Shown piece by piece: positions 1 to 64,000 of a DNA stretch of 64,000 nt. The notes under the pieces are model-generated. The model did not search any database. It was not told where the DNA came from and was given only the letters and a program-made list of their open reading frames with translations. Position 1 is the stretch's first letter. Each line of letters starts with the position of its first letter. The DNA lies in NCBI GenBank assembly GCA_019745975.1, contig JAIESQ010000045.1, forward strand, positions 62,001-126,000. The letters are read 5' to 3'. Position numbers and translations under genes: made by a program. The DNA is from Pirellulales bacterium. Its GTDB lineage: Bacteria > Planctomycetota > Planctomycetia > Pirellulales > JAEUIK01.

Positions 1-285
1 TCACGGATTCACTGCGTGGCGCATTTCGACAATTCGGCGGCCAACCCCTTCAATCCCGATCCCACGCAAACCGTGCGATTTGGTGAGCAGACGTGGGAAG
101 AGATGATGGTCGGCTTCTTCACGGCGGCCAGCACCGAGGAAGACGCTGGCGAGGCCGATGAAGAGGCCGAGCACGGCGATGACGGGGATGATGGCGGCGA
201 CGATGAAAAGCCCGCGGCCGACGGCAAGCCACGCCGCCGAGGTCATTCCCCCAGCAAAGCGCTGCTCGACGCGCTACTGCCGTAG
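1..285 (+). CDS. C-terminal fragment of a copper type II ascorbate-dependent monooxygenase-like protein
   Basis: Only the last 94 codons are inside the window; the reading frame is open from base 1 and ends at TAG 283-285. The fragment begins [10 protein letters not shown] and continues through NPDP, TVRFGEQ and WEEMM. This matches by eye the end of the C-terminal domain of peptidylglycine-monooxygenase-like proteins, where the Met of the (D/E)EM motif binds the catalytic copper; planctomycetes often fuse this domain to redoxin or cytochrome domains. The last 45 or so residues are a strongly acidic, probably disordered tail. Domain order upstream cannot be seen. The opposite strand also carries an 81-codon frame here, but the family resemblance favours this strand. 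Confidence 0.72.
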
Positions 286-338
286 CAAGCTGCGTAAGGC
301 CCGCCGTGCTCAGTCGGTTACGCGCAACAGGAACGGGC

Positions 339-677
339 TTAGCGGTCGACAATCGCTTCGAGAGCCGCCACCAGCGGCGGCAAGTCCATTTGAATCGTTT
401 GCCAGACGATATCCAAGTCGATGGCGTCGTAACCGTGGATCAAGCGGTGGCGCATGCCGATGATTTGCGTCCAAGGAATCTCGGGATGTTGATCTCGGGT
501 CGCCTGGGAGAGGCGAGCGGCGGCTTCACCAATTACGGAAAGTCGCCAGGCAACCGCGGCGCCCAAATCTTCCTCATGCTCGAGGTCGTCCCGAGTGATG
601 GTCCGCGCGCGTTCCAGAACCTTGCGCGCCTGGGCGAGCATGTGTTCAAGCCGAGCGACGTCACGGGCTGCCGTCAA
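339..677 (-). CDS. hepT: HepT-like ribonuclease toxin (HEPN domain, DUF86)
   Basis: About 112 aa. The C-terminal half carries the HEPN signature RHRLIHGY (R76, H81, Y83), i.e. the RX4HXY motif of HepT toxins, which cut RNA and are silenced by AMP transfer to the motif tyrosine by the partner MntA. I chose TTG at 675-677 as the start: it gives the usual family length and overlaps the end of mntA by 17 nt, as expected for a coupled toxin-antitoxin pair. The frame stays open further upstream to 803, but that part overlaps mntA and looks non-coding. An internal ATG at residue 13 is an alternative. The motif residues are all intact, so the toxin should be functional. Confidence 0.85.
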   Translation of the reverse strand: MTAARDVARLEHMLAQARKVLERARTITRDDLEHEEDLGAAVAWRLSVIGEAAARLSQATRDQHPEIPWTQIIGMRHRLIHGYDAIDLDIVWQTIQMDLPPLVAALEAIVDR

Positions 678-978
678 ACTGCACCTCGGCCGTCGCGAGC
701 ACGTGCTGTCGAAACCCCTCGTGAAGCGACGCTCGCGTGTGCAAGTCGATTCGCCGTCCGCCGAATAGAGCGGACAGCTCCAGTTCGATCGTGCCCAGCC
801 CAATTAAGCCCGGCGTTCGTCCCGGCTCGAACTCGACCAGCACGTCGATATCGCTCGTGGGTGTGAAGTCGTCGCGCAACACCGAGCCAAACAGGGCCAG
901 CCGTCGAATGCCACGACGGCGGCACAATTCACCTAACTCGGCCCTTGGAATCTCAACGCGTTGAGCTTTGCCGATCAT
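661..978 (-). CDS. mntA: MntA-like nucleotidyltransferase antitoxin
   Basis: 105 aa minimal nucleotidyltransferase. Residues 31-45 hold the canonical GS-X10-DXD motif (G31, S32, D43, D45). In the characterised MntA/HepT systems this protein AMPylates the toxin tyrosine and so neutralises it. It starts at ATG 978 and its 3' end overlaps the toxin gene by 17 nt, antitoxin first, so the two are surely co-transcribed. Protein size and motif agree with solitary MNT antitoxins rather than larger kanamycin nucleotidyltransferases. The pair lies between a copper monooxygenase-like gene and a DUF1501 gene, with no mobile-element gene nearby. Confidence 0.88.
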   Translation of the reverse strand: MIGKAQRVEIPRAELGELCRRRGIRRLALFGSVLRDDFTPTSDIDVLVEFEPGRTPGLIGLGTIELELSALFGGRRIDLHTRASLHEGFRQHVLATAEVQFDGSP

Positions 979-1011
979 GGTGCGATTTGCTCCTGCCCTT
1001 ATTCTACCGCA

Positions 1012-2487
1012 TCACCCCAAAATCGGCCGGATCACTTCGCCCGCCACGTCGGTCAGGCGGAAGTCGCGCCCCTGAAAGCGGTAGGTGAGCCGCGTGTGGT
1101 CGATGCCCAACTGGTGTAAAAGCGTCGCGTGCAGATCGTTGACGTGCACGCGGTTCTCGGTGGCGCGGTAACCGAGCTCGTCGGTCGCGCCATAGCTGAT
1201 GCCGCCGCGGATACCGCCGCCGGCCAGCCAGATCGAAAAGCCGGCCAGGTGATGGTCGCGGCCGTTGCCTTGGGCCATCGGCGTGCGGCCGAACTCAGTG
1301 CCGAAGACCACCAGCGTGTCTTCGAGCAAGCCGCGCTGGCGCAGATCGGCGATCAAGGCCGCCGCTCCGCGATCGACTTCGGCGGCCGTGCCGGCGACGT
1401 TATCCTTCACGCCGCCGTGATGATCCCAATCGCGGTGATAAAGCTGAATGAAGCGCGCCCCACGCTCCGCGAGCCGCCGAGCCAGCAGGCAGTTGGCCGC
1501 GAAGGAACCGTCGGCCCCTTTCGTGCCATACAAGTCGAGCACGTGCTGCGGTTCGTCGGCCAGATTGACCAGCTCGGGCACGCCCGTCTGCATGCGGAAA
1601 GCCATTTCGTACTGGCTGATGCGGGTGGCGATCTCCGGATCGTCGACGACTTGGTTCTCCAGTTCGTTGAGTGCTCGAACCGTGTCGACCACGTCACGCT
1701 GCCGCGACGCGCTGACGCCAGGCGGATTGCCGACGTATAGCACCGGATCGCCCTTGCTGCGGAATTCCACGCCCTGGAACCGGCTCGGCAAAAACCCGCT
1801 GTGCCATTGGCGGGCGGCGATCGGCTGGTTCTGTCCGTGTCCGCCGGTCGAAACCATCACGACAAAGCCAGGCAGGTTTTCGACGTCGCTTCCCAGCCCG
1901 TACGTCAGCCAGGAGCCGACCGAGGGGCGGCCGGCGATCATCGTGCCGGTGTTCATGAAGGTGTGGGCTGGATCGTGATTGATGGCTTCGGTGAACATCG
2001 AACGGATGACGCACATCTCGTCGGCGGCATGCTGCCCGAGCATGGGGAAAACGCTGCTGAACTCCAGTCCCGACTGGCCGTATTTGTGGAACGGGTGCTG
2101 CGGACCGAAGCAGTTGAGCTTGGCCCCCTGCAATTGCGCGATCTGCTGTCCCTTAGTGAACGACTCGGGCATCGGCTGGCCGTGCAATTCGGCGAGTTTT
2201 GGTTTGTAGTCGAACGTTTCCAAGTGGCTCATACCGCCTGCCATGTAGAGCCAGATCAAGCGCTTGGCGCGCGGGGCGTGATGCAGCGGATCGACGACGC
2301 CGGTCCAGCGGTCTGCTTCCGACGCTTCGGAAGTCGCCGTCGCGGCGCGAGCGCCGCGCACACCCGGCGCGATTCCGCCAAGCAGCGAGACCAGCGCCAC
2401 GGAGCCGAGACCTTGTGACGTGCGCCCCAAGAACGCACGCCGCGACAGACTACTAAGCTGTCGATGGCAATCGGGGCAGTCGTGCAT
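1012..2487 (-). CDS. DUF1501 family Tat-exported protein
   Basis: 491 aa. ATG 2487 is chosen because it is followed by a twin-arginine signal (SRRAFLGR, about residues 15-22) and a hydrophobic stretch ending in an Ala-rich cleavage region; an upstream in-frame extension overlaps the preceding gene and looks non-coding. The body carries features of DUF1501, a planctomycete-abundant family with an alkaline-phosphatase/sulfatase-like fold: the LIWLYMAGGMSHLETFD segment, FGRTP and GRDHH. It starts 5 nt after the stop of the PSD1 gene, so translation is probably coupled. DUF1501 proteins are habitually paired with PSD1/DUF1549/DUF1553 proteins; no biochemical role is firmly established. Confidence 0.93.
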   Translation of the reverse strand: MHDCPDCHRQLSSLSRRAFLGRTSQGLGSVALVSLLGGIAPGVRGARAATATSEASEADRWTGVVDPLHHAPRAKRLIWLYMAGGMSHLETFDYKPKLAELHGQPMPESFTKGQQIAQLQGAKLNCFGPQHPFHKYGQSGLEFSSVFPMLGQHAADEMCVIRSMFTEAINHDPAHTFMNTGTMIAGRPSVGSWLTYGLGSDVENLPGFVVMVSTGGHGQNQPIAARQWHSGFLPSRFQGVEFRSKGDPVLYVGNPPGVSASRQRDVVDTVRALNELENQVVDDPEIATRISQYEMAFRMQTGVPELVNLADEPQHVLDLYGTKGADGSFAANCLLARRLAERGARFIQLYHRDWDHHGGVKDNVAGTAAEVDRGAAALIADLRQRGLLEDTLVVFGTEFGRTPMAQGNGRDHHLAGFSIWLAGGGIRGGISYGATDELGYRATENRVHVNDLHATLLHQLGIDHTRLTYRFQGRDFRLTDVAGEVIRPILG

Positions 2488-2492
2488 GATGG

Positions 2493-5400
2493 TCAGTTCC
2501 TCGTGACTGTCTCGTGCAAGTTCAACAGCGCTCGCGTGACGCTCGTCCAGGCGGCCAACTCGGCCGCGTCCAGTTCGTTGGGCGCCGGGTGCGCGCCGAC
2601 GGCCAAGAGCGCCGCAGTGGCCGCGGCATCGGCGCGATACTGGGCCAGGTGCGCCTCGAAAAGCGCGGCGAGCAGTTGCTTTTCCTCCGACCGAGCCGCT
2701 CGGGCCAAGAGCCGTCGCATCGCCCAATCGATCCGTTCGTCGCTGGCTGGGCCCGCTTCTCGCAAGAGCCGCTCGGCGAAGACGCGGGCGACTTCGACAA
2801 ACTCGGCGTCGTTCAATAGCACGAGCGCTTGCAGCGGCGTGTTCGAGCGCACGCGATCGGCCGTGCACTCTTCGCGGCTGGGGGCATCGAAGGCCACGAG
2901 CATCGGGTGCAAATACTGCCTCTGCCAGTGGGTGTACACGCTACGGCGATAGAGCCCGTCTCCCTGGCTGTTCTCCCACTCGCGCACCGGAAAGTTCAGG
3001 TGCGACCAGTAGCCGGTGGGCTGATAGGGGAATACGCTGCGGCCGCCGATCGAGTCGACCAGCAGCCCGCTGGCCGCCACGGCCTGATCTCGAACGATCT
3101 CGGCGTCGAGGCGGTACCGCCCCTGCCGGGCCAACAGGCGATTGAAGGGATCGCGCTGGTGCAGCTTAGGAGTGACGACCGACGATTGCCGATAGGCACT
3201 CGACGTGACCATCAGCCGCACCAGGGCCTTGATGTCCCAGCCGGAATCGATCAGCCGACCCGCCAGCCAGTCGAGCAGCTCGGGGTGGCTGGGCCAATCG
3301 CCTTGCGCGCCGATGTCGTCGAGCTTTGTTGACAGGCCAGCGCCGAAGTAGAGCTTCCACAGCCGGTTGGCCAACGTGCGCGACGCGAGCGGATTGTCGC
3401 GGGCCACGAGCCAGTTGGCGAGGTCGAGGCGCGACAATCGCCCCTCGTGAGCCAGCGGTTGGGGGAGCGCGCTGGGCACGCCCGGCTCAACCACTTCACC
3501 GCTTTCATCCATCCAGTTGCCGCGCGAGAGCACGCGAATCTCGCGCGGCTCGCGCGAGACGGTGTACAGCGTGGTGGTAATCGAACGGTTGAGGGCCTCG
3601 CGAGCCTGCTGCAACTTGGCGGCGCGCTGGCGATAGGGCTCCAGGGTTGGGGCGATCGACCGATAGTAAGCGGCCAGCTCATCGCGCTGGGCTTCGCTGC
3701 GCTGGGCCACCGGATTGGCTAGCAGATCGCGAACGTTGCGCGGCAGACCTGCGCCCGCGGCGCGCACGGGGCGGGGAGCGCTGGTCGACAACAGACGGAA
3801 CTTGCCCAGCGTGTGCTGCGTGCCAAACGCCTGGCGAAGCACGATCGTCAGCGACCCGCCGGCCGGCACGTCGAGTGCGGCGGCTCCTTCAAGTTCGAAG
3901 ACGGCGTGATTTGCCTGGCCCGCCTCGGGCAGGATCGCCCAACCCCATTTCTCGCCTTGAGCGTCGGCGTCAATGGCAGCCGCAATCTTCCAGCCACCGT
4001 GTGGGTTCGCTTTGTCTTTTTCGTCCGGCAGTTGCTCGAAGCTGGCGGTCGCCGCGCCAAAACGTAGCGGCTGCGGCTCGGCGTCGGCACTGGCTTGTAG
4101 GCTTGCTGAAACTTCGGTCAGCACGAAGTTGCCGTTGGCCGCACGCCCCGGGCCCTTCTTGGGGAGCGAGTCGTCTGGGAGTGCGTCGATGCGCAGCGCG
4201 GTGATACCGTTCAGCGGGCCAGCGATGGCGATCGTGTACGCGTCGACCGCGGCCTTGTCATCGCCGCCGGTGGCAAAGATCGATCCATCTTCAGATACGG
4301 TGAGTACCGCGTCCGCCGACGAAGTGCTCGTTTGCGGGCGCAACACGGCCCACTCGGTCGCGGGCGCGAATGTCTGTTCCCAGGCCGCTTGGGTCGCGGC
4401 CAACTCCGGAGTCGTTGTATTGAGAACCGCGTTTGCTTCGGTCAGATCCGCATCGATCCGCGCCAGCTCGGCCGATTGTGCGGCGGTGGGCACTTGCATC
4501 ACGGGGCCCCACTGCCCGGTGACATGGGCGTTGCCGTAAAAGCCCTTCTCTTCGATGTCGGCGAAGAATGCTTCAAGCCGGTAGAAGTCGCGCGTCGCCA
4601 GCGGATCAAATTTGTGGTCGTGGCATTCGCAGCATCCGAGTGTCAGTCCGAGCCAGGTGCCCCCCAAGTTGCGCACGCGCTCGGCGGCATACTTGGCCAG
4701 GTATTCCTTGTCTTGCGCGCCCCCTTCGGCAGTCATCATGCCGAGCCGGTTGTATCCTGACGCGACTTTCTGCTCGCGAGTCGCCGTGGGCAGCAGGTCG
4801 CCAGCCAACTGTTCGCGGGTGAACTGGTCGAAGGGCATATTTGCGTTGAAGGCCGCGATCACCCAATCGCGAAACGGCGACACGCTCACCGCCTGATCGC
4901 CGTGATAGCCCACGCTGTCGGCGTAGCGCACCAGGTCGAGCCAGAACATCGCCATCCGCTCGCCGAAATGGGGCGAAGCCAGCAGCCGGTCGACGAACGC
5001 TTCGTAGGAGAGCGGATCGGGATCGGCGAGAAACCGCTCCAGCTCGTGGGCCTCCAGCGGCAGCCCGACTACGTCCAGCGCTACGCGGCGGGCCAGCGTC
5101 GTTCGTTCGGCTTCGGTCGAGGGAGCCAGGCCCTGTTCGTCGAGCTTCGCGAGGACGAAGGCGTCGATCGGGTTGCGCACCCAATCGCCGCGACTGACGA
5201 CTGGCAGCGGCGGCCGCGCAATCGGCTCCAGCGACCAGTGCTTCTGGTACGCGGCGCCGGCGGCGACCCATTGGGTTAGTAATTCGAGCTCGCCGGGCGT
5301 AAGCGACTTGCCCGAATCGGAGGGCGGCATGCGCAAGCTGTCGTCACTTGAAGTAATGCGGGCGACCAAGGCGCTGGCCGCGGTGTCGCCAGGCACAATC

Positions 5401-5615
5401 GCGGTTTCGCCCGATTCGAGTTTTGCGCGGGCGTCGGGCTCGCGATCGAGCCGCAGGCCCGCTTCGCGCTTGTTGGCGTCGGGCCCATGGCAGGCGAAGC
5501 AGTTGTTCGACAGGATTGGACGGATATCGCGATTGAACTGGAAATCGGCCGCCGCGGCAGCAGCCGCGATTTGGCACGCAGGTACCGCGACCAAGACAAG
5601 GCCCAGCAGTTTCAA
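2493..5615 (-). CDS. PSD1 / DUF1549 / DUF1553 cytochrome c-domain protein
   Basis: About 1040 aa. Starting at TTG 5615 (GAGGGA ribosome-binding site 6 nt upstream) gives a good Sec signal peptide, MKLLGLVLVAVPAC and so on; a GTG 30 nt upstream is an alternative. A planctomycete-type cytochrome c module follows, with one heme site CFACH (C39, C42, H43) and a distal Met in RMPP. DUF1549 spans roughly residues 150-355 (FWLDLVRYADS, a CCECHDHKFDP segment that is a second heme-like CxxCH), a beta-rich middle region follows, and DUF1553 lies in the last 350 residues (LANRLWKLYFGAGL, AFDAPSREECT). It is periplasmic or envelope-associated and forms a two-gene unit with the DUF1501 protein. A role in redox-linked polysaccharide degradation has been suggested for such pairs but is unproven. 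Confidence 0.93.
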   Translation of the reverse strand: MKLLGLVLVAVPACQIAAAAAAADFQFNRDIRPILSNNCFACHGPDANKREAGLRLDREPDARAKLESGETAIVPGDTAASALVARITSSDDSLRMPPSDSGKSLTPGELELLTQWVAAGAAYQKHWSLEPIARPPLPVVSRGDWVRNPIDAFVLAKLDEQGLAPSTEAERTTLARRVALDVVGLPLEAHELERFLADPDPLSYEAFVDRLLASPHFGERMAMFWLDLVRYADSVGYHGDQAVSVSPFRDWVIAAFNANMPFDQFTREQLAGDLLPTATREQKVASGYNRLGMMTAEGGAQDKEYLAKYAAERVRNLGGTWLGLTLGCCECHDHKFDPLATRDFYRLEAFFADIEEKGFYGNAHVTGQWGPVMQVPTAAQSAELARIDADLTEANAVLNTTTPELAATQAAWEQTFAPATEWAVLRPQTSTSSADAVLTVSEDGSIFATGGDDKAAVDAYTIAIAGPLNGITALRIDALPDDSLPKKGPGRAANGNFVLTEVSASLQASADAEPQPLRFGAATASFEQLPDEKDKANPHGGWKIAAAIDADAQGEKWGWAILPEAGQANHAVFELEGAAALDVPAGGSLTIVLRQAFGTQHTLGKFRLLSTSAPRPVRAAGAGLPRNVRDLLANPVAQRSEAQRDELAAYYRSIAPTLEPYRQRAAKLQQAREALNRSITTTLYTVSREPREIRVLSRGNWMDESGEVVEPGVPSALPQPLAHEGRLSRLDLANWLVARDNPLASRTLANRLWKLYFGAGLSTKLDDIGAQGDWPSHPELLDWLAGRLIDSGWDIKALVRLMVTSSAYRQSSVVTPKLHQRDPFNRLLARQGRYRLDAEIVRDQAVAASGLLVDSIGGRSVFPYQPTGYWSHLNFPVREWENSQGDGLYRRSVYTHWQRQYLHPMLVAFDAPSREECTADRVRSNTPLQALVLLNDAEFVEVARVFAERLLREAGPASDERIDWAMRRLLARAARSEEKQLLAALFEAHLAQYRADAAATAALLAVGAHPAPNELDAAELAAWTSVTRALLNLHETVTRN

Positions 5616-5820
5616 GGCAAATCCCTCTTGTCGCTGTGCAAACACGGACTAGGGAAGGGCGCGGCACCCTGGAGTTAGGGTCTACAGGCCACGTTTCCCC
5701 CTCGAATATCATGCGATTGAGAGCGGGCCGCGTCGAGAGCTTTCCGCAGTCAGAGCGAAGAAAATGGCCCAACTGCTGTGCAAGAAATCGGCCGTGCCGG
5801 CCGCCCGACCGATTACTATG

Positions 5821-6993
5821 CTACGCAGCGCGTTTGTCGGGCCGGATTGCCGGCGACGAATCGCCGAGCATCCGCAGCGCGGCGTCGACCACTTGCGATA
5901 CGCTGATGTCGAGCATGCAGCGGTGATGGCCCAACGGGCAGTCGCGCGCATGACACGGCGCGCATGGCGAGGCGCGGCTGATGATCGCGTGCCTACCCCG
6001 GCGAGCGCTGGGGCGCCAGCGGCGCAAATCGGTCGGGCCGCAGAGTGCCACCAGCGGCGTGTCGAGGGCCGCGGCCAGATGCATCGGGCCCGAGTCGACC
6101 GTCATCAACAGCGCCGCCCGTGTGAGCAGGTAAGTCAACTGCCCAATCGATAACTCGCCCGCCAGGTTGATCCAACGACGATGATCGCCGCGAATCTGTT
6201 CCAGCGACGCACGGTCGGCGGCAGTACCGGTGAGTACGATTCTGGTTCCGGTGGCGACTTCCAGATGTCGCGCGACCGCGGCCCAGCGCGACGGCTCCCA
6301 GAGCTTGTTCTCGCGCTTGGCCAGCGGAGAGATGACAACGAACCGTTCATCAGTCTGCAAGCCGCGGCGCCGCAAGACCGTCGCCACCTGTGCCGCGTCG
6401 GCGGGGTTGTACCAAGGCGCGGGCCAGGTCCAGTTATCGATCGACGCGCCCAGTGCGGCGGCGAGCTCGAGCTCGTTCTCCAGCTCAGTGCGGCCGACAT
6501 CGTATTCGGCTCGCAGCGAGAGCAGGCTTGCCAGCTTGTCGCGGCGCGGTCCGCGGCGCGTGGGGGATGTCGGAAAGCCCAAGATCACTTTCGCGCCGCA
6601 GGCCAGCGCCCAAGGAATCCGTCCGCGGTCTTGCGCCGATATGACGAAGAGATCGACATGCCGACGGCGCAGCTCGCGGATCACGCGCAGTTTGTCGCGA
6701 AAACCGCTGCCGGCCACCAGCACTTCGTCGACCAGCGGCGCCCCAGTCAACAGCTCGCGCCCCGAAGTATGCTTGGCAAGCACGATCAGCCGTGCTTCGG
6801 GAAACCGCTCGCGCAGCTTCTCGAGCGTCGGCAGAAAGACCAGCATGTCTCCCAGGCATTGCTGCCGTGTGACCACGATCGTGCGCGGGGACGCCAGGAC
6901 ACGCGCGATCCGCGGATTCCGCGCGCGGCGCTCCGCGTTGGTCGTTAGCCGCCGCGCATGGTTTTGCAGGGCGACGCTGAGTGCGTGCAGCAT
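5821..6993 (-). CDS. Glycosyltransferase family 9 (heptosyltransferase-like)
   Basis: 390 aa. The start ATG 6993 has a strong GAGGGGG ribosome-binding site; frame extension upstream is not needed. The N-terminal domain opens with VTRQQCLGDMLVFLPTLE, the acceptor-side motif of ADP-heptose:LPS heptosyltransferases, and the C-terminal nucleotide-sugar domain carries ISPLAKRENKLW and the family hallmark VDSGPMHLAAAL. The tail holds a Cys-rich CAPCHARDCPLGHHRCM segment seen in several GT9 enzymes. The enzyme probably transfers a heptose or similar sugar in LPS core or glycan synthesis at the cytoplasmic face. It stands alone, with intergenic DNA on both sides, so its exact acceptor cannot be told. 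Confidence 0.9.
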   Translation of the reverse strand: MLHALSVALQNHARRLTTNAERRARNPRIARVLASPRTIVVTRQQCLGDMLVFLPTLEKLRERFPEARLIVLAKHTSGRELLTGAPLVDEVLVAGSGFRDKLRVIRELRRRHVDLFVISAQDRGRIPWALACGAKVILGFPTSPTRRGPRRDKLASLLSLRAEYDVGRTELENELELAAALGASIDNWTWPAPWYNPADAAQVATVLRRRGLQTDERFVVISPLAKRENKLWEPSRWAAVARHLEVATGTRIVLTGTAADRASLEQIRGDHRRWINLAGELSIGQLTYLLTRAALLMTVDSGPMHLAAALDTPLVALCGPTDLRRWRPSARRGRHAIISRASPCAPCHARDCPLGHHRCMLDISVSQVVDAALRMLGDSSPAIRPDKRAA

Positions 6994-7442
6994 GTCGCCC
7001 CCCTCTTGGCAACTGCTAGCGAGCGCGATTGGAAGCTGGCAGGTCGTGCTGGGCCGGTCGGCGGTGCCGGCGCGTGTGCCCAATGCGGCTCGTTGGCCGT
7101 CGTTTGGCCTTCCGATGAACCGCGGGCGGGATGGCGATGCCGCCCTTGGGCGGCGCGCGCAGCCCGCCCTGGCGGGCAACCTTAATCAAGAAATCGGTCG
7201 CAGCGATCGGGCGCCTTGAGTCGGCGAAGGGACCTGCGCCAGAGAACTTTCATCTCCAGGGAGCGGGCAAGTGCCACTCGCGACCGGTGGGCGCCAACCG
7301 CCGGCCTCTTGCCAACCCCCAACGCCTGCGTTAGCAATAGTGCCTTGGATCATGGAGATTGCCAGCTAGCACCGAACGCCGCACTGAAAATTACCTAGCG
7401 GCACCACCCGCCGCCAAGACGCGGCCGCTGACGAGGAGTGTC
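6994..7442. other. Intergenic region between divergent genes
   Basis: About 450 bases between the divergently transcribed glycosyltransferase and response regulator. It should hold both promoters. Frames crossing it look non-coding. A short GC-rich hairpin (GCCGCCC/GGGCGGC, near 7138-7158) is visible; I could not identify confident promoter boxes. Confidence 0.4.
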
Positions 7443-7832
7443 ATGACCGACGAAACGCACCAGGCCAAGCCGGGCAAGCGCATTTTGCTGGTGGACGACG
7501 ACTACGAGATCGTGGAGTCGATGCGGATCGCGCTCGAGACGCGCGGCTACGAGGTGCTCGTGGCGCGCGATGGCAATCAGGGGCTGGCGATGGCCGAGCG
7601 CGAAGATCCCGACCTGTTGATCCTCGACATGATGATGCCCAAGCGCAGCGGCTTTCTGGTGATGGAGAAGCTCCGGCGTACGCGCCCGGTGCCGCTGCGG
7701 ATCATTATGATCACGGCCAACGAAGGAAGCCGGCACAAGGCGTACGCCGAAATGCTCGGTGTCGACGACTACATCCGCAAGCCGTTCGCCATGGATCGCT
7801 TGCTGGAGAGTGTCGACAAGTTGCTAGCCTGA
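7443..7832 (+). CDS. Single-domain response regulator (CheY/REC type)
   Basis: 129 aa, a receiver domain with no output domain. The acidic pocket (DDD at residues 18-20), the phospho-acceptor D62 in LILDMMMPK, the conserved T in MITA and the lysine in YIRKPF are all present, so it should be phosphorylatable. ATG 7443 follows a GAGGAG ribosome-binding site; the frame is open upstream to 7359 without a better start. No histidine kinase is adjacent, so it is an orphan here; single REC proteins act by protein contact or in phosphorelays. The 939 bases after it are without a gene. Confidence 0.93.
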   Translation: MTDETHQAKPGKRILLVDDDYEIVESMRIALETRGYEVLVARDGNQGLAMAEREDPDLLILDMMMPKRSGFLVMEKLRRTRPVPLRIIMITANEGSRHKAYAEMLGVDDYIRKPFAMDRLLESVDKLLA

Positions 7833-8771
7833 GCGTTCAAGATGGCCGCCGCGGTCGGGCGCCGTCGCCGGATACTCGGGCCAAGGCGTGCCAGCGGCGA
7901 GTTTCGATCAGGGCACTGTCCACCCGATTCTGGCCGCTGCAAAGGCTCCCAGCACAGTCATCCCTTGGTGCTCGGGACGCAGCACCCGCGCAAAGCCTTT
8001 TCTCGGGATTGCCGTTACTAATCCTCGCCGCAGAAACGGTATAGGTCGGCCACGGCCGGGCGCCGACGGGCGCGTTACAACTTCGATATTGCCCCGGTGC
8101 GGGGTTCTAGTGATACTGGTGACTAGACACAAGATGTGTTGGATGCCGGCCGCCCGGTCGGCATTCGGCGAGCATGGAGCAGATTGCCCACGGGTTACGA
8201 CCTCATCTCCGGCCCCGACTTGCTCTTTGTCAAGTTCTCTCTGGGTGTGCCCGCGAACGACTCGCGGTGACCGAGGCCGATATTCCCGCCGGCCAAGTGC
8301 TGGCCGAGTTGTCTGATTAGATCGTGGTTTTCTGGCCTGGAAAGCCGACCTCCGAGTCGCGCGCGCGTGCGCACCCACAGCCCGCCGGCGGAGCCTGACC
8401 GTCTCGGGTCGAGAGAACCACATAGAGCGAAAGCGCGTCGGAACAGAGAGCTAATCATGTCGCATCCCGGGCCAATCAGCGACGCCTCGCGTTGACAACC
8501 GAACGCTTGGAATCTTTGCCGCGAAGCCGGCGCCGGGCCAGGTTTTTCCCGCTGCGCACTCCTCATGCGCGAGGAGGGCCCCGAACCCGGCGCGGACCTT
8601 GCGCGCGAAGACAAGCAAACGAACAGGAATAACACCACAAGCCGCGGCCCGCACTTTCGGCCGGCCGCGGCGAGCCATGCAGACGCCGGTCGGGGCAGTG
8701 CCGAGACGGGCGACTTGATTTGTCAGTCGACTCGCTCGAGCAGAAGACCGGCTCAACTGGAGAGCCCATCG
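7833..8771. other. Long gene-poor intergenic region upstream of prkA
   Basis: About 940 bases without a credible gene. Open frames exist on both strands (for example 7888-8316 plus and 8195-8638 minus) but their translations are rich in Arg, Ser and Pro with no recognisable motif, as expected from GC-rich non-coding DNA. The only recognisable element is the GGAG ribosome-binding site of prkA at its right edge. The prkA promoter and any regulatory RNA would be here; I see no clear sigma-54 or sigma-70 boxes. Confidence 0.4.
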
Positions 8772-10814
<2,043 letters not shown>

Positions 10815-10832
10815 AGACGAGGTTCGCTCACC

Positions 10833-11106
10833 GGGGACTGTCCCGAATGGCATCAAGTTAGTACTAAGTCGATTCGCCACAGGGCTGAAGCAGTGCTGTA
10901 GCAGCACGCTTGCATCAGACCGCTGTCGCGATGATTCTCGGGTTTCGCGCGCGGACATGGTTCGACGAATCTGCTATCGCAGCAATGCTTAACGAAACTG
11001 TGCACAGTATTTGCGCTTAACTTGATGCCATTCGGGACTGTCCCAATTTTGCCGCATTGGCTTGCGCGACGGTGCGCGGCACGACGGCAAAATGGGACTG
11101 TCCCCC
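10833..11106. repeat. Cluster of nested inverted repeats built on a GGGACTGTCCC core
   Basis: Four copies of a near-palindromic GGGAC(T/A)GTCCC core lie between prkA and yeaH. The unit at 10834-10860 (core plus GAATGGCATCAAGTTA) recurs inverted at 11018-11044, and the latter's core is shared with a second unit (core plus an ATTTTGCCG arm, 11034-11056) that recurs inverted at 11083-11105. The arrangement resembles REP/BIME clusters, often mobilised by RAYT (Y1-type) transposases, but no such gene is in the window. The enclosed 158 bases contain another small stem (GTGCTG/CAGCAC near 10893-10907). It could attenuate or stabilise the prkA-yeaH transcript. Confidence 0.75.
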
Positions 11107-11155
11107 TTCGGTATCACCGGAGACCGCCGCTTCAGGTAACGAATCGCAACCTGCC

Positions 11156-12265
11156 ATGGTCCAACGCATCAATCACGATCACTCGCGCTTCCGCCAGATT
11201 GTTCGCGGCCGCATCCGCGACAACTTGCGGAAGTACATCACGCACGGCGAGATGATCGGCCGCAAGGGGCGCGAGCTGGTCAGCATTCCGCTGCCGCAGT
11301 TGGACCTGCCCCATTTTCGCTTCGGCCAGAATGGCTCCGGCGGAGTTGGCCAGGGAGATGGCGAAGTCGGTCAGCCGCTCGGCCCAGGCCAGGAACAGGG
11401 TCAGGGCGCCGGCCAGGCGGGGAGCGAGCCGGGCCAACACTTGCGCGAAGTCGAAGTCACGCTCGAAGAGCTCGCCGAAATCCTCGGCAACGAGCTGGAG
11501 CTGCCGCGCATCGAGCCCAAGGGCAAGGCCAACATCGACGAACTCAAAACCAAGTACACCGGCATCCGCCGCTCGGGCCCCGAGTCGCTGCGGCACTTCA
11601 AGCGGACCTATAAACAGGCCCTCCGCCGGCAAGTCGCCTCAAACACTTACAACCCGGCCGATCCGCTGGTGGTGCCGATCAACGAAGACAAACGTTACCG
11701 CGCCTGGAAGTCGATCCCGCAGCCGCAGGCCAACGCGGTGATCGTTTACATGATGGATGTCTCCGGCTCGATGACCGACGACCAGAAGCAGATCGTCCGC
11801 ACCGAGGCGTTCTGGATCGATACCTGGCTCAAGAGCCAGTACAACGGGCTCGAAATCCGTTACATCATCCACGACGCCGCGGCTCGCGAGGTCGACGAGG
11901 AAACCTTCTACCACACGCGCGAGAGCGGCGGCACGCGTATTAGCTCCGCCTATCGTTTGTGCGTCGACTTGCTCGGGCGCAGCTTTCCGCCCGACGAGTG
12001 GAACGTCTACTGCTTCCATTTTTCGGACGGCGACAACTGGGGCGAAGACAACGAAACTTGCCTGGGGTTGCTGCGCGACGAACTGTTGCCGCGGATCAAT
12101 TTGTTTTGTTACGGGCAGGTCGAAAGCCCTTACGGCAGCGGCGAGTTCATTCGCGCGCTGCGCTCGGGCTTCAAGGACGAGCCGGAGAAACTAGCGCTCT
12201 CCGAGATCCGCAACAAAGAGGGCATTTACGACTCGATCAAGCTGTTTTTGGGCAAGGGGCGGTAG
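11156..12265 (+). CDS. yeaH: YeaH/DUF444 family protein
   Basis: 369 aa, shorter than E. coli YeaH (about 430). It starts [20 protein letters not shown], the typical DUF444 opening. A Gly/Gln-rich linker spans about residues 58-95. The C-terminal half is a von Willebrand A-like domain with a MIDAS DxSxS motif in [11 protein letters not shown] (D201). The protein is the conserved partner of PrkA and SpoVR; its function is unknown, but the operon is tied to stress survival and sporulation-like programmes. ATG 11156 fits the conserved N-terminus. The 341-base gap behind prkA is larger than usual for this operon and is filled with inverted repeats. Confidence 0.94.
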
Positions 12266-12365
12266 TTTCTTCGCTTTTTGGGACCGGAATTTGCAGAGAT
12301 TCGATTTGGGGCTTTGTGGCGTTCGTGCTTGGTTCACTTCATCCTCGCAATGAGCTGGCAACATC

Positions 12366-12626
12366 ATGAGCTATCGACAACAGCCTCGACTGACCCGCTT
12401 TCGCGTAGAGGTGGGACATTCTCAGGTAATCGTGCTCGCCTGCGATGCCGTTGAGGCGGTTCGCGAAGCGCGCCTGGCGTTAGGTCGCGACATGCCCCGG
12501 TTGTGGGATGTGATCCACCAGTTGGACGACGGTCAGTTCGTCGTCCAGGCCGTCTGGAACGCGGGGACTAGCGCCGTGCCCTTTGCGGGCCCGGGTGGAG
12601 CCCACGGTTCCGCAGCCGGTTCGTAG
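12366..12626 (+). CDS. Small uncharacterised protein within the prkA-yeaH-spoVR cluster
   Basis: 86 aa. No family recognised. The first 60 residues look like a genuine folded domain (FRVEVGHSQVIVLACDAVEAVREARLALG split by a short loop, then a DMPRLWDVIHQLDDGQFVVQAVW stretch), resembling a beta-alpha-beta unit; the last 20 are Gly/Ala-rich. It is co-oriented between yeaH (100 bases upstream) and spoVR (150 bases downstream), so it is probably co-expressed with them. There is no strong ribosome-binding site before ATG 12366. It might be a planctomycete-specific accessory of the PrkA system; that is inference from position only. Confidence 0.6.
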   Translation: MSYRQQPRLTRFRVEVGHSQVIVLACDAVEAVREARLALGRDMPRLWDVIHQLDDGQFVVQAVWNAGTSAVPFAGPGGAHGSAAGS

Positions 12627-12637
12627 ACGAGTCATCC

Positions 12638-12720
12638 GACCGTGTGGGTGGCCCGGAGACGGCACAGCCGCATCCGGGTCGCGCAGCGACAAGAGGACTT
12701 GTTCGGAGTCGTAGCTGATT
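12638..12720. repeat. Dispersed repeat fragment, partner of 53063-53218
   Basis: Bases 12678-12699 are identical over 22 nt to the reverse complement of 53158-53179, and both are intergenic and accompanied by GGGTGGC-type ends. This copy is in the 149-base gap before spoVR. It suggests a second dispersed repeat family, more degraded than the 130-bp element. Confidence 0.45.
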
Positions 12721-12775
12721 TCGGGTGCCGCCGCGAGCACGGCGCGCCGCCGCATTGCTGATCTGGTAACAAACG

Positions 12776-14314
<1,539 letters not shown>

Positions 14315-14326
14315 TTACAGTGGAAG

Positions 14327-14860
14327 GTGATCAGTCACTGGTTGGCGCACATCGATCAGCTCGTACTGAATACTGCCAGAATGTCCCTCAAGGCCGACTT
14401 CACTGCCGAGCTTGCCAGCACGCCGACGTTCTCAGGCGGCTGCGTCACGCTGCGCGCGGCCGAGGCCAATCGCCGCCTGACCTGTGAGCTGGTCGCGCTC
14501 GACACGATGGCCTGCGCCTTCGATTGGCTCGCCTTGCACGACGACAAGCTCGCCGGCCTGGGCCTCGACCGCCTCAAGCAAGTTGCCGATGCCCTCTCGC
14601 GGCGCTTGACCTATTTGCTGGAGCCGATCACGCCGATCGAGGTCGATCCCCAGCAGTGCACCGTGCAGTTGCGCTCCAATCCGCCGCAGACTGGCGACGA
14701 CGCCACCTGCTATTACGAGCTTTTGGTCAAGCGCACGGGCGAGGTGAGCTTGTGCCGCTATCGGGCCAGGCCTGGCGCCCTGCGTGAGCGCGTGCCGGCG
14801 CACGTCACGCGCGAAGTTCTCTTGCGATTGGCCGACGATCTGTTGGCTGCCACGCCGTAG
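14327..14860 (+). CDS. Uncharacterised protein downstream of spoVR
   Basis: 177 aa from GTG 14327; ATG 14381 (159 aa) is an equally possible start and neither has a good ribosome-binding site. Composition is that of a normal soluble protein, with no signal peptide or membrane segment: an N-terminal part rich in charged helices, DRLKQVADALSRRLTYLLE around the middle, and a beta-rich half ending in ELLVKRTGEVSLCRYRA. No family recognised. It begins 12 nt after spoVR and is in the same direction, so it is very likely the last gene of the prkA-yeaH-spoVR transcription unit and a candidate partner of that system. Confidence 0.7.
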   Translation: MISHWLAHIDQLVLNTARMSLKADFTAELASTPTFSGGCVTLRAAEANRRLTCELVALDTMACAFDWLALHDDKLAGLGLDRLKQVADALSRRLTYLLEPITPIEVDPQQCTVQLRSNPPQTGDDATCYYELLVKRTGEVSLCRYRARPGALRERVPAHVTREVLLRLADDLLAATP

Positions 14861-15184
14861 CGGCCATTGTTCCTGGCTGTGAATGCGCACCTCAGGGCTG
14901 GCCGAACGACGCTGGCCGGCTCGGGTTTGACTTCGGCAACTTTCTCGGGCGATAATCGCACCAAGCTTCGTGCGGCACTCGGGGCAGCCGATCTTCCGGC
15001 GCTGCTCTCGCCAGCCGAAGCGGTGGTCCGCAGAGAAGAGCACTCGGACACGAAAGCGGACAGGGTATAGGCAACAGTTTTCCGCTGGGGCGAAGCATCA
15101 TCGCGATCATCGGGACGGCACCGCGGCCGGCGGCTTGCCCGTCCGCACCGAATCCGTTGCCAATCAAAAAAGGGGAGTGCTCGC
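14861..15184. other. Intergenic region
   Basis: About 320 bases with no credible gene. The last bases carry an AAAAAAGGGGAG ribosome-binding site for the following gene. A frame on the minus strand (14758-15186) lacks any recognisable protein character. Confidence 0.4.
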
Positions 15185-16351
15185 ATGCGATTGCGTCAGT
15201 CGTTGATCTGGGCGTTGTGGTTCCTTGTGCCTTGCCTTTGGGTGCTGCCAGTTTGGGCCGCCGACGACAAGGTTGATGAAAAGCTCGACGCCAAGGAGCC
15301 GGCCGACGTCGTACAACAGCGCGGCTTGAAGAAATCCACGACCAACTACGTGCTCCCCGGCGAGACCGACTTCAACAAGCTCTTCAAGGACGCGCGCACC
15401 TTGCAGCGCAAAGTGTTCGACGCCAGCAAGCAGCTCGAGAAAGCCAACGCGCTGGAGACCGAGCGCCGGGCGACAATCGTGCAGCTCTTGCAGGAGCGCC
15501 GCAAGATGCGCGGCATGCTGCAGAACACGCGCGATGGCGCCGCGCTCAACCGCTTGATCGACTTGATGGAGGAAGCCGAAGACCGCATCCGCATTCTCGA
15601 AGAAGGGGCCGAAGTCAAGCAGGCGCTCTCCGAGGCCGAGGCCCGTGCCTCCAACGCCCGCGACGCCTACACCGAGCACTTGCTAAAGATGCGGCGCCTG
15701 GCCGACGAAATCAGCGAGAAGTACGAGGACCTGGCCGCCGATCCCGCGCTCAAAAGCGCGCTGGAAAAACTCAACGCCGGCCTCGACAAGCCGCTAGCGC
15801 TGGGCCCCTCGGCTCCCTTCAAGCGCAATCTGCTCAACCTCAAGAAGCTCGAAGACGTCGTGCTCGCCGAGACGATCAAGCTCCGCCGCGACGAGGCCGA
15901 CATGTATTACGTGCAAGTCGTCTTCGACGACCGCTATAGCAAGGAGATGGGCATCGACACCGGCGCCAGCCTGATCGCGCTCCCCTACAAGATGGCGGTC
16001 GACGTCGGCCTGGAACCCAAGGAAAACGACCCCGAGATCATGCTCGAGCTGGCTGATGGTCGCCCGATTCCCGCCAAGCTCGTCGTCGCCAAGAGCGTGC
16101 GGGTTGGCAAGTTCGTCGTCGAAAACGTCGAGTGCGCGGTCTTCCCCGAAGGCTTGCCCAAGGCCACGGCCCTCTTGGGCATGACGTTTCTGCGGAACTT
16201 CAGCTACAAGATCAATAACGAAGACAGCACGCTGCTGCTCTCCAAGATCGAATCGCCCGGCGGCAAGAAAGCCCGCGAGAAAGAGCGCGAAGATCTGGAA
16301 CGGGAAGCCGACAAAGCCGACGGCGACAAGCCGAATGAGCCGGGCAATTGA
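15185..16351 (+). CDS. Exported retropepsin-like aspartic protease with coiled coil
   Basis: 388 aa. A signal peptide (MRLRQSLIWALWFLVPCLWV, cleavage after VWA) is followed by a long charged helical segment (about residues 60-190) that reads as coiled coil, then a retropepsin-type domain: the catalytic DTGAS at D258, a hydrophobic flap region, and the second half ALLGMTFLRNFSYKI. Retropepsins dimerise to build the active site, and the coiled coil could promote this. The C-terminus is highly charged. ATG 15185 has a GGGGAG site 8 nt upstream. It stands alone, convergent with the SDR gene behind it. Substrate unknown. Confidence 0.85.
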   Translation: MRLRQSLIWALWFLVPCLWVLPVWAADDKVDEKLDAKEPADVVQQRGLKKSTTNYVLPGETDFNKLFKDARTLQRKVFDASKQLEKANALETERRATIVQLLQERRKMRGMLQNTRDGAALNRLIDLMEEAEDRIRILEEGAEVKQALSEAEARASNARDAYTEHLLKMRRLADEISEKYEDLAADPALKSALEKLNAGLDKPLALGPSAPFKRNLLNLKKLEDVVLAETIKLRRDEADMYYVQVVFDDRYSKEMGIDTGASLIALPYKMAVDVGLEPKENDPEIMLELADGRPIPAKLVVAKSVRVGKFVVENVECAVFPEGLPKATALLGMTFLRNFSYKINNEDSTLLLSKIESPGGKKAREKEREDLEREADKADGDKPNEPGN

Positions 16352-16378
16352 CGGTCGGTTCTGCTTCACGGCAGCGTG

Positions 16379-17206
16379 CTACCGCCCGCCGTCGACCACC
16401 AGGCACTGCGCCGATACATAGTTCGACAGCGGCGAGCATAAAAACAGGATCGCGCCGGCCGCTTCCTCGGCCGTGCCCGCTCGACCCAGCGCGATCAACA
16501 GCTTCGACATCTCGAGCATCTCCTGGGGAATGCCCAGGGCGATCTTTTCGCTGCCGCGGGCGACGACTTCGTTCTGCGATTTGGCCCGCGTCAGCCGCGT
16601 GTCGATCCAGCCGAAGGCCGCCGCGTTCACGTAGATATTGAAGCGGCCCCACTCCTTGGCAACCGTTTTGGTGAGCCCGATCACTCCTGCCTTGGCCGCC
16701 GAGTAGTTGGCCTGGCCCGGGTTGCCGTCGGTGCCCGAAATGCTGCTGATGTTGACGATCTTGCGTGCGGGGGGCGTGGCGCCGCTTTCGGCTTCGCGCT
16801 TGGCGGCCTCGCGCATCGCACCGCCCACAGTTTGCATCATGCGGAACACGGCCGAGAGATGGACGTCGATAATCGCGTCCCACTGCTTTTCTTCCATCTT
16901 GTGGAAGATCGCATCCCACGTGTAGCCGGCGTTGTTGACCAGGATGTCGGGCGTGCCGAACGCTTCCTGACATTGCTTGAGCAGCGCCGCCGGGAAGTCG
17001 CGGGCCGTGACGTCGCCGGCCAGCGTGACGACTTCAGCGCCCTGCGCGCGGGCGATGGCGGCCGTTTCTTGCAGCGGTTTGTCGTCCAGATCGGCCAGTA
17101 CGAGCTTGGCGCCGAAGTTGGCGAACAACTCGGCGGTGGCGGCGCCGATGCCGCGGCCGGCGCCGGTGATCACGGCGACTTTGTTGTCGAGGAGTTTGAG
17201 GTTCAT
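16379..17206 (-). CDS. SDR family oxidoreductase (FabG-like)
   Basis: 275 aa. Classical short-chain dehydrogenase: cofactor motif GAGRGIGAA at residues 13-21, NNAG, the catalytic serine in ISSISG and YSAAKAG (YxxxK). The end QCLVVDGGR is typical of FabG-like 3-oxoacyl reductases. An acidic residue after the second strand (ADLDD) favours NAD(H), although FabG enzymes often use NADPH. ATG 17206 has GGAG upstream and overlaps the stop of the preceding membrane-protein gene in an ATGA arrangement, so translation is coupled. The true substrate cannot be told. Confidence 0.93.
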   Translation of the reverse strand: MNLKLLDNKVAVITGAGRGIGAATAELFANFGAKLVLADLDDKPLQETAAIARAQGAEVVTLAGDVTARDFPAALLKQCQEAFGTPDILVNNAGYTWDAIFHKMEEKQWDAIIDVHLSAVFRMMQTVGGAMREAAKREAESGATPPARKIVNISSISGTDGNPGQANYSAAKAGVIGLTKTVAKEWGRFNIYVNAAAFGWIDTRLTRAKSQNEVVARGSEKIALGIPQEMLEMSKLLIALGRAGTAEEAAGAILFLCSPLSNYVSAQCLVVDGGR

Positions 17207-18492
17207 ACGAGGTAGCTCCCTGGTACGGTAAGCGACGCCGTGGCGTGGTGTCGTCGCGGGCTTTGTTGATGGGCTGATTGGCGAGTTATTGTGCCGACGC
17301 GCCGGCCGAGGTGCAATGTAGTGGTGCGACGTCGCGGCCCGTGGGCGACTGCGATTAAACTTGCGGTCGCGTTGAGTTCTACCCGCGCCGCCGAGCCTTT
17401 CGCCTTCTTGGCATCCTCTTCTTTCTTCACGATGTACCCGAAGGTGGCGCCGGCGGCGGTGACGATGCCACCCAGCACGAGCGCCACGACGAGCTTCCAC
17501 TTGCGCGGATAGGGAATCTTCCGTACGCGGAACAGCAGCACCGCGCTCCAGCCGAAGGCTGGCAGCGCCAGCGGAAAGCAGACCAGCCCGCCGAGCGCCA
17601 GGTAAAAGCATCGGCGCGTCCAACGGTCGATTTCTTGCACGGCCTCGCCGAGTACGATCAGGTCGACATTCTGCAGGTCGAATTCGGGTCGCTGGACAAA
17701 CGGGTGATTGGGCACTGGCTCGCCGCGTGCCCGGAGCTGGCGATCGGGCACGGCCTGCCCGCTTAGATAGAAGACGCCAGCTATCAGACCGCCGATGGCG
17801 GGGGTGGCGCCGAGCACTTCATCGGCGGCGACGACATCGTAGTAGGCGCCCTGACACAGAATCGTCATGGCCCAGAATTGCAAATCGCTGAAGTTGTTCG
17901 TGCGCCGTAGCACGGTGAGCACGCGCCCCACCATCAGCACGCGCGGTTGCGGCGGGTCGATCGCGCCGCCGTCTGGGCGAAACGTGCCGATCGGCGAGAA
18001 GAACTCGTCGGCGAGCCCCTGATACTGCCCCTGGGTATTGGCGAACTCCGCGGTGTCGGCGAAGTACTCCACTTGTTCTGCGAACGCGGCGACCTGCAGC
18101 GTAACCTTGGTGCCCTTGATGCTGAGCATCTCGCGAAAGATATCGAAATCAGCGATCTCGACGGGCAAGGGCGGCCCGGTTGGCTGATCGTCGGCGTCGC
18201 ACAACGTACCGACCAGGACCGCTTCGAGCGGATTGCCCGCCGCCGGATGAATCGCCTCGATCCGCATTCGCAGCCGGGCGAGGCCGACGTAGTGCGGGTT
18301 GCCGCCGATGGGTTGCTTCTGCAAATTGAACTGGCCGATCCACTGCACGCCTTCGTCGGGGCCCATGACGACGTAAAAGCCGTGGTCCGTCGGCAGCCAT
18401 TTTTTGACCATGATGCCGGCGGTTTTGGCAAATGCGGCGAGATCCAGCGGCGAATCGAAGGGAAAGCCGACGGAGCGAAAGTGGTTGGTCAT
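17203..18492 (-). CDS. Uncharacterised protein with two C-terminal membrane segments
   Basis: 429 aa. A large, apparently soluble N-terminal region (MTNHFRSVGFPFDSP onward, FYVVMGPDEGVQWIGQFN) is followed by two hydrophobic helices about residues 305-325 and 338-360, then a Lys/Glu-rich stretch. No family recognised. The last 60 residues or so are rich in Arg, His and Thr and read like untranslated sequence, suggesting loss of an earlier stop; the frame now ends exactly over the start codon of the SDR gene (ATGA). ATG 18492 was chosen over an upstream extension with poor protein character. Confidence 0.72.
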   Translation of the reverse strand: MTNHFRSVGFPFDSPLDLAAFAKTAGIMVKKWLPTDHGFYVVMGPDEGVQWIGQFNLQKQPIGGNPHYVGLARLRMRIEAIHPAAGNPLEAVLVGTLCDADDQPTGPPLPVEIADFDIFREMLSIKGTKVTLQVAAFAEQVEYFADTAEFANTQGQYQGLADEFFSPIGTFRPDGGAIDPPQPRVLMVGRVLTVLRRTNNFSDLQFWAMTILCQGAYYDVVAADEVLGATPAIGGLIAGVFYLSGQAVPDRQLRARGEPVPNHPFVQRPEFDLQNVDLIVLGEAVQEIDRWTRRCFYLALGGLVCFPLALPAFGWSAVLLFRVRKIPYPRKWKLVVALVLGGIVTAAGATFGYIVKKEEDAKKAKGSAARVELNATASLIAVAHGPRRRTTTLHLGRRVGTITRQSAHQQSPRRHHATASLTVPGSYLV

Positions 18493-18652
18493 GCGAGCAT
18501 CCGCCGGAGACGCAAGAGAAACGACGTGGCCGCCGGCGCGGGCGCGCCACAATAGTTGGCCGGTTATTCTGGCGCGGGGCCGCCGGCCGGGCAAGCGTGC
18601 GTGTGGTTAGCCCGTGTACGAGGCGATTAGCCGTGTGCGCCATACGGCAGTG

Positions 18653-19243
18653 TCAACTGCTGAACACCTCGGGCGACTTTTGCAGGGCTCCAAGAGTTGC
18701 TTCCAATTCCAGCTTTCGTCCACTCGCCAGCAGAGTGACGCAGGTCGGGCCGATTAGTTGCTGCAAATCAGGCAGTACGCTTGGCAACACTTCTCGCGCA
18801 GCCAGTTCTGTCGGCGTGAGCACAATTGTGTTTCGCTCTGTTGGGCGAGCTTCGATGCGCTTTAGCAATTCATCGCTGATGCCGAGGAAGCGCACCTTTG
18901 CCGGGCGAAGGCGTGAGCGCAGCCAGGCAAAGATCATCAAGTCGGGCGGGTCGAGATCACCAAGAAAGAGTAGCTTCCGAGCTCCAATCAGCGCACTAAT
19001 CCAACCCAGGTCGCGACCACTGGGCAGGCCATACCGTCCGATTAGGCCGATGTGTTGGTTGTTGTCGGACGCTGCGAGCGCATACCCAAGCGTTGAGGGC
19101 TTCGTAGTAAAGATCACCCTCGCGCGTGCGCCGCCAGGTGTAAGCACGGCGTAAGGGGCACGCGGCTCTGCACAAACAAAATCGTCATCGCCATCGGCGT
19201 GTTGAAACCATTGCTCGATTTTGGTCGCGATGGATCGACTCAT
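18653..19243 (-). CDS. Uncharacterised Toprim-like protein
   Basis: 196 aa, ATG 19243. No signal peptide or membrane segment. The central part, KLLFLGDLDPPDLMIFAWLR, strongly resembles the second Toprim motif (DxD) of DUF2220/DUF2399 and type IIB topoisomerase A-like proteins, and the following RPAKVRFLGISDELL fits the same fold. The upstream Toprim glutamate, expected near VIFTTKPSTLG, seems missing, so it may be inactive or a nucleic-acid-binding remnant. The gene is visibly less GC-rich than its neighbours and stands alone between unrelated genes, consistent with transfer. The family assignment is by eye only. Confidence 0.6.
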   Translation of the reverse strand: MSRSIATKIEQWFQHADGDDDFVCAEPRAPYAVLTPGGARARVIFTTKPSTLGYALAASDNNQHIGLIGRYGLPSGRDLGWISALIGARKLLFLGDLDPPDLMIFAWLRSRLRPAKVRFLGISDELLKRIEARPTERNTIVLTPTELAAREVLPSVLPDLQQLIGPTCVTLLASGRKLELEATLGALQKSPEVFSS

Positions 19244-19388
19244 TGGGACAGATCGCTCGTTCCAATCGCTGACTCGACAGCGGCTTCGGCACGCCCGGAA
19301 GGCGAGTCGGTGGCTCATTCTGCCGGTGCAAAGTTCGGCACGCAACCAGTTCCGCATGCGCGACGCCGAATGAGACGAATGCGCGCCC

Positions 19389-22300
19389 CTACCGAAACTG
19401 CAGATAGCCCCACGACGAGCCCGATTGCGATGGGGCTGGGGAAGTAAACGTGCCGGCCCAGGCGTGGCATGTGTCGCCCGGCAACACACGCACAACTCCC
19501 AGCGCCCAGGTCTCTCCAGGCATGGGCGCGCGCGGCGCCAGTTGCGTCCAGGGAATCGCCGCTTCCACGATCCAGGTGGCTTCGCTGCCGCCCGCGGCAA
19601 TGTACCAGACGGGGTTCCAGGTGACGTCGCCAGCACAAACATCGGCGGGCCGCCCCTGGCTGTCGACTGAGAGGCGATACGCGGTCGCGTAGTCGCGATC
19701 GAGGTCGAGCGAGAATTCGACACGGTCGGCCGCGTGCAAGCCTTCGTCATGCTGACGCGGCGCGGCGGGCTGCGGCGAAGTGCGCCCTCGCCGGATGATC
19801 GCGGGCGCGGCGGCCGCGCTCCCGGCCAGCCGTCGGCATTCGACGGCCAGGTATAAGAACTCACTGTCGTAAGCGACGCGCCACATGGCGGACACTTCAG
19901 CCTGTTCGTCGGCGACTGCAGCTTCGATCGCATTGGGCTCGGTCTGCTGCCAGCACGCGTCGTCGAGCTGGGCGTCGAGCCGCGGCCGTGTGTCGGTCCG
20001 TGGGCAGAGGGCCAACGGCTTCGGGCAACGTGCGGCGGGAGCGGCGAGCCATTGTTCGCCGGCGGCACAGGCCCACCACGAGTCGTGCGGTCTCGTCTGG
20101 TGCAGCGTGGCGAGATAGCGATCAGCGATCCGCGAATCGTCGGCCTGCGGATCAGCCTGCGTCCGTTGTGAGACCAGCAGCCCAAAGCGCACAAACGGCT
20201 CGCTGAAAAGCGCGCCGCTTTGCTGCTCGAGCCGCTGGGCCCATTGCAACGCGCGCGAAGAGTCTATCGTCACGGGCGCTGGAACCGGCGACGTGGCCGA
20301 TGCCGGGGCCACGACGCCGCTCGACTTACGTGCGCTGGGCTCTTCAGCGGCGCCGACGGGGGCGATTTCGCCGGCGATCGGCGCGGCACTCGGCTGCACG
20401 CCGTCGCGACGCATGCGCCAGGCGATCTCACTGCTGCCGGCATGCTTGATGAGCTCAATCAGGGCCGCAGCGGCCAGCGGCTCGGTCGGATGTTGATCGA
20501 CGAGCAGTTGCCAGAGCTCGGTCGCGCGGTCCCAGGCCCCGAGCTCGGCCGATTGCCGGGCCAGGCGGTCGAGCAAACGCGCGGTCGCATCGGGCGGCCA
20601 GTCGTTCGTCAATTCGCCAAGCTGCGCCAAGAGCTCGCCGCCATGCGCGCCGTCTAACGCGCGCTGAAAGATCGCTTGCACGTTCCGCTGCTGCTGGCCA
20701 TGCCGCTGCCAGCGCGCCGCGGCTTGCGGATCGGCCGCGGGCAAGCTGCGGCGTGCCGCGCCTCCCGCCGCTAACGGCAAGCCCACGAACAGGTCGCGGC
20801 CCAGTTCGCCGCCAGCGGGTTTGTCGAGCGAAAGGCCCCACAGTTCAGGACCCATCGCCGAAACTCCCATGAGCGCGCGGGCTTCGTCGGCCAGATCGCC
20901 GAGCGAGCGAGCCAAACGGGGCGGAATCTCGGTGCTGGCCAATCGCATTGCGGCCCGATCATCGCCAGCGCGACAGCCGACGACGCGCGCCACGTCCCAG
21001 GGTGGCAAGGCCAGATGTTCGGCAACGTGACCGAGCGCATGGGGATCGGCTGCGCGCGAGACCGCCGCGAGCGTGGCCGCGTGAATCCTGTCGTGGATGC
21101 CATCGCCGCGTGCTTCACGCCCATGGGTCAGCACGACGTGCGGTCGCCAAGTGCGTAATTGCACCGCCAGCCAATTGACACGTTGCTCGAAGGCGCGGCT
21201 GTCGATCGCGGCGCTTGGCGCTGAGCAAACCGCGCTCACGCCGGCCAGCGACGCGGCTGCCGCCAGCCGGTCGCAGGCTTCGTCATCGACGAGCGCATCG
21301 GACCGATTCACACCGCCTGCCTGAGCTGCGACTTGCGAGTGGTCGTCGTGCAAGGTTTGCACCACACCGCGGTAACCTAGCGCGGCGCCGAGCTGCGCGC
21401 AAATCTCAAATGGCACTTCGGCGCCGGTCGCGAAAATTCCCAGCCAGGCGGCCTGTCGCCCCGGCGCGCGAATCGCCTGCCAGGAGCGGCCGCCGTCGAT
21501 CGTGCCGAGGATCGTTCCCAATGGTCCGACGGCCCAGCCGCGCAGGTCGTCGATGAACTCCAGAGCTGTGATTGGCAGCGACTGCCCCGTGGCGTGCAGC
21601 GCCCAAGTGCGACCGGCATCGACCGAGTGCAAGACGAACGAGCCGGGCGTACCGGCGATCCAAATTTGCGTCCCCACGATGTCGACGGCCGCGAGATCGG
21701 TGTACCGCAGAACTTCGCGCAGCGGTTCGCAGGCCGGTTCCGCTGTGCGCCCGCCGTCGCGGCTCACAAAAACTTGGCCACCATCGCCGACCAGCCAAGC
21801 CTCGCCATTCGGCGCCAGACGAACTGCCCGAAGTGACGGTGATTCGCGCCCACTGGCGACGGACAATCCAGTGGTGCGCCGCCAGGCGTGGCGATCAACC
21901 GAAGCGGCGCCGAGCTGTGGGCCAACCACGATTCCTCGCGCGCCGTCGCGCCAATCGCCCGCGCTCCACGATGCCAGCGCGTCGCCTGATACCGTCGACC
22001 AGCTTTGACCGCCATCTTCGGTCCAGAGAGTTCCGCCCGGGTAAAGCGCTGACGACGCGGCGACGGCCCAGCCCTGGGTCGGTGTGACAAATTTCACGGC
22101 GCGCAAGCTGGGCAGCAGCGTGTTGCGATCGCGACTCCAGTTCCGACCCCCATCGTCGGTGTGCAAGAGCACGCCGCGCGTGTGCGCGAGCCGTGGCCAA
22201 GGTTCGTAGCCTACGGCCCAGCCATGATCGGAATCGAGGAATTGCACGCACGTCAGCCGCGCCGTGGTACCGCTGGGCTGCAAGTGCCAGGTGATGCCCG

Positions 22301-22640
22301 CGTCGTCGGTGTGCCAGATAACGCCCCGATCGCCCACGGCCCAGCCGCGCATGGCATCGACAAACGCGACATCGTTCAAACCGGCGTCGTCCAATTCGTG
22401 AATCGACGGCGGACTGACCGGCGCCGCGGCCGCGACGGTTGCCGCCCGACGCGTAACTTCAGCCTGATCGAGTTCATCGGCAGTGGTCTCATCCGCTTCG
22501 CGCAGTTCGAAGGGATTGTCGTCCAGCAGGTCGCGAGCGCGTCGTTGTGCGCGGCTGGCGTGTGGGGCAAGCGCCGCCAGTGCCGCTGCGACAATCACCA
22601 GAGACTGGATCGCTTGGATTCGAAGTCTGGACGCAGCCAC
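19389..22640 (-). CDS. Exported BNR/YCF48-propeller protein fused to PIG-L-like and CBM9-like domains
   Basis: 1083 aa. Start GTG 22640 follows a GGGAGG site with 7-nt spacing and gives a signal peptide ending at ASRA. Residues about 80-385 hold repeated GWAVG and TDDGG(R/Q)(N/S)W units, the pattern of YCF48/BNR beta-propellers. A segment about 390-560 resembles PIG-L deacetylases (RPHVVLTHG, HDR), but the AHPDDE zinc motif is replaced by ATGAEVP, so activity is doubtful. An Ala/Pro-rich linker follows, then about the last 190 residues (PRLDAQLDDACWQQTE, YLAVECRR) look like a family 9 carbohydrate-binding domain. It is probably an extracytoplasmic carbohydrate-binding protein. It stands as its own unit. 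Confidence 0.82.
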   Translation of the reverse strand: MAASRLRIQAIQSLVIVAAALAALAPHASRAQRRARDLLDDNPFELREADETTADELDQAEVTRRAATVAAAAPVSPPSIHELDDAGLNDVAFVDAMRGWAVGDRGVIWHTDDAGITWHLQPSGTTARLTCVQFLDSDHGWAVGYEPWPRLAHTRGVLLHTDDGGRNWSRDRNTLLPSLRAVKFVTPTQGWAVAASSALYPGGTLWTEDGGQSWSTVSGDALASWSAGDWRDGARGIVVGPQLGAASVDRHAWRRTTGLSVASGRESPSLRAVRLAPNGEAWLVGDGGQVFVSRDGGRTAEPACEPLREVLRYTDLAAVDIVGTQIWIAGTPGSFVLHSVDAGRTWALHATGQSLPITALEFIDDLRGWAVGPLGTILGTIDGGRSWQAIRAPGRQAAWLGIFATGAEVPFEICAQLGAALGYRGVVQTLHDDHSQVAAQAGGVNRSDALVDDEACDRLAAAASLAGVSAVCSAPSAAIDSRAFEQRVNWLAVQLRTWRPHVVLTHGREARGDGIHDRIHAATLAAVSRAADPHALGHVAEHLALPPWDVARVVGCRAGDDRAAMRLASTEIPPRLARSLGDLADEARALMGVSAMGPELWGLSLDKPAGGELGRDLFVGLPLAAGGAARRSLPAADPQAAARWQRHGQQQRNVQAIFQRALDGAHGGELLAQLGELTNDWPPDATARLLDRLARQSAELGAWDRATELWQLLVDQHPTEPLAAAALIELIKHAGSSEIAWRMRRDGVQPSAAPIAGEIAPVGAAEEPSARKSSGVVAPASATSPVPAPVTIDSSRALQWAQRLEQQSGALFSEPFVRFGLLVSQRTQADPQADDSRIADRYLATLHQTRPHDSWWACAAGEQWLAAPAARCPKPLALCPRTDTRPRLDAQLDDACWQQTEPNAIEAAVADEQAEVSAMWRVAYDSEFLYLAVECRRLAGSAAAAPAIIRRGRTSPQPAAPRQHDEGLHAADRVEFSLDLDRDYATAYRLSVDSQGRPADVCAGDVTWNPVWYIAAGGSEATWIVEAAIPWTQLAPRAPMPGETWALGVVRVLPGDTCHAWAGTFTSPAPSQSGSSWGYLQFR

Positions 22641-22759
22641 CGGCGGACCTCCCTGTCTGCGAGCGTCGTCGCCACCGCGGCGGGGAGCATTTTAGGCGAG
22701 AAGGCGACTGGCGGGCGATGCCAGCTTACCGCGCGGGCCGCGCGTGCGTACCAAGACAC

Positions 22760-25700
22760 TCATTCTCCGCCGGCAAGCTCCGATTCGCCGTGACTGCTAG
22801 CAGGCGCGAAGCCGCGCCGCATTGTGTTTTCGCTAATCGTGCGGGGAATTACGAACTGCAGCAAGTACTCGCGTCCGCCCGCCTGGCTGCCGATGCCCGA
22901 TAGCTTGTAACCGCCGAACGGCTGCCGTCCGACGAGCGCGCCGGTGATACCGCGATTGAGATAGAGGTTCCCAGCGGCAATCTCGCGTCGGGCTTGCTCG
23001 AGATGCGCGGGGCTCCGCGAGAAGACGCCTGCCGTCAGCGCGTAGGCAGAATCGTTGACGATCGCGATCGCATCGTCGAAATTGGCCGCCCGCAACACGG
23101 CCAGCACAGGCCCAAACACTTCCTCCTGCGCCAGCGCCGCATCGCGCGGAACATCGGCGAAGATGTGCGGGCCGACATAGTAGCCTTCGGCGGCCAGCGG
23201 ACCGCAGTCGATCGCCAGCACTTCGCGCGCATGGCGCCGGGCCTCTTCAATCGCCCGCAGCACGCGCTGTTGCGACTCTTCATCGACCAACGGGCCAAGG
23301 TCGGTCGCGGGATCGTCGGCTGGGCCGATCTTCAAGGCCCGCGTGGCTTCGATCAGCCGGGCGAGAAACACCTCGTGGATGCTGTCGAGCGCCACCACGC
23401 GCGAGCAGGCCGAGCACTTTTGCCCCTGATAGCCGAAGGCGCTGGCAACGACGGCCAGCACGGCCTCGTCGAGATCGGCATCATCGTCGATGATAATGGC
23501 GTTCTTTCCCCCCATTTCGGCGATCACCCGTTTGACGAACCGGCCACCGCTGGCCGAGACTTCGGCCGCGCGGCGATTGATGGCCAGGCCTACCGCCCGC
23601 GAGCCCGTGAAGGCCACGAGCGCAACTTCCGGATGTTCGACGAGCGCGGCGCCGGCCGTCTCGCCGTCTCCGGGCAAGTAGTTCACCACCCCGGGCGGGA
23701 AACCTGCCGCGACGAACGCATCCATGAGCTGCGCCGCCACCAGTGGCGTTTGCTCGGCGGGCTTCATCACCACAGTGTTGCCGGTGGCCAGCGCGGCGGT
23801 CGTCATGCCGGTAAGTATCGCAAGCGGAAAATTCCAGGGGGCGATCACGGCCGCCACGCCGCGCGCAATAAACTCGAAGCGATTCTCCTCGCCCGGCACG
23901 TCGACGCCGTGCGGCCGTTCAAGGGCGAGGGCGCTGCTGGCGTAAAACTCGCAAAAGTCGATTGCTTCGGCCACGTCGGCGTCGGCTTCGCGCCACGGCT
24001 TGCCGGCTTCGAGCATGATCCATGCCGCCAACTCCAACCGCTTGCCGCGCAAATGTTCCGCGACGCGGCGGAGCAGATCGGCGCGTTGCTCCACGGGCTG
24101 CCGCGACCAGTCGGGCCAGGCTGCGCGCGCGGCCGCCGCGGCCCGTTCGACATTGCCCTGGCGCGCCGACGCGGCAGTGCCGATCACTTCGCGTCGCCGC
24201 GAGGGGTTCAGCGAAACAATCTGCTCCGCGGTTTCGAACGATTCTCCGCCGATCACCAATGGGGCGTGCCGGCTGAGTTGCTGGCGCACACTGGCGATGG
24301 CGCGCAGCATGGCGTCGCGATTGGCCGCCACGGCGAAGTCGGTCGGTGGCGTGTTCTGAAAGGTCCAGGCGAACGGGTCGTGGCGCGGCGCCGCAGCGGT
24401 CGACAAGGCCCCGCCGCGCGCGGCTTCGGTCGACGACGTGCGACGCTTGGCTTGTGACGCCAATAGTTCTTCGGGATTCATGAGCAATCGCTCCGGCGAG
24501 ACATGCTCGGTGAAACTCGCTCTAAGAAAGGAATCGTTCGACGTGTTCTCCAACAACCGCCGCACCAGGTACGCCATGCCCGGGATCAATTCGCCAAAGG
24601 GCATGTACACGCGGACGCGGTTCCCCAAATCGACCAGCGCCTGCTTGATGGGATCGCCCATGCCGTACAAAAGCTGCAGCTCGAAACCGCTGGGGGCGAT
24701 TCCGAGTTGCCGCGCCACGGCGATCGCGTGCGCCAGCGAACGGACGTTGTGGCTGGCAATGGCGGGGCGCAGCGCGTCGCGCGCGGCGAACAACTGGCAG
24801 GTCAAGCGTTCGAAGTTCGCATCGGTGGCGGCCTTTTCGTCAAAAACTGGCACCGGCCAGCCGACGCTGCGGGCGTGCACCGTTTCGTAATCCCAGTAGG
24901 CCCCTTTCACCAGACGCACCCACACGGGCGCGCCGCGGCGGCGCGCCCAGTCGGCCAGCGATTGTAAGTCGTCGGCCGCGTCGCGCAGGTACGCTTGCAC
25001 GACAATGCCCACGTCACACACATCGCTGAACTCCTCTTCGCCGAGCACCTGCTTAAAGATCTCGATCGTCAGGGTCCGCTTGTCAAACGATTCCATGTCA
25101 ACGTTGACAAAGGCGCGCAGCTCGCGGGCTTGACGCAGCAAGGGGCGCAGCCGATCGGCGACGCGCCGCGTGGTGCCGGGCGTGTCGAGCGGATCGAACC
25201 GGCAATCGAGCGCCGAGAGCTTGAGCGACACATTCACGCGCGGCAGTTGGCGATCCAAGGCGCGATCGATCTGTGGCACCTCGGGCCAGGCGTTGACGAG
25301 CGGGGCGATCTCGGCCAACAGCTCGAGATAGGCGCGCTGGTAGCGATCGGCCTCGAGGCCGCTGGTGACCGCCTCGCCCAACAGGTCGAGAGTAAATCCC
25401 CGGCGCAGCTTGCGCTCCCGCCAGGCGGCGGCCAGCACTTCGCCAGCGCTTGTGCCCGCGATGAACCGCCGCGCTTGCGCCAAGACATTGCGCCGCGCGG
25501 CGATGGCTAGTGCCCTTCCCGCCAGGCTGCCAGGGGGCGCGAGCTGCAGCCCCAGCCGGGCGGCTCCGGGCAAGTACTGCGAGACCTCGGCGAAGTATTC
25601 TTGCAGGTGGCGCGCCACCGCATCGCTCGTCGCGAGCATGGGGAGCACGTCGACGAAGCGGAACATCTGCACTTTGACGCTTTCGTCCTGCATCGCCCAC

Positions 25701-25846
25701 GACATCAGGGCGTCATCCCACCAACGGCGTTCGAAGAGCGAGGGGCGGCGGTCATCAAGCCGCGCAAAGATTTCACGCCCCACCTCGCGCGTCATGCGCT
25801 CGATGCTCGCTAATTCGTGCGCATTAAATGGGGCCAGTTGGTGCAT
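22760..25846 (-). CDS. putA: Bifunctional proline dehydrogenase / glutamate-semialdehyde dehydrogenase (PutA)
   Basis: 1028 aa. It oxidises proline to glutamate in two steps. The FAD-dependent proline dehydrogenase barrel spans about residues 130-440 (VNVSLKLSALD, VRLVKGAYWDYE, YMPFGELIPGMAYLVRR), the NAD-dependent aldehyde dehydrogenase about 500-990, with the active-site Cys in GQKCSACS (C811), the Glu in VIAEMGGKNAII and an EEVFGPVL motif. There is no N-terminal DNA-binding domain, so it is not an autorepressor like enterobacterial PutA. Start ATG 25846. It lies alone between an exported protein and a membrane protein on the same strand, 111 bases behind the latter. Confidence 0.95.
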   Translation of the reverse strand: MHQLAPFNAHELASIERMTREVGREIFARLDDRRPSLFERRWWDDALMSWAMQDESVKVQMFRFVDVLPMLATSDAVARHLQEYFAEVSQYLPGAARLGLQLAPPGSLAGRALAIAARRNVLAQARRFIAGTSAGEVLAAAWRERKLRRGFTLDLLGEAVTSGLEADRYQRAYLELLAEIAPLVNAWPEVPQIDRALDRQLPRVNVSLKLSALDCRFDPLDTPGTTRRVADRLRPLLRQARELRAFVNVDMESFDKRTLTIEIFKQVLGEEEFSDVCDVGIVVQAYLRDAADDLQSLADWARRRGAPVWVRLVKGAYWDYETVHARSVGWPVPVFDEKAATDANFERLTCQLFAARDALRPAIASHNVRSLAHAIAVARQLGIAPSGFELQLLYGMGDPIKQALVDLGNRVRVYMPFGELIPGMAYLVRRLLENTSNDSFLRASFTEHVSPERLLMNPEELLASQAKRRTSSTEAARGGALSTAAAPRHDPFAWTFQNTPPTDFAVAANRDAMLRAIASVRQQLSRHAPLVIGGESFETAEQIVSLNPSRRREVIGTAASARQGNVERAAAAARAAWPDWSRQPVEQRADLLRRVAEHLRGKRLELAAWIMLEAGKPWREADADVAEAIDFCEFYASSALALERPHGVDVPGEENRFEFIARGVAAVIAPWNFPLAILTGMTTAALATGNTVVMKPAEQTPLVAAQLMDAFVAAGFPPGVVNYLPGDGETAGAALVEHPEVALVAFTGSRAVGLAINRRAAEVSASGGRFVKRVIAEMGGKNAIIIDDDADLDEAVLAVVASAFGYQGQKCSACSRVVALDSIHEVFLARLIEATRALKIGPADDPATDLGPLVDEESQQRVLRAIEEARRHAREVLAIDCGPLAAEGYYVGPHIFADVPRDAALAQEEVFGPVLAVLRAANFDDAIAIVNDSAYALTAGVFSRSPAHLEQARREIAAGNLYLNRGITGALVGRQPFGGYKLSGIGSQAGGREYLLQFVIPRTISENTMRRGFAPASSHGESELAGGE

Positions 25847-25957
25847 TGCCGAGTAGGCCGTCGAGCGCCAAACCGCGAAGACGTTCAGATTGCCAGACGC
25901 CAGCAGAATTCTATCCCGGTCGGATGGCGCGAAAGCACGATTTTCGCGCGGCGAGAG

Positions 25958-26620
25958 TTAACCGCCCAAGCCGTGGCCAATGGGACGGTTCGCCAGAATA
26001 TCCAGGGCCAGGCCGAGGTCGTAAAACGCCGCTAACTCGATGACCAGCAGAACAACGAGCTTGAACAACAACACTCCCAAACGGCCGTCGATCGGGAATC
26101 CGTGACGCCGCACCCCAGCCGGCACGCTGGCAGGTAGTGGATCGCCCGCATAGAGCGCCCGTCCAGTGCGCGAGAGGAGCAGATAGAGGGTGCCGATCTG
26201 CACGATCGCGCAAAACAAGCCTGGCAACAGCGGATAGCCGGCATCGAAGCCGCTACCGATGGCTGCCAGCGCCGTGACGAGCAAAGCGCACGACAGGATC
26301 ACCTGCGCCCAGCGCGCCCAGCGGTGTAGCAGAAAAACACCCACGGCCGCCAGCACGCCGTAAACGAGGTCGGGCGCCGGCGAAAGGAGCGGCCAGAACT
26401 GCCCCAGCGCCACAACGGCGACGACCGCTTGCGCATAGCCGAGGGCCAAAATCGTCGAGCCGCGCACCCAGAGAAAATCGGTGGAGAGACCGTCGGTGCT
26501 GGCGATCGCTGGGGGATCGTCGACCAGCGGCGGGGGCGCTTCGTAAGGGTTATCCGACGGCAGCGGCGATGCGCCGTGGCCTGGCGTTCGGCCGGTGTCA
26601 GCCTCAGCCTTCGAGGCCAT
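25958..26620 (-). CDS. Membrane protein with N-terminal NPYEAP motif
   Basis: 220 aa. The first 45 residues are polar and contain NPYEAPPP, a short motif seen at the cytoplasmic N-terminus of many planctomycete membrane proteins; four to five hydrophobic helices follow (about residues 52-75, 82-97, 105-122, 130-148 and 183-203). No family recognised. It overlaps the preceding TPR gene by 17 nt, so the two are coupled. ATG 26620 fits. A second, smaller NPYQAP protein is found at 51866-52222. Function unknown. Confidence 0.8.
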   Translation of the reverse strand: MASKAEADTGRTPGHGASPLPSDNPYEAPPPLVDDPPAIASTDGLSTDFLWVRGSTILALGYAQAVVAVVALGQFWPLLSPAPDLVYGVLAAVGVFLLHRWARWAQVILSCALLVTALAAIGSGFDAGYPLLPGLFCAIVQIGTLYLLLSRTGRALYAGDPLPASVPAGVRRHGFPIDGRLGVLLFKLVVLLVIELAAFYDLGLALDILANRPIGHGLGG

Positions 26621-27044
26621 ATTCCTTCATCAGCGCGCGGAAAGTCGGCTCACCGCGTAGCGGATCGAGGTCGCGGTCCGACTCCAAATGCTCGAAGTCT
26701 TCATAGCCGCACTCGAAGGCTTGGCGCAGCTCGGCGATCGCTTCGCTCGGACGGCTGCTCATGGCCAGGCTGCAAGCCAGGTTGTAACGCACGATGCAAT
26801 CGGCCGGCCGTAACCGAGCTAGCCGATGATCGAGCACCAGCGCCTCGGCGTGCCGGCCCTTGCGGGTGAGCAACTCCGCCTGGCAACGCAGCACATCCAC
26901 ATAGTCGGGATTGCGGGCCAGAATCTGACCGTAAAACCAGGTCTCGAAGTCGATCTGGCTCTGCTGGCAGAAGCGTTCCAGAGGGGAGGTCGCGGCGACT
27001 TTCTTGCGCGGTTCGGATGGCAACTGCGGTTCGGAGGCAGACAT
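26604..27044 (-). CDS. TPR-like helical repeat protein
   Basis: 146 aa. ATG 27044 has a GGGAG site 6 nt upstream, better than a TTG twelve bases earlier. After a Ser/Pro-rich start come two to three TPR-like helical pairs: FYGQILARNPDYVDVLRCQAEL, ALVLDHRLARLRPADCIVRYNLAC, then a repeat around EAIAELRQAFECGY. The ending DPLRGEPTFRALMK is typical of the last TPR in such short proteins. It is presumably a cytoplasmic protein-interaction module. It overlaps the NPYEAP membrane-protein gene behind it by 17 nt, so the two products may act together. Confidence 0.85.
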   Translation of the reverse strand: MSASEPQLPSEPRKKVAATSPLERFCQQSQIDFETWFYGQILARNPDYVDVLRCQAELLTRKGRHAEALVLDHRLARLRPADCIVRYNLACSLAMSSRPSEAIAELRQAFECGYEDFEHLESDRDLDPLRGEPTFRALMKEYGLEG

Positions 27045-27548
27045 GCGCGCTCCCAAAGTTCAAACCACGCCTCGCACGCCGCCCCCGGCCGAAGGCTCGA
27101 CCGTTTCCACGCGCTGCCGGCAGCCGACACGTTCGTCACGACAACCGCTATTGGCATTATAGAGTCAGTAGTCGGGTCTGCAATCGATTCGTCGAACGTC
27201 CCGGCCAGCACGCGGTCTAAAGGCATTGCGTGCCGTGACCGGCGGCGCCAAAAAACCTGCCGGCACGATCGATCGAGAGCGCGCCGTGAGCACGGCTAGG
27301 CCGGCGATCGCTCGGCGCGTGGATTTTTACTGCAAGCCCATGTGGCAAAAGTGCCTCGGCGTTGTAGCGAATCAGCGCCCTGGGGCGCTTGGTCGCGGCT
27401 CTTGACCCATTTCGCCGGCGGGGTTAGCGTTACAAGCGCAGTAGGGCCTGTCGCCCGGCGCCGCCGTTCGTTAAGCTATTAGCCCCTGTTTTTGACCTGG
27501 CGGCAAGTTGATCAGCCGGCCGCTTCGCATGCGTCAGGAGCATATTCC
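27045..27548. other. Intergenic region between divergent genes
   Basis: About 500 bases between the TPR gene (minus) and the acidic protein gene (plus). It should carry promoters for both. I see no gene, tRNA or strong repeat; the right end has an AGGAG ribosome-binding site. Confidence 0.4.
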
Positions 27549-27857
27549 ATGAGCGCTTCGTCGCACCCGAACCAAGAAACGCCGACGAACGGCTCGACGC
27601 GGCCCAACCTGGGAGATGCCGAAGAATTGCTAAGCCGCCGGCAGCCACTCCTCAGCGGCGAAGAGGAGGAAGAACAAGAGGAGGTCAACGACGACGATTT
27701 TGACGACGAGTTCGACGACGACTTCGAACAGGAACTGGCTGACGAGTGGGAGGAGCTCGACGACGTCAACGGGCTCGATACCGATGGCGAGCCCGACGAA
27801 GATATCGAGGGAGACGACTCGGAAGAATCGATGGACGAAGATGCCGAGGATTTCTGA
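27549..27857 (+). CDS. Small, extremely acidic disordered protein
   Basis: 102 aa. ATG 27549 follows AGGAG with 8-nt spacing, a convincing start. After a polar N-terminus (MSASSHPNQETPTNG) and a short helix (DAEELLSRRQPLL), the remaining 65 residues are mostly Asp and Glu with regularly placed Phe/Trp/Leu (DDDFDDEFDDDFEQ). There is no signal peptide or Cys. No family recognised. Such proteins can buffer cations, chaperone basic proteins or mimic nucleic acid; which applies here is unknown. It is convergent with the HAD gene that follows. Confidence 0.75.
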   Translation: MSASSHPNQETPTNGSTRPNLGDAEELLSRRQPLLSGEEEEEQEEVNDDDFDDEFDDDFEQELADEWEELDDVNGLDTDGEPDEDIEGDDSEESMDEDAEDF

Positions 27858-27906
27858 GCGCCGTCACGCTCTCGTCGAACACGCCGCGTTAGGGCGATCA
27901 TCGGCG

Positions 27907-28713
27907 TCATCCCGATAGCAGTTGGGCGGCACCCTCCGCGGCCTGCAGTGGTTCGTCGTCGCACAAGTCGGCGACCGATTCGACCATCAAGTCTGGCCGG
28001 TACGCGTAGCGCACCAGGTCTTCACGCCGCGTGCCGCCCGAGAGTACCAGCACCGTGCGGTAGCCCATTTGCACGCCGCCGAGGATGTCGGTTTCCATCG
28101 TGTCGCCAATGATCGTCGTTTCGGCGGTCGCCAGCCCCAGCTCCTTGCGGGCGGCGCGCATCATCACGGGGCTCGGCTTGCCGACGCTGAAGGCCTTGAG
28201 CCCGGTGGCCGTTTCCAGCATGGCGACCGTGGCGCCACAGCCGGGGCGCAGTCCGTGCGGCGTGGGGCAATTAGGATCGAGGTTCGTGGCGATGAGCTTG
28301 GCGCCACCCAGGATCATGCGCGAGGCGATCTCCATCGTTTCGAAGGTGAGCGAGCGCCCTTCGCCCACCACCACGTAGTCGGGGTCGTGGTCGACGATGG
28401 CGTAGCCGTTATGGTGCAAAGCCTGCAGCAGGCCTCCTTCGCCGATGACATACGCCGTGCCGTGCGGCTTTTGCGCTGCCAGGAACCGCGCCGTCGCCAT
28501 CGCGCAGGTGTAGATGTGCTCTTCGCCGACGTCGATCCCCATGCGATGCAGCTTCATCGCCACGTCGCGACGTGTGCGCTGACTGTTGTTCGTCAAGAAC
28601 GCGAACCGAATGTTCAGTTCCAAAAGCCGGGCGATGAACGTGTCGGCGCCCCCGATCAACTCGTTGCCCCGGTAAATCACACCGTCCATATCGATCAAGT
28701 ATCCGTGTGGCAT
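27907..28713 (-). CDS. HAD superfamily hydrolase, NagD-type (IIA)
   Basis: 268 aa, normal for the family. HAD motifs in order: catalytic DMDGVIYRG (D8, D10), FLTNNSQR (motif II), the lysine in VGKPSP (motif III) and GDTMETDI (motif IV). The cap lies between motifs II and III, as in class IIA enzymes such as NagD, which dephosphorylate small sugar and nucleoside phosphates. ATG 28713 is chosen because the catalytic motif starts eight residues later; a longer frame starts upstream without need. It is a single gene, followed by a 432-base gap. Substrate unknown. Confidence 0.93.
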   Translation of the reverse strand: MPHGYLIDMDGVIYRGNELIGGADTFIARLLELNIRFAFLTNNSQRTRRDVAMKLHRMGIDVGEEHIYTCAMATARFLAAQKPHGTAYVIGEGGLLQALHHNGYAIVDHDPDYVVVGEGRSLTFETMEIASRMILGGAKLIATNLDPNCPTPHGLRPGCGATVAMLETATGLKAFSVGKPSPVMMRAARKELGLATAETTIIGDTMETDILGGVQMGYRTVLVLSGGTRREDLVRYAYRPDLMVESVADLCDDEPLQAAEGAAQLLSG

Positions 28714-29145
28714 CGTCGTGTTGTTCCGCGGGGTGAAGTGGACAGGATGTGGCGAGATCAAAGCGGTGGGTTGCTAGCTGTGGGATGGTTGTCGGGTGGG
28801 CCAATCGCGGCGGTGGCGGCGCGCTAGGGCAGGCTCGTGCGGGACTGGACGACTAACGCAAACGCCGCGCCGCAAGGTGGTGCCGACAGTGCGAACCGTG
28901 TTGCGACTTGAGTTACGACCGCCCCAGGCGCGGTTGCCAAGGAAAAACTCGTGAGTTTCTGCCCGCAAGTTTTGCGGCTGCTCAGATTCTATGCACTCGC
29001 GTGAAGAGGGCGCGCAGAACGCGTCAAAGTTGTGCGGACGACGAGTGGTGTTTGGCGCACAATCGTTTAGCACGCTTGCGACTGGCGGCGATGCAGTGCA
29101 GGCGACCCCGCAGGAAACACGGCTGGATCGGCAACAGTGCCAAGC
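28714..29145. other. Intergenic region
   Basis: About 430 bases between the HAD gene and miaE, both on the minus strand. No gene, tRNA or repeat is seen; the HAD promoter should lie here. Confidence 0.4.
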
Positions 29146-29733
29146 CTAGCTGTGCATGCGCGGCAGTGCGTCGCCGCGGGCGATGATTTCGGCTTCGGCC
29201 GCGGCCAGCTCAGCGAGCCGGCCGCGCACCACCTCGCTGTCGGCGAATTCCTCGGCGAAGCGCACATACGTGCTGTAGTGCCGTGCCTCGCTCTCGAACA
29301 AGCTACCGTAGAAATTGGCCAGCTCGGCATCGCGGCCCCCGTCGCGCAAGTGATCGCGCAACAGCGCGAACCGCTCGCAGCTGCGGGCTTCGATCAGCGC
29401 GGCGATCAGGCAGCGATCGACGGCGCGCCCCGGCTCTAGCTTGCGTGCCAGCTCGTGAAGCTGCCGGCCGTAGTTGCTCGGCGGCAAACGGCGGAAGCGC
29501 ACGCCGCGGCGCTCCAGCAGATCGAGCACTTGCCGGAAGTGTTCGAGCTCCTCGCTGACGATCTCGGCGAGGGCGCGCACCAGGTCGGTGCGCTCGACAT
29601 AGGAGAAGATCAAGTTGAGCGCGACGCCGGCGGCTTTCTTCTCGCAGTGCGCATGATCGATCAGCACTTCGTCGAGGTGGCGATCGACCGTAGCCAGCCA
29701 GCGGGCGGAAGTGTCGGTGCGCAAGCCCAGCAC
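29146..29733 (-). CDS. miaE: tRNA-(ms2io6A)-hydroxylase (MiaE)
   Basis: 195 aa. MiaE is a ferritin-like di-iron monooxygenase that hydroxylates the isopentenyl group of ms2i6A37 in tRNA. Iron-ligand helices are visible: HCEKKAAG, EELEHFRQV (ExxH), EARSCERF and ESEARHY. Length matches known MiaE. It starts with GTG 29733, with AAGGAT 9 nt upstream, 14 nt after the stop of an SDR gene on the same strand, so the two are probably co-transcribed. MiaA and MiaB, which make its substrate, are not in the window. Confidence 0.92.
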   Translation of the reverse strand: MLGLRTDTSARWLATVDRHLDEVLIDHAHCEKKAAGVALNLIFSYVERTDLVRALAEIVSEELEHFRQVLDLLERRGVRFRRLPPSNYGRQLHELARKLEPGRAVDRCLIAALIEARSCERFALLRDHLRDGGRDAELANFYGSLFESEARHYSTYVRFAEEFADSEVVRGRLAELAAAEAEIIARGDALPRMHS

Positions 29734-29747
29734 GGCGGCGATCCTTT

Positions 29748-30560
29748 CTAATCGCCGCCCGCGGCACCGCGCAACCGCCGCTGCGTGTGGCGCATGAACC
29801 AGGCCGGCGCCAGCCGCTTGAGATACCAGGCAATGCGTCCCTCGCGCGGCAGCATCACATAGAGACGCTTGCGTTGCATGGCCCCGATGGCGGCGTCGGC
29901 CACGTCGTCGGCCGTCATCTTGGCGCGCTCGAAGGCCCGTCGCGCGACCTTGATCAAGTCGTCGGTCACAAAGCGGCTATCGGCCAGCAGGTTGGTCGCG
30001 AAGAAGGCCGGGCACAACACGCTCACCCCGACGTTGTGCGGCAGCAACTCGGCATAGAGCGTCTCGGACATCGACAACACGCCCGCCTTGGTCACGTTGT
30101 AGCCGGCCATGCCGGGCACGGAACCAACGGCCGCCAGCGACGCGGTGTTGATGATGTGGGCGCCTTGCGGATTGCGCTTGAGCCAATCGACGAAAAAATG
30201 GCAGCCGTAGATGACGTTCCACAAATTGATGTCGACAATCCAATGCCAGTCTTCCAACGAGAACGCGCCGACTTCCCCTGCCCCGGCCACGCCGGCGTTA
30301 TTGACCAGCAGATCGAGCCGCAGCCAAGTGGCTTGCAATTTGTCGCGCAGCGCTTGCCATTGTTCGGGGCGTCGCACGTCGAGTAGCTCAACCTGGCCGT
30401 CGCCCCCTGCCGCGCGCACGCGCTCGAGCGTCTCCTGGCTCCCCGCTTCGTTGATATCGCATAGCGCGATGTGCCAGCCGTCGCGGGCCAGGCGGAGACA
30501 GATGGCGCGCCCCAGTCCGCTGGCGGCTCCGGTGACGATGGCGTGGCGACGCTCTGGCAT
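29748..30560 (-). CDS. SDR family oxidoreductase
   Basis: 270 aa. Classical SDR with cofactor motif GAASGLGRA near residues 11-19, an acidic residue (CDINE) suggesting NAD preference, NNAG, the catalytic serine in NTASLAAV and YNVTKAG (YxxxK). The C-terminal tail WYLKRLAPAWFMR is basic and hydrophobic, as in lipid- or membrane-associated SDRs. ATG 30560. It sits 14 nt before miaE, probably in the same transcript, though a functional link is not evident. Substrate unknown. Confidence 0.93.
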   Translation of the reverse strand: MPERRHAIVTGAASGLGRAICLRLARDGWHIALCDINEAGSQETLERVRAAGGDGQVELLDVRRPEQWQALRDKLQATWLRLDLLVNNAGVAGAGEVGAFSLEDWHWIVDINLWNVIYGCHFFVDWLKRNPQGAHIINTASLAAVGSVPGMAGYNVTKAGVLSMSETLYAELLPHNVGVSVLCPAFFATNLLADSRFVTDDLIKVARRAFERAKMTADDVADAAIGAMQRKRLYVMLPREGRIAWYLKRLAPAWFMRHTQRRLRGAAGGD

Positions 30561-30669
30561 GAATCGGCGGTTTCAGTACGATACAGAGGAACTTCCGCAG
30601 GGCTCCAGCGAGCGCGCGGACTGAGTCGACTTAAGTCCGCGGCTAACCGTCGGCGCCGTGCGACGCGGC

Positions 30670-31662
30670 CTACTTGCCGGCGGTTTCCTGGGCCCGCAGT
30701 TGGCGATCCATCCAGTCGGTGGCGATCGCCACTTCCTCGTTGATCGTCGCCCAGGGATGCCCGCCCCCCTTCTTGACGATCAGCTCGCAGGGAACGCCCG
30801 CCTTCTTGAGCGCTTCGAGCATGACCTGCGATTGCTGCAAAGGCACCAGCAGGTCGGCGTCGCCATGAATCAGCAGCATGGGCGGCTCCTTGCCGGTGAC
30901 GAGCCGGGCCGGCGAGATCTTGCCCATCTGCGCTTCGATCTCTTCGGGAGTTTGCTTTTTGATGCCCCCTTCGAAGAGCAAGCCACCCAGCATCAGCGCC
31001 ACGGGGCTTTTGCCTGGCGATTTGTTGAGCTGCATGTTGCCCCAATTGAGGAAGTCGGTCGGCGGGAAGAACGCCACGGCCGCCTTGACGCGCGTGCTGT
31101 GCCGTTTGAGCGGGTCCTTCGCGCCCGGATCGCCGTCTTCGGCCAGCACGACCGACAGGCAGGTCAAGTGGCCGCCGGCCGACGCGCCGGTCAGCGCCAT
31201 GCGATCGGGATCGATCTTGTACTCGCTGGCATGTTCTTTGACCCAGCGGATGCCGAGCTTGAGGTTATCGACCATTTCCATCGCGCAGTACTTGCTCGAG
31301 CTGCCCGGTCGAATGGCGAACACGGTGTAGCCGCGGCCGCAAGCGATGTCGTAGATTTGCGCCTTCTTGTGATCGTCAAGCCGGCCGCGCGCCGCCGACC
31401 AGCCGCCGCTGATGATGTCGATGATCGCCAGGCCATTGGCTTTGCCGGTCGGCGTGAAGATATCCATGATCAGGCCGACGCCGTCGTCAGTGTCGGCGAA
31501 GACCACATTCATGTGCTGCGTGTAGGGAGGTGTTTCGCTCTTGGCCGTCTCGGCCTTTTTGCTAGCCGGCTTTTCGGCGACAGCGGGTTCGGCGTACACA
31601 CGCGCGACAGGCGCGAGCGCCAATAGCACGGCCCAAAACAAGGCAATCGTGAGTTTCTTCAT
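30670..31662 (-). CDS. Exported alpha/beta-hydrolase (BD-FAE/esterase-like)
   Basis: 330 aa. A signal peptide ends at VYA. The body is an alpha/beta-hydrolase with nucleophile elbow GASAGGH, a putative acid in IHGDADLLVP and the histidine in KKGGGHPW. The IDIISGGW segment stands where HGGGW-type oxyanion motifs occur, so the oxyanion hole is non-standard. It resembles esterases and acetyl-xylan esterase-like enzymes of planctomycete polysaccharide degradation. ATG 31662. The next hydrolase gene ends 54 bases upstream on the same strand, suggesting an operon of two hydrolases. Confidence 0.9.
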   Translation of the reverse strand: MKKLTIALFWAVLLALAPVARVYAEPAVAEKPASKKAETAKSETPPYTQHMNVVFADTDDGVGLIMDIFTPTGKANGLAIIDIISGGWSAARGRLDDHKKAQIYDIACGRGYTVFAIRPGSSSKYCAMEMVDNLKLGIRWVKEHASEYKIDPDRMALTGASAGGHLTCLSVVLAEDGDPGAKDPLKRHSTRVKAAVAFFPPTDFLNWGNMQLNKSPGKSPVALMLGGLLFEGGIKKQTPEEIEAQMGKISPARLVTGKEPPMLLIHGDADLLVPLQQSQVMLEALKKAGVPCELIVKKGGGHPWATINEEVAIATDWMDRQLRAQETAGK

Positions 31663-31716
31663 CGCAGACGTTCCCTCTATTGATCAGCGTAAGAGTTCAG
31701 CGCGGTTCGTTCGTGT

Positions 31717-32715
31717 TTACTTTTTCAGCCAGCGGACCATTTCGGCCGTCACTTTGTCGGCGGCGTCTTGCTGCACAAAGTGCCCCGCGCCGGGGATGGT
31801 CACCAACGTCAGTTCGTTGTCGATCCATTCCCAGGTGTCGTTCAAGGCGCCGGGCAACAGCGCGGTGTCCTTCAGCCCGTGGATCACCAGCACCGGGCAT
31901 TTGACTTTCGGCATCTGCTCGGCTTGCGAAGTTTCGGCAGTGTAGGGCTCGCGCGGGTAGTTGGCCTTGTAGTAGTTGAGCATCGCTTCGGCGTCGGAGC
32001 GCTGGAAGGCGGCGACGTACTTCTTGCGCGCGTCGGGGTCCTTCACCCAAAAAGCCAACATCGCCGGGACGATCTTTTTGGCGGCGTCGGGCTCCTGGAA
32101 GCCGCGGGCGTAGGCGCTGTTCTTCTGCTGCGCGGGATTGTTTTGCAGTTCGCGCAGCAGGCCGCGCGGGTGCGGTAGGTTCAAGATAATCAGTCGCTCG
32201 ACGAGGTCGGGCTGTTGCATGGCCAGCGACCAGGCCACCATCCCACCCCAGTCGTGGCCGACGATCACAGCCTTGTCGCGCCCAAAATGCTTGACCACCG
32301 CCACTACGTCGCCAACCAGTTTCTCGATCTTGTAATTGTCGACCCCCTCGGGCTTGTCGCTGCGGTTGAAGCCGCGCTGATCGATGGCCACGACCTTGAA
32401 GCCCGCGTCTACCAGGGCCGGCATCTGTTCGCGCCACGAGTACCAGAAATCAGGGAAGCCATGAATCAAAACGACGAGCGGACCGTCGCCTTTGGTCACA
32501 TAGTGAATCTTCACGCCGTTGGCGTCGGCAAAACCGTGTTCGCCAAGCGCGGTGTCCTCATCGTCGGGGGCCGCGGAGGACTCGGCGGCCGCGTCGCGCG
32601 CTTTGGCTGGCGCGGCAGCCGGTTCGTCGGCGGAAGCCACCATTTGCGAGAGCGCGGATAAGATCGTGGCGAGAACTACCAATTGCAATGCCCTGCGAGT
32701 TGTTCTGACGGTCAT
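31717..32715 (-). CDS. Exported alpha/beta-hydrolase, epoxide-hydrolase-like
   Basis: 332 aa. A signal peptide of about 29 residues (ending at VASA) precedes an Ala/Asp-rich linker. The fold is a classical alpha/beta-hydrolase: oxyanion [10 protein letters not shown], an Asp nucleophile in VGHDWGG, an acid in [11 protein letters not shown] and the catalytic His in PGAGHFVQ. An Asp nucleophile with HGFPD indicates epoxide hydrolase or haloalkane dehalogenase. It is transcribed ahead of the second hydrolase. ATG 32715 was taken over an upstream extension because it directly opens the signal peptide. Export of such an enzyme is unusual in bacteria generally but frequent in this phylum. Confidence 0.9.
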
Positions 32716-32812
32716 GACGAAGCCTTGATGCAAAGAACTTGGGCGACTGAAAAGCCGACTCCGGTGGCCGAGCCTAATGGTGGCGCGACGCGTCGTCAAG
32801 CATTTATCTTGC

Positions 32813-32841
32813 TTGACTTTACGCACAGCCGCCGATAGGCT
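32813..32841 (+). promoter_or_regulatory. Possible sigma-70-type promoter for the pentaheme cytochrome
   Basis: TTGACT at 32813-32818 and TAGGCT at 32836-32841 are 17 nt apart, in the gap between divergent genes and about 175 nt upstream of the cytochrome start. The -35 is good and the -10 weak, so this is only a candidate. Confidence 0.25.
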
Positions 32842-33014
32842 GGCGCGCCGGGACAGTGAGTGGAGCTGGGTGCATCGTTCGATGCAATTCGTCCCGCGCC
32901 AAGGCTTTGTCCCGATTCCTATTGCTCACGGCAACATGGCTGGGGACTGACGTTTCGCCGCGGGGCACAATTCGTACCCACCTGTCGACGTCTTGTGGAG
33001 AGGAGAAAGTCGCG

Positions 33015-33959
33015 ATGAGTGTGCTGCTGGCAACGCTCGCCGCGGCCATTCTGTCGGTGGCGCTGTTGCCTAGATCGAGACGGCCAACCGGCTCGCGGCC
33101 GTTGGCCGCGATCGCGCTGGTGACGGCGCTACTTTGCGTGGCGGCGACCTGCGACGTTTGGCTCTCAACCGCCCTGGCCGATCCGCCCGCGAGCGACGGC
33201 GCTTCGGCGAGCGCCGACGGAAAATCAAAGCCTGCGGCCGAAAAACCCGCCGCCGACGCCGCGCCTCTCGAAGCCCCCAAGAACTGGCCGGCCGGTCACC
33301 CGCTCCCCAAAGTTGCCTCGAATTGCGCCCGCTGCCATCTGACGGCCGGCCGCGAGTTGACGCTGGCGGCCAAGGATTTCGCCCACAGCGTGCACGACTT
33401 GCAAGAGATGTCGTGTTCCGACTGTCACGGCGGCAACACGCACGACGACGTCGAGGCGCACGAGCCGGAGTTCGGTTTTATCGGCACGAAGCTCAGCGCG
33501 CACTTGAATAAGTGTCGCGAGTGCCATGCCGACGTCGCCGAGCCGCTCGACGCCGGGCCGCACCATTGGGATTTCTCCAAACGCATCAATACGAAGTATC
33601 CGTCCTGCGTCGATTGTCATGGCAACCACGACGTCGGCAATCCGCCGGAGGATTTCACGCTCAATAGCGTGTGCGCCGATTGTCATCGCCAGTTCGAGAC
33701 CAGGTTCCCCAACATTGCCTCGGTCGTGACCGAGAACGACAAGCTCTGGACCACAATCGGCACACTGCGCGCGAAGCTGGGCACAACCGACCATCGCGTG
33801 CCACCGGAGTTTGCCGACGAAGTGGCCGCGCTGCGGACCGACACGATGAAACTGGTGCACGCCTCGCGCGAGCCGTCGGCCGCCGAGGCCGCCGCCCTCA
33901 ACGAGCGCGCCGCAAAAGTGCGCGAAGCACTCACCGCCTGGCTCAAGGCGCAAAAATAG
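33015..33959 (+). CDS. Multiheme (pentaheme) c-type cytochrome
   Basis: 314 aa. ATG 33015 follows GAGAGGAGAAAG. Two N-terminal hydrophobic segments (about 1-19 and 30-50) act as anchor or signal; an Ala/Lys/Pro-rich linker follows. Five CxxCH heme sites occur between about residues 100 and 225: CARCH, CSDCH, CRECH, CVDCH and CADCH, with extra His available for bis-His ligation. The C-terminal third is helical and heme-free. This pattern fits cytochrome c3/c554-type electron carriers. DUF362 follows 57 nt later; electron partners are not otherwise evident. Confidence 0.9.
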   Translation: MSVLLATLAAAILSVALLPRSRRPTGSRPLAAIALVTALLCVAATCDVWLSTALADPPASDGASASADGKSKPAAEKPAADAAPLEAPKNWPAGHPLPKVASNCARCHLTAGRELTLAAKDFAHSVHDLQEMSCSDCHGGNTHDDVEAHEPEFGFIGTKLSAHLNKCRECHADVAEPLDAGPHHWDFSKRINTKYPSCVDCHGNHDVGNPPEDFTLNSVCADCHRQFETRFPNIASVVTENDKLWTTIGTLRAKLGTTDHRVPPEFADEVAALRTDTMKLVHASREPSAAEAAALNERAAKVREALTAWLKAQK

Positions 33960-34016
33960 TAATCCAAGTAAATACTCTACAAGCCTCCATCAGCTCCATT
34001 TGCGAGTGAACTCCCC

Positions 34017-35189
34017 ATGTTCGTAACCACTCCTTGCGGCCGGCGAAAGTTCCTCCGTCAAGCAAGTGCCGGCGCAATGGCGCTGGGCGCCGGCGGGCTC
34101 TGGCGACCCGAATGGACCCGGGCCGAAGCGGCCATCGAGCAGCCCGCCAAGGCCACGGTCGGCATCGCCCGCGGCTCGAACATGGAAGACGCGGTGCGCC
34201 GCGCCGTCGAGCTCTCGGGCGGACTCGACTTCATCAAGCCCGAGCAGACCGTGCTCATCAAGCCTAACGTAACCGGCGCGGCCAAGAGCCCGACGACCAC
34301 AAACCCCGAAGTGCTCTACGCCGTGATCAAACTGGTCAATGAGCGGCACCCGCGGCGGATCATCGTGGCCGATCGCAGCTTTTCGCCGTTGTTCGTCACG
34401 ACTACGCCCAAGACGATCGATGTGATGAAGCGAGTCGGGCACGTCGACGCCGTGAACCAGGCGATTTCAGACTGCAAGGCGCCGGTTGTTGCCGTGGGGC
34501 TCGAGGACGCCGCGGCCGAATTCGTGAACCTTGGTCTCTCAGAGAAGACCGAGCATTGGCGGCGCATCAAGCCCGAGTTGGCCACGCATTGGCCCGACGG
34601 TTTTGAGATGGCCGAGCTGCTGTTCGCCGTCGACCATGTGATCAACGTGCCGGTCATCAAGACGCACTTTCAGGCCTGGTTCACGATGTCGATGAAAGCC
34701 TTCGTCGGCATGAGCCATCACCGCACGCGCCGCGAGTTTCATACGGCGTTCAAAGGTGGCGACGATCTGTTGAACCAGAAGAAGTCGGGCAGCCGGCGCC
34801 GGCGCGGGCCCGAAGCGCGGCAGCTCGACGTCGAAGACGTGCAGCCGCTAGTCAACCGCGTGGCGGAACTGAACCTCGGCCTGAAGCCGGCGCTGAACAT
34901 CCTCGATGGCTCGCGGAGTTTCGTCTTCGGCGGGCCGTCGCAAGGCGACACGGTCGATCCCAAGCTGATCGTGGCCAGCCGCGACCGCATTGCCGCCGAC
35001 GTCACCGGCGTGGCCGTGCTCAAGCACTATGGCACCGAGTACCGCTTGCAACGCTATTCGGCCTGGGAAGCGCCGTTCATCCAGCACGGCATCAAGATCG
35101 GGTTGGGGATCGATTCGGTCGACAAGCTCGACTTGCAGGACGCCGACCTCGGCGAAGACGCGGCCGGCATCCGCGAAATGCTGGTGTAG
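34017..35189 (+). CDS. DUF362 family protein with Tat signal
   Basis: 390 aa. The N-terminus has a twin-arginine motif (GRRKFLRQAS) followed by a hydrophobic Ala/Gly stretch, so it is exported folded. The DUF362 core shows LIKPNVTG, NVPVIKTHFQ and GMSHH, as in the family. The Cys-rich ferredoxin extension found on some DUF362 proteins is absent. Its function is unknown; other family members are linked to iron-sulfur or redox proteins. It starts 57 nt after the pentaheme cytochrome gene, in the same direction, probably as one unit; the two may act together in the envelope. Confidence 0.9.
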   Translation: MFVTTPCGRRKFLRQASAGAMALGAGGLWRPEWTRAEAAIEQPAKATVGIARGSNMEDAVRRAVELSGGLDFIKPEQTVLIKPNVTGAAKSPTTTNPEVLYAVIKLVNERHPRRIIVADRSFSPLFVTTTPKTIDVMKRVGHVDAVNQAISDCKAPVVAVGLEDAAAEFVNLGLSEKTEHWRRIKPELATHWPDGFEMAELLFAVDHVINVPVIKTHFQAWFTMSMKAFVGMSHHRTRREFHTAFKGGDDLLNQKKSGSRRRRGPEARQLDVEDVQPLVNRVAELNLGLKPALNILDGSRSFVFGGPSQGDTVDPKLIVASRDRIAADVTGVAVLKHYGTEYRLQRYSAWEAPFIQHGIKIGLGIDSVDKLDLQDADLGEDAAGIREMLV

Positions 35190-35304
35190 TAAGCAACCCG
35201 ACGACGCGAATCCTGGGCACGATGACCGCGTTTGGAAAAAAATGGCGGCATTTGACCGCCAAGCGCGTGGTCAATAGCATGAATTGTTAATAGCCCTGGT
35301 GCGG

Positions 35305-35811
35305 ATGGCTTCCATGGTTCGAGCGGGTCGGTACAGAACGTTGCGCTGGCTGTTGTCGGCCTTGCTGGCCGCGACAACGACGATGCCGCCAGGCTTGTGC
35401 CACGCCCATGCTCGCGGGGACGTGCCGCATCGGCATGATCGAGTGTCGGCCGATCATCGGCATTCACACCGTCACACCCATGCTCATCCGCGGGATGTCG
35501 CGCCGCCGCGGGCCCATGTGCATCTGAGCTGGTTGGGCTTTGAGTTCACGCTGCCAGCGTCGCACGAACCGCACGATGGAAGTTCGGCCGGCGATCGGCA
35601 AGCGCCGTGCTTCGTACGGCCCAGCGACGAAACCGCGGCCGACATCCGATCGCTCGCTGGCTCGACTCTGATCGCGATGGTCGCACCAGTGACGTTTTTC
35701 TTACCGGCCGTCGTCGAGCGGCCAATCACCGCGCGTGCTCCGCTTCCCGCGTATGGCACGCTGCTGTGTGACACTGCGCGCCATGAGCGCTCGGGCGTGC
35801 AGTTGAGCTGA
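35305..35811 (+). CDS. Histidine-rich exported protein ahead of the metal-efflux genes
   Basis: About 168 aa from ATG 35305 (a TTG at 35284 would add seven residues; no strong ribosome-binding site decides). A hydrophobic signal-like segment (RWLLSALLAATTTMPPGLC) leads into a His cluster of alternating HR, HS, HT and HA pairs (about residues 36-65), a clear metal-binding sequence, and later a hydrophobic segment (IAMVAPVTFFLPAVV). No family recognised. Its place directly before an efflux adaptor and an HME-RND pump suggests a metal-binding or buffering role in copper, silver or other divalent-metal resistance. Confidence 0.72.
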   Translation: MASMVRAGRYRTLRWLLSALLAATTTMPPGLCHAHARGDVPHRHDRVSADHRHSHRHTHAHPRDVAPPRAHVHLSWLGFEFTLPASHEPHDGSSAGDRQAPCFVRPSDETAADIRSLAGSTLIAMVAPVTFFLPAVVERPITARAPLPAYGTLLCDTARHERSGVQLS

Positions 35812-35936
35812 GCGCCTGTTCGCGCGGTGGCGTCGCTCTGCCGCGCCTTCGATCGATGGCCCCCGGCCAGTAGTCATGCGCCGGAGGCGCCGCGCGTTGG
35901 CGATCTGAATCCGTTTCCGTACTTGAGGAGCTTGTC

Positions 35937-36431
35937 ATGTCGATCCACTGGGCGTCGGCCATGGTTGTCGCCGTATTCAGTTGCACAGCGCTCGTCGGTT
36001 GCGGAGGCCAGGCAGGCACGCCGCAAGCCGGCACTTCGGCCGACGCCACGATCCCCGATCCGCACGACGTGCCGATCACCGAAGCCGACGTGCAGATGCC
36101 CACCAATTTCGCCGACGCGATCCCGCGCATCTGGGCCTACCGCGATACGATCCGCGCGGAAGCGCAGGGCACTACGCCCGGCAAGGCCCATCGCGCGCTC
36201 GACGAACTGGACATTGTGCTGGGCAAGCTTCCGGCGATCGCCCGCGACAGCGGCGTGCCCAAGGAACACTGGGAGGCCATCAACACGACCGCCCGCGAGT
36301 TGCGCGACCTGTTCAATCAGGTTCATGCGGCCATCGACGACGGGCGCACGCCCGACTACGCCGCTGTGGCGGAACCGATCGAGCAGGCCATCGATCGACT
36401 GGCCAGCTTCGCGCCTCAGGCTGCCCAATGA
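35937..36431 (+). CDS. Small lipoprotein in the metal-efflux cluster
   Basis: 164 aa. ATG 35937, preceded by GAGGAG about 10 nt upstream. The signal peptide ends in a lipobox (TALVGC; Cys about residue 22), so it should be lipid-anchored. The mature part is helical and soluble (DFADAIPRIW-like repeats, HRALDELDIVLGKLPAIA) with no Cys or His cluster. No family recognised; similar small lipoproteins often accompany planctomycete RND systems. It is 40 nt upstream of the adaptor gene and in the same direction. The long open frame running across it in another phase is a shadow. Confidence 0.8.
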   Translation: MSIHWASAMVVAVFSCTALVGCGGQAGTPQAGTSADATIPDPHDVPITEADVQMPTNFADAIPRIWAYRDTIRAEAQGTTPGKAHRALDELDIVLGKLPAIARDSGVPKEHWEAINTTARELRDLFNQVHAAIDDGRTPDYAAVAEPIEQAIDRLASFAPQAAQ

Positions 36432-36471
36432 TGGTGACGAGCTGCTTGTACCAATTCGCAAGGGACACTCG

Positions 36472-38664
36472 ATGAACGATCCGATCACGCCCAGCGCACA
36501 TCAACGGCACGCCCGTCCAGTCTGCGTAGAAGCAGTTTCAAAACCTGGTTTGGGTGCCACTGCTGGCTTGCCCAGCAGTGAATTGCTCGACACGGCCCTG
36601 CTAGACGAGCTAGCAGTGGCACCCGACGTTGGTTCAATGTTGGTTTTGAAGCTGCTTCTAGCACTCGCGAGCATAAGTATGTTGCTGACAACCGCCGACG
36701 CGGGGCGAGCGCACGAAGGGCACGAGCCCTTGCCGACCAAGGGCGCCAAGGTCGACGGCGATCAGTTGCTGATTGCCGACAGTGCCGCCAAGGCCGTCGG
36801 CCTGAAGACGACGAAGATCGAGCTGGCCGACCTCCAGCGCACGATCACCGCTAATGCGAGCGTGCAGTTGCCCAGCCATCATCAGGCCTTTGCCACGACG
36901 ATGATTACGGGGCGGATTGCCGCGGTCCTGGCTCGGCCGGGCGATTCCGTGGCGACCGGCCAGCCGCTAGCGACCATCGAAAGCGTCGAGCTCGAATCGC
37001 TGCAGCTCGAAATGTTGCAGTCGTTCGAAACATACACGCTCGCTCAGCGGCTCTTGGCGCAACGCGAAAGTGCCGGCAGCGCGATGTCGGGTCGCGTGCT
37101 GTTGGAAACCCGCGCCGAGCGAAACCGCCGCGCGGCGCAGTACAGCATCGCCTGGCAACGCTTACGATCGTTGGGGCTGAGCGGCCAGCAGCTCGAGCAG
37201 GTGCGCAGCTCAGGCCAGCCCCTGGCCACGTTCGCCGTAACCTCGCCGATCGCGGGAGTGGTCTCTGAGGCGGATGTTCGCGTCGGTCAAATGGTCACGC
37301 CCACGCAACATCTGTATCACATCCTCGACCGCTCCCATTTGTGGGCCGTGGCCGACGTAATGGAATCGGACATTCCCTCGATGCGGCTCGGATTGCCAGT
37401 CCGAGTCTCGATCGATGCCTTGCCCGCGGCTGGCTTCACTGGCGAGCTCGAATACATCGGCTCGGCCGTCGATCCCCGTCGGCATGTGGTCTCCGTGAGC
37501 ACGACGTTGAATAACGCGCAGGATGACTTGCGGCCTGGCATGTATGGTCGCCTGGTCATCACGACCCAAGCCGCCAAGCAGGCGATCGTCTGCCCGAACG
37601 AAGCAATCTTAGACGACGGGCAGGGCCACTTCGTCTTGCTGGGGGACGGACCCGGCAAGTACTTGCGCCGCCCCGTCGCGCTGGGATTGCGCACGCCGGA
37701 TCGTAGCGAGGTGCTCGATGGGCTGTTTCCGGGAGATCGCGTCGTGACGACCGGCAACCACGAGCTGGCGGCGCTGTTCGCGGCGAGACCAACGAAAGCG
37801 CCTGCTGACAGCAAAGTCCCGGTTCCCAGGGCAGCCCCCGGCGATGCGTTAACCGGACCGCAGCCGCTCGTCGCCACCGCGCGACTGGAGCTGCCCACCA
37901 ATCGCAAATCGTTCGCCAGCTCCAACGTGCAAGGAAAGATTCTGCAGCTCTTCGTCGAGCGTGGAGATCGTGTAACGGCTGGCACCGTCCTGGCCGAGAT
38001 TGAGAGCTTGGAACTCAAGAACTGGCAACTCGATTTGTTGCGCAATCGCGTGCAAATCGAGTTGACGCAGACCACGCTCGAACGGGTGCAGTCGCTGGGT
38101 GGGCAGGGTGCGATCCCAGAGAATGAAGTCCTCCGCTTGCGCACCGAATTGCAGTCGTATCGCTTCGCCGAGCGCAGCCTGTTGCACAAGCTGCAAATGG
38201 TGGGCTTGTCGCAGGACGAGATCGACCGCATTCAAGAGCTCGATCTCGCCGATCCACGCGCCGGCGATCAGATTCGCATGGTGCTGCCGATCCGCGCTCC
38301 CGCCGATGGCGAAATCGCCTGGTTCGAGCTGGGCGTCGGCCAGGTGATCAATCCGAACGAGCACCTGTTCGAAATCCACGACCGCTCGCGGATGTGGGCG
38401 CGGGGCATGCTTTTCGAGCACGATGCGGCCCAGGTGCGAGCCGGTCAGGATGTCGAAGTTCAGTTGGTCTCCGACCCGCGCGTCCAGCAAGCGGCGCGCA
38501 TTAGCCGCACCAGCCCCATCGCCAGCGCCCGCGAGCACGCAATTGCCGTGTGGGCCGAAGTCGATAACACCGAATTGTGGCTACGCGAGGGAATGCTCGC
38601 GCGGATGATCTTCGCCGGCGCCAGCACCGCGAGCGATGGCAGGCCCATCTCCCCAGTACGGTGA
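36472..38664 (+). CDS. RND efflux periplasmic adaptor with two tandem adaptor modules
   Basis: 730 aa, about twice a normal CzcB/CusB. ATG 36472 has an AAGGGA site. Residues 20-63 are encoded by a 130-bp repeat inserted into the signal-peptide region; without it the N-terminus reads VCVALASISMLLTTADA, a normal signal core. An ATG inside the repeat (36637) could serve as a second start. Module 1 (about 85-445) and module 2 (about 463-725) each have a barrel-sandwich half (GRIAAVLARPGDSV; GKILQLFVERGDRV), a helical hairpin, the second lipoyl half and a beta-barrel ending (LRPGMYGRLV; LREGMLARMI). It links the RND pump to an outer-membrane channel; no such channel gene is in the window. Confidence 0.9.
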   Translation: MNDPITPSAHQRHARPVCVEAVSKPGLGATAGLPSSELLDTALLDELAVAPDVGSMLVLKLLLALASISMLLTTADAGRAHEGHEPLPTKGAKVDGDQLLIADSAAKAVGLKTTKIELADLQRTITANASVQLPSHHQAFATTMITGRIAAVLARPGDSVATGQPLATIESVELESLQLEMLQSFETYTLAQRLLAQRESAGSAMSGRVLLETRAERNRRAAQYSIAWQRLRSLGLSGQQLEQVRSSGQPLATFAVTSPIAGVVSEADVRVGQMVTPTQHLYHILDRSHLWAVADVMESDIPSMRLGLPVRVSIDALPAAGFTGELEYIGSAVDPRRHVVSVSTTLNNAQDDLRPGMYGRLVITTQAAKQAIVCPNEAILDDGQGHFVLLGDGPGKYLRRPVALGLRTPDRSEVLDGLFPGDRVVTTGNHELAALFAARPTKAPADSKVPVPRAAPGDALTGPQPLVATARLELPTNRKSFASSNVQGKILQLFVERGDRVTAGTVLAEIESLELKNWQLDLLRNRVQIELTQTTLERVQSLGGQGAIPENEVLRLRTELQSYRFAERSLLHKLQMVGLSQDEIDRIQELDLADPRAGDQIRMVLPIRAPADGEIAWFELGVGQVINPNEHLFEIHDRSRMWARGMLFEHDAAQVRAGQDVEVQLVSDPRVQQAARISRTSPIASAREHAIAVWAEVDNTELWLREGMLARMIFAGASTASDGRPISPVR
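36529..36658. repeat. 130-bp quasi-palindromic TA-flanked repeat, copy 1 (in frame inside the RND adaptor gene)
   Basis: Terminal inverted repeats GAAGCAGTTTCAAAACC (left) and its near complement at the right end; TA borders on both sides (36527-36528 and 36659-36660). Internal GGGTGCCACTGCTGG and CTAGCAGTGGCACCC arms can pair, and each arm also holds a small stem-loop. Element plus one TA is 132 bp, 44 codons without a stop, adding residues EAVS...VLKLLL to the signal-peptide region. Orientation is opposite to copy 3. TA borders suggest movement by an IS630/Tc1-type transposase; none is nearby. Confidence 0.9.
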
Positions 38665-38709
38665 CGCCGCGCTTGTCGATTCATGGCCTCGCGTTCAGGG
38701 CGAGCTGAC

Positions 38710-41700
38710 ATGCTCAATTCGATCATCGCCGCCTCGCTGAAGAACCGCATGCTCGTGCTGGCAGGCGGCCTGGTGCTGGTCTGCTACGGGGGCTACCAGG
38801 CGACGCAGTTGCCGATCGATGTCTTTCCCGATTTGAACCGGCCGACCGTCACCATCATGACCGAGGCTCACGGCCTGGCGCCCGAGGAAGTCGAAACCCT
38901 GGTGACGCTGCCGATCGAGTCGGCGATGAACGGGGCGACGAACGTGCTGCGCGTGCGCTCGGCCTCGGGAATCGGCATCTCGGTAGTATGGGTCGAGTTC
39001 GACTGGGGTACCGATATCTACGTCGATCGGCAGATCGTCGCCGAGAAACTGCAACTCGTCCGCGCCCGACTGCCCAAGGACACGAACCCCATCATGACGC
39101 CCATCAGTTCGATCATGGGCGAGATCATGCTGGTCGGTCTGCAGTCTACCGGCGCGACCAGCCCGCTCGAACTGCGGACGATCGCCGATTGGACGATCCG
39201 TCGTCGCTTGTTGGCGCTGGGGGGCATCTCGCAAGTGACCGTGATGGGGGGCGAACTGAAGCAGTATCAGGTGCTCACGTCACCGGCTCGGTTGGCGCAT
39301 TACGACATGACGTTGAACGAGCTGACACAGGCCGTGTCCCGGTCGAACGCCGTCAGTGGCGGCGGATTCCTGCTCAGCAAGAACCAGGAGGCCCTGATTC
39401 GCATCGTTGGTCGGGCCACGACGCTGGCCGACATCGAGAGCACCGTCGTGCGGCCGGGAGAAGATTTGCCCGTCACCGTGCGGCAAGTGGCCGACGTGCG
39501 GTTTGCCGGGCGGGTGCGTCGTGGCACCGGCAGCATCGGCGCGCGTCCCGCCGTGATCCTGTCCATTCAAAAGCAACCTGGTGCCGACACGCTCGCGCTC
39601 GACGAGCGCATCGCGGCGGCGCTCGACGAAATTCAGGGCACGTTGCCGCCGGACGTGAAGATTCAACAGCACATTTTCCGCCAGGCCAACTTCATCAAGG
39701 TCGCCATCGCCAACGTCCAGGAGGCGATTCGCGACGGTGCCATTTGGGTGATCGTCATCCTGTTCATCTTTCTCTGGAACTTGCGCACGAGCATCATCAC
39801 GCTGGCCGCGATTCCGTTGTCGATCATCGTGACCGTGCTGGTGTTTCGGTTGTTCGGCGTCTCGATCAACACGATGACGCTCGGCGGCCTGGCCGTGGCG
39901 ATTGGCGAATTGGTCGACGACTCGATTGTCGATATCGAGAACATCTATCGGCGACTGAAGGAAAACCGCCAACTCGCCCAGCCCGCCAACCCGCTGCGCG
40001 TGATCTATCTGGCCTCGTGCGAAGTCCGCGGCAGCATCGTGTACGCCACGCTGATTGTCGTGCTCGTCGTGATGCCGCTGTTCTCGCTGCCGGGGCTTGA
40101 GGGACGTTTGTTCGCGCCGCTCGGCTTGTCGTACGTCGTCACCTTGTTGGCCTCGCTGGGGGTCTCGCTGACGATTACGCCGGTGATGGCTTCGTACTTG
40201 CTTCCCCAGGCGAAGTTCCTGGAGCATGCGCACGATCCGTTTCTGTTGCGGTGGCTGAAACGTCTTGATGCCCGGCTGTTGCACTTTGCGCTTGGGCACG
40301 CGAAGGCGGTGCTTGCCGTGGCCGTCGTGCTCGTCGCGGCGTCGATCGCGAGCCTGCTGTGGATGGGAGGCGAATTCTTGCCGCCGTTCAACGAAGGGAC
40401 GCTCACGATCGGTGCCCAAGCGCCACCGTCGACCAGCCTGCAAGAATCGGATCGGCTCGGCACGCTCATCGAGACTTCGCTGTTGGCAGTGCCCGAGGTC
40501 ACGCACGTGTCACGGCGCACGGGGCGAGCCGAACTCGACGAACACGCCGAGAACGTCAATTTCTCCGAGATCGACGTGGGGCTGGTCGAGTCGCATCGAC
40601 CGCGGCCCGGAGTCTTCTTCGCCGTGGTCCGCGCGGTCCCTGGTCTGCATGCGTGGGGAGTCGAGCACGTCGGACGGCCGCGCGAAGCAGTGCTCGACGA
40701 CGTCCGCGACCGGCTCTCCGCCGTGCCTGGCGTGCTTTGCAACATCGGGCAGCCCATCTCTCACCGGCTCGATCACATCATGTCGGGCATCAGGGCGCAG
40801 ATTGCCGTGAAGCTGTTCGGGCAAGACCTGGCAATTCTACGCGCCCAGGCCGACGAGATTCGCGACCTGATGGCGAAAGTTCCCGGCGTCGTCGACCTGC
40901 AGGTCGAACCGCAAGTCGAAATCCCCCAGGTGCGGATCACGGTGCGCCGCGACGAGGCAATCCGCTACGGCGTCTCTCCGGCCGATGTGGCGCACGTGCT
41001 GGAGACAGCCCTGCAGGGGACCACGGTTTCGGAAGTGCTGGACGGTCAGCGGACGTTCGAACTCGTGGTTTGGTTCGATGAGCGCGCCCGCAACGACATC
41101 GACCTGATTCGTTCGACACAAATCAGCACACCCTCGAGCGCTCGCATCGCGCTGGGATCGGTGGCCGAAGTCCTGGAGACAACTGGCCCCAACACGATCA
41201 ACCGCGAGCGCGTGCTGCGGAGGATCGTGATCCAGGCCAATGCGTCGGGCCGAGATTTGCAGAGCGTGGTCGAAGATATCCAGCAAGGTGTGAAGGCGCA
41301 GGTGCTCCCCACGCTGCCGGCGGGCTATTTTGTTGAGTTTGGCGGGCAGTTCGAAGCGCAGCGCCAGGCCAACCTGCGGCTCTTGGGCTTGAGCACATTT
41401 TCGATCGCTGGCATCTTCCTGCTGTTGATCAAGGGGCTCGGTTCCTGGCGCGCGGCCGTGCAGGTGATGATCAACATTCCGTTGGCGGCGATCGGCTCGG
41501 TGCTCGCTCTCCTCCTGACGAACTGGCCCAGTGGCGAGGCGCTGTGGGCAGCGCCGTTCTGGCAATGGCCGAGAGTGTGGGTCGAGGCCACGAGCCTGTC
41601 GGTGGCGCATTGGGTCGGCTTCATCACGCTCGTGGGCATCGTCTGCCGCAACGGCATCATGATGATCTCGCACTACATCCACTTGATGCGGTACGAGGGG

Positions 41701-42018
41701 GAGAAGTTCGACGAGCAGATGATCACCCGCGGCAGCCTCGAACGGCTCGCGCCTGTGTTGATGACCGCCCTGACGGCGATGATCGGCCTGGTTCCGCTGG
41801 CCTTGGGGGCCGGCCAGACCGGCAAGGAAATCTTGCATCCGTTGGCCATCGTCGTGATCGGCGGGCTGCTCAGTTCGACGCTCTTGGATCAGCTCGTCAC
41901 GCCGGCGCTATTCTTCAAGTTCGGTCGCAAGGTGTACGAACATCGTTTCGATCAAACGGGCGATGAAGACGCGCTCTTCGCGCCGGCCCAGGTGCATGCC
42001 GGCTCCCCACCGAATTAG
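38710..42018 (+). CDS. Heavy-metal efflux RND pump (CzcA/CusA family)
   Basis: 1102 aa. Inner-membrane proton-driven pump of the HME-RND group, exporting metal cations with the adaptor encoded 45 nt upstream. It starts MLNSIIAASLKNRMLVL (ATG 38710) with the typical first helix and QLPIDVFPDLNRPTV. The fourth-helix signature reads GGLAVAIGELVDDSIVDIENIYRR, with the HME-type D and E proton-relay residues; two halves of six helices with large periplasmic loops are evident. The IGLVPLALG and GKEILHPLAIVVIGGL segments lie in the second half. Metal choice (Cu/Ag versus Zn/Co/Ni) cannot be decided from this; the His-rich neighbour favours a transition metal. Confidence 0.95.
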   Translation: MLNSIIAASLKNRMLVLAGGLVLVCYGGYQATQLPIDVFPDLNRPTVTIMTEAHGLAPEEVETLVTLPIESAMNGATNVLRVRSASGIGISVVWVEFDWGTDIYVDRQIVAEKLQLVRARLPKDTNPIMTPISSIMGEIMLVGLQSTGATSPLELRTIADWTIRRRLLALGGISQVTVMGGELKQYQVLTSPARLAHYDMTLNELTQAVSRSNAVSGGGFLLSKNQEALIRIVGRATTLADIESTVVRPGEDLPVTVRQVADVRFAGRVRRGTGSIGARPAVILSIQKQPGADTLALDERIAAALDEIQGTLPPDVKIQQHIFRQANFIKVAIANVQEAIRDGAIWVIVILFIFLWNLRTSIITLAAIPLSIIVTVLVFRLFGVSINTMTLGGLAVAIGELVDDSIVDIENIYRRLKENRQLAQPANPLRVIYLASCEVRGSIVYATLIVVLVVMPLFSLPGLEGRLFAPLGLSYVVTLLASLGVSLTITPVMASYLLPQAKFLEHAHDPFLLRWLKRLDARLLHFALGHAKAVLAVAVVLVAASIASLLWMGGEFLPPFNEGTLTIGAQAPPSTSLQESDRLGTLIETSLLAVPEVTHVSRRTGRAELDEHAENVNFSEIDVGLVESHRPRPGVFFAVVRAVPGLHAWGVEHVGRPREAVLDDVRDRLSAVPGVLCNIGQPISHRLDHIMSGIRAQIAVKLFGQDLAILRAQADEIRDLMAKVPGVVDLQVEPQVEIPQVRITVRRDEAIRYGVSPADVAHVLETALQGTTVSEVLDGQRTFELVVWFDERARNDIDLIRSTQISTPSSARIALGSVAEVLETTGPNTINRERVLRRIVIQANASGRDLQSVVEDIQQGVKAQVLPTLPAGYFVEFGGQFEAQRQANLRLLGLSTFSIAGIFLLLIKGLGSWRAAVQVMINIPLAAIGSVLALLLTNWPSGEALWAAPFWQWPRVWVEATSLSVAHWVGFITLVGIVCRNGIMMISHYIHLMRYEGEKFDEQMITRGSLERLAPVLMTALTAMIGLVPLALGAGQTGKEILHPLAIVVIGGLLSSTLLDQLVTPALFFKFGRKVYEHRFDQTGDEDALFAPAQVHAGSPPN

Positions 42019-42345
42019 AATGCGCGGGGCCTAACTAAGCGTCGGCACGCCATCGCCCACGGCACACAGGTTGGGCTAGCCAATGTCGAAACCACTTCAC
42101 TGGCGGTGCTGGCAATCGACCGCTGGCAGGCCATGAGCCGGTAGCTGGCTGACACGCCAGGCGAAGTCAGCGGCGCGGAAACGACAGCCCAAACGCTCTC
42201 GCACCACGTTCCTGGCGGCTTATCCAGCTTGCCGCGGTGCCACAAGTAAGCCCGCCTTGACGCTTCCTCAGGGCTCGTTCATACTCCCGCCCCCAAATTC
42301 GGGCTGTCAAGCGATTCTCCAAACGTCCTTGGCCGGGAGGGAACC
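42019..42345. other. Intergenic region
   Basis: About 330 bases behind the RND pump. No gene or repeat seen. The last bases carry GGGAGGG, the ribosome-binding site of the next gene; its promoter should be here. Confidence 0.4.
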
Positions 42346-43152
42346 TTGGCCACACGGCGCCAGAACGGACCGCCTGCGCGGCGCTGGCTTTCGTCGGTCG
42401 CAGTGGCGCTAGCCGTGCTTAGCGCTGCGCCGGCGGGCGCCGCCTGGCGCGACACCGTTGTGTTGCCGCCGTTTATCTGCCGCGCCGAGTTTCCGTTGGC
42501 CGAGCAAGCCTGGATCAAGGATGAGCTGACGCGGCTGTGGAGCGATGTGCGCGGCACGCTGGCGCTCGAGCCCCCGCGGCGCACGATCGACATCTATCTG
42601 TTCGGCGACGTGACAACCTATCGCCGCTATCTCGAAACCGTCATGCCAGGCGTGCCGTATCGCCGCGCGTTGTTCGTCGACGCGGGGCGCGGCGGCCGGG
42701 TCTTCGCCTATCTCAATCGCGAACTGGCGGTCGATCTGCGGCACGAAGTAACCCATGCGCTGTTGCACGCCGATCTGCACAATTTGCCGCTCTGGCTCGA
42801 CGAAGGACTGGCCGAGTACTTCGAGGCTTCCCAGCCGCGACGCACCTGGCGGCACGCCCATCTGCCGGGCATCGACGAGAACTTGCGGCAAGGGCTGGTT
42901 CCTCGCCTGGCCGCTCTCGAACAGTTGCAGGCGCTGCGTGAAATGGGGCCTGACGAGTACCGCGACGCTTGGGGCTGGGTGCACTTCCTGCTGCACGGAC
43001 CCGAGCCGGTTCACGCCGAACTGCGGCATTATCTCGACAATCTGCGCGCCGGCCGCACCGCGCCCCCTTTGAGCGCGCGGCTCGAGTCGCGGCTGCCCGA
43101 TGTCGAAGCGCGGTTTGCCACGTACTTCCGCCAGTGGGGGGAACGTCCATGA
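42346..43152 (+). CDS. Exported gluzincin-like metalloprotease
   Basis: 268 aa. TTG 42346 follows GGGAGGG with 5-nt spacing and opens a signal peptide ending at AGA. The zinc site is RHEVTHALLH (H133, E134, H137), and WLDEGLAEYFE about 16 residues later provides the third ligand (E153 or E157), the arrangement of gluzincin and DUF1570-like peptidases. It overlaps the next gene by 4 nt (ATGA), so the two are translationally coupled; a role in envelope glycan or cell-wall processing alongside that transferase is possible but unproven. Confidence 0.87.
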   Translation: MATRRQNGPPARRWLSSVAVALAVLSAAPAGAAWRDTVVLPPFICRAEFPLAEQAWIKDELTRLWSDVRGTLALEPPRRTIDIYLFGDVTTYRRYLETVMPGVPYRRALFVDAGRGGRVFAYLNRELAVDLRHEVTHALLHADLHNLPLWLDEGLAEYFEASQPRRTWRHAHLPGIDENLRQGLVPRLAALEQLQALREMGPDEYRDAWGWVHFLLHGPEPVHAELRHYLDNLRAGRTAPPLSARLESRLPDVEARFATYFRQWGERP

Positions 43153-44678
43153 CACCCTGGCACCCGTTGTGGATTACCTTTGCTGCCACGTTAGCGGCGT
43201 CGCTGCTGCTGACGCCGGTTGCGCGCCGACTGGCCATCTTGTTCGGCGCGGTCGACGCTCCCGACGGACGCCGCAAACTGCAAAAGACTCCGGTACCGCT
43301 CTGGGGTGGCGTGGCAGTCTACGCTGCTCTCTTGATCGGACTGATGGTTGCCCGCCAGACAGCTCCCGACTTGGGGCCGGCGCTGTCGCAGTTCTCGCTG
43401 GCGTTGGCGGCCGCCGCGGGCCTGGTCTGCGTCTTCGGTTGCATCGACGACGCCCGCGACCTCAAACCGCGCTTCAAGCTACTGCTGCAAATCGCCTCGG
43501 TGCTGCCAATCGTGATGAGTGGTTACTACGTCGATCGGGTCGTCGCCTTCGGTTGGCCACTCGAGCTCGGTTGGCTCGGCATCCCGCTGACGGTCTGCTG
43601 GCTTGTCGGCTGCATCAACGCATTGAACCTGCTCGACGGCATGGACGGGCTGGCGAGCGTCGTCGGCCTGTCGACCGCCGGCATGATGGCCATCCTGGCT
43701 ACCAACAGCGGCCATCCGCACGTTGCCCTGATCGCGATCGTGCTGGCCGGCGCACTGTGCGGCTTTCTTGTCTACAACTTGCCCCCGGCGAGCATCTACC
43801 TCGGCGACTCGGGCAGCATGCTGATCGGGCTGTCGATCGGCATGTTGAGCATTCAGGCCGCGCTGAAAACCTCGGCCACGCTGTCGCTCACCGTGCCGGT
43901 CGTGGCGCTGGCGATTCCGATGTTCGACACCGTGCTGGCCGTTGTGCGGCGGCGGCTCTCGGGGCGGCCGGTCGATGTCGGCGATCGCGGGCACATTCAC
44001 CACCAACTGCTCGATCGCGGACTGACCAACTGGCAGGCGCTGTGCATCATCGGGGCGCTCTGCCTGACGACGGGTGCCGCGGCCACGGCCGCTACGATTC
44101 TCCGGAATGACGCCCTGGCCTGGATCATCACCGTGGCTGTGCTCTTGTCGCTGGTCTACACGCGCTCGTTCGGGCACCACGAGTTGGCCATGCTCAAGCT
44201 CTCCGTGGCGGGGCTGTTGGCCGCGGTGCTCAATTCGCTTGTCTCGCCGGCGCGAGCCAGCGTGCGGTTAAGACGCGCCGCCGAACGGGCCGACTTCGAG
44301 CAAGCCTGGAAGACGCTCCACGAGGAGATCGCCTTGTGGCACGGCCGCCGGCTCGAACTGCGGGCCGAGCTGACCGATGGCAGCGCCGCCGTGCGAACTT
44401 GGGTGGCCACGTCGAATAAACCGTCGCAGCCGGTCACCTGGACTTTGGGCTGCGAGCTGGATTCGCCTTCGGGCAATCGCTGCCGGCTGCTGTTGACCGG
44501 CGCCGACGAACGCCGCGCCGAACCGTGGTACTTGCTGCGGCTGGCGAAGCTCTTGAAAGCATTCGCGCAACACTGGATCGATCGGCCAGAGTTGATCGCC
44601 CCGCTGACCTCGCCGGCCGCAAGTCCCGCGACGGTCCCGCTGGTGGCGCCGCAGCAACCGCGCAAGCACGCGGCCTAA
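43149..44678 (+). CDS. WecA/TagO-like polyprenyl-phosphate glycosyl-1-phosphate transferase
   Basis: 509 aa. Integral membrane enzyme that moves a sugar-1-phosphate, probably HexNAc-1-P, from its UDP form onto undecaprenyl phosphate, starting a glycan. About ten helices; catalytic CIDDARD (D100, D101), NALNLLDGMDG (N160, D163, D166), GDSGSMLIG and the HIHHQLLDRG loop are in family order. The helical core ends near residue 375; the last 130 or so residues form a soluble extension without counterpart in WecA (E. coli WecA is about 370 aa). ATG 43149 overlaps the metalloprotease stop. A 130-bp repeat lies 6 nt behind the stop codon. Confidence 0.92.
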   Translation: MTPWHPLWITFAATLAASLLLTPVARRLAILFGAVDAPDGRRKLQKTPVPLWGGVAVYAALLIGLMVARQTAPDLGPALSQFSLALAAAAGLVCVFGCIDDARDLKPRFKLLLQIASVLPIVMSGYYVDRVVAFGWPLELGWLGIPLTVCWLVGCINALNLLDGMDGLASVVGLSTAGMMAILATNSGHPHVALIAIVLAGALCGFLVYNLPPASIYLGDSGSMLIGLSIGMLSIQAALKTSATLSLTVPVVALAIPMFDTVLAVVRRRLSGRPVDVGDRGHIHHQLLDRGLTNWQALCIIGALCLTTGAAATAATILRNDALAWIITVAVLLSLVYTRSFGHHELAMLKLSVAGLLAAVLNSLVSPARASVRLRRAAERADFEQAWKTLHEEIALWHGRRLELRAELTDGSAAVRTWVATSNKPSQPVTWTLGCELDSPSGNRCRLLLTGADERRAEPWYLLRLAKLLKAFAQHWIDRPELIAPLTSPAASPATVPLVAPQQPRKHAA

Positions 44679-44684
44679 TCGCTA

Positions 44685-44815
44685 GAAGTATTTTCAGAAC
44701 TGGCGATGAACCGGCGTTGGGTGCCACTGCTAGCTCGTCTAGCAGTGCTCTATCGAACTTTGCACTGCTGGGCAAGCCAGCAGTGGCACCCCATGTGAGG
44801 TTCTGAAACTGCTTC
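44685..44815. repeat. 130-bp quasi-palindromic TA-flanked repeat, copy 2 (after the WecA-like gene)
   Basis: 131 bases, one longer than the other copies, TA borders at 44683-44684 and 44816-44817. Begins GAAGTATTTTCAG and ends CTGAAACTGCTTC; internal CTGCTAG/CTAGCAG and CTGCTGG/CCAGCAG stem-loops flank the centre. It starts 6 nt after the stop codon of the transferase gene and lies between that gene and a convergent lipoprotein gene, a position where its hairpin could end or stabilise transcripts. The extra base breaks the open frame seen in copies 1, 3 and 4. Confidence 0.88.
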
Positions 44816-44840
44816 TAGCCCTCGCTGATTCGCGCGCCGA

Positions 44841-45380
44841 TTACTGCGCGTCGCGACGGATCACTTCCATCAGCGCTGGGATCGCCGACTCGGCGTCGGG
44901 ACCGATCTGGCCAAGCGCCCGCGTCGCGCTGCGCTGCACTTCGAGATCGGCATCCTGCAGAGCCTGGATCAGCTCGGGAACCGACTTCGCAGCCTCGGGC
45001 CCCATCCGGGCCAGCGCCAGCGCCGCCAACTCACGGACGCGAGGCTGGGGATCGTGTAGTGCTTCAACGAGCGCCGGCACCGCCGTGGGACCGATGCGCG
45101 CTAGCGCATCGGCCGCGGCCTCGCCAAGCGTCGCCTCGCGCACCAGCGGCAGCGGCTGCGTCGTCGCCGAGGTCAACGCCGGCGCGGCTTCGGGGGGCGC
45201 CATCGCCAGGTCGAATCGATGGCGCACTTCGCGGATCGCTTCCGCCGTCGGATATCCCGTCGAGACCGGTTCGGTGGGACTACGTCGCAAACAGCCCGCC
45301 GACATGCCTAACAGCAAGAGCGCAACGAGCGACGCGACGGGCATGGGCCCGGCGCCGCGACCAGGTCGCAAGACGTTCAT
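44841..45380 (-). CDS. HEAT-repeat lipoprotein
   Basis: 179 aa. Signal peptide with lipobox (LLLGMSAGC; Cys about residue 30), so it is probably lipid-anchored. The C-terminal half has three HEAT/PBS-lyase-type helical repeats with the pattern DALARIGPTAVPALVEAL, LALARMGPEAAKSVPELI and RALGQIGPDAESAIPALM. Such repeats mediate protein-protein contacts. No enzymatic motif. ATG 45380; a longer frame upstream adds Arg-rich, non-signal sequence. It is divergent from the ECF sigma gene that begins 562 bases away. Confidence 0.87.
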   Translation of the reverse strand: MNVLRPGRGAGPMPVASLVALLLLGMSAGCLRRSPTEPVSTGYPTAEAIREVRHRFDLAMAPPEAAPALTSATTQPLPLVREATLGEAAADALARIGPTAVPALVEALHDPQPRVRELAALALARMGPEAAKSVPELIQALQDADLEVQRSATRALGQIGPDAESAIPALMEVIRRDAQ

Positions 45381-45942
45381 CGAAGCACCGCGAAACGGAC
45401 CAGGATATGTATAACGACGAGCGGCAATTCTCAGAATGCAACAGAGATGAGGTGGCGTCCAGCGATCAGGCCGTCGCCAACAGTTATTCTTGGTCCAAGC
45501 CCTGCCGGTTGACGGCGGGCGCCATCGTCCGCCAGGCGGCGCCGGGTTGCCCAAGTCGTTCAGGCGAGCCAGCTTTCGACCGAAAGAAGAAAATCTGGCC
45601 ACCGTTGCGCAAAACCGCGGCGGCGTGTCCGACCGCCGCGCGCCGCCGATCCTGCGGCGCCCGGCCGCGGCAATCGATTGCCTCAAACTGTTTTTTTGCG
45701 CATTCTTCTGGCGCACCCGGCGATGAAACCCGTCCCCCCATTGGCACTTGCGCGTCGTTCCGCGCCCCTCGGGCGCCCTTGTGGGGCATCTCGCTCGAAA
45801 AAACTTTCGCCGTTTAGCGGGACGAGTTACCCTCGACCGGCGTCACCTTCATGGAACGGGGAACCACGAGCCTTTTGGCGGGCCGCGTCCGCGCGACACT
45901 TCAATCAGGTTCGAGGCCAGCGAAACACCTCCCCAGGCCCCG
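45381..45942. other. Intergenic region between divergent lipoprotein and sigma-factor genes
   Basis: About 560 bases with promoters expected at both ends. No gene stands out; frames crossing it give Arg/Ser/Pro-rich products. A run of seven T (near 45691-45697) is the only striking low-GC spot. No self-type ECF promoter could be identified with confidence. Confidence 0.35.
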
Positions 45943-46449
45943 ATGGACGAAGCGGCCCTCAAGCTCGTGCAGCAGATGCTAACCCAGCAGGGGCCGGCAC
46001 TCGAACTGTACGCGCGGCAGTGGTGTCACGCGCCGGAAGACGTCGTGCAAGAGGCGCTCTTGCGGTTGGCCGAACAGCGGCCAATACCCGATCGGCCTGT
46101 CGCGTGGCTGTACCGTGCGGTGCGCCGGGGAGCGCTCAGCGCGGCTCGGGGCGATGCGCGGCGGCAACGGCACGAAACGGCGGCCGCGCTGCCTGCCGAG
46201 TGGTTCGAATGCGACGTCGGTCTGGGGCTCGACGCGGAGGTGGCCACCGCGGCGCTCGAGGAGCTCCCCTTGGCCGAACGCGAGGTGGTCGTGACGCGGT
46301 TGTGGGGAGAATTGAGTTTTCAGGAAATTGGCGATCTGGTCGGTTGCTCGTCGAGCGCCGCCCAGCGCCGGTACGTCGCGGCTTTGGCCGCGCTACGCGA
46401 AAGGTTTGGTGTGCGATGTTCCGCGACGAAGGACTGCCCGAAGAGCTGA
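45943..46449 (+). CDS. ECF-type RNA polymerase sigma factor
   Basis: 168 aa. Region 2 is seen as ELYARQWCHAPEDVVQEALLRLAEQ (DVVQE is the region 2.2 hallmark) and VAWLYRAVRRGALSAARG; region 4 as LPLAEREVVVTRLWGELSFQEIGDLVGCS, a helix-turn-helix. The linker is short. It belongs with the Planctomycetes-type ECF groups. ATG 45943 follows the region where sigma similarity begins. The next gene overlaps its end by 34 nt, marking it as a likely regulator. Target genes probably include the downstream secreted proteins, but no promoter motif could be read. Confidence 0.93.
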   Translation: MDEAALKLVQQMLTQQGPALELYARQWCHAPEDVVQEALLRLAEQRPIPDRPVAWLYRAVRRGALSAARGDARRQRHETAAALPAEWFECDVGLGLDAEVATAALEELPLAEREVVVTRLWGELSFQEIGDLVGCSSSAAQRRYVAALAALRERFGVRCSATKDCPKS

Positions 46450-47063
46450 CGGCCTTTGAGGCCGAACTGGCGGCGCTACGGCCCGTGGTGAGTCGCCTCA
46501 ACCGCGACCGGTTGATGTATCGGCTGGGCGCGCAAGTGGCGCTGGGGCGGTCGACCTCTGGTCCGTCGGCGCTGGCCGCCAATGGATTGCGTGCATCGTT
46601 GCGGCGGCCCGCCGTGTGGCAGGCGGCGGCACTCCTGATGGCCTGCAGCACGCTCGTGCTGGGCGCGCGGTTGCTGATCGCCCCGCGCTACGTCGATCGC
46701 GTCGTTTATGTCGCCCGACAGACCGGCGAGGCGACGACACGCTCGGGCGTGGTCGGCGAGAATACTCCCGTCGCAAAGAACGCTACGCCAGTTCAGGTTG
46801 CGTCGGACCCCGGCCGGCGACCGAAAGCCGTGGATCGCTGGTTACTCGCCGTGGCCACGCCCGACTATCGCTGGGCAGGCGAACTGCGGGCCAGGCCCCG
46901 CCGCGACGACAGAGACCCGAGCGCCCCAATTCTTGTTGGTCACGATTGGTCAAGCACCGCGATTGGTGCCCCGTCGGCGGTTCACGATGTCCCGCATGCC
47001 GCACAGCCGCTGCGCTGGAGTGACGAGCGCACGTGGGTAGAGCTGCTGGGTGTGAGCTACTAG
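46416..47063 (+). CDS. Membrane protein coupled to the ECF sigma factor (candidate anti-sigma factor)
   Basis: 215 aa. It overlaps the sigma gene by 34 nt in another frame. An N-terminal helical cytoplasmic segment (FEAELAALRPVVSRLNRDRLMYRLG) is followed by one membrane helix (about residues 66-88, AVWQAAALLMACSTLVLGARL) and a polar extracytoplasmic tail. There is no HxxxCxxC zinc motif, so it is not a classical ZAS anti-sigma, but the topology and overlap fit one. Many planctomycete ECF genes have such non-canonical partners. Function is therefore inferred from position. Confidence 0.8.
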   Translation: MFRDEGLPEELTAFEAELAALRPVVSRLNRDRLMYRLGAQVALGRSTSGPSALAANGLRASLRRPAVWQAAALLMACSTLVLGARLLIAPRYVDRVVYVARQTGEATTRSGVVGENTPVAKNATPVQVASDPGRRPKAVDRWLLAVATPDYRWAGELRARPRRDDRDPSAPILVGHDWSSTAIGAPSAVHDVPHAAQPLRWSDERTWVELLGVSY

Positions 47064-47135
47064 ATACGCCGCGATACGGGAGAGGCTGCGGCGGTTGATT
47101 CACTTGACATTGCACGATTGACGTGAGGCCTTCGC

Positions 47136-48572
47136 ATGCGAGCCGTAGTTTTGACAGGTGTTATCGTGTTCCTGTTCGCCCAGCCCGGCCGGGCTGCTGA
47201 CAACGAACGCGTCGTCAAGCTCACGCTGACGCCTGCCGGCCGCCCAGAGCCGGCGATGAAGTACCGGCTCTCGCCGACCGATCGCGAGCTCGTGCCCGGC
47301 AACGCCGCCGCGCTCTACTATCGCGCGATCGTGCAAATGCAGAACGACAAGCGGCAGCTAGTCGGTGAAAATATCGACAAGGACATGCAGAGCGCGATCG
47401 ATGGAATTTGGCTCGATCTACCCCCCGATCAATTTCCGCGCGCCGATGCCGCCAAGGGACTCGAGCGCTGGTCGAGCGCTCTGGCGGAAGCCGAGCTGGC
47501 GGCCCGCCGCCGCGGCGCGCAGTGGGACTTGCCCTTAAAGGAACATGGCATCCAGACACTGCTCCCCGAAGTGCAGGAAATGCGCAGCCTCGCCCGCCTC
47601 CTGGCCCTGAAAGCCAAACTCGCCTTGGCCGAAAAGAACTACGACGAAGCCGCCCGCACGCTCGAAACCATGATCCAGCTAGGGCAGCACGTGAGCGAGT
47701 CGGGCACGCTCGTGAGCTCGCTGGTCGGCGTGGCCTGCGATGCGATCGCGCTGAACGAGGCCGAATTCTGGGTCAACACCCCGGGCTCACCCAGCTTGTA
47801 TTGGGCGCTGACAGCACTGCGTAACCCGCTGATCGATATCGGTGACGGACTCGAATCGGAGCACTACTGGGTCGGCTCGGCACTGCCGTACCAGGATATC
47901 CTGGCAACCTCGGTCCTCTCGGCCGATCAAGGGCGCGAGCTGACCCGCGCCCTCGGCAACCTGATGGGTGTCGCAACCGAAGGCTCGGCGATGGAGATCA
48001 TGCCCGGGATCAAACTGCCGATTCCTCAAGACGCGATCATGCTCGTGCCGGCTCTGGCGACCTATCCCAGTGCCAAGCGCGAACTGATTGCCCGCGGACG
48101 CCCGGCCGCCGAAGTCGAGCGGATGCCGGTCGCGCAGGTGGTCGTGCTGGCTTGGGTGCAAACGTATCGCGAGCAACTTGACGAGATGGTCGCTTGGGGG
48201 CATCGCCCTTATGCCGAGTCACGGCGCGCGATCGCCCGCATCGACGAGGCCGCGGACGAGAGGAACCGCTCGCCAGCGGGTTTCTTTGCGCGGCTCTTGC
48301 TACCTGCCATCAACGCGGCGATGGGAGCCGGCGCGCGGCTCGATCAGCGCGTGGCCCTCTTGCGCACCGTCGAGGCGCTGCGGCTCTACGCCGCGGCACA
48401 CGACGGCGCGCTGCCAGCCAACTTGAAGGAAGTCACCGAAGTGCCGATCCCGCGCGATCCGGCGACCGGCGTATCGTTCGCCTACTCATTGTCCGACGGG
48501 ACGGCGACGCTCCAGTCGCGCGAACGATCGGTCTACCAACACACCATCTACGAGATCACGATTCGCAAGTAA
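47136..48572 (+). CDS. Uncharacterised exported protein
   Basis: 478 aa. Short signal peptide (MRAVVLTGVIVFLFAQPGRAA). The mature part is soluble and helical; the stretch from about residue 100 to 200 carries TPR-like segments (LARLLALKAKLALAEKNYDEAARTL). The C-terminus has FAYSLSDGTATLQS, reminiscent of pilin-like or DUF1559-type ends. No family recognised. ATG 47136 is 72 bases behind the sigma-partner gene and the DUF1559 gene follows 68 bases later, all co-oriented, so the four genes may form one regulated unit. Confidence 0.85.
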   Translation: MRAVVLTGVIVFLFAQPGRAADNERVVKLTLTPAGRPEPAMKYRLSPTDRELVPGNAAALYYRAIVQMQNDKRQLVGENIDKDMQSAIDGIWLDLPPDQFPRADAAKGLERWSSALAEAELAARRRGAQWDLPLKEHGIQTLLPEVQEMRSLARLLALKAKLALAEKNYDEAARTLETMIQLGQHVSESGTLVSSLVGVACDAIALNEAEFWVNTPGSPSLYWALTALRNPLIDIGDGLESEHYWVGSALPYQDILATSVLSADQGRELTRALGNLMGVATEGSAMEIMPGIKLPIPQDAIMLVPALATYPSAKRELIARGRPAAEVERMPVAQVVVLAWVQTYREQLDEMVAWGHRPYAESRRAIARIDEAADERNRSPAGFFARLLLPAINAAMGAGARLDQRVALLRTVEALRLYAAAHDGALPANLKEVTEVPIPRDPATGVSFAYSLSDGTATLQSRERSVYQHTIYEITIRK

Positions 48573-48640
48573 ACCGTTTCGTCGCGCAATCCTGTGTTAC
48601 CCAGACCTCATCAAGAGTCGACTTCAACAGGAACCCTCCG

Positions 48641-50365
<1,725 letters not shown>

Positions 50366-50721
50366 TCTGCCTCCGCAGCGCCGCCAGCGTATGGCGATTC
50401 TCAGACCACCCATTCCCCGCCAACGACGCCAAGTGCCATCGTGACAGTGCAGCGGCGTCGCGCTTTTCGTTTAATTCGTGACGCGCGGCCTCGTTATCGC
50501 CTTCTCTCGCCGGTATGCTGAACCAGAGGGAGTACCAATGCTCTGGACGACTGCAAGCCAGGTCAGGGGGCTTGTCCGGAGCGATCTTGCGCGCGGTCGC
50601 TCGTGTCCCGTACTTCTCGACCAGTTGCCAGGATGTCGCGCCACTTATGTCATGCAGGTGATAGACCTGCGCCGCTGCGCGCGATCGGATTTCCATGCCC
50701 ACTAGGGCAAAAGGAGTTGCC
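50366..50721. other. Intergenic region
   Basis: About 355 bases before the desaturase gene. Frames here have no recognisable product. It ends with a perfect AAAAGGAG ribosome-binding site. I see no repeat of the window's families. Confidence 0.4.
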
Positions 50722-51846
50722 GTGTCGGGCCGTCAAGCAACAACGCTCAAGCAGTACGCGCCCGCCGTGTTCGGAACCGTGCACTGGGGTCAGGCGATTC
50801 CGATCGGTCTGATTCATTTGCTCGCGCTGTTGGTCTTCGTTCCTTATTTTTTCAGTTGGACGGGCGTGGCTGTATTCGTGTTCGGGCTGTTGGTCTTCGG
50901 CCAGGTGGGAATCCCCATCTGCTATCACCGGCAGTTGACGCATCGCAGCTTCCGCACGGCGAAATGGCTCGAGCGCTCTTTCGTGACGCTTGCCTTGTGC
51001 AGCGCGCAGCAGACACCCGCTAAGTGGGTCGCCTGGCATCGCAAGCACCACAACCTGTCCGACAAGCCCGAAGACCCGCACTCCCCCTTGGAGAGCTTCT
51101 TCTGGGCGCATTTGGGGTGGCTGTGCGTCGACAACGCGCGCAACTGCGACCATTCGTTCTACGACAAGTACGCCCGCGACATTCTCGAAGATCCGTTCTA
51201 CTTCTATCTCGAGCGGCATCGCGCGGCGATGATTTGGATCTATCTGGCGCATGCCGCGTTTTTCTTCGTAGCGAGCCTGGGGATCGCCTGGGCGGCGTTG
51301 GGCAGCGGTGCGGCCGCGTTACAGTTGGCCCTTAGCGTGCTGGTCTGGGGCGTGATCGCCCGCACGGTTTATGTGTGGCACATCACTTGGAGCGTCAACT
51401 CGCTCTCGCACTTATACGGCTATCGCAACTTTGCCACCGGCGACGACAGCCGTAACAACTGGTTCGTGGCCCTGATCACCGGCGGCGAGGGCTGGCACAA
51501 CAACCATCATGCCGATCAAGCGGCCGCCACCGTGCAGGTCCGCTGGTGGGAGTTCGACCTGAACTACTACGTCATCAAAGGTCTGGAGCGCATCGGCCTG
51601 GCCACGCACGTGGTGCCCGGCACCAGGCGGCGCCGCCGCGACCAAGGGCGCGTCGATGTGCGGATCGTGACGACCGCGGCTGGCCCGACGGTCACCGTGA
51701 TCGACTCGCCGGTGACGTCAGCCGACGCGGCGCTGGCCAGCCAAGACACGGTGGAGATTGACGCGACCTTAAGCGACACGACACTAAGCAACACGACAGC
51801 GATCGAGCGCGATGATCGGGAACTGGTGACGCAGGTAGTGGAGTAG
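50722..51846 (+). CDS. Acyl-CoA/fatty acid desaturase
   Basis: 374 aa. Membrane di-iron desaturase, probably delta-9. GTG 50722 follows AAAGGAG with ideal spacing; an ATG 27 bases earlier lacks one. Three His boxes: HRQLTHR (H69-H74), HRKHH (106-110) and HNNHH (about 263-267), as in acyl-CoA desaturases; the GEGWHNNHHAD and YRNFATGDDSRNNW neighbourhoods agree. Hydrophobic helices flank the boxes. The last 65 residues are a Thr/Asp/Ser-rich hydrophilic tail not found in typical desaturases. It stands alone and likely adjusts membrane lipid fluidity. Confidence 0.94.
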   Translation: MSGRQATTLKQYAPAVFGTVHWGQAIPIGLIHLLALLVFVPYFFSWTGVAVFVFGLLVFGQVGIPICYHRQLTHRSFRTAKWLERSFVTLALCSAQQTPAKWVAWHRKHHNLSDKPEDPHSPLESFFWAHLGWLCVDNARNCDHSFYDKYARDILEDPFYFYLERHRAAMIWIYLAHAAFFFVASLGIAWAALGSGAAALQLALSVLVWGVIARTVYVWHITWSVNSLSHLYGYRNFATGDDSRNNWFVALITGGEGWHNNHHADQAAATVQVRWWEFDLNYYVIKGLERIGLATHVVPGTRRRRRDQGRVDVRIVTTAAGPTVTVIDSPVTSADAALASQDTVEIDATLSDTTLSNTTAIERDDRELVTQVVE

Positions 51847-51865
51847 CCATCGCGACAACGTCCAA

Positions 51866-52222
51866 TCAAAAATCGGGGCCAGGAAACGCTAACAACGCCA
51901 CCAGGAAGATGCCATAGACTTCAACGAATACAAACACGATCGAAGCAATCACCAGCGCGATCTTCCAGCGTATCGAAACTCGCATCCATACGATCAGGAA
52001 GCAGGCAAACAGCGTCGTGCCACACCAATACCATTCGAGCCAGTTCCCGAGTTCGTAGACCCACTTTACGCACATCCATAAGAGGAGCGCCGCGCCATTC
52101 GATAGGAGCAAAGCCAGCACATAACAAATGATCCACGTGTTATACGCCCGATCGCTCAGACGGCGGTGGGCGGTTGCCGTGGGCGACTCAGGTGCTTGAT
52201 AGGGATTGCTCGCTGGGTGCAT
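51866..52222 (-). CDS. Small membrane protein with N-terminal NPYQAP motif
   Basis: 118 aa. It begins MHPASNPYQAPESP, then a polar stretch and three hydrophobic helices about residues 28-52, 66-82 and 86-112. No family recognised. The N-terminal motif matches NPYEAP of the 220-aa protein at 25958-26620, which otherwise shows no similarity, so the motif recurs ahead of unrelated membrane helices. ATG 52222. It is convergent with the desaturase gene, 19 nt from its stop. Role unknown. Confidence 0.78.
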   Translation of the reverse strand: MHPASNPYQAPESPTATAHRRLSDRAYNTWIICYVLALLLSNGAALLLWMCVKWVYELGNWLEWYWCGTTLFACFLIVWMRVSIRWKIALVIASIVFVFVEVYGIFLVALLAFPGPDF

Positions 52223-52418
52223 GGCAGTAGGCGGACTATGCCGCCGTCAGTTGTTTTGCTTGGCGAAGCATCGGCATCAGATGCCTGTCGCGGCCGACAC
52301 CCGCCATCTTGTCTACGTCGTGCTCCGCCATCACAATACCAGCCAGCTTCGCCGGGGGGCGATACCGATCGGCATCCTCGCCGCATCGGTCGGCAACATA
52401 TCGCGGGTACCACTCGTC

Positions 52419-53060
52419 ATGCGCAACAAGATTTTCATGGGTCTCGGGGTTTTTCTCGGCATACTGGCGATCTTTGCCATCTTCGTCGCCATGCAGCCCG
52501 ACGAGTACATCGTCGAACGCTCGACGACCGTGGCGGCCCCGCCCGACGTCGTCTTCAGCCACGTGAACGATTTGCACAAGTGGGAAGCCTGGTCACCCTG
52601 GTTGAAGCTCGATCCGCAGCTCACGAAAACCTACGAGGGCTCCGAAGCCGGCGAAGGGGCCAAGTTCCATTGGGCAGGCAATAGCGATGTCGGCGAAGGC
52701 GATATGTCGATCGTCGAAAGCCGCTCGCCCGAGCACGTCAAGCTCGACCTGCGCTTCATCAAGCCGTTCGAGGGCAAAGCCGATACGCACTTTCATTTTG
52801 TCCCCGTAGAGAACGGGACCAAAGTGACCTGGCGCATGGAGGGCAAGAACAACTTCTTCGGCAAGCTGGTCGGCCTGTTCATGGATATGGATAAGATGAT
52901 CGGCGACAAGTACGACGAAGGCCTGGCCGAGATCAAGAAGATTGTCGAAGCGGAAATTCCCATCGGCTTGGCACCGCCTGAATCGCCGCCAGCCGAACAA
53001 GCAACCCCGCCGGCGGAACCCAGCACCGATGTCGCGCCGCCGGCGGAACCCAACTCGTAG
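52419..53060 (+). CDS. Membrane-anchored SRPBCC family protein
   Basis: 213 aa. A single N-terminal helix (IFMGLGVFLGILAIFAIFVAM, residues 4-24) anchors it. The rest is a START-like SRPBCC domain that binds hydrophobic ligands: VERSTTVAAPPDVVFSHVND, WEAWSPW, KFHWAGNSDVGEG and VTWRMEGKNNF. This pattern matches polyketide cyclase/dehydrase-like SRPBCC proteins. The Pro/Ala/Glu-rich tail is probably flexible. ATG 52419 lacks a strong ribosome-binding site but opens the membrane helix. A longer upstream frame is not convincing. It stands alone. Confidence 0.9.
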   Translation: MRNKIFMGLGVFLGILAIFAIFVAMQPDEYIVERSTTVAAPPDVVFSHVNDLHKWEAWSPWLKLDPQLTKTYEGSEAGEGAKFHWAGNSDVGEGDMSIVESRSPEHVKLDLRFIKPFEGKADTHFHFVPVENGTKVTWRMEGKNNFFGKLVGLFMDMDKMIGDKYDEGLAEIKKIVEAEIPIGLAPPESPPAEQATPPAEPSTDVAPPAEPNS

Positions 53061-53062
53061 CA

Positions 53063-53218
53063 TGGACGATTCGGGTGGCCCTGACTCCGTCAGGGTGCCA
53101 CAGGCACAAGAGGCAATTGTTGACGCTCGGGCACCTGCGAGCGGCCGCGCAACACGGAGTCCTCTTGTCGCTGCGCGACACCGACTGGGTCGGTGCCACC
53201 CGCGCGCAGGCCGTAGTA
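53063..53218. repeat. Dispersed repeat, partner of 12638-12720
   Basis: Sits exactly in the gap between the convergent SRPBCC and HtrA-like genes. Bases 53158-53179 match 12678-12699 (inverted) perfectly. The ends carry short stems (TGACTCCGTCA near the left, CCGACTGGGTCGG near the right) next to GGGTGGC/GCCACCC. It may serve as a two-way terminator here. Confidence 0.5.
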
Positions 53219-53219
53219 G

Positions 53220-54242
53220 CTACGCCCCGGCGGAAATCTCCAGCTCCAACAAGCTGCCGTCGCGCACCACGCTCACGGTCAAGCCCTGGTCAAGCGACAA
53301 CTGGGCGAGCAACCGGTGCAAATCGTCGGCGCCGGCCACCACGCGCCCCGACAAGCCAACGATCCAATCCTCGGCCCGTAAGCCCGCCGCGGCCGCGGCG
53401 CTCCCCTTCTCGATGTCGATGATCTCAACGGCCGTGTTGGTCAGCAGATCGAGCTCGCGCACTTGCGCCCGCGGAATCTGGATCGTTGTGACCACAATCC
53501 CCAGCTTGCGCCGCCGCACCCGGCCATGCGCCAGGATCTCGCCGACAACCCAGCCGGCCGTGTTGCTCGGCACGGCGAAACCCAGCCCCTGCGCCATGGC
53601 GATGATCGCCGTGTTGATGCCGATCACTCGGCCGCGCGAATCGACCAGTGGGCCGCCCGAGTTGCCCGGATTGATCGGCGCCGAATGTTGAATGATGTTC
53701 TCGATCAGTCGGCCATCTTGCCCGCGCATGCTCCGCCCGATGGCGCTGGCCACGCCGGTCGACACCGTCGAATGAAAGCCCAGCGGGCTCCCCATCGCGA
53801 TCACCAGTTGTCCGACACGCACGGCCGCGGAGTCGCCGATCGCCGCGAAAGGGAGCTCGCGCGAAGCCAGCCGCAACACGGCTAAGTCGGTCGCCGGATC
53901 GTCGCCGACGACTGCCGCGTCGACGTGGTCGCCATCGCTGGTCTGCGCAACAAGCTTCGATCGGCCGCCGACCACGTGGCTATTGGTGAGCGCGTACCCG
54001 TCAGGCGTAATCAAGAACCCGGAGCCCGAGCCGCCGCGGCGCTCGTCGTGCGGACCGCTCACGCTCACCACGGCGGGCGAAACGGTCTCGACCACATTGA
54101 CCACGGCCCGCGAGTAGGCGTCAAGCAAGTCGCTGTCGTCGGCGTCGGGTCGGGCCGGCTGCGCCGCGCCGCGTTCCGGCTCGCCCGAGTCACCCGTGTG
54201 GATACGTTGCCAGCCGAACAGATCGAATCGTCGGTGTGTCAT
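53220..54242 (-). CDS. HtrA/DegP-like serine protease with PDZ domain
   Basis: 340 aa. Trypsin-like catalytic triad: H89 (LTNSHVV), D119 (ATDLAVL) and S195 (PGNSGGP). A PDZ domain occupies about residues 250-335 (VEIIDIEKGSAAAAAGLRAEDWIV). ATG 54242 is preceded by GGAAG; a GTG twelve bases upstream is an alternative. The N-terminus is polar and lacks a signal peptide or membrane helix, unlike most HtrA proteins, so it may be cytoplasmic. It would cut damaged or exposed substrates. The gene stands alone, convergent with the SRPBCC gene. Confidence 0.92.
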   Translation of the reverse strand: MTHRRFDLFGWQRIHTGDSGEPERGAAQPARPDADDSDLLDAYSRAVVNVVETVSPAVVSVSGPHDERRGGSGSGFLITPDGYALTNSHVVGGRSKLVAQTSDGDHVDAAVVGDDPATDLAVLRLASRELPFAAIGDSAAVRVGQLVIAMGSPLGFHSTVSTGVASAIGRSMRGQDGRLIENIIQHSAPINPGNSGGPLVDSRGRVIGINTAIIAMAQGLGFAVPSNTAGWVVGEILAHGRVRRRKLGIVVTTIQIPRAQVRELDLLTNTAVEIIDIEKGSAAAAAGLRAEDWIVGLSGRVVAGADDLHRLLAQLSLDQGLTVSVVRDGSLLELEISAGA

Positions 54243-54515
54243 GGGAACTTCCACTCCCTAGTATCTGCCTCGCGTTGCCTTCGCCCGAATTATAGGCGCG
54301 GGTGCCAAGCCGCCCTGCCGCGACGAGCGGTGCGTGGTAGTCTGTGCCGTCCGACAGGAGATTGCCGCCACGGCCTGCACAGGCTCCGGCTCGTCGCAAA
54401 GCACGCTGGTGAAAAACGATTCGCGTTTGGCGCGACCGGCCGCTATCGTAGCGCGATCCCGCCGGTCGCAGGTCACGGGACTCTTGGTTTCAACCCCGGG
54501 GGCGAACAGCCATCC

Positions 54516-55877
54516 ATGCGCGTGACGACCGATTCGCACGACACTTCCGCTGCTGCCACGGCAGCGTCCGGTGAACCGTCGCAGCTCGCGCACGACGAGC
54601 GGACCGCGCGGCCACCGTTCGGCCCGGCTTCGTCGGGCGAACAGATGACCGTCTGGTCGCTGTGGTTGATTTACGGCGCGTTCTACTTCTGCCGCACGAA
54701 CCTCTCGGCGGCCGTGCCGGGGATGCAGCAACCGCTCGACGCCGGCGGACTGGGGCTCGACGGCGATCAAACCGGCACCATCCTCGCCGCTCTCAAGCTG
54801 ACTTACGGCATCGGGCAGTTGCTCAACGGGCAATTTGCCGAACGCGTCTCGCCGCGGCGGCTGTTGGCCGTCGGCATGTTCGGCTCGGCCGCGCTCAACG
54901 TGCTGTTCGGTTTCAGCACCGGCTTCTACTTTCTGCTCTTCGTGTGGGCCACGAACGGCTATTGCCAGTCGCTGGGCTGGCCCCCCACGGTGCGCGTCGT
55001 CGGCAATTGGGTGCCCATCCTGCGACGCGGCAAGGCACTCGGCATCATTGGCACCGGCTACCAGGTGACGCTCGGGCTGACCTACTTCGTGGCTGGCCAG
55101 TCGGTCGATTGGCTCGGTTGGCGCGGTGCGGTGCTCGTGCCGGCCAGCGTTCTGGCCGCCGCGGCGATCTTCATGTTGTTCTGCTTGCGCGACGAGCCCT
55201 CGGAACATACCGCGACGCACTCCGGGCACGCGGCGCTCGTCGGCACGGTCGCCTCGCGTGCGCCTCTCGGCACGACGTTGCGGCTAACATTCACCAACCC
55301 CGCCCTCTGGTTGCTGGGCCTCGCACTCGGGTTGTTGAATGCCTGTCGCTACGGTTTTCTCGATTGGGGAGTGTCGCACTTGGTCGAAGTACAGAACGCC
55401 GCAGTGAGCAAGGCGACGCTCAACTACGTGGTGTTGGCCATTGGCGCGGTGGCCGGCTCGTTCCTGACCGGCTGGGCGACCGACCGGTTTCTCGGTGGCC
55501 GCCGCGCGCCCGTGATCTGCCTGCTCTTGGTGCTGCTGTCGGGGCTGACGCTGCTTTACGAGCGCGCCGCGACGACGAGTGTACCGGCGACTGTCGGTCT
55601 CCTGGTCGCGATCGGCTTCTGTATCTACGGCCCGCAAGTGCTGCTGGTCGGCACGGCGCCAGCCGACATGGCTAGGCATGGAACCGCCGCCGCCGCCGCG
55701 GGCTTCGTCAATTTCATTGGCTACATGGGGGCGGCCCTGGGGGACCGCGTCACCGGGCATTACAAAATGGCCGAGCATGGCGGCTGGCAGGTGGCGATCT
55801 ACATTTGGGCCGGCTGGGCGCTGGCCGCGGCCGTCGTCACACTGCTGCTCTGGACCGCCGCACCCCGGCGAGATTGA
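54516..55877 (+). CDS. MFS permease, organophosphate:phosphate antiporter-like
   Basis: 453 aa. Twelve hydrophobic helices. A polar N-terminus of about 45 residues precedes helix 1, whose YGAFYFCRTNLSAAVPG is diagnostic of the OPA family (GlpT/UhpT). The YGIGQLLNGQFAERVSPRR loop is the MFS signature motif. It probably exchanges an organophosphate for phosphate at the inner membrane. ATG 54516; the frame is open far upstream but overlaps the opposite HtrA-like gene. It is the first of four co-oriented genes (71-nt gap to the next), suggesting a shared pathway with the nucleotidyltransferase, methyltransferase and sulfatase. Confidence 0.92.
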   Translation: MRVTTDSHDTSAAATAASGEPSQLAHDERTARPPFGPASSGEQMTVWSLWLIYGAFYFCRTNLSAAVPGMQQPLDAGGLGLDGDQTGTILAALKLTYGIGQLLNGQFAERVSPRRLLAVGMFGSAALNVLFGFSTGFYFLLFVWATNGYCQSLGWPPTVRVVGNWVPILRRGKALGIIGTGYQVTLGLTYFVAGQSVDWLGWRGAVLVPASVLAAAAIFMLFCLRDEPSEHTATHSGHAALVGTVASRAPLGTTLRLTFTNPALWLLGLALGLLNACRYGFLDWGVSHLVEVQNAAVSKATLNYVVLAIGAVAGSFLTGWATDRFLGGRRAPVICLLLVLLSGLTLLYERAATTSVPATVGLLVAIGFCIYGPQVLLVGTAPADMARHGTAAAAAGFVNFIGYMGAALGDRVTGHYKMAEHGGWQVAIYIWAGWALAAAVVTLLLWTAAPRRD

Positions 55878-55948
55878 GCGATGCTTGCGGCCGCCGTGCT
55901 AGTGGCCGCGCGCACGATTCAACCGACACGATTCCGCAGAGGGACCAC

Positions 55949-56698
55949 ATGCAGGCGATCATCATCGGAGCCGGCCGCGGCGCGCGGCTCATGCCCACCA
56001 CGGCCGACGCCCCCAAGTGCTTTGCCGAAGTGCGCGGTCGACGGATCCTGGATTGGACGCTCGCCGCGTTCCGCTCCGCAGGCATCGACCGCATCGCCTT
56101 CATCGGCGGCTATCAGATCGACAAGGTTCGCCAACAGTATCCCGAGCTCGCGCTGCGGCACAACGCCAACTGGCAACAGAACAACATTCTCGCCTCGCTG
56201 TTCTGCGCCGAAGACCTGATGAACGGGCCGTTCATTTGCGCGTACTCCGATATTCTCTTCACGCCGGCGGTGGTTGCGCGCGTGCTGGCCAGCGATGCCG
56301 ACATGGCGCTGGTCGTTGACACCGCCTGGGATGAGCGCTACCGCCAGCGCACCGAACATCCGCCCGACGATGCCGAAAAAGTGACCGTCGCCGACGGACT
56401 AGTCACCCGCATTCACCGGGCGATCCCGCCGGCCGACGCCCACGGCGAGTACATCGGCGTGGCCCGCTTTTCCGCGACAGGCGCCGCGCGCCTACGCAAG
56501 CACTATCGCCGCTGTCGTGAGCAGTTCGCCGGTCAGCCGTTTCGCGAGGCGGCGACGTTCGAGCGAGCTTACTTGATCCACCTGTTCCAGGAGATGATCG
56601 AGGCCGGCGAGCAGTTCGCCCACGTCGACACGCCCGGCGAGTACATTGAAATCGACACGCAACAAGACTTCGACTACGCCCGAGCGAATTGGAAGTAG
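55949..56698 (+). CDS. NTP-transferase, LicC/phosphocholine cytidylyltransferase-like
   Basis: 249 aa. Nucleotidyltransferase GT-A-like fold with the pyrophosphorylase loop GAGRGARLMP (about residues 7-16), PKCFAEVRGR and ICAYSDILF (the metal-binding Asp). The short size and the VTRIHRAIPP/EYIGVARFS segments match LicC-type phosphocholine cytidylyltransferases and related sugar-phosphate nucleotidyltransferases; specificity is not certain. ATG 55949 follows GAGGGA. Gaps to the flanking genes are 71 and 22 nt, so it is in a shared operon with the MFS permease, which could import its phosphorylated substrate. Confidence 0.87.
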   Translation: MQAIIIGAGRGARLMPTTADAPKCFAEVRGRRILDWTLAAFRSAGIDRIAFIGGYQIDKVRQQYPELALRHNANWQQNNILASLFCAEDLMNGPFICAYSDILFTPAVVARVLASDADMALVVDTAWDERYRQRTEHPPDDAEKVTVADGLVTRIHRAIPPADAHGEYIGVARFSATGAARLRKHYRRCREQFAGQPFREAATFERAYLIHLFQEMIEAGEQFAHVDTPGEYIEIDTQQDFDYARANWK

Positions 56699-56720
56699 CC
56701 CGCTCGCCCTGGAGCCTGCC

Positions 56721-57776
56721 ATGTTGTTCCCCACTTCGGTCGTTGGTTCGCTGCCGCGCCCCGACTACGTGAAGGACCTGGTCTTCGGCGAAGCGCCGCG
56801 CGATCCCGAGGAGTATCGCCGGCTGATGCGTTCGGCCGTGGCCGCCGCCGTGGCCCTGCAAGAATGCGCCGGGCTCGACGTGGTGACCGATGGCGAATGG
56901 TGGCGCAAGTCGTACATCGGCGTGATTGCCGAACTGGCGCACGGCTTCGAGCTGGGGCGCAATCCGACCGATGGTCGCCCTTGGACGATCGTCGTCGATC
57001 GGCTGGCGCCCAAGCAGCCCGGCTTCATCGCGGACGAGGTCAAGTTGCTCAAGCAACTCACCCGCCACCAGATCAAAGCCACGCTCCCTTCTCCCGCACT
57101 GTTGGGGGAAAGGATGTGGGACGCCCAGCGCAGCAGCCGCGCGTACCCGACGCGCGAGGCCTTCGTGCGCGATTGCGTCCCGATCCTGCGGCACGAGCTG
57201 GAGCTGCTGCGCGACGAAGGGGTATCGATCGTGCAGATCGACGACCCGCACCTGTGCTTGTTCGTCGATGTCGAAGTGCGGGCGACCTACGAGAACGCCG
57301 ATCGCGCGGCCGATTTCGCTGTCGACATGGTTAACCAGGTTGTGCAAGGGGTCGAGGGCGTCAAACTGGCCGTGCACTTATGTCGGCGCGCGGGGGCCCG
57401 CGTTCGTGGCGAGGCCAGCTTTCACGGCGGCTACGGCCCGATCCTGCCGCAACTCAACCGCCTGAAAGTACATCACCTGACGATGGAGTTCACGGCCCCC
57501 GAGGCGGGCGACATGGAGGTCTTTCGCCAGTTGCGGGAAGACTTCGAGATCGGGCTGGGCTGCGTGAGCTGTGCTCCGGGCGTTGTCGACACGGCCGACC
57601 AGATCTTCGGGCGCGTCGAGCAAGCGCTCGGCTACCTTCCCGCGGAGCGGATCACGCTCAATCCCGATTGCGGATTCGCTCCCGGTTCGGCTGCCTTGGT
57701 GAGCATCGACGAGGTCTATCAGAAGCTGAAAAACGAAGTGGCCGCCGCCGAGCGCCTGCGCGAAAAGTACAGCTAA
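56721..57776 (+). CDS. MetE C-terminal-like cobalamin-independent methyltransferase family protein
   Basis: 351 aa, matching single-barrel MetE-like proteins rather than the 750-aa MetE. Zinc-site pieces are present: AVHLCRR (His, Cys), the Glu in LTMEF and NPDCGF (Cys). SVVGSLPRPDY and CAGLDVVTDGEWWRKSY are typical family openings. It could transfer a methyl group to a thiol such as homocysteine or coenzyme M-like compounds, or cleave an alkyl-thiol adduct. ATG 56721 lies 22 nt behind the nucleotidyltransferase gene and the sulfatase starts 35 nt after it, so it belongs to the same operon. Substrate unknown. Confidence 0.9.
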   Translation: MLFPTSVVGSLPRPDYVKDLVFGEAPRDPEEYRRLMRSAVAAAVALQECAGLDVVTDGEWWRKSYIGVIAELAHGFELGRNPTDGRPWTIVVDRLAPKQPGFIADEVKLLKQLTRHQIKATLPSPALLGERMWDAQRSSRAYPTREAFVRDCVPILRHELELLRDEGVSIVQIDDPHLCLFVDVEVRATYENADRAADFAVDMVNQVVQGVEGVKLAVHLCRRAGARVRGEASFHGGYGPILPQLNRLKVHHLTMEFTAPEAGDMEVFRQLREDFEIGLGCVSCAPGVVDTADQIFGRVEQALGYLPAERITLNPDCGFAPGSAALVSIDEVYQKLKNEVAAAERLREKYS

Positions 57777-57811
57777 CTTCGCGCGCGGCGGATCGCCACA
57801 GGAATGAATGC

Positions 57812-59257
57812 ATGAAACGCAAGGCGATTGAATGTCTGGTGCCAATCCTGTTCTTGATAAGTTGGTCACCCTTACTTGCCGCGGATACGCCCCCCGAGCG
57901 CCCCAACATCGTCTTCATCCTCGCCGACGATCTGGGCTGGGCGGACCTCGGCTGCTACGGCGCCGACTTACATGAGACACCGAATCTCGATCGACTGGCC
58001 GCCAGTGCGTTGCGGTTCACGCATGCCTGCACACCGGCTCCGGTCTGCACGCCAACCCGCGCCAGCATCATGTGTGGCAAACACCCGGCGCGGCTACACA
58101 TGACGATCTGGCGCGAAGCGGCCTCCGACCAGCCGACCGATCGCCGGCTGTTGCCGCCAACCGCCGAAGCCGATCTGCCGCACGCCGAACGAACGATTGC
58201 GGAAGTACTGCGCGACGCTGGCTATCTGACCGCTCACGTCGGCAAGTGGCATCTCGGCTCGGTCGAGCACTTTCCCGAAACACAAGGCTTCGACGTACAT
58301 CTCGCCGGCAATCATTGGGGAGCGCCAGCGACGCACTTCTTTCCTTATCGCGGTCGCGGTCACGGCGCGATTCGCTACGTACCAGGGCTGGGATTCGGCA
58401 AACCGAATGAGTACCTGGCCGATCGATTGACCGACGAGGCCATCGCCATCATGCGGCAAGCCGGCGACCGCCCGTTCTTTTTGAACCTCTGGCACTATGG
58501 CGTGCACGCGCCGATCGAAGCCAAGTCTGGTGACATCGAGCTCATGCGCGCCAAGGCGCGTCCTGAGTTGCATCACCAGAACATCCCGTATGCCGCCATG
58601 GTCAAGAACCTCGACGACACCGTCGGCCGGCTTTTGGCCGCGCTCGACGAACTGGGAATCGCCGATCGCACACTGGTCGTCTTCTCCTCCGACAACGGCG
58701 GCTTCCTGGGGCCCACCGGCCGCGAGCCCGACCGACCGGTCACCAGCAACTATCCGCTGCGCTCCGGCAAGGGCTCGCTCTATGAGGGTGGGATCCGCGT
58801 GCCGCTCATCGTGCGCTGGCCCGGCGTGACTCAAGCGGGCGCGGTGTGCGAGATCCCCGTCGTTTCGACCGATTTGTATCGCACGCTGGCCGAAGTTGCC
58901 GGCACGGTGCCGCGACTCGACGCCGCTCAGCAAACCGATGGCCGCAGTCTGAAGCGGCTATTGCTCGACTCCAACGCGCCGCCCGAGGCGCGCACGCTGT
59001 TCTGGCACTACCCGCATTATTATCCGACCACCACGCCGGCTAGCGCCCTGCGCGATGGCGACTGGAAACTGATCGAATACCTCGAAGACGGCCGCGTGGA
59101 GCTTTATGACCTGGCGGAAGATCCCAGCGAAGCGCACGACCTGGCGAAGAGCGAAGCGTCGAAAGCCGCCGAGCTGCGCGACAAGCTGCATGCTTGGCGC
59201 ACCGACATCGGCGCGCAAATGCCCTCCGTCAATTCGGCCGCGCGGCAATCAAACTGA
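57812..59257 (+). CDS. FGly-type arylsulfatase-like sulfatase
   Basis: 481 aa. Signal peptide ends at LLA. The sulfatase core has metal-binding ILADDLGWAD (D39, D40), the formylglycine site CTPTR (C79; needs a maturase, not in the window) and GKWHLG, with FSSDNGG later. It probably removes sulfate from an algal or other polysaccharide or small sulfate ester, as is common in planctomycetes. ATG 57812 has GGAA upstream. It is the last of four co-oriented genes. A 130-bp repeat begins 49 nt after its stop. Confidence 0.94.
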   Translation: MKRKAIECLVPILFLISWSPLLAADTPPERPNIVFILADDLGWADLGCYGADLHETPNLDRLAASALRFTHACTPAPVCTPTRASIMCGKHPARLHMTIWREAASDQPTDRRLLPPTAEADLPHAERTIAEVLRDAGYLTAHVGKWHLGSVEHFPETQGFDVHLAGNHWGAPATHFFPYRGRGHGAIRYVPGLGFGKPNEYLADRLTDEAIAIMRQAGDRPFFLNLWHYGVHAPIEAKSGDIELMRAKARPELHHQNIPYAAMVKNLDDTVGRLLAALDELGIADRTLVVFSSDNGGFLGPTGREPDRPVTSNYPLRSGKGSLYEGGIRVPLIVRWPGVTQAGAVCEIPVVSTDLYRTLAEVAGTVPRLDAAQQTDGRSLKRLLLDSNAPPEARTLFWHYPHYYPTTTPASALRDGDWKLIEYLEDGRVELYDLAEDPSEAHDLAKSEASKAAELRDKLHAWRTDIGAQMPSVNSAARQSN

Positions 59258-59306
59258 CAAGCGGATCTCCGGTCGACCATGTCGCGCGGAAACGAGCGCC
59301 CCGCTA

Positions 59307-59436
59307 GAAGCGGTTTCAAATCCTGGTTTGGGTGCCACTGCTGGCTCGTCTAGCAGTGCAAAGTTCGACACGGCACTGCTAGACGAGCCAGCAGTGGCAC
59401 CCGACGTCGGTTCATCGCCGGTTTTGAAACCGCTTC
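59307..59436. repeat. 130-bp quasi-palindromic TA-flanked repeat, copy 4 (between convergent genes)
   Basis: TA borders at 59305-59306 and 59437-59438. The core is a perfect 30-bp inverted repeat (59330-59359 with 59373-59402) around a 13-nt loop, so this is the least degraded copy and shows the original cruciform-like design. It lies 49 nt behind the sulfatase stop and 3 nt from the stop of the convergent AI-2E permease gene, a good place for a bidirectional transcription end. The frame beginning at GAA is open, as in copies 1 and 3. Confidence 0.92.
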
Positions 59437-59439
59437 TAG

Positions 59440-60729
59440 TCACTTTGCGTTGCCGCGACCCTCGCCAATCGAAATCGGGATCGATGGCTGGCCTAGTTCG
59501 GGCACGCTGAGCCTGGGCGGAGGCAAATCAATGTCTGGCGCGAGTTGTGCCACCTCCGTCGCCAAGACTTCGAGGCGCGTGAAGAGATTCGCCAATTCCG
59601 GCGCTGGCGCCTCCTGGGCCTCGAAGGCCCGGCGAACCGCCGCGAGGCGGTCCTCCACGGTTACGAGCGATGCCGGCTCGATCGCTTGCGAAACAGTCCG
59701 CGCGCCGTAGGCCAGGCGGCTGAGAAGTATCTGGATGGCCGCGGCCGTCGGCGGACCAAGCAACATGCCTGCCAGCCCAAGCTGCTCGGCCATCGCCAGC
59801 ACGACCACCGCGACGAGCAGACCGTTGTAGCGCCGGCGATTGAACAGCTTCGGCTCGACGAGCCACTCCATGAGCAGCAAGACCGCCACGGTATACAGGA
59901 TCGCCGGCGCGGCAGTCAGCCACCACGTGCCGCTCGTGTCGAGTACGGCCGCCGGGGCGATCAGCACGACAACGCCGGCCACCGCGAAAAACACTCCCAC
60001 CCACGGTAGCAACCAGGCCAGCCCCGCCACGAGCGCGGCCAGCGCCGGAAACCGCAGACCAATCAGCCAGTAGCCGGCCCCCAACAACCAGGCAGCGCAC
60101 ACCGCCTGGGCCACTTCGCTGCGCAAGTAGCTGCCGACTTCGTCTTCGACGTTGCGCCACAAATCGCGCGTCCAGGCGCGCTCGTCCGCCGGCAGGAGCG
60201 AAAGCCACAACCGCTCGAAATGGATGCGATCGACCGACCAATAGATGCTGATCACCACCACCACGACCAGGTTCACCAGCGCGCCAAACACGCCGAACGT
60301 CACGCCAACCGCCCCCTGAAAGACTTCATGTCCTCGCCCATCAGTGAGCGCGGCGTAAAGCTTGTCGGGGGGGAGCAACCGTCGGCCGATGCTGCGCCGT
60401 ACCGGATCGCTGAGCTCGGGCCAGGTGGTCGTGACGTGCTCGTAGGCGCGCACCAGGTCGTCGGCCGCGAGTTGAACTTCGGCCACGAACTGTCCCCCCG
60501 CGACGACGAACATGCCGACTACCGCGCAGACTACCATTACGTACGCCAGCGCCAGGGCCAGTGATCGCGGCAGTCCACGCTCAGCGACGCGGTCGACGAC
60601 GGGCCGCATAGCCGCCGCCAGCGCCAGCGACAGTAAGAAGATCAGCACGGCCTCGAGCAACTGCCAAAGCATCAGCAGTCCGACCAGGGTGGCGACGACG
60701 ATTGTGGTCCCCAAGGCCAGACGCTTCAT
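59440..60729 (-). CDS. AI-2E family transporter (second of a pair)
   Basis: 429 aa. Seven to eight hydrophobic helices and a long periplasmic loop, as in AI-2E/YdiK/TqsA family permeases: LIFLLSLALAAAMRPVVDRV near the N-terminus, WLLPWVGVFF and LLMEWLVEPKLFNRR in the C-half. The family exports small molecules or exchanges ions; the substrate is not evident. A 75-residue soluble helical tail follows the last helix. ATG 60729 overlaps the preceding AI-2E gene by 4 nt, so both are coupled and may act together. Its stop lies 3 nt from repeat copy 4. Confidence 0.9.
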   Translation of the reverse strand: MKRLALGTTIVVATLVGLLMLWQLLEAVLIFLLSLALAAAMRPVVDRVAERGLPRSLALALAYVMVVCAVVGMFVVAGGQFVAEVQLAADDLVRAYEHVTTTWPELSDPVRRSIGRRLLPPDKLYAALTDGRGHEVFQGAVGVTFGVFGALVNLVVVVVISIYWSVDRIHFERLWLSLLPADERAWTRDLWRNVEDEVGSYLRSEVAQAVCAAWLLGAGYWLIGLRFPALAALVAGLAWLLPWVGVFFAVAGVVVLIAPAAVLDTSGTWWLTAAPAILYTVAVLLLMEWLVEPKLFNRRRYNGLLVAVVVLAMAEQLGLAGMLLGPPTAAAIQILLSRLAYGARTVSQAIEPASLVTVEDRLAAVRRAFEAQEAPAPELANLFTRLEVLATEVAQLAPDIDLPPPRLSVPELGQPSIPISIGEGRGNAK

Positions 60730-62003
60730 AATGCACCGCTCGCGACGGCCGCTTCGCGCTCGACCTCCAGAGCGTGATCGAGATCGCGCGCCAGCACTTC
60801 GATCCGCTCTTCCACGGTGTCGTTTCGATCGCTCGAGGCCTCGGACTTATCGCGCACGTACAACCGCACGTCTTGCACCAACTGTTGCAATTGATAGCGC
60901 AACTTCCCTCCAGCGTCGCGAGCCACAACGCGCGGAGGTTCCAGCGCTTCGCGGCTCAGCAAGTACCGTTGCAGGACGAGCTGCAAAATCGCCGCCAGAG
61001 GAATCGCCAACACCGCCCCGGCAATTCCCAACAGCGCGCCGAAACCCGCGATCGCCAGCAAGGTCACGAGGCCGTTAACCCCCACGGCGCGATCCATCAC
61101 GCGCGGCACCAGCACGTAGTTTTCGAGCTGTTGGATCACGACCGCCGCCACGAGCACCCACACCAATTGGCCAGGGCTTACCGACAGTGCGACGGTAGCG
61201 GCCGGGAGCGCCCCCAGAGCCGGACCAAAAATCGGCACCGCCTCGAGCACCCCGGCGATGGCGCCCAGCGCCAGCGGCGATGGCAGCCCGATCAGCCAGT
61301 ACGCCCCCAGGCTCATCACCCCCACGACCAGACACAAGACACCTTGCCCGCGCACGTACGCGCCGACCTTGGCCTGCATCCCTTCGAGCAACTCGCGCAC
61401 GGCGTCGCGCCGCTCGGGCGAGGTGGCCAACAGCACCGCTCGCAAGGTGCGCTCGCTCAACAGCGACCAGTAGAACGCCAACAGCAATGTGGCCAGCGTG
61501 GCGAACAAGCCGCGGGCGATCAGGCCGCTGTAATTGAGGGCCTGCGCCGCGCTTTCGAGCGCTTCGCCCGCGACGGCTTCCTCCTCGGCCAGCTTCGGCA
61601 AGGTGGGCGGAATCCGCGACAACATCCGCGCCAAGGGCTCGCTGGCAACTTGCAGCAGTTGTTCGCGCGCGGCTTGGTACGTCTCAGGCAGGCGATCGAT
61701 CATCGCGCCGACCTGCTCGGTAAGGGCCGGCACGATCGCGATGGTCGCGGCCAACCCAGCCACCAACAGCGTGCAGTACAGGAGCGCAACCGCCGCGGCG
61801 CGCGACATTCGCAGCCGCATGAGCCGCACCACAAACGGCTCGAGCGCCGTGGCGATGACGATCGCGGCGAACAGATAGAAAATCACCGATCGGCAAACGT
61901 AAGCCAGCGCGAACGCTCCCACGACGCCGACGACCACGAGCGTGCCGGCGAACACCCGCCCCATGAACTTACGGCGCTCGATCTGCAAGTCGTCGTCGGC
62001 CAT
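60726..62003 (-). CDS. AI-2E family transporter (first of a pair)
   Basis: 425 aa. Same family as the next gene but clearly different in sequence. Helices include VFAGTLVVVGVVGAFALAY, LFAAIVIATALEPFVVRLMR and the conserved VLEAVPIFGPALGALPA and QLENYVLVPRVMDRAVG segments. ATG 62003 opens just before the first helix; a TTG/GTG-initiated extension upstream is not needed. The last 60 residues are charged and helical. The 4-nt ATGA overlap with the second gene indicates translation coupling, hence a possible hetero-oligomer. Confidence 0.9.
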   Translation of the reverse strand: MADDDLQIERRKFMGRVFAGTLVVVGVVGAFALAYVCRSVIFYLFAAIVIATALEPFVVRLMRLRMSRAAAVALLYCTLLVAGLAATIAIVPALTEQVGAMIDRLPETYQAAREQLLQVASEPLARMLSRIPPTLPKLAEEEAVAGEALESAAQALNYSGLIARGLFATLATLLLAFYWSLLSERTLRAVLLATSPERRDAVRELLEGMQAKVGAYVRGQGVLCLVVGVMSLGAYWLIGLPSPLALGAIAGVLEAVPIFGPALGALPAATVALSVSPGQLVWVLVAAVVIQQLENYVLVPRVMDRAVGVNGLVTLLAIAGFGALLGIAGAVLAIPLAAILQLVLQRYLLSREALEPPRVVARDAGGKLRYQLQQLVQDVRLYVRDKSEASSDRNDTVEERIEVLARDLDHALEVEREAAVASGAL

Positions 62004-62178
62004 CCGGCAAATTCTCCGCGCGTCGATCCCGCGGCACACCCGCGCGCCTGAAGCTCAGTCGAACTCCACTCCGCAAATGGCATCGGGGCCGTGCCGGGCA
62101 CCCGCGTCAGTATAGCGAAGGGTAGCGACGCGGGACTTCCGCGGCAGGTATCGCCGCCGGGCAGGCGCGAGACTTCGC

Positions 62179-62631
62179 TCATCCGTCCACGTGCGGGAGC
62201 ACCACGAGCGTCAGCCAGAAATCCTCGATTGCCCGCACGACGCGAATAAACTGTTCGAGATCGACCGGCTTGGTAATGTAGCAGTTGGCGTTAAGCTCGT
62301 AGCTCCGCAGCACGTCCTCTTCCGACTTCGAGGTGGTCAGCACAACCACCGGAATGCACTTCAGCTCGGGGTCGGCCTTGATCTCGGCGAGCACTTCACG
62401 GCCATCCTTCTTCGGCAAGTTCAGGTCGAGCAGAATCAAATCGGGGCGCGGTGCCCCGGCATGGGGGCCATGCCGCCGCAAGATGGCCAAAGCTTCTTCG
62501 CCGTCGCGCGCTACCGCCAGGTTGTTCTTGACCTTGCCCTCGTGCAGCGCCTCGAGCGTGAGCCGCACGTCGCCCGGGTTGTCTTCGACCAGGAGAATCT
62601 CGACAGCCTTTCCCATGGCGAGCCTGTTCAT
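62179..62631 (-). CDS. Rcp1-type single-domain response regulator
   Basis: 150 aa receiver domain with the acidic pair in [10 protein letters not shown], the phospho-acceptor D69 in [13 protein letters not shown], the T of VVLTTSK and the lysine in YITKPVD. The [10 protein letters not shown] motif and length are those of Rcp1-like regulators that pair with phytochrome-type kinases. It has no output domain. It overlaps the kinase gene by 4 nt (62628-62631, ATGA), so the two form a coupled two-component pair. The start ATG 62631 is chosen for this overlap; another ATG at 62616 is possible. Confidence 0.93.
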
Positions 62632-63863
62632 ATCGCGGCGCCCTGATAGACCGGTGGGGGTAAATGCTCGTGGCTCAGCTCGGCCGCACTGTGTGGAAGC
62701 GTGAACGTAAACGTGCTTCCTTGTCCCAGTTTCGACTCGACCCAAATGCGCCCGCCGTGCCGTTCGACGATCTTCTTGGCGATCGCCAGGCCGACGCCGG
62801 TGCCGGGAAACTCCCCCCAACCATGCAAGCGCTTGAAGATCATGAACACGCGCTCCAGGTGTTCGGGGGCGATGCCGATCCCTTCGTCGCGCACCGAAAA
62901 CTGCCATTCGCCGTTGCGTTGCACGGCGCCGACGTGCACGCGCGGCGGCCCCACGGCGCAAAACTTGATCGCGTTGCCTAGCAAGTTCTGAAACAACTGC
63001 ACGAGCTGCGGACCATCGGCGACGATCCGCGGCAAGGCATCGCGGGTGACGATCGCCCCGCGTTCGGCCACGGCCGCCTGCAAGTTCTGTAGCGCGTCGT
63101 CGACTACGCTATTCATGTCGACCGGCGCCAGGGTGAGCTCGGCCCGCCCCACGCGTGAATACGCCAAGAGGTCGTTGATCAGCGTTTGCATGCGGCGCGC
63201 GCCATCGACGGCAAACTCGATGAACTCATTGGCGTCCTGATCGAGTCGATCGTGGTAGCGACGCTTCAGCAGTTGGCAGTAGCTGGCCACCATCCGCAGC
63301 GGTTCCTGCAGGTCGTGCGAAGCGATGTACGCAAACTGCTCCAACTCGGCGTTGGAGCGCGCCAAGTCCGCGGCCTTCCTGCTCAGCGCCTCTTTGGCGG
63401 CATGTTGCTGGGTTACGTCGCGGGCAATGCCCTGCACGCCCACCGCCCGACCCTGGCGCAAGATCAGCCGGCTGTTGACTTCGACCGTGCGGAACTGCCC
63501 CTGCTTGGTGCGAATGTTGAGCTCGTACGGTTCGAAATGCTCGTGTGCAAGCTTGCGGCGGGTCATCTCGCGCGCCAAAGCCCGATGCTCTGGCACCACG
63601 AGATCGTCGACGTTCATCGCCAGCATTTCGTCGAGCGGAAAGCCCGTGACTTGCAACGCGGCCGCGTTGGCCGAAAGAAACCTGCCGCGCAAATCGTGCG
63701 TGTAAATGATGTCGTTGGCGTTTTCAACCAGCTCGCGGTAGCGCTCTTCGCTTTCGCGCAGCTCCTGCTCGGCGTGTAGCCGCTCGGCAAGGTCGCGCTC
63801 AAACTGCCCTGGACCTCGACAGGCCAGTGCGACGCGCGCGACGAGCTGCTTCCAGAGGTTCAT
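62628..63863 (-). CDS. PAS-domain sensor histidine kinase
   Basis: 411 aa, soluble. A short N-terminal helix is followed by one PAS domain (about residues 35-155), then a HisKA dimerisation helix with the phospho-acceptor H183 in [12 protein letters not shown], the form used by phytochrome-like kinases, and a HATPase_c domain with N-box [10 protein letters not shown]1 DEGIGIAP and G2 GTGVGLAI. There is no membrane helix or GAF/PHY domain, so the signal is intracellular and unknown, possibly redox, light or ligand via PAS. It is expressed with the Rcp1-type regulator that follows and overlaps by 4 nt. ATG 63863. Confidence 0.94.
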
Positions 63864-63917
63864 CGGCCCAGCGCCTTCTCAGGCAACACCCCGGACGAAT
63901 CCTCGCACCCGCGGCCG

Positions 63918-64000
63918 TCAGCCCCCGACAGGCTGGAGCAGGTGCTCGAGCCAATCGCGCTTCATCTGCCGGACAACCGCCAACAAGCGATCCGCCGCGA
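63918..64000 (-). CDS. C-terminal end of a gene extending beyond the window
   Basis: The last 26 codons of an open frame ending with TGA at 63918-63920, reading ...LLAVVRQMKRDWLEHLLQPVGG. The amphipathic helix character suggests a real protein, 54 bases upstream of the kinase gene and in the same direction. The stretch is too short to name. Confidence 0.35.
   Translation of the reverse strand, partial: AADRLLAVVRQMKRDWLEHLLQPVGG

Follow-up and report, generated by a model that had tools for sequence, protein, structure and literature searches.

Two successive insertions, a REP-like hairpin and an IS4-type MITE, as the probable origin of a long prkA-yeaH spacer in a Pirellulales bacterium

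The prkA-yeaH spacer and its repeated cores

The genes prkA, yeaH (a DUF444 gene), and spoVR follow one another on one strand of the window, as the whole 64-kb stretch of DNA analyzed here is called (Table 1). The start codon of prkA is the analyst's choice. Its stop codon lies at 10812-10814, and yeaH begins with ATG at 11156, which gives the gap of 341 nt that the initial annotation had reported in an operon that it described as usually tight. That description is fair. Of 57 genomes, 37 have YeaH matches (40 rows in all); 30 of the rows, the window's included, were measured as loci. In all 30, yeaH directly follows prkA on the same strand, and the gaps range from 37 to 488 nt (median 123 nt); the gap in the window is the second longest. 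The closest relative as judged by YeaH is G006 (82% identity), where the gap is 57 nt and holds no core of the kind described below. The next gap of the window, between yeaH and spoVR (12266-12775, about 510 nt), is longer still, and gives no match to the hairpin models.

Table 1. Features at the locus, in window coordinates.
Feature	Position	Strand	Details
prkA	8769..10814	+	Pfam AAA_PrkA 320.6 bits, PrkA 296 bits; upstream gene
GGGACTGTCCC, left copy of 11-bp target duplication	10834..10844	+	
189-bp IS4-type MITE	10845..11033	+	inverted ends 10845-10860 and 11018-11033
GGGACTGTCCC, right copy of target duplication and core of hairpin left arm	11034..11044	+	
REP-like hairpin	11034..11104	.	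inner stem TTTTGCCG/CGGCAAAA; models R1 34.6 bits, R2 31.8 bits
GGGACTGTCCC, core of hairpin right arm	11094..11104	+	
yeaH (DUF444 gene)	11156..12265	+	Pfam DUF444 298.2 bits; NCBIfam PRK05325.2-3 633.3 bits
spoVR	12776..14314	+	Pfam SpoVR 464.9 bits; further downstream

The three exact cores listed in Table 1 are the only ones in the window, where dinucleotide shuffles lead one to expect 0.04, and a scan allowing one mismatch finds no further core there. This rules out the cluster of four REP cores that had been proposed; its middle core had been counted twice, as it serves both of two inverted pairs. The two pairs themselves, with their different arms, are indeed present. The left pair (10834-10860/11018-11044) has arms of 27 nt that are 96% complementary and 157 nt apart, while the arms of the right pair (11043-11054/11085-11096) are 12 nt long and 92% complementary. 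These pairs had been called nested; they are instead adjacent, with one core in common. Genome-wide, the exact core occurs at 56 places. Because GGGAC-W-GTCCC is its own complement, matches to it come up, of course, on both strands.

The predicted RNA fold of the spacer is strong (-150.9 kcal/mol, z = -6.0, with 0 of 100 shuffles equally low). Neither a terminator-like site on the coding strand nor a sigma-70 promoter-like site was found in the gap, which rules out both as its content; the sole terminator-like site there is on the minus strand, at chance level. A known Rfam RNA is likewise ruled out as the identity of the block, with no match between 10600 and 11300. The initial annotation had pointed out that such clusters can stabilize upstream mRNA or reduce downstream expression. 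Here, the strong predicted fold makes it possible, and no more than plausible, that the block stabilizes the mRNA of prkA and lowers that of yeaH-spoVR.

The 189-bp element and its full-length relative

The element between the left and middle cores runs GAATGGCATCAAGTTA...TAACTTGATGCCATTC. Its own genome (G000) holds ten full copies, nine of them identical and one with a single base difference, a near-identity that suggests a recent burst. Perfect 11-bp direct repeats flank all ten. The duplicated 11-mer is GGGACTGTCCC or its complement at three sites and GGGACAGGTAC at two; GGGACACGTAC, GGGACAGGTCC, GGGACGGAGAT, GGGACAGGGAC, and CCCCCTCTGGT are each found at one site. Thus, seven of the ten duplicated 11-mers differ from GGGACTGTCCC, which means that the core is a target duplication rather than part of a transposon end. 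A scan of the named genomes with the MITE pattern gave no match, in a search that the records of the element's own genome may lie outside.

An eleventh pair of ends of this type bounds an element of 1717 bp (G000:C116:6346-8062, L103), the only full-length insertion sequence (IS) that carries them. The first 17-18 bp and the last ~20 bp of the MITE match those of this element. A short element, having inverted ends in common with a full-length IS of its genome and present in several copies with target duplications, is what the term MITE describes. The common ends also suggest that the MITE is mobilized in trans by the IS4 transposase of the genome. The 1717-bp element contains a stop-to-stop frame of 458 codons, which matches NCBIfam transpos_IS4_1 (183.9 bits, cut-off 115) and Pfam DDE_Tnp_1 (81.2 bits) and carries the YREK motif, Y(2)R(3)E(6)K. 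Its flanks, GGGACGGGGCA and GGGACAGGTAC, do not match each other, which suggests a rearrangement at one side. Apart from the ends, this IS and the MITE have in common only a short stretch, which lies about 41 bp from the right end. The MITE therefore cannot be derived from this IS copy by simple internal deletion.

For subgroup IS4 of the IS4 family, the table in PMC2266710 gives ends of the form -AATR--------WTW----, YREK, duplications of 10-13 bp, and a size of 1400-1650 bp. The ends GAATGGCATCAAGTTA, compared by eye with that table, fit, as do the YREK motif and the 11-bp duplications at all ten MITE copies, the flanks of the full-length copy being mismatched. The window copy differs in being a 189-bp non-autonomous derivative. 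At 1717 bp, the full-length relative lies above the tabulated size range, which makes its placement in subgroup IS4 probable rather than certain. Marked insertion specificity is described for some members of the family in the same source (PMC2266710).

Relatives were sought in other genomes of the order. The transposase has a match at E <= 1e-60 in 10 of 396 genomes, its own included, one each. Thirteen loci were compared (L181-L190 and L145-L147); L181 is the IS described above, and L182 and L145 are the same site, which leaves 11 other distinct elements. Two of these are flanked by a perfect direct 11-bp duplication (L145/L182, GGACCAGACCC; L186, GATGCCGCCTG). In three, judged by eye, the inverted match between the flanking 11-mers is better than the direct one, being exact at L183 and covering 8 of 11 positions at L184 and L147; the flanks of these three resemble the two arms of a hairpin repeat with the IS between them. 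No flank match of either kind was found at L189, and five elements have one end only or a doubtful end (L146, L185, L187, L188, L190). A 102-bp element with nearly the ends of the MITE is present in G009, from another family of the order (G009:C68:17389-17490, L110), between GGGACCGTGAT and GGGACTGTGAT. Thus, 11-bp duplications and GGGAC-like targets recur among the relatives, but the relatives are not uniform.

The hairpin family and the choice of targets

The right half of the block is a hairpin, which models R1 and R2 match at this one place in the window. The first alignment held 15 hairpins from the same genome, nine from MITE-free places and six from MITE places whose flanks were joined; 5 of 20 stem pairs show paired changes on both sides. 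Among 30 further MITE-free matches (20 of them distinct), 6 of 20 pairs show such two-sided changes and 98.3% of cells pair, values that 0 of 500 shuffles reached, in an alignment that, having been fitted to the structure, is biased in its favor. The genome has at least 117 matches to this family, corresponding to at least about 96 places once 21 matches judged by eye to be second-strand duplicates are subtracted; the count is a lower bound, 150 of 5071 candidates having been scored. Absence of the repeat elsewhere in the genome would, by the test that the initial annotation set itself, have refuted it; the family is instead abundant there, and hairpins without the MITE are common. A stricter search gave matches in 13 of 57 genomes, its own included, and in 0 of 6 other genomes of the same bacterial family. 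The distribution among the 57 genomes is patchy.

A palindromic repeat in many copies, whose stem pairs are kept through paired changes, has the character of a REP. It had been suggested that a RAYT gene be sought next to similar repeats. The genome contains 15 Y1_Tnp (RAYT-type) matches, 14 of them above the Pfam cut-off, and hairpins of the same plan do lie near 5 of the 15, on both sides at L009, yet their inner stems are unlike that of the window hairpin. The arms begin GGGGAC, and the GTAG tag of classical REPs is absent. Repeats that flank RAYT-like genes have the TIR motif GGGGWSAS (PMC3733652), which the beginning of the window arms, GGGGACAG, fits; the motif section of that paper names no planctomycete. 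Hence the label "REP-like" is used. The window hairpin is REP-like, and probably of the RAYT type. The REP-like cluster of the initial annotation thus survives in its right half, a hairpin family at about 96 places or more, and gives way in its left half to an IS4-type MITE with its 11-bp duplication.

Variants of the hairpin plan were also seen. At L029, L031, L034, and L050 (near position 400 in each), a lone GGGACTGTCCC core stands between outer flanks of the hairpin type, CG or TG before it and a CTC-rich stretch after it. These are perhaps hairpins that collapsed by recombination between two identical arms. At L030:371-414 lies a tandem of four 11-mers, three times GGGACTGTTCC and then GGGACTGTCCC.

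Model R2 was built from MITE-free places, but was picked using R1, which had seen MITE places. It finds a hairpin abutting 7 of the 10 MITEs (those of the window, C48, C114, C156, C170, C181, and C193), with modest scores at the window (31.8 bits) and at C48 (27.7 bits). The C163 site has one core, with outer flanks that resemble those of a hairpin, and no hairpin was found at C173 or C201. R2 also finds a hairpin abutting the full-length IS, and another abutting L145, an element of "Planctomycetales bacterium isolate HKST-UBA20" with a transposase that is 57% identical; the hairpin, one arm of which contains this IS, belongs to the same family (55.7 bits). R2 has matches at L146 and L188 too, though away from the IS ends. 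As hairpins make up about 0.1% of the genome, the adjacency of 7 of 10 MITEs to them is not chance (P ~2e-19, 90 places).

What directs the element to the arms? Nine of the ten targets begin with GGGAC, which largely explains the targeting of REPs by a preference for sequence. The genome matches the pattern GGGGACNGNNNC 242 times on the forward and 242 times on the reverse strand; read backwards, the pattern gives 146 and 115 matches. Among the first 100 listed matches to GGGGACNGNNNC, 38 lie inside hairpins. Seven insertion sites fit this pattern, six of them in hairpins (P = 0.014 against 38 of 100). Orientation is constant as well: GGGAC lies at the same end of the MITE in all nine GGGAC-led sites (six informative, three near-palindromes), and insertions into hairpins of the GGGACAGGTAC type used the same arm in five of five. 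The arms are favored mainly through their sequence, with any further preference at most modest.

It is, of course, conceivable that the transposase recognizes the folded two-arm hairpin as a structure, beyond the sequence of its arms. The hairpins beside seven of the ten insertions, and their excess among the sites that fit GGGGACNGNNNC, are what such recognition would produce. Two insertions nevertheless lack a hairpin, one of them GGGAC-led all the same (GGGACGGAGAT, C173), and no hairpin was found at the 102-bp element of G009. With most of the pattern explained by sequence preference, recognition of structure is unlikely.

Origin of the spacer and its meaning

The reading preferred here, with a probability of roughly 0.93, is that the spacer was lengthened by two successive insertions, a REP-like hairpin and later an IS4-family MITE into its GGGACTGTCCC arm. 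In the first step, a RAYT-type REP-like hairpin of ~70-80 bp with two GGGACTGTCCC arms would have entered the spacer, as relatives without the hairpin suggest. In the second, the 189-bp non-autonomous element entered one GGGACTGTCCC arm, duplicating those 11 bp. With targets that are mostly GGGAC-led, and hairpin arms forming a large share of such sites, the arms act as landing pads. Comparison of the ten copies shows the MITE insertion and its 11-bp duplication. Because this duplicated the core of the hairpin, it created the first inverted pair, and with it the appearance of nested inverted repeats. Without the MITE and one duplication, the spacer would measure 141 nt; without the hairpin as well, 70 nt. 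The pre-insertion site at the window is deduced from other places, a hairpin-only strain at this exact place not having been seen.

Alternatively, the whole block might be one composite BIME-like REP cluster, with arms all of one family, that stabilizes or attenuates the operon mRNA. Identical cores, a REP-like right half, and the strong predicted fold of the spacer would all agree with this. The two halves, however, occur apart: the left element lies at seven other places without the core, always between 11-bp direct repeats, and the hairpin is widespread without the left element. The coding strand also lacks a terminator-like site. As an account of origin, the composite cluster is refuted by the flanks of the ten MITE copies, and it is very improbable overall. 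Refuted by the same flanks is a 211-bp element in which the core belongs to a 27-bp transposon end (GGGACTGTCCCGAATGGCATCAAGTTA) and is not duplicated. The 27-nt length of the inverted arms, core included, would agree with it, as would the core or its complement at three of ten copies, but the other seven have different 11-mers, exactly duplicated on both sides. A core that is nearly its own complement, moreover, lengthens the apparent arms when it stands on both sides.

Known systems offer parallels to the two insertions. IS231A has the target GGGN5CCC and an 11-bp duplication, and thus resembles the present element in its G/C-bounded, near-palindromic 11-bp target. The ends of the IS231 subgroup are CAT... 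in the table of PMC2266710, whereas those of the window element are GAAT.... A parallel in the choice of targets is ISRm22, which belongs to the IS4 family and is present nine times in REP elements of Sinorhizobium meliloti (PMC1525189). It is a full IS rather than a MITE, and comes from another phylum and another subgroup, IS4Sa (PMC2266710). Both kinds of element are thus already known, and the passage on ISRm22 (PMC1525189) puts the targeting of REPs by an IS4-family element in print; by these sources, the present case is not a new system. No report of a MITE that targets REPs came up in searches of the open-licence literature.

A wider proposal can be offered tentatively: that a planctomycete IS4 lineage and its MITEs have become specialists that land in the arms of RAYT-type repeats, with a fixed orientation of insertion. 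If this is true, then at least two host families harbor a miniature mobile repeat that lives on another. At the locus itself, the ten sites and the near-identical copies make a clean case of an IS4-type MITE with REP-like arms as its targets in Planctomycetota, and they illustrate neatly the insertion of one repeat into another. A repeat cluster that looks regulatory within an operon can be a by-product of an insertion that duplicates a near-palindromic landing site. This, in turn, is a warning against reading function into such clusters.
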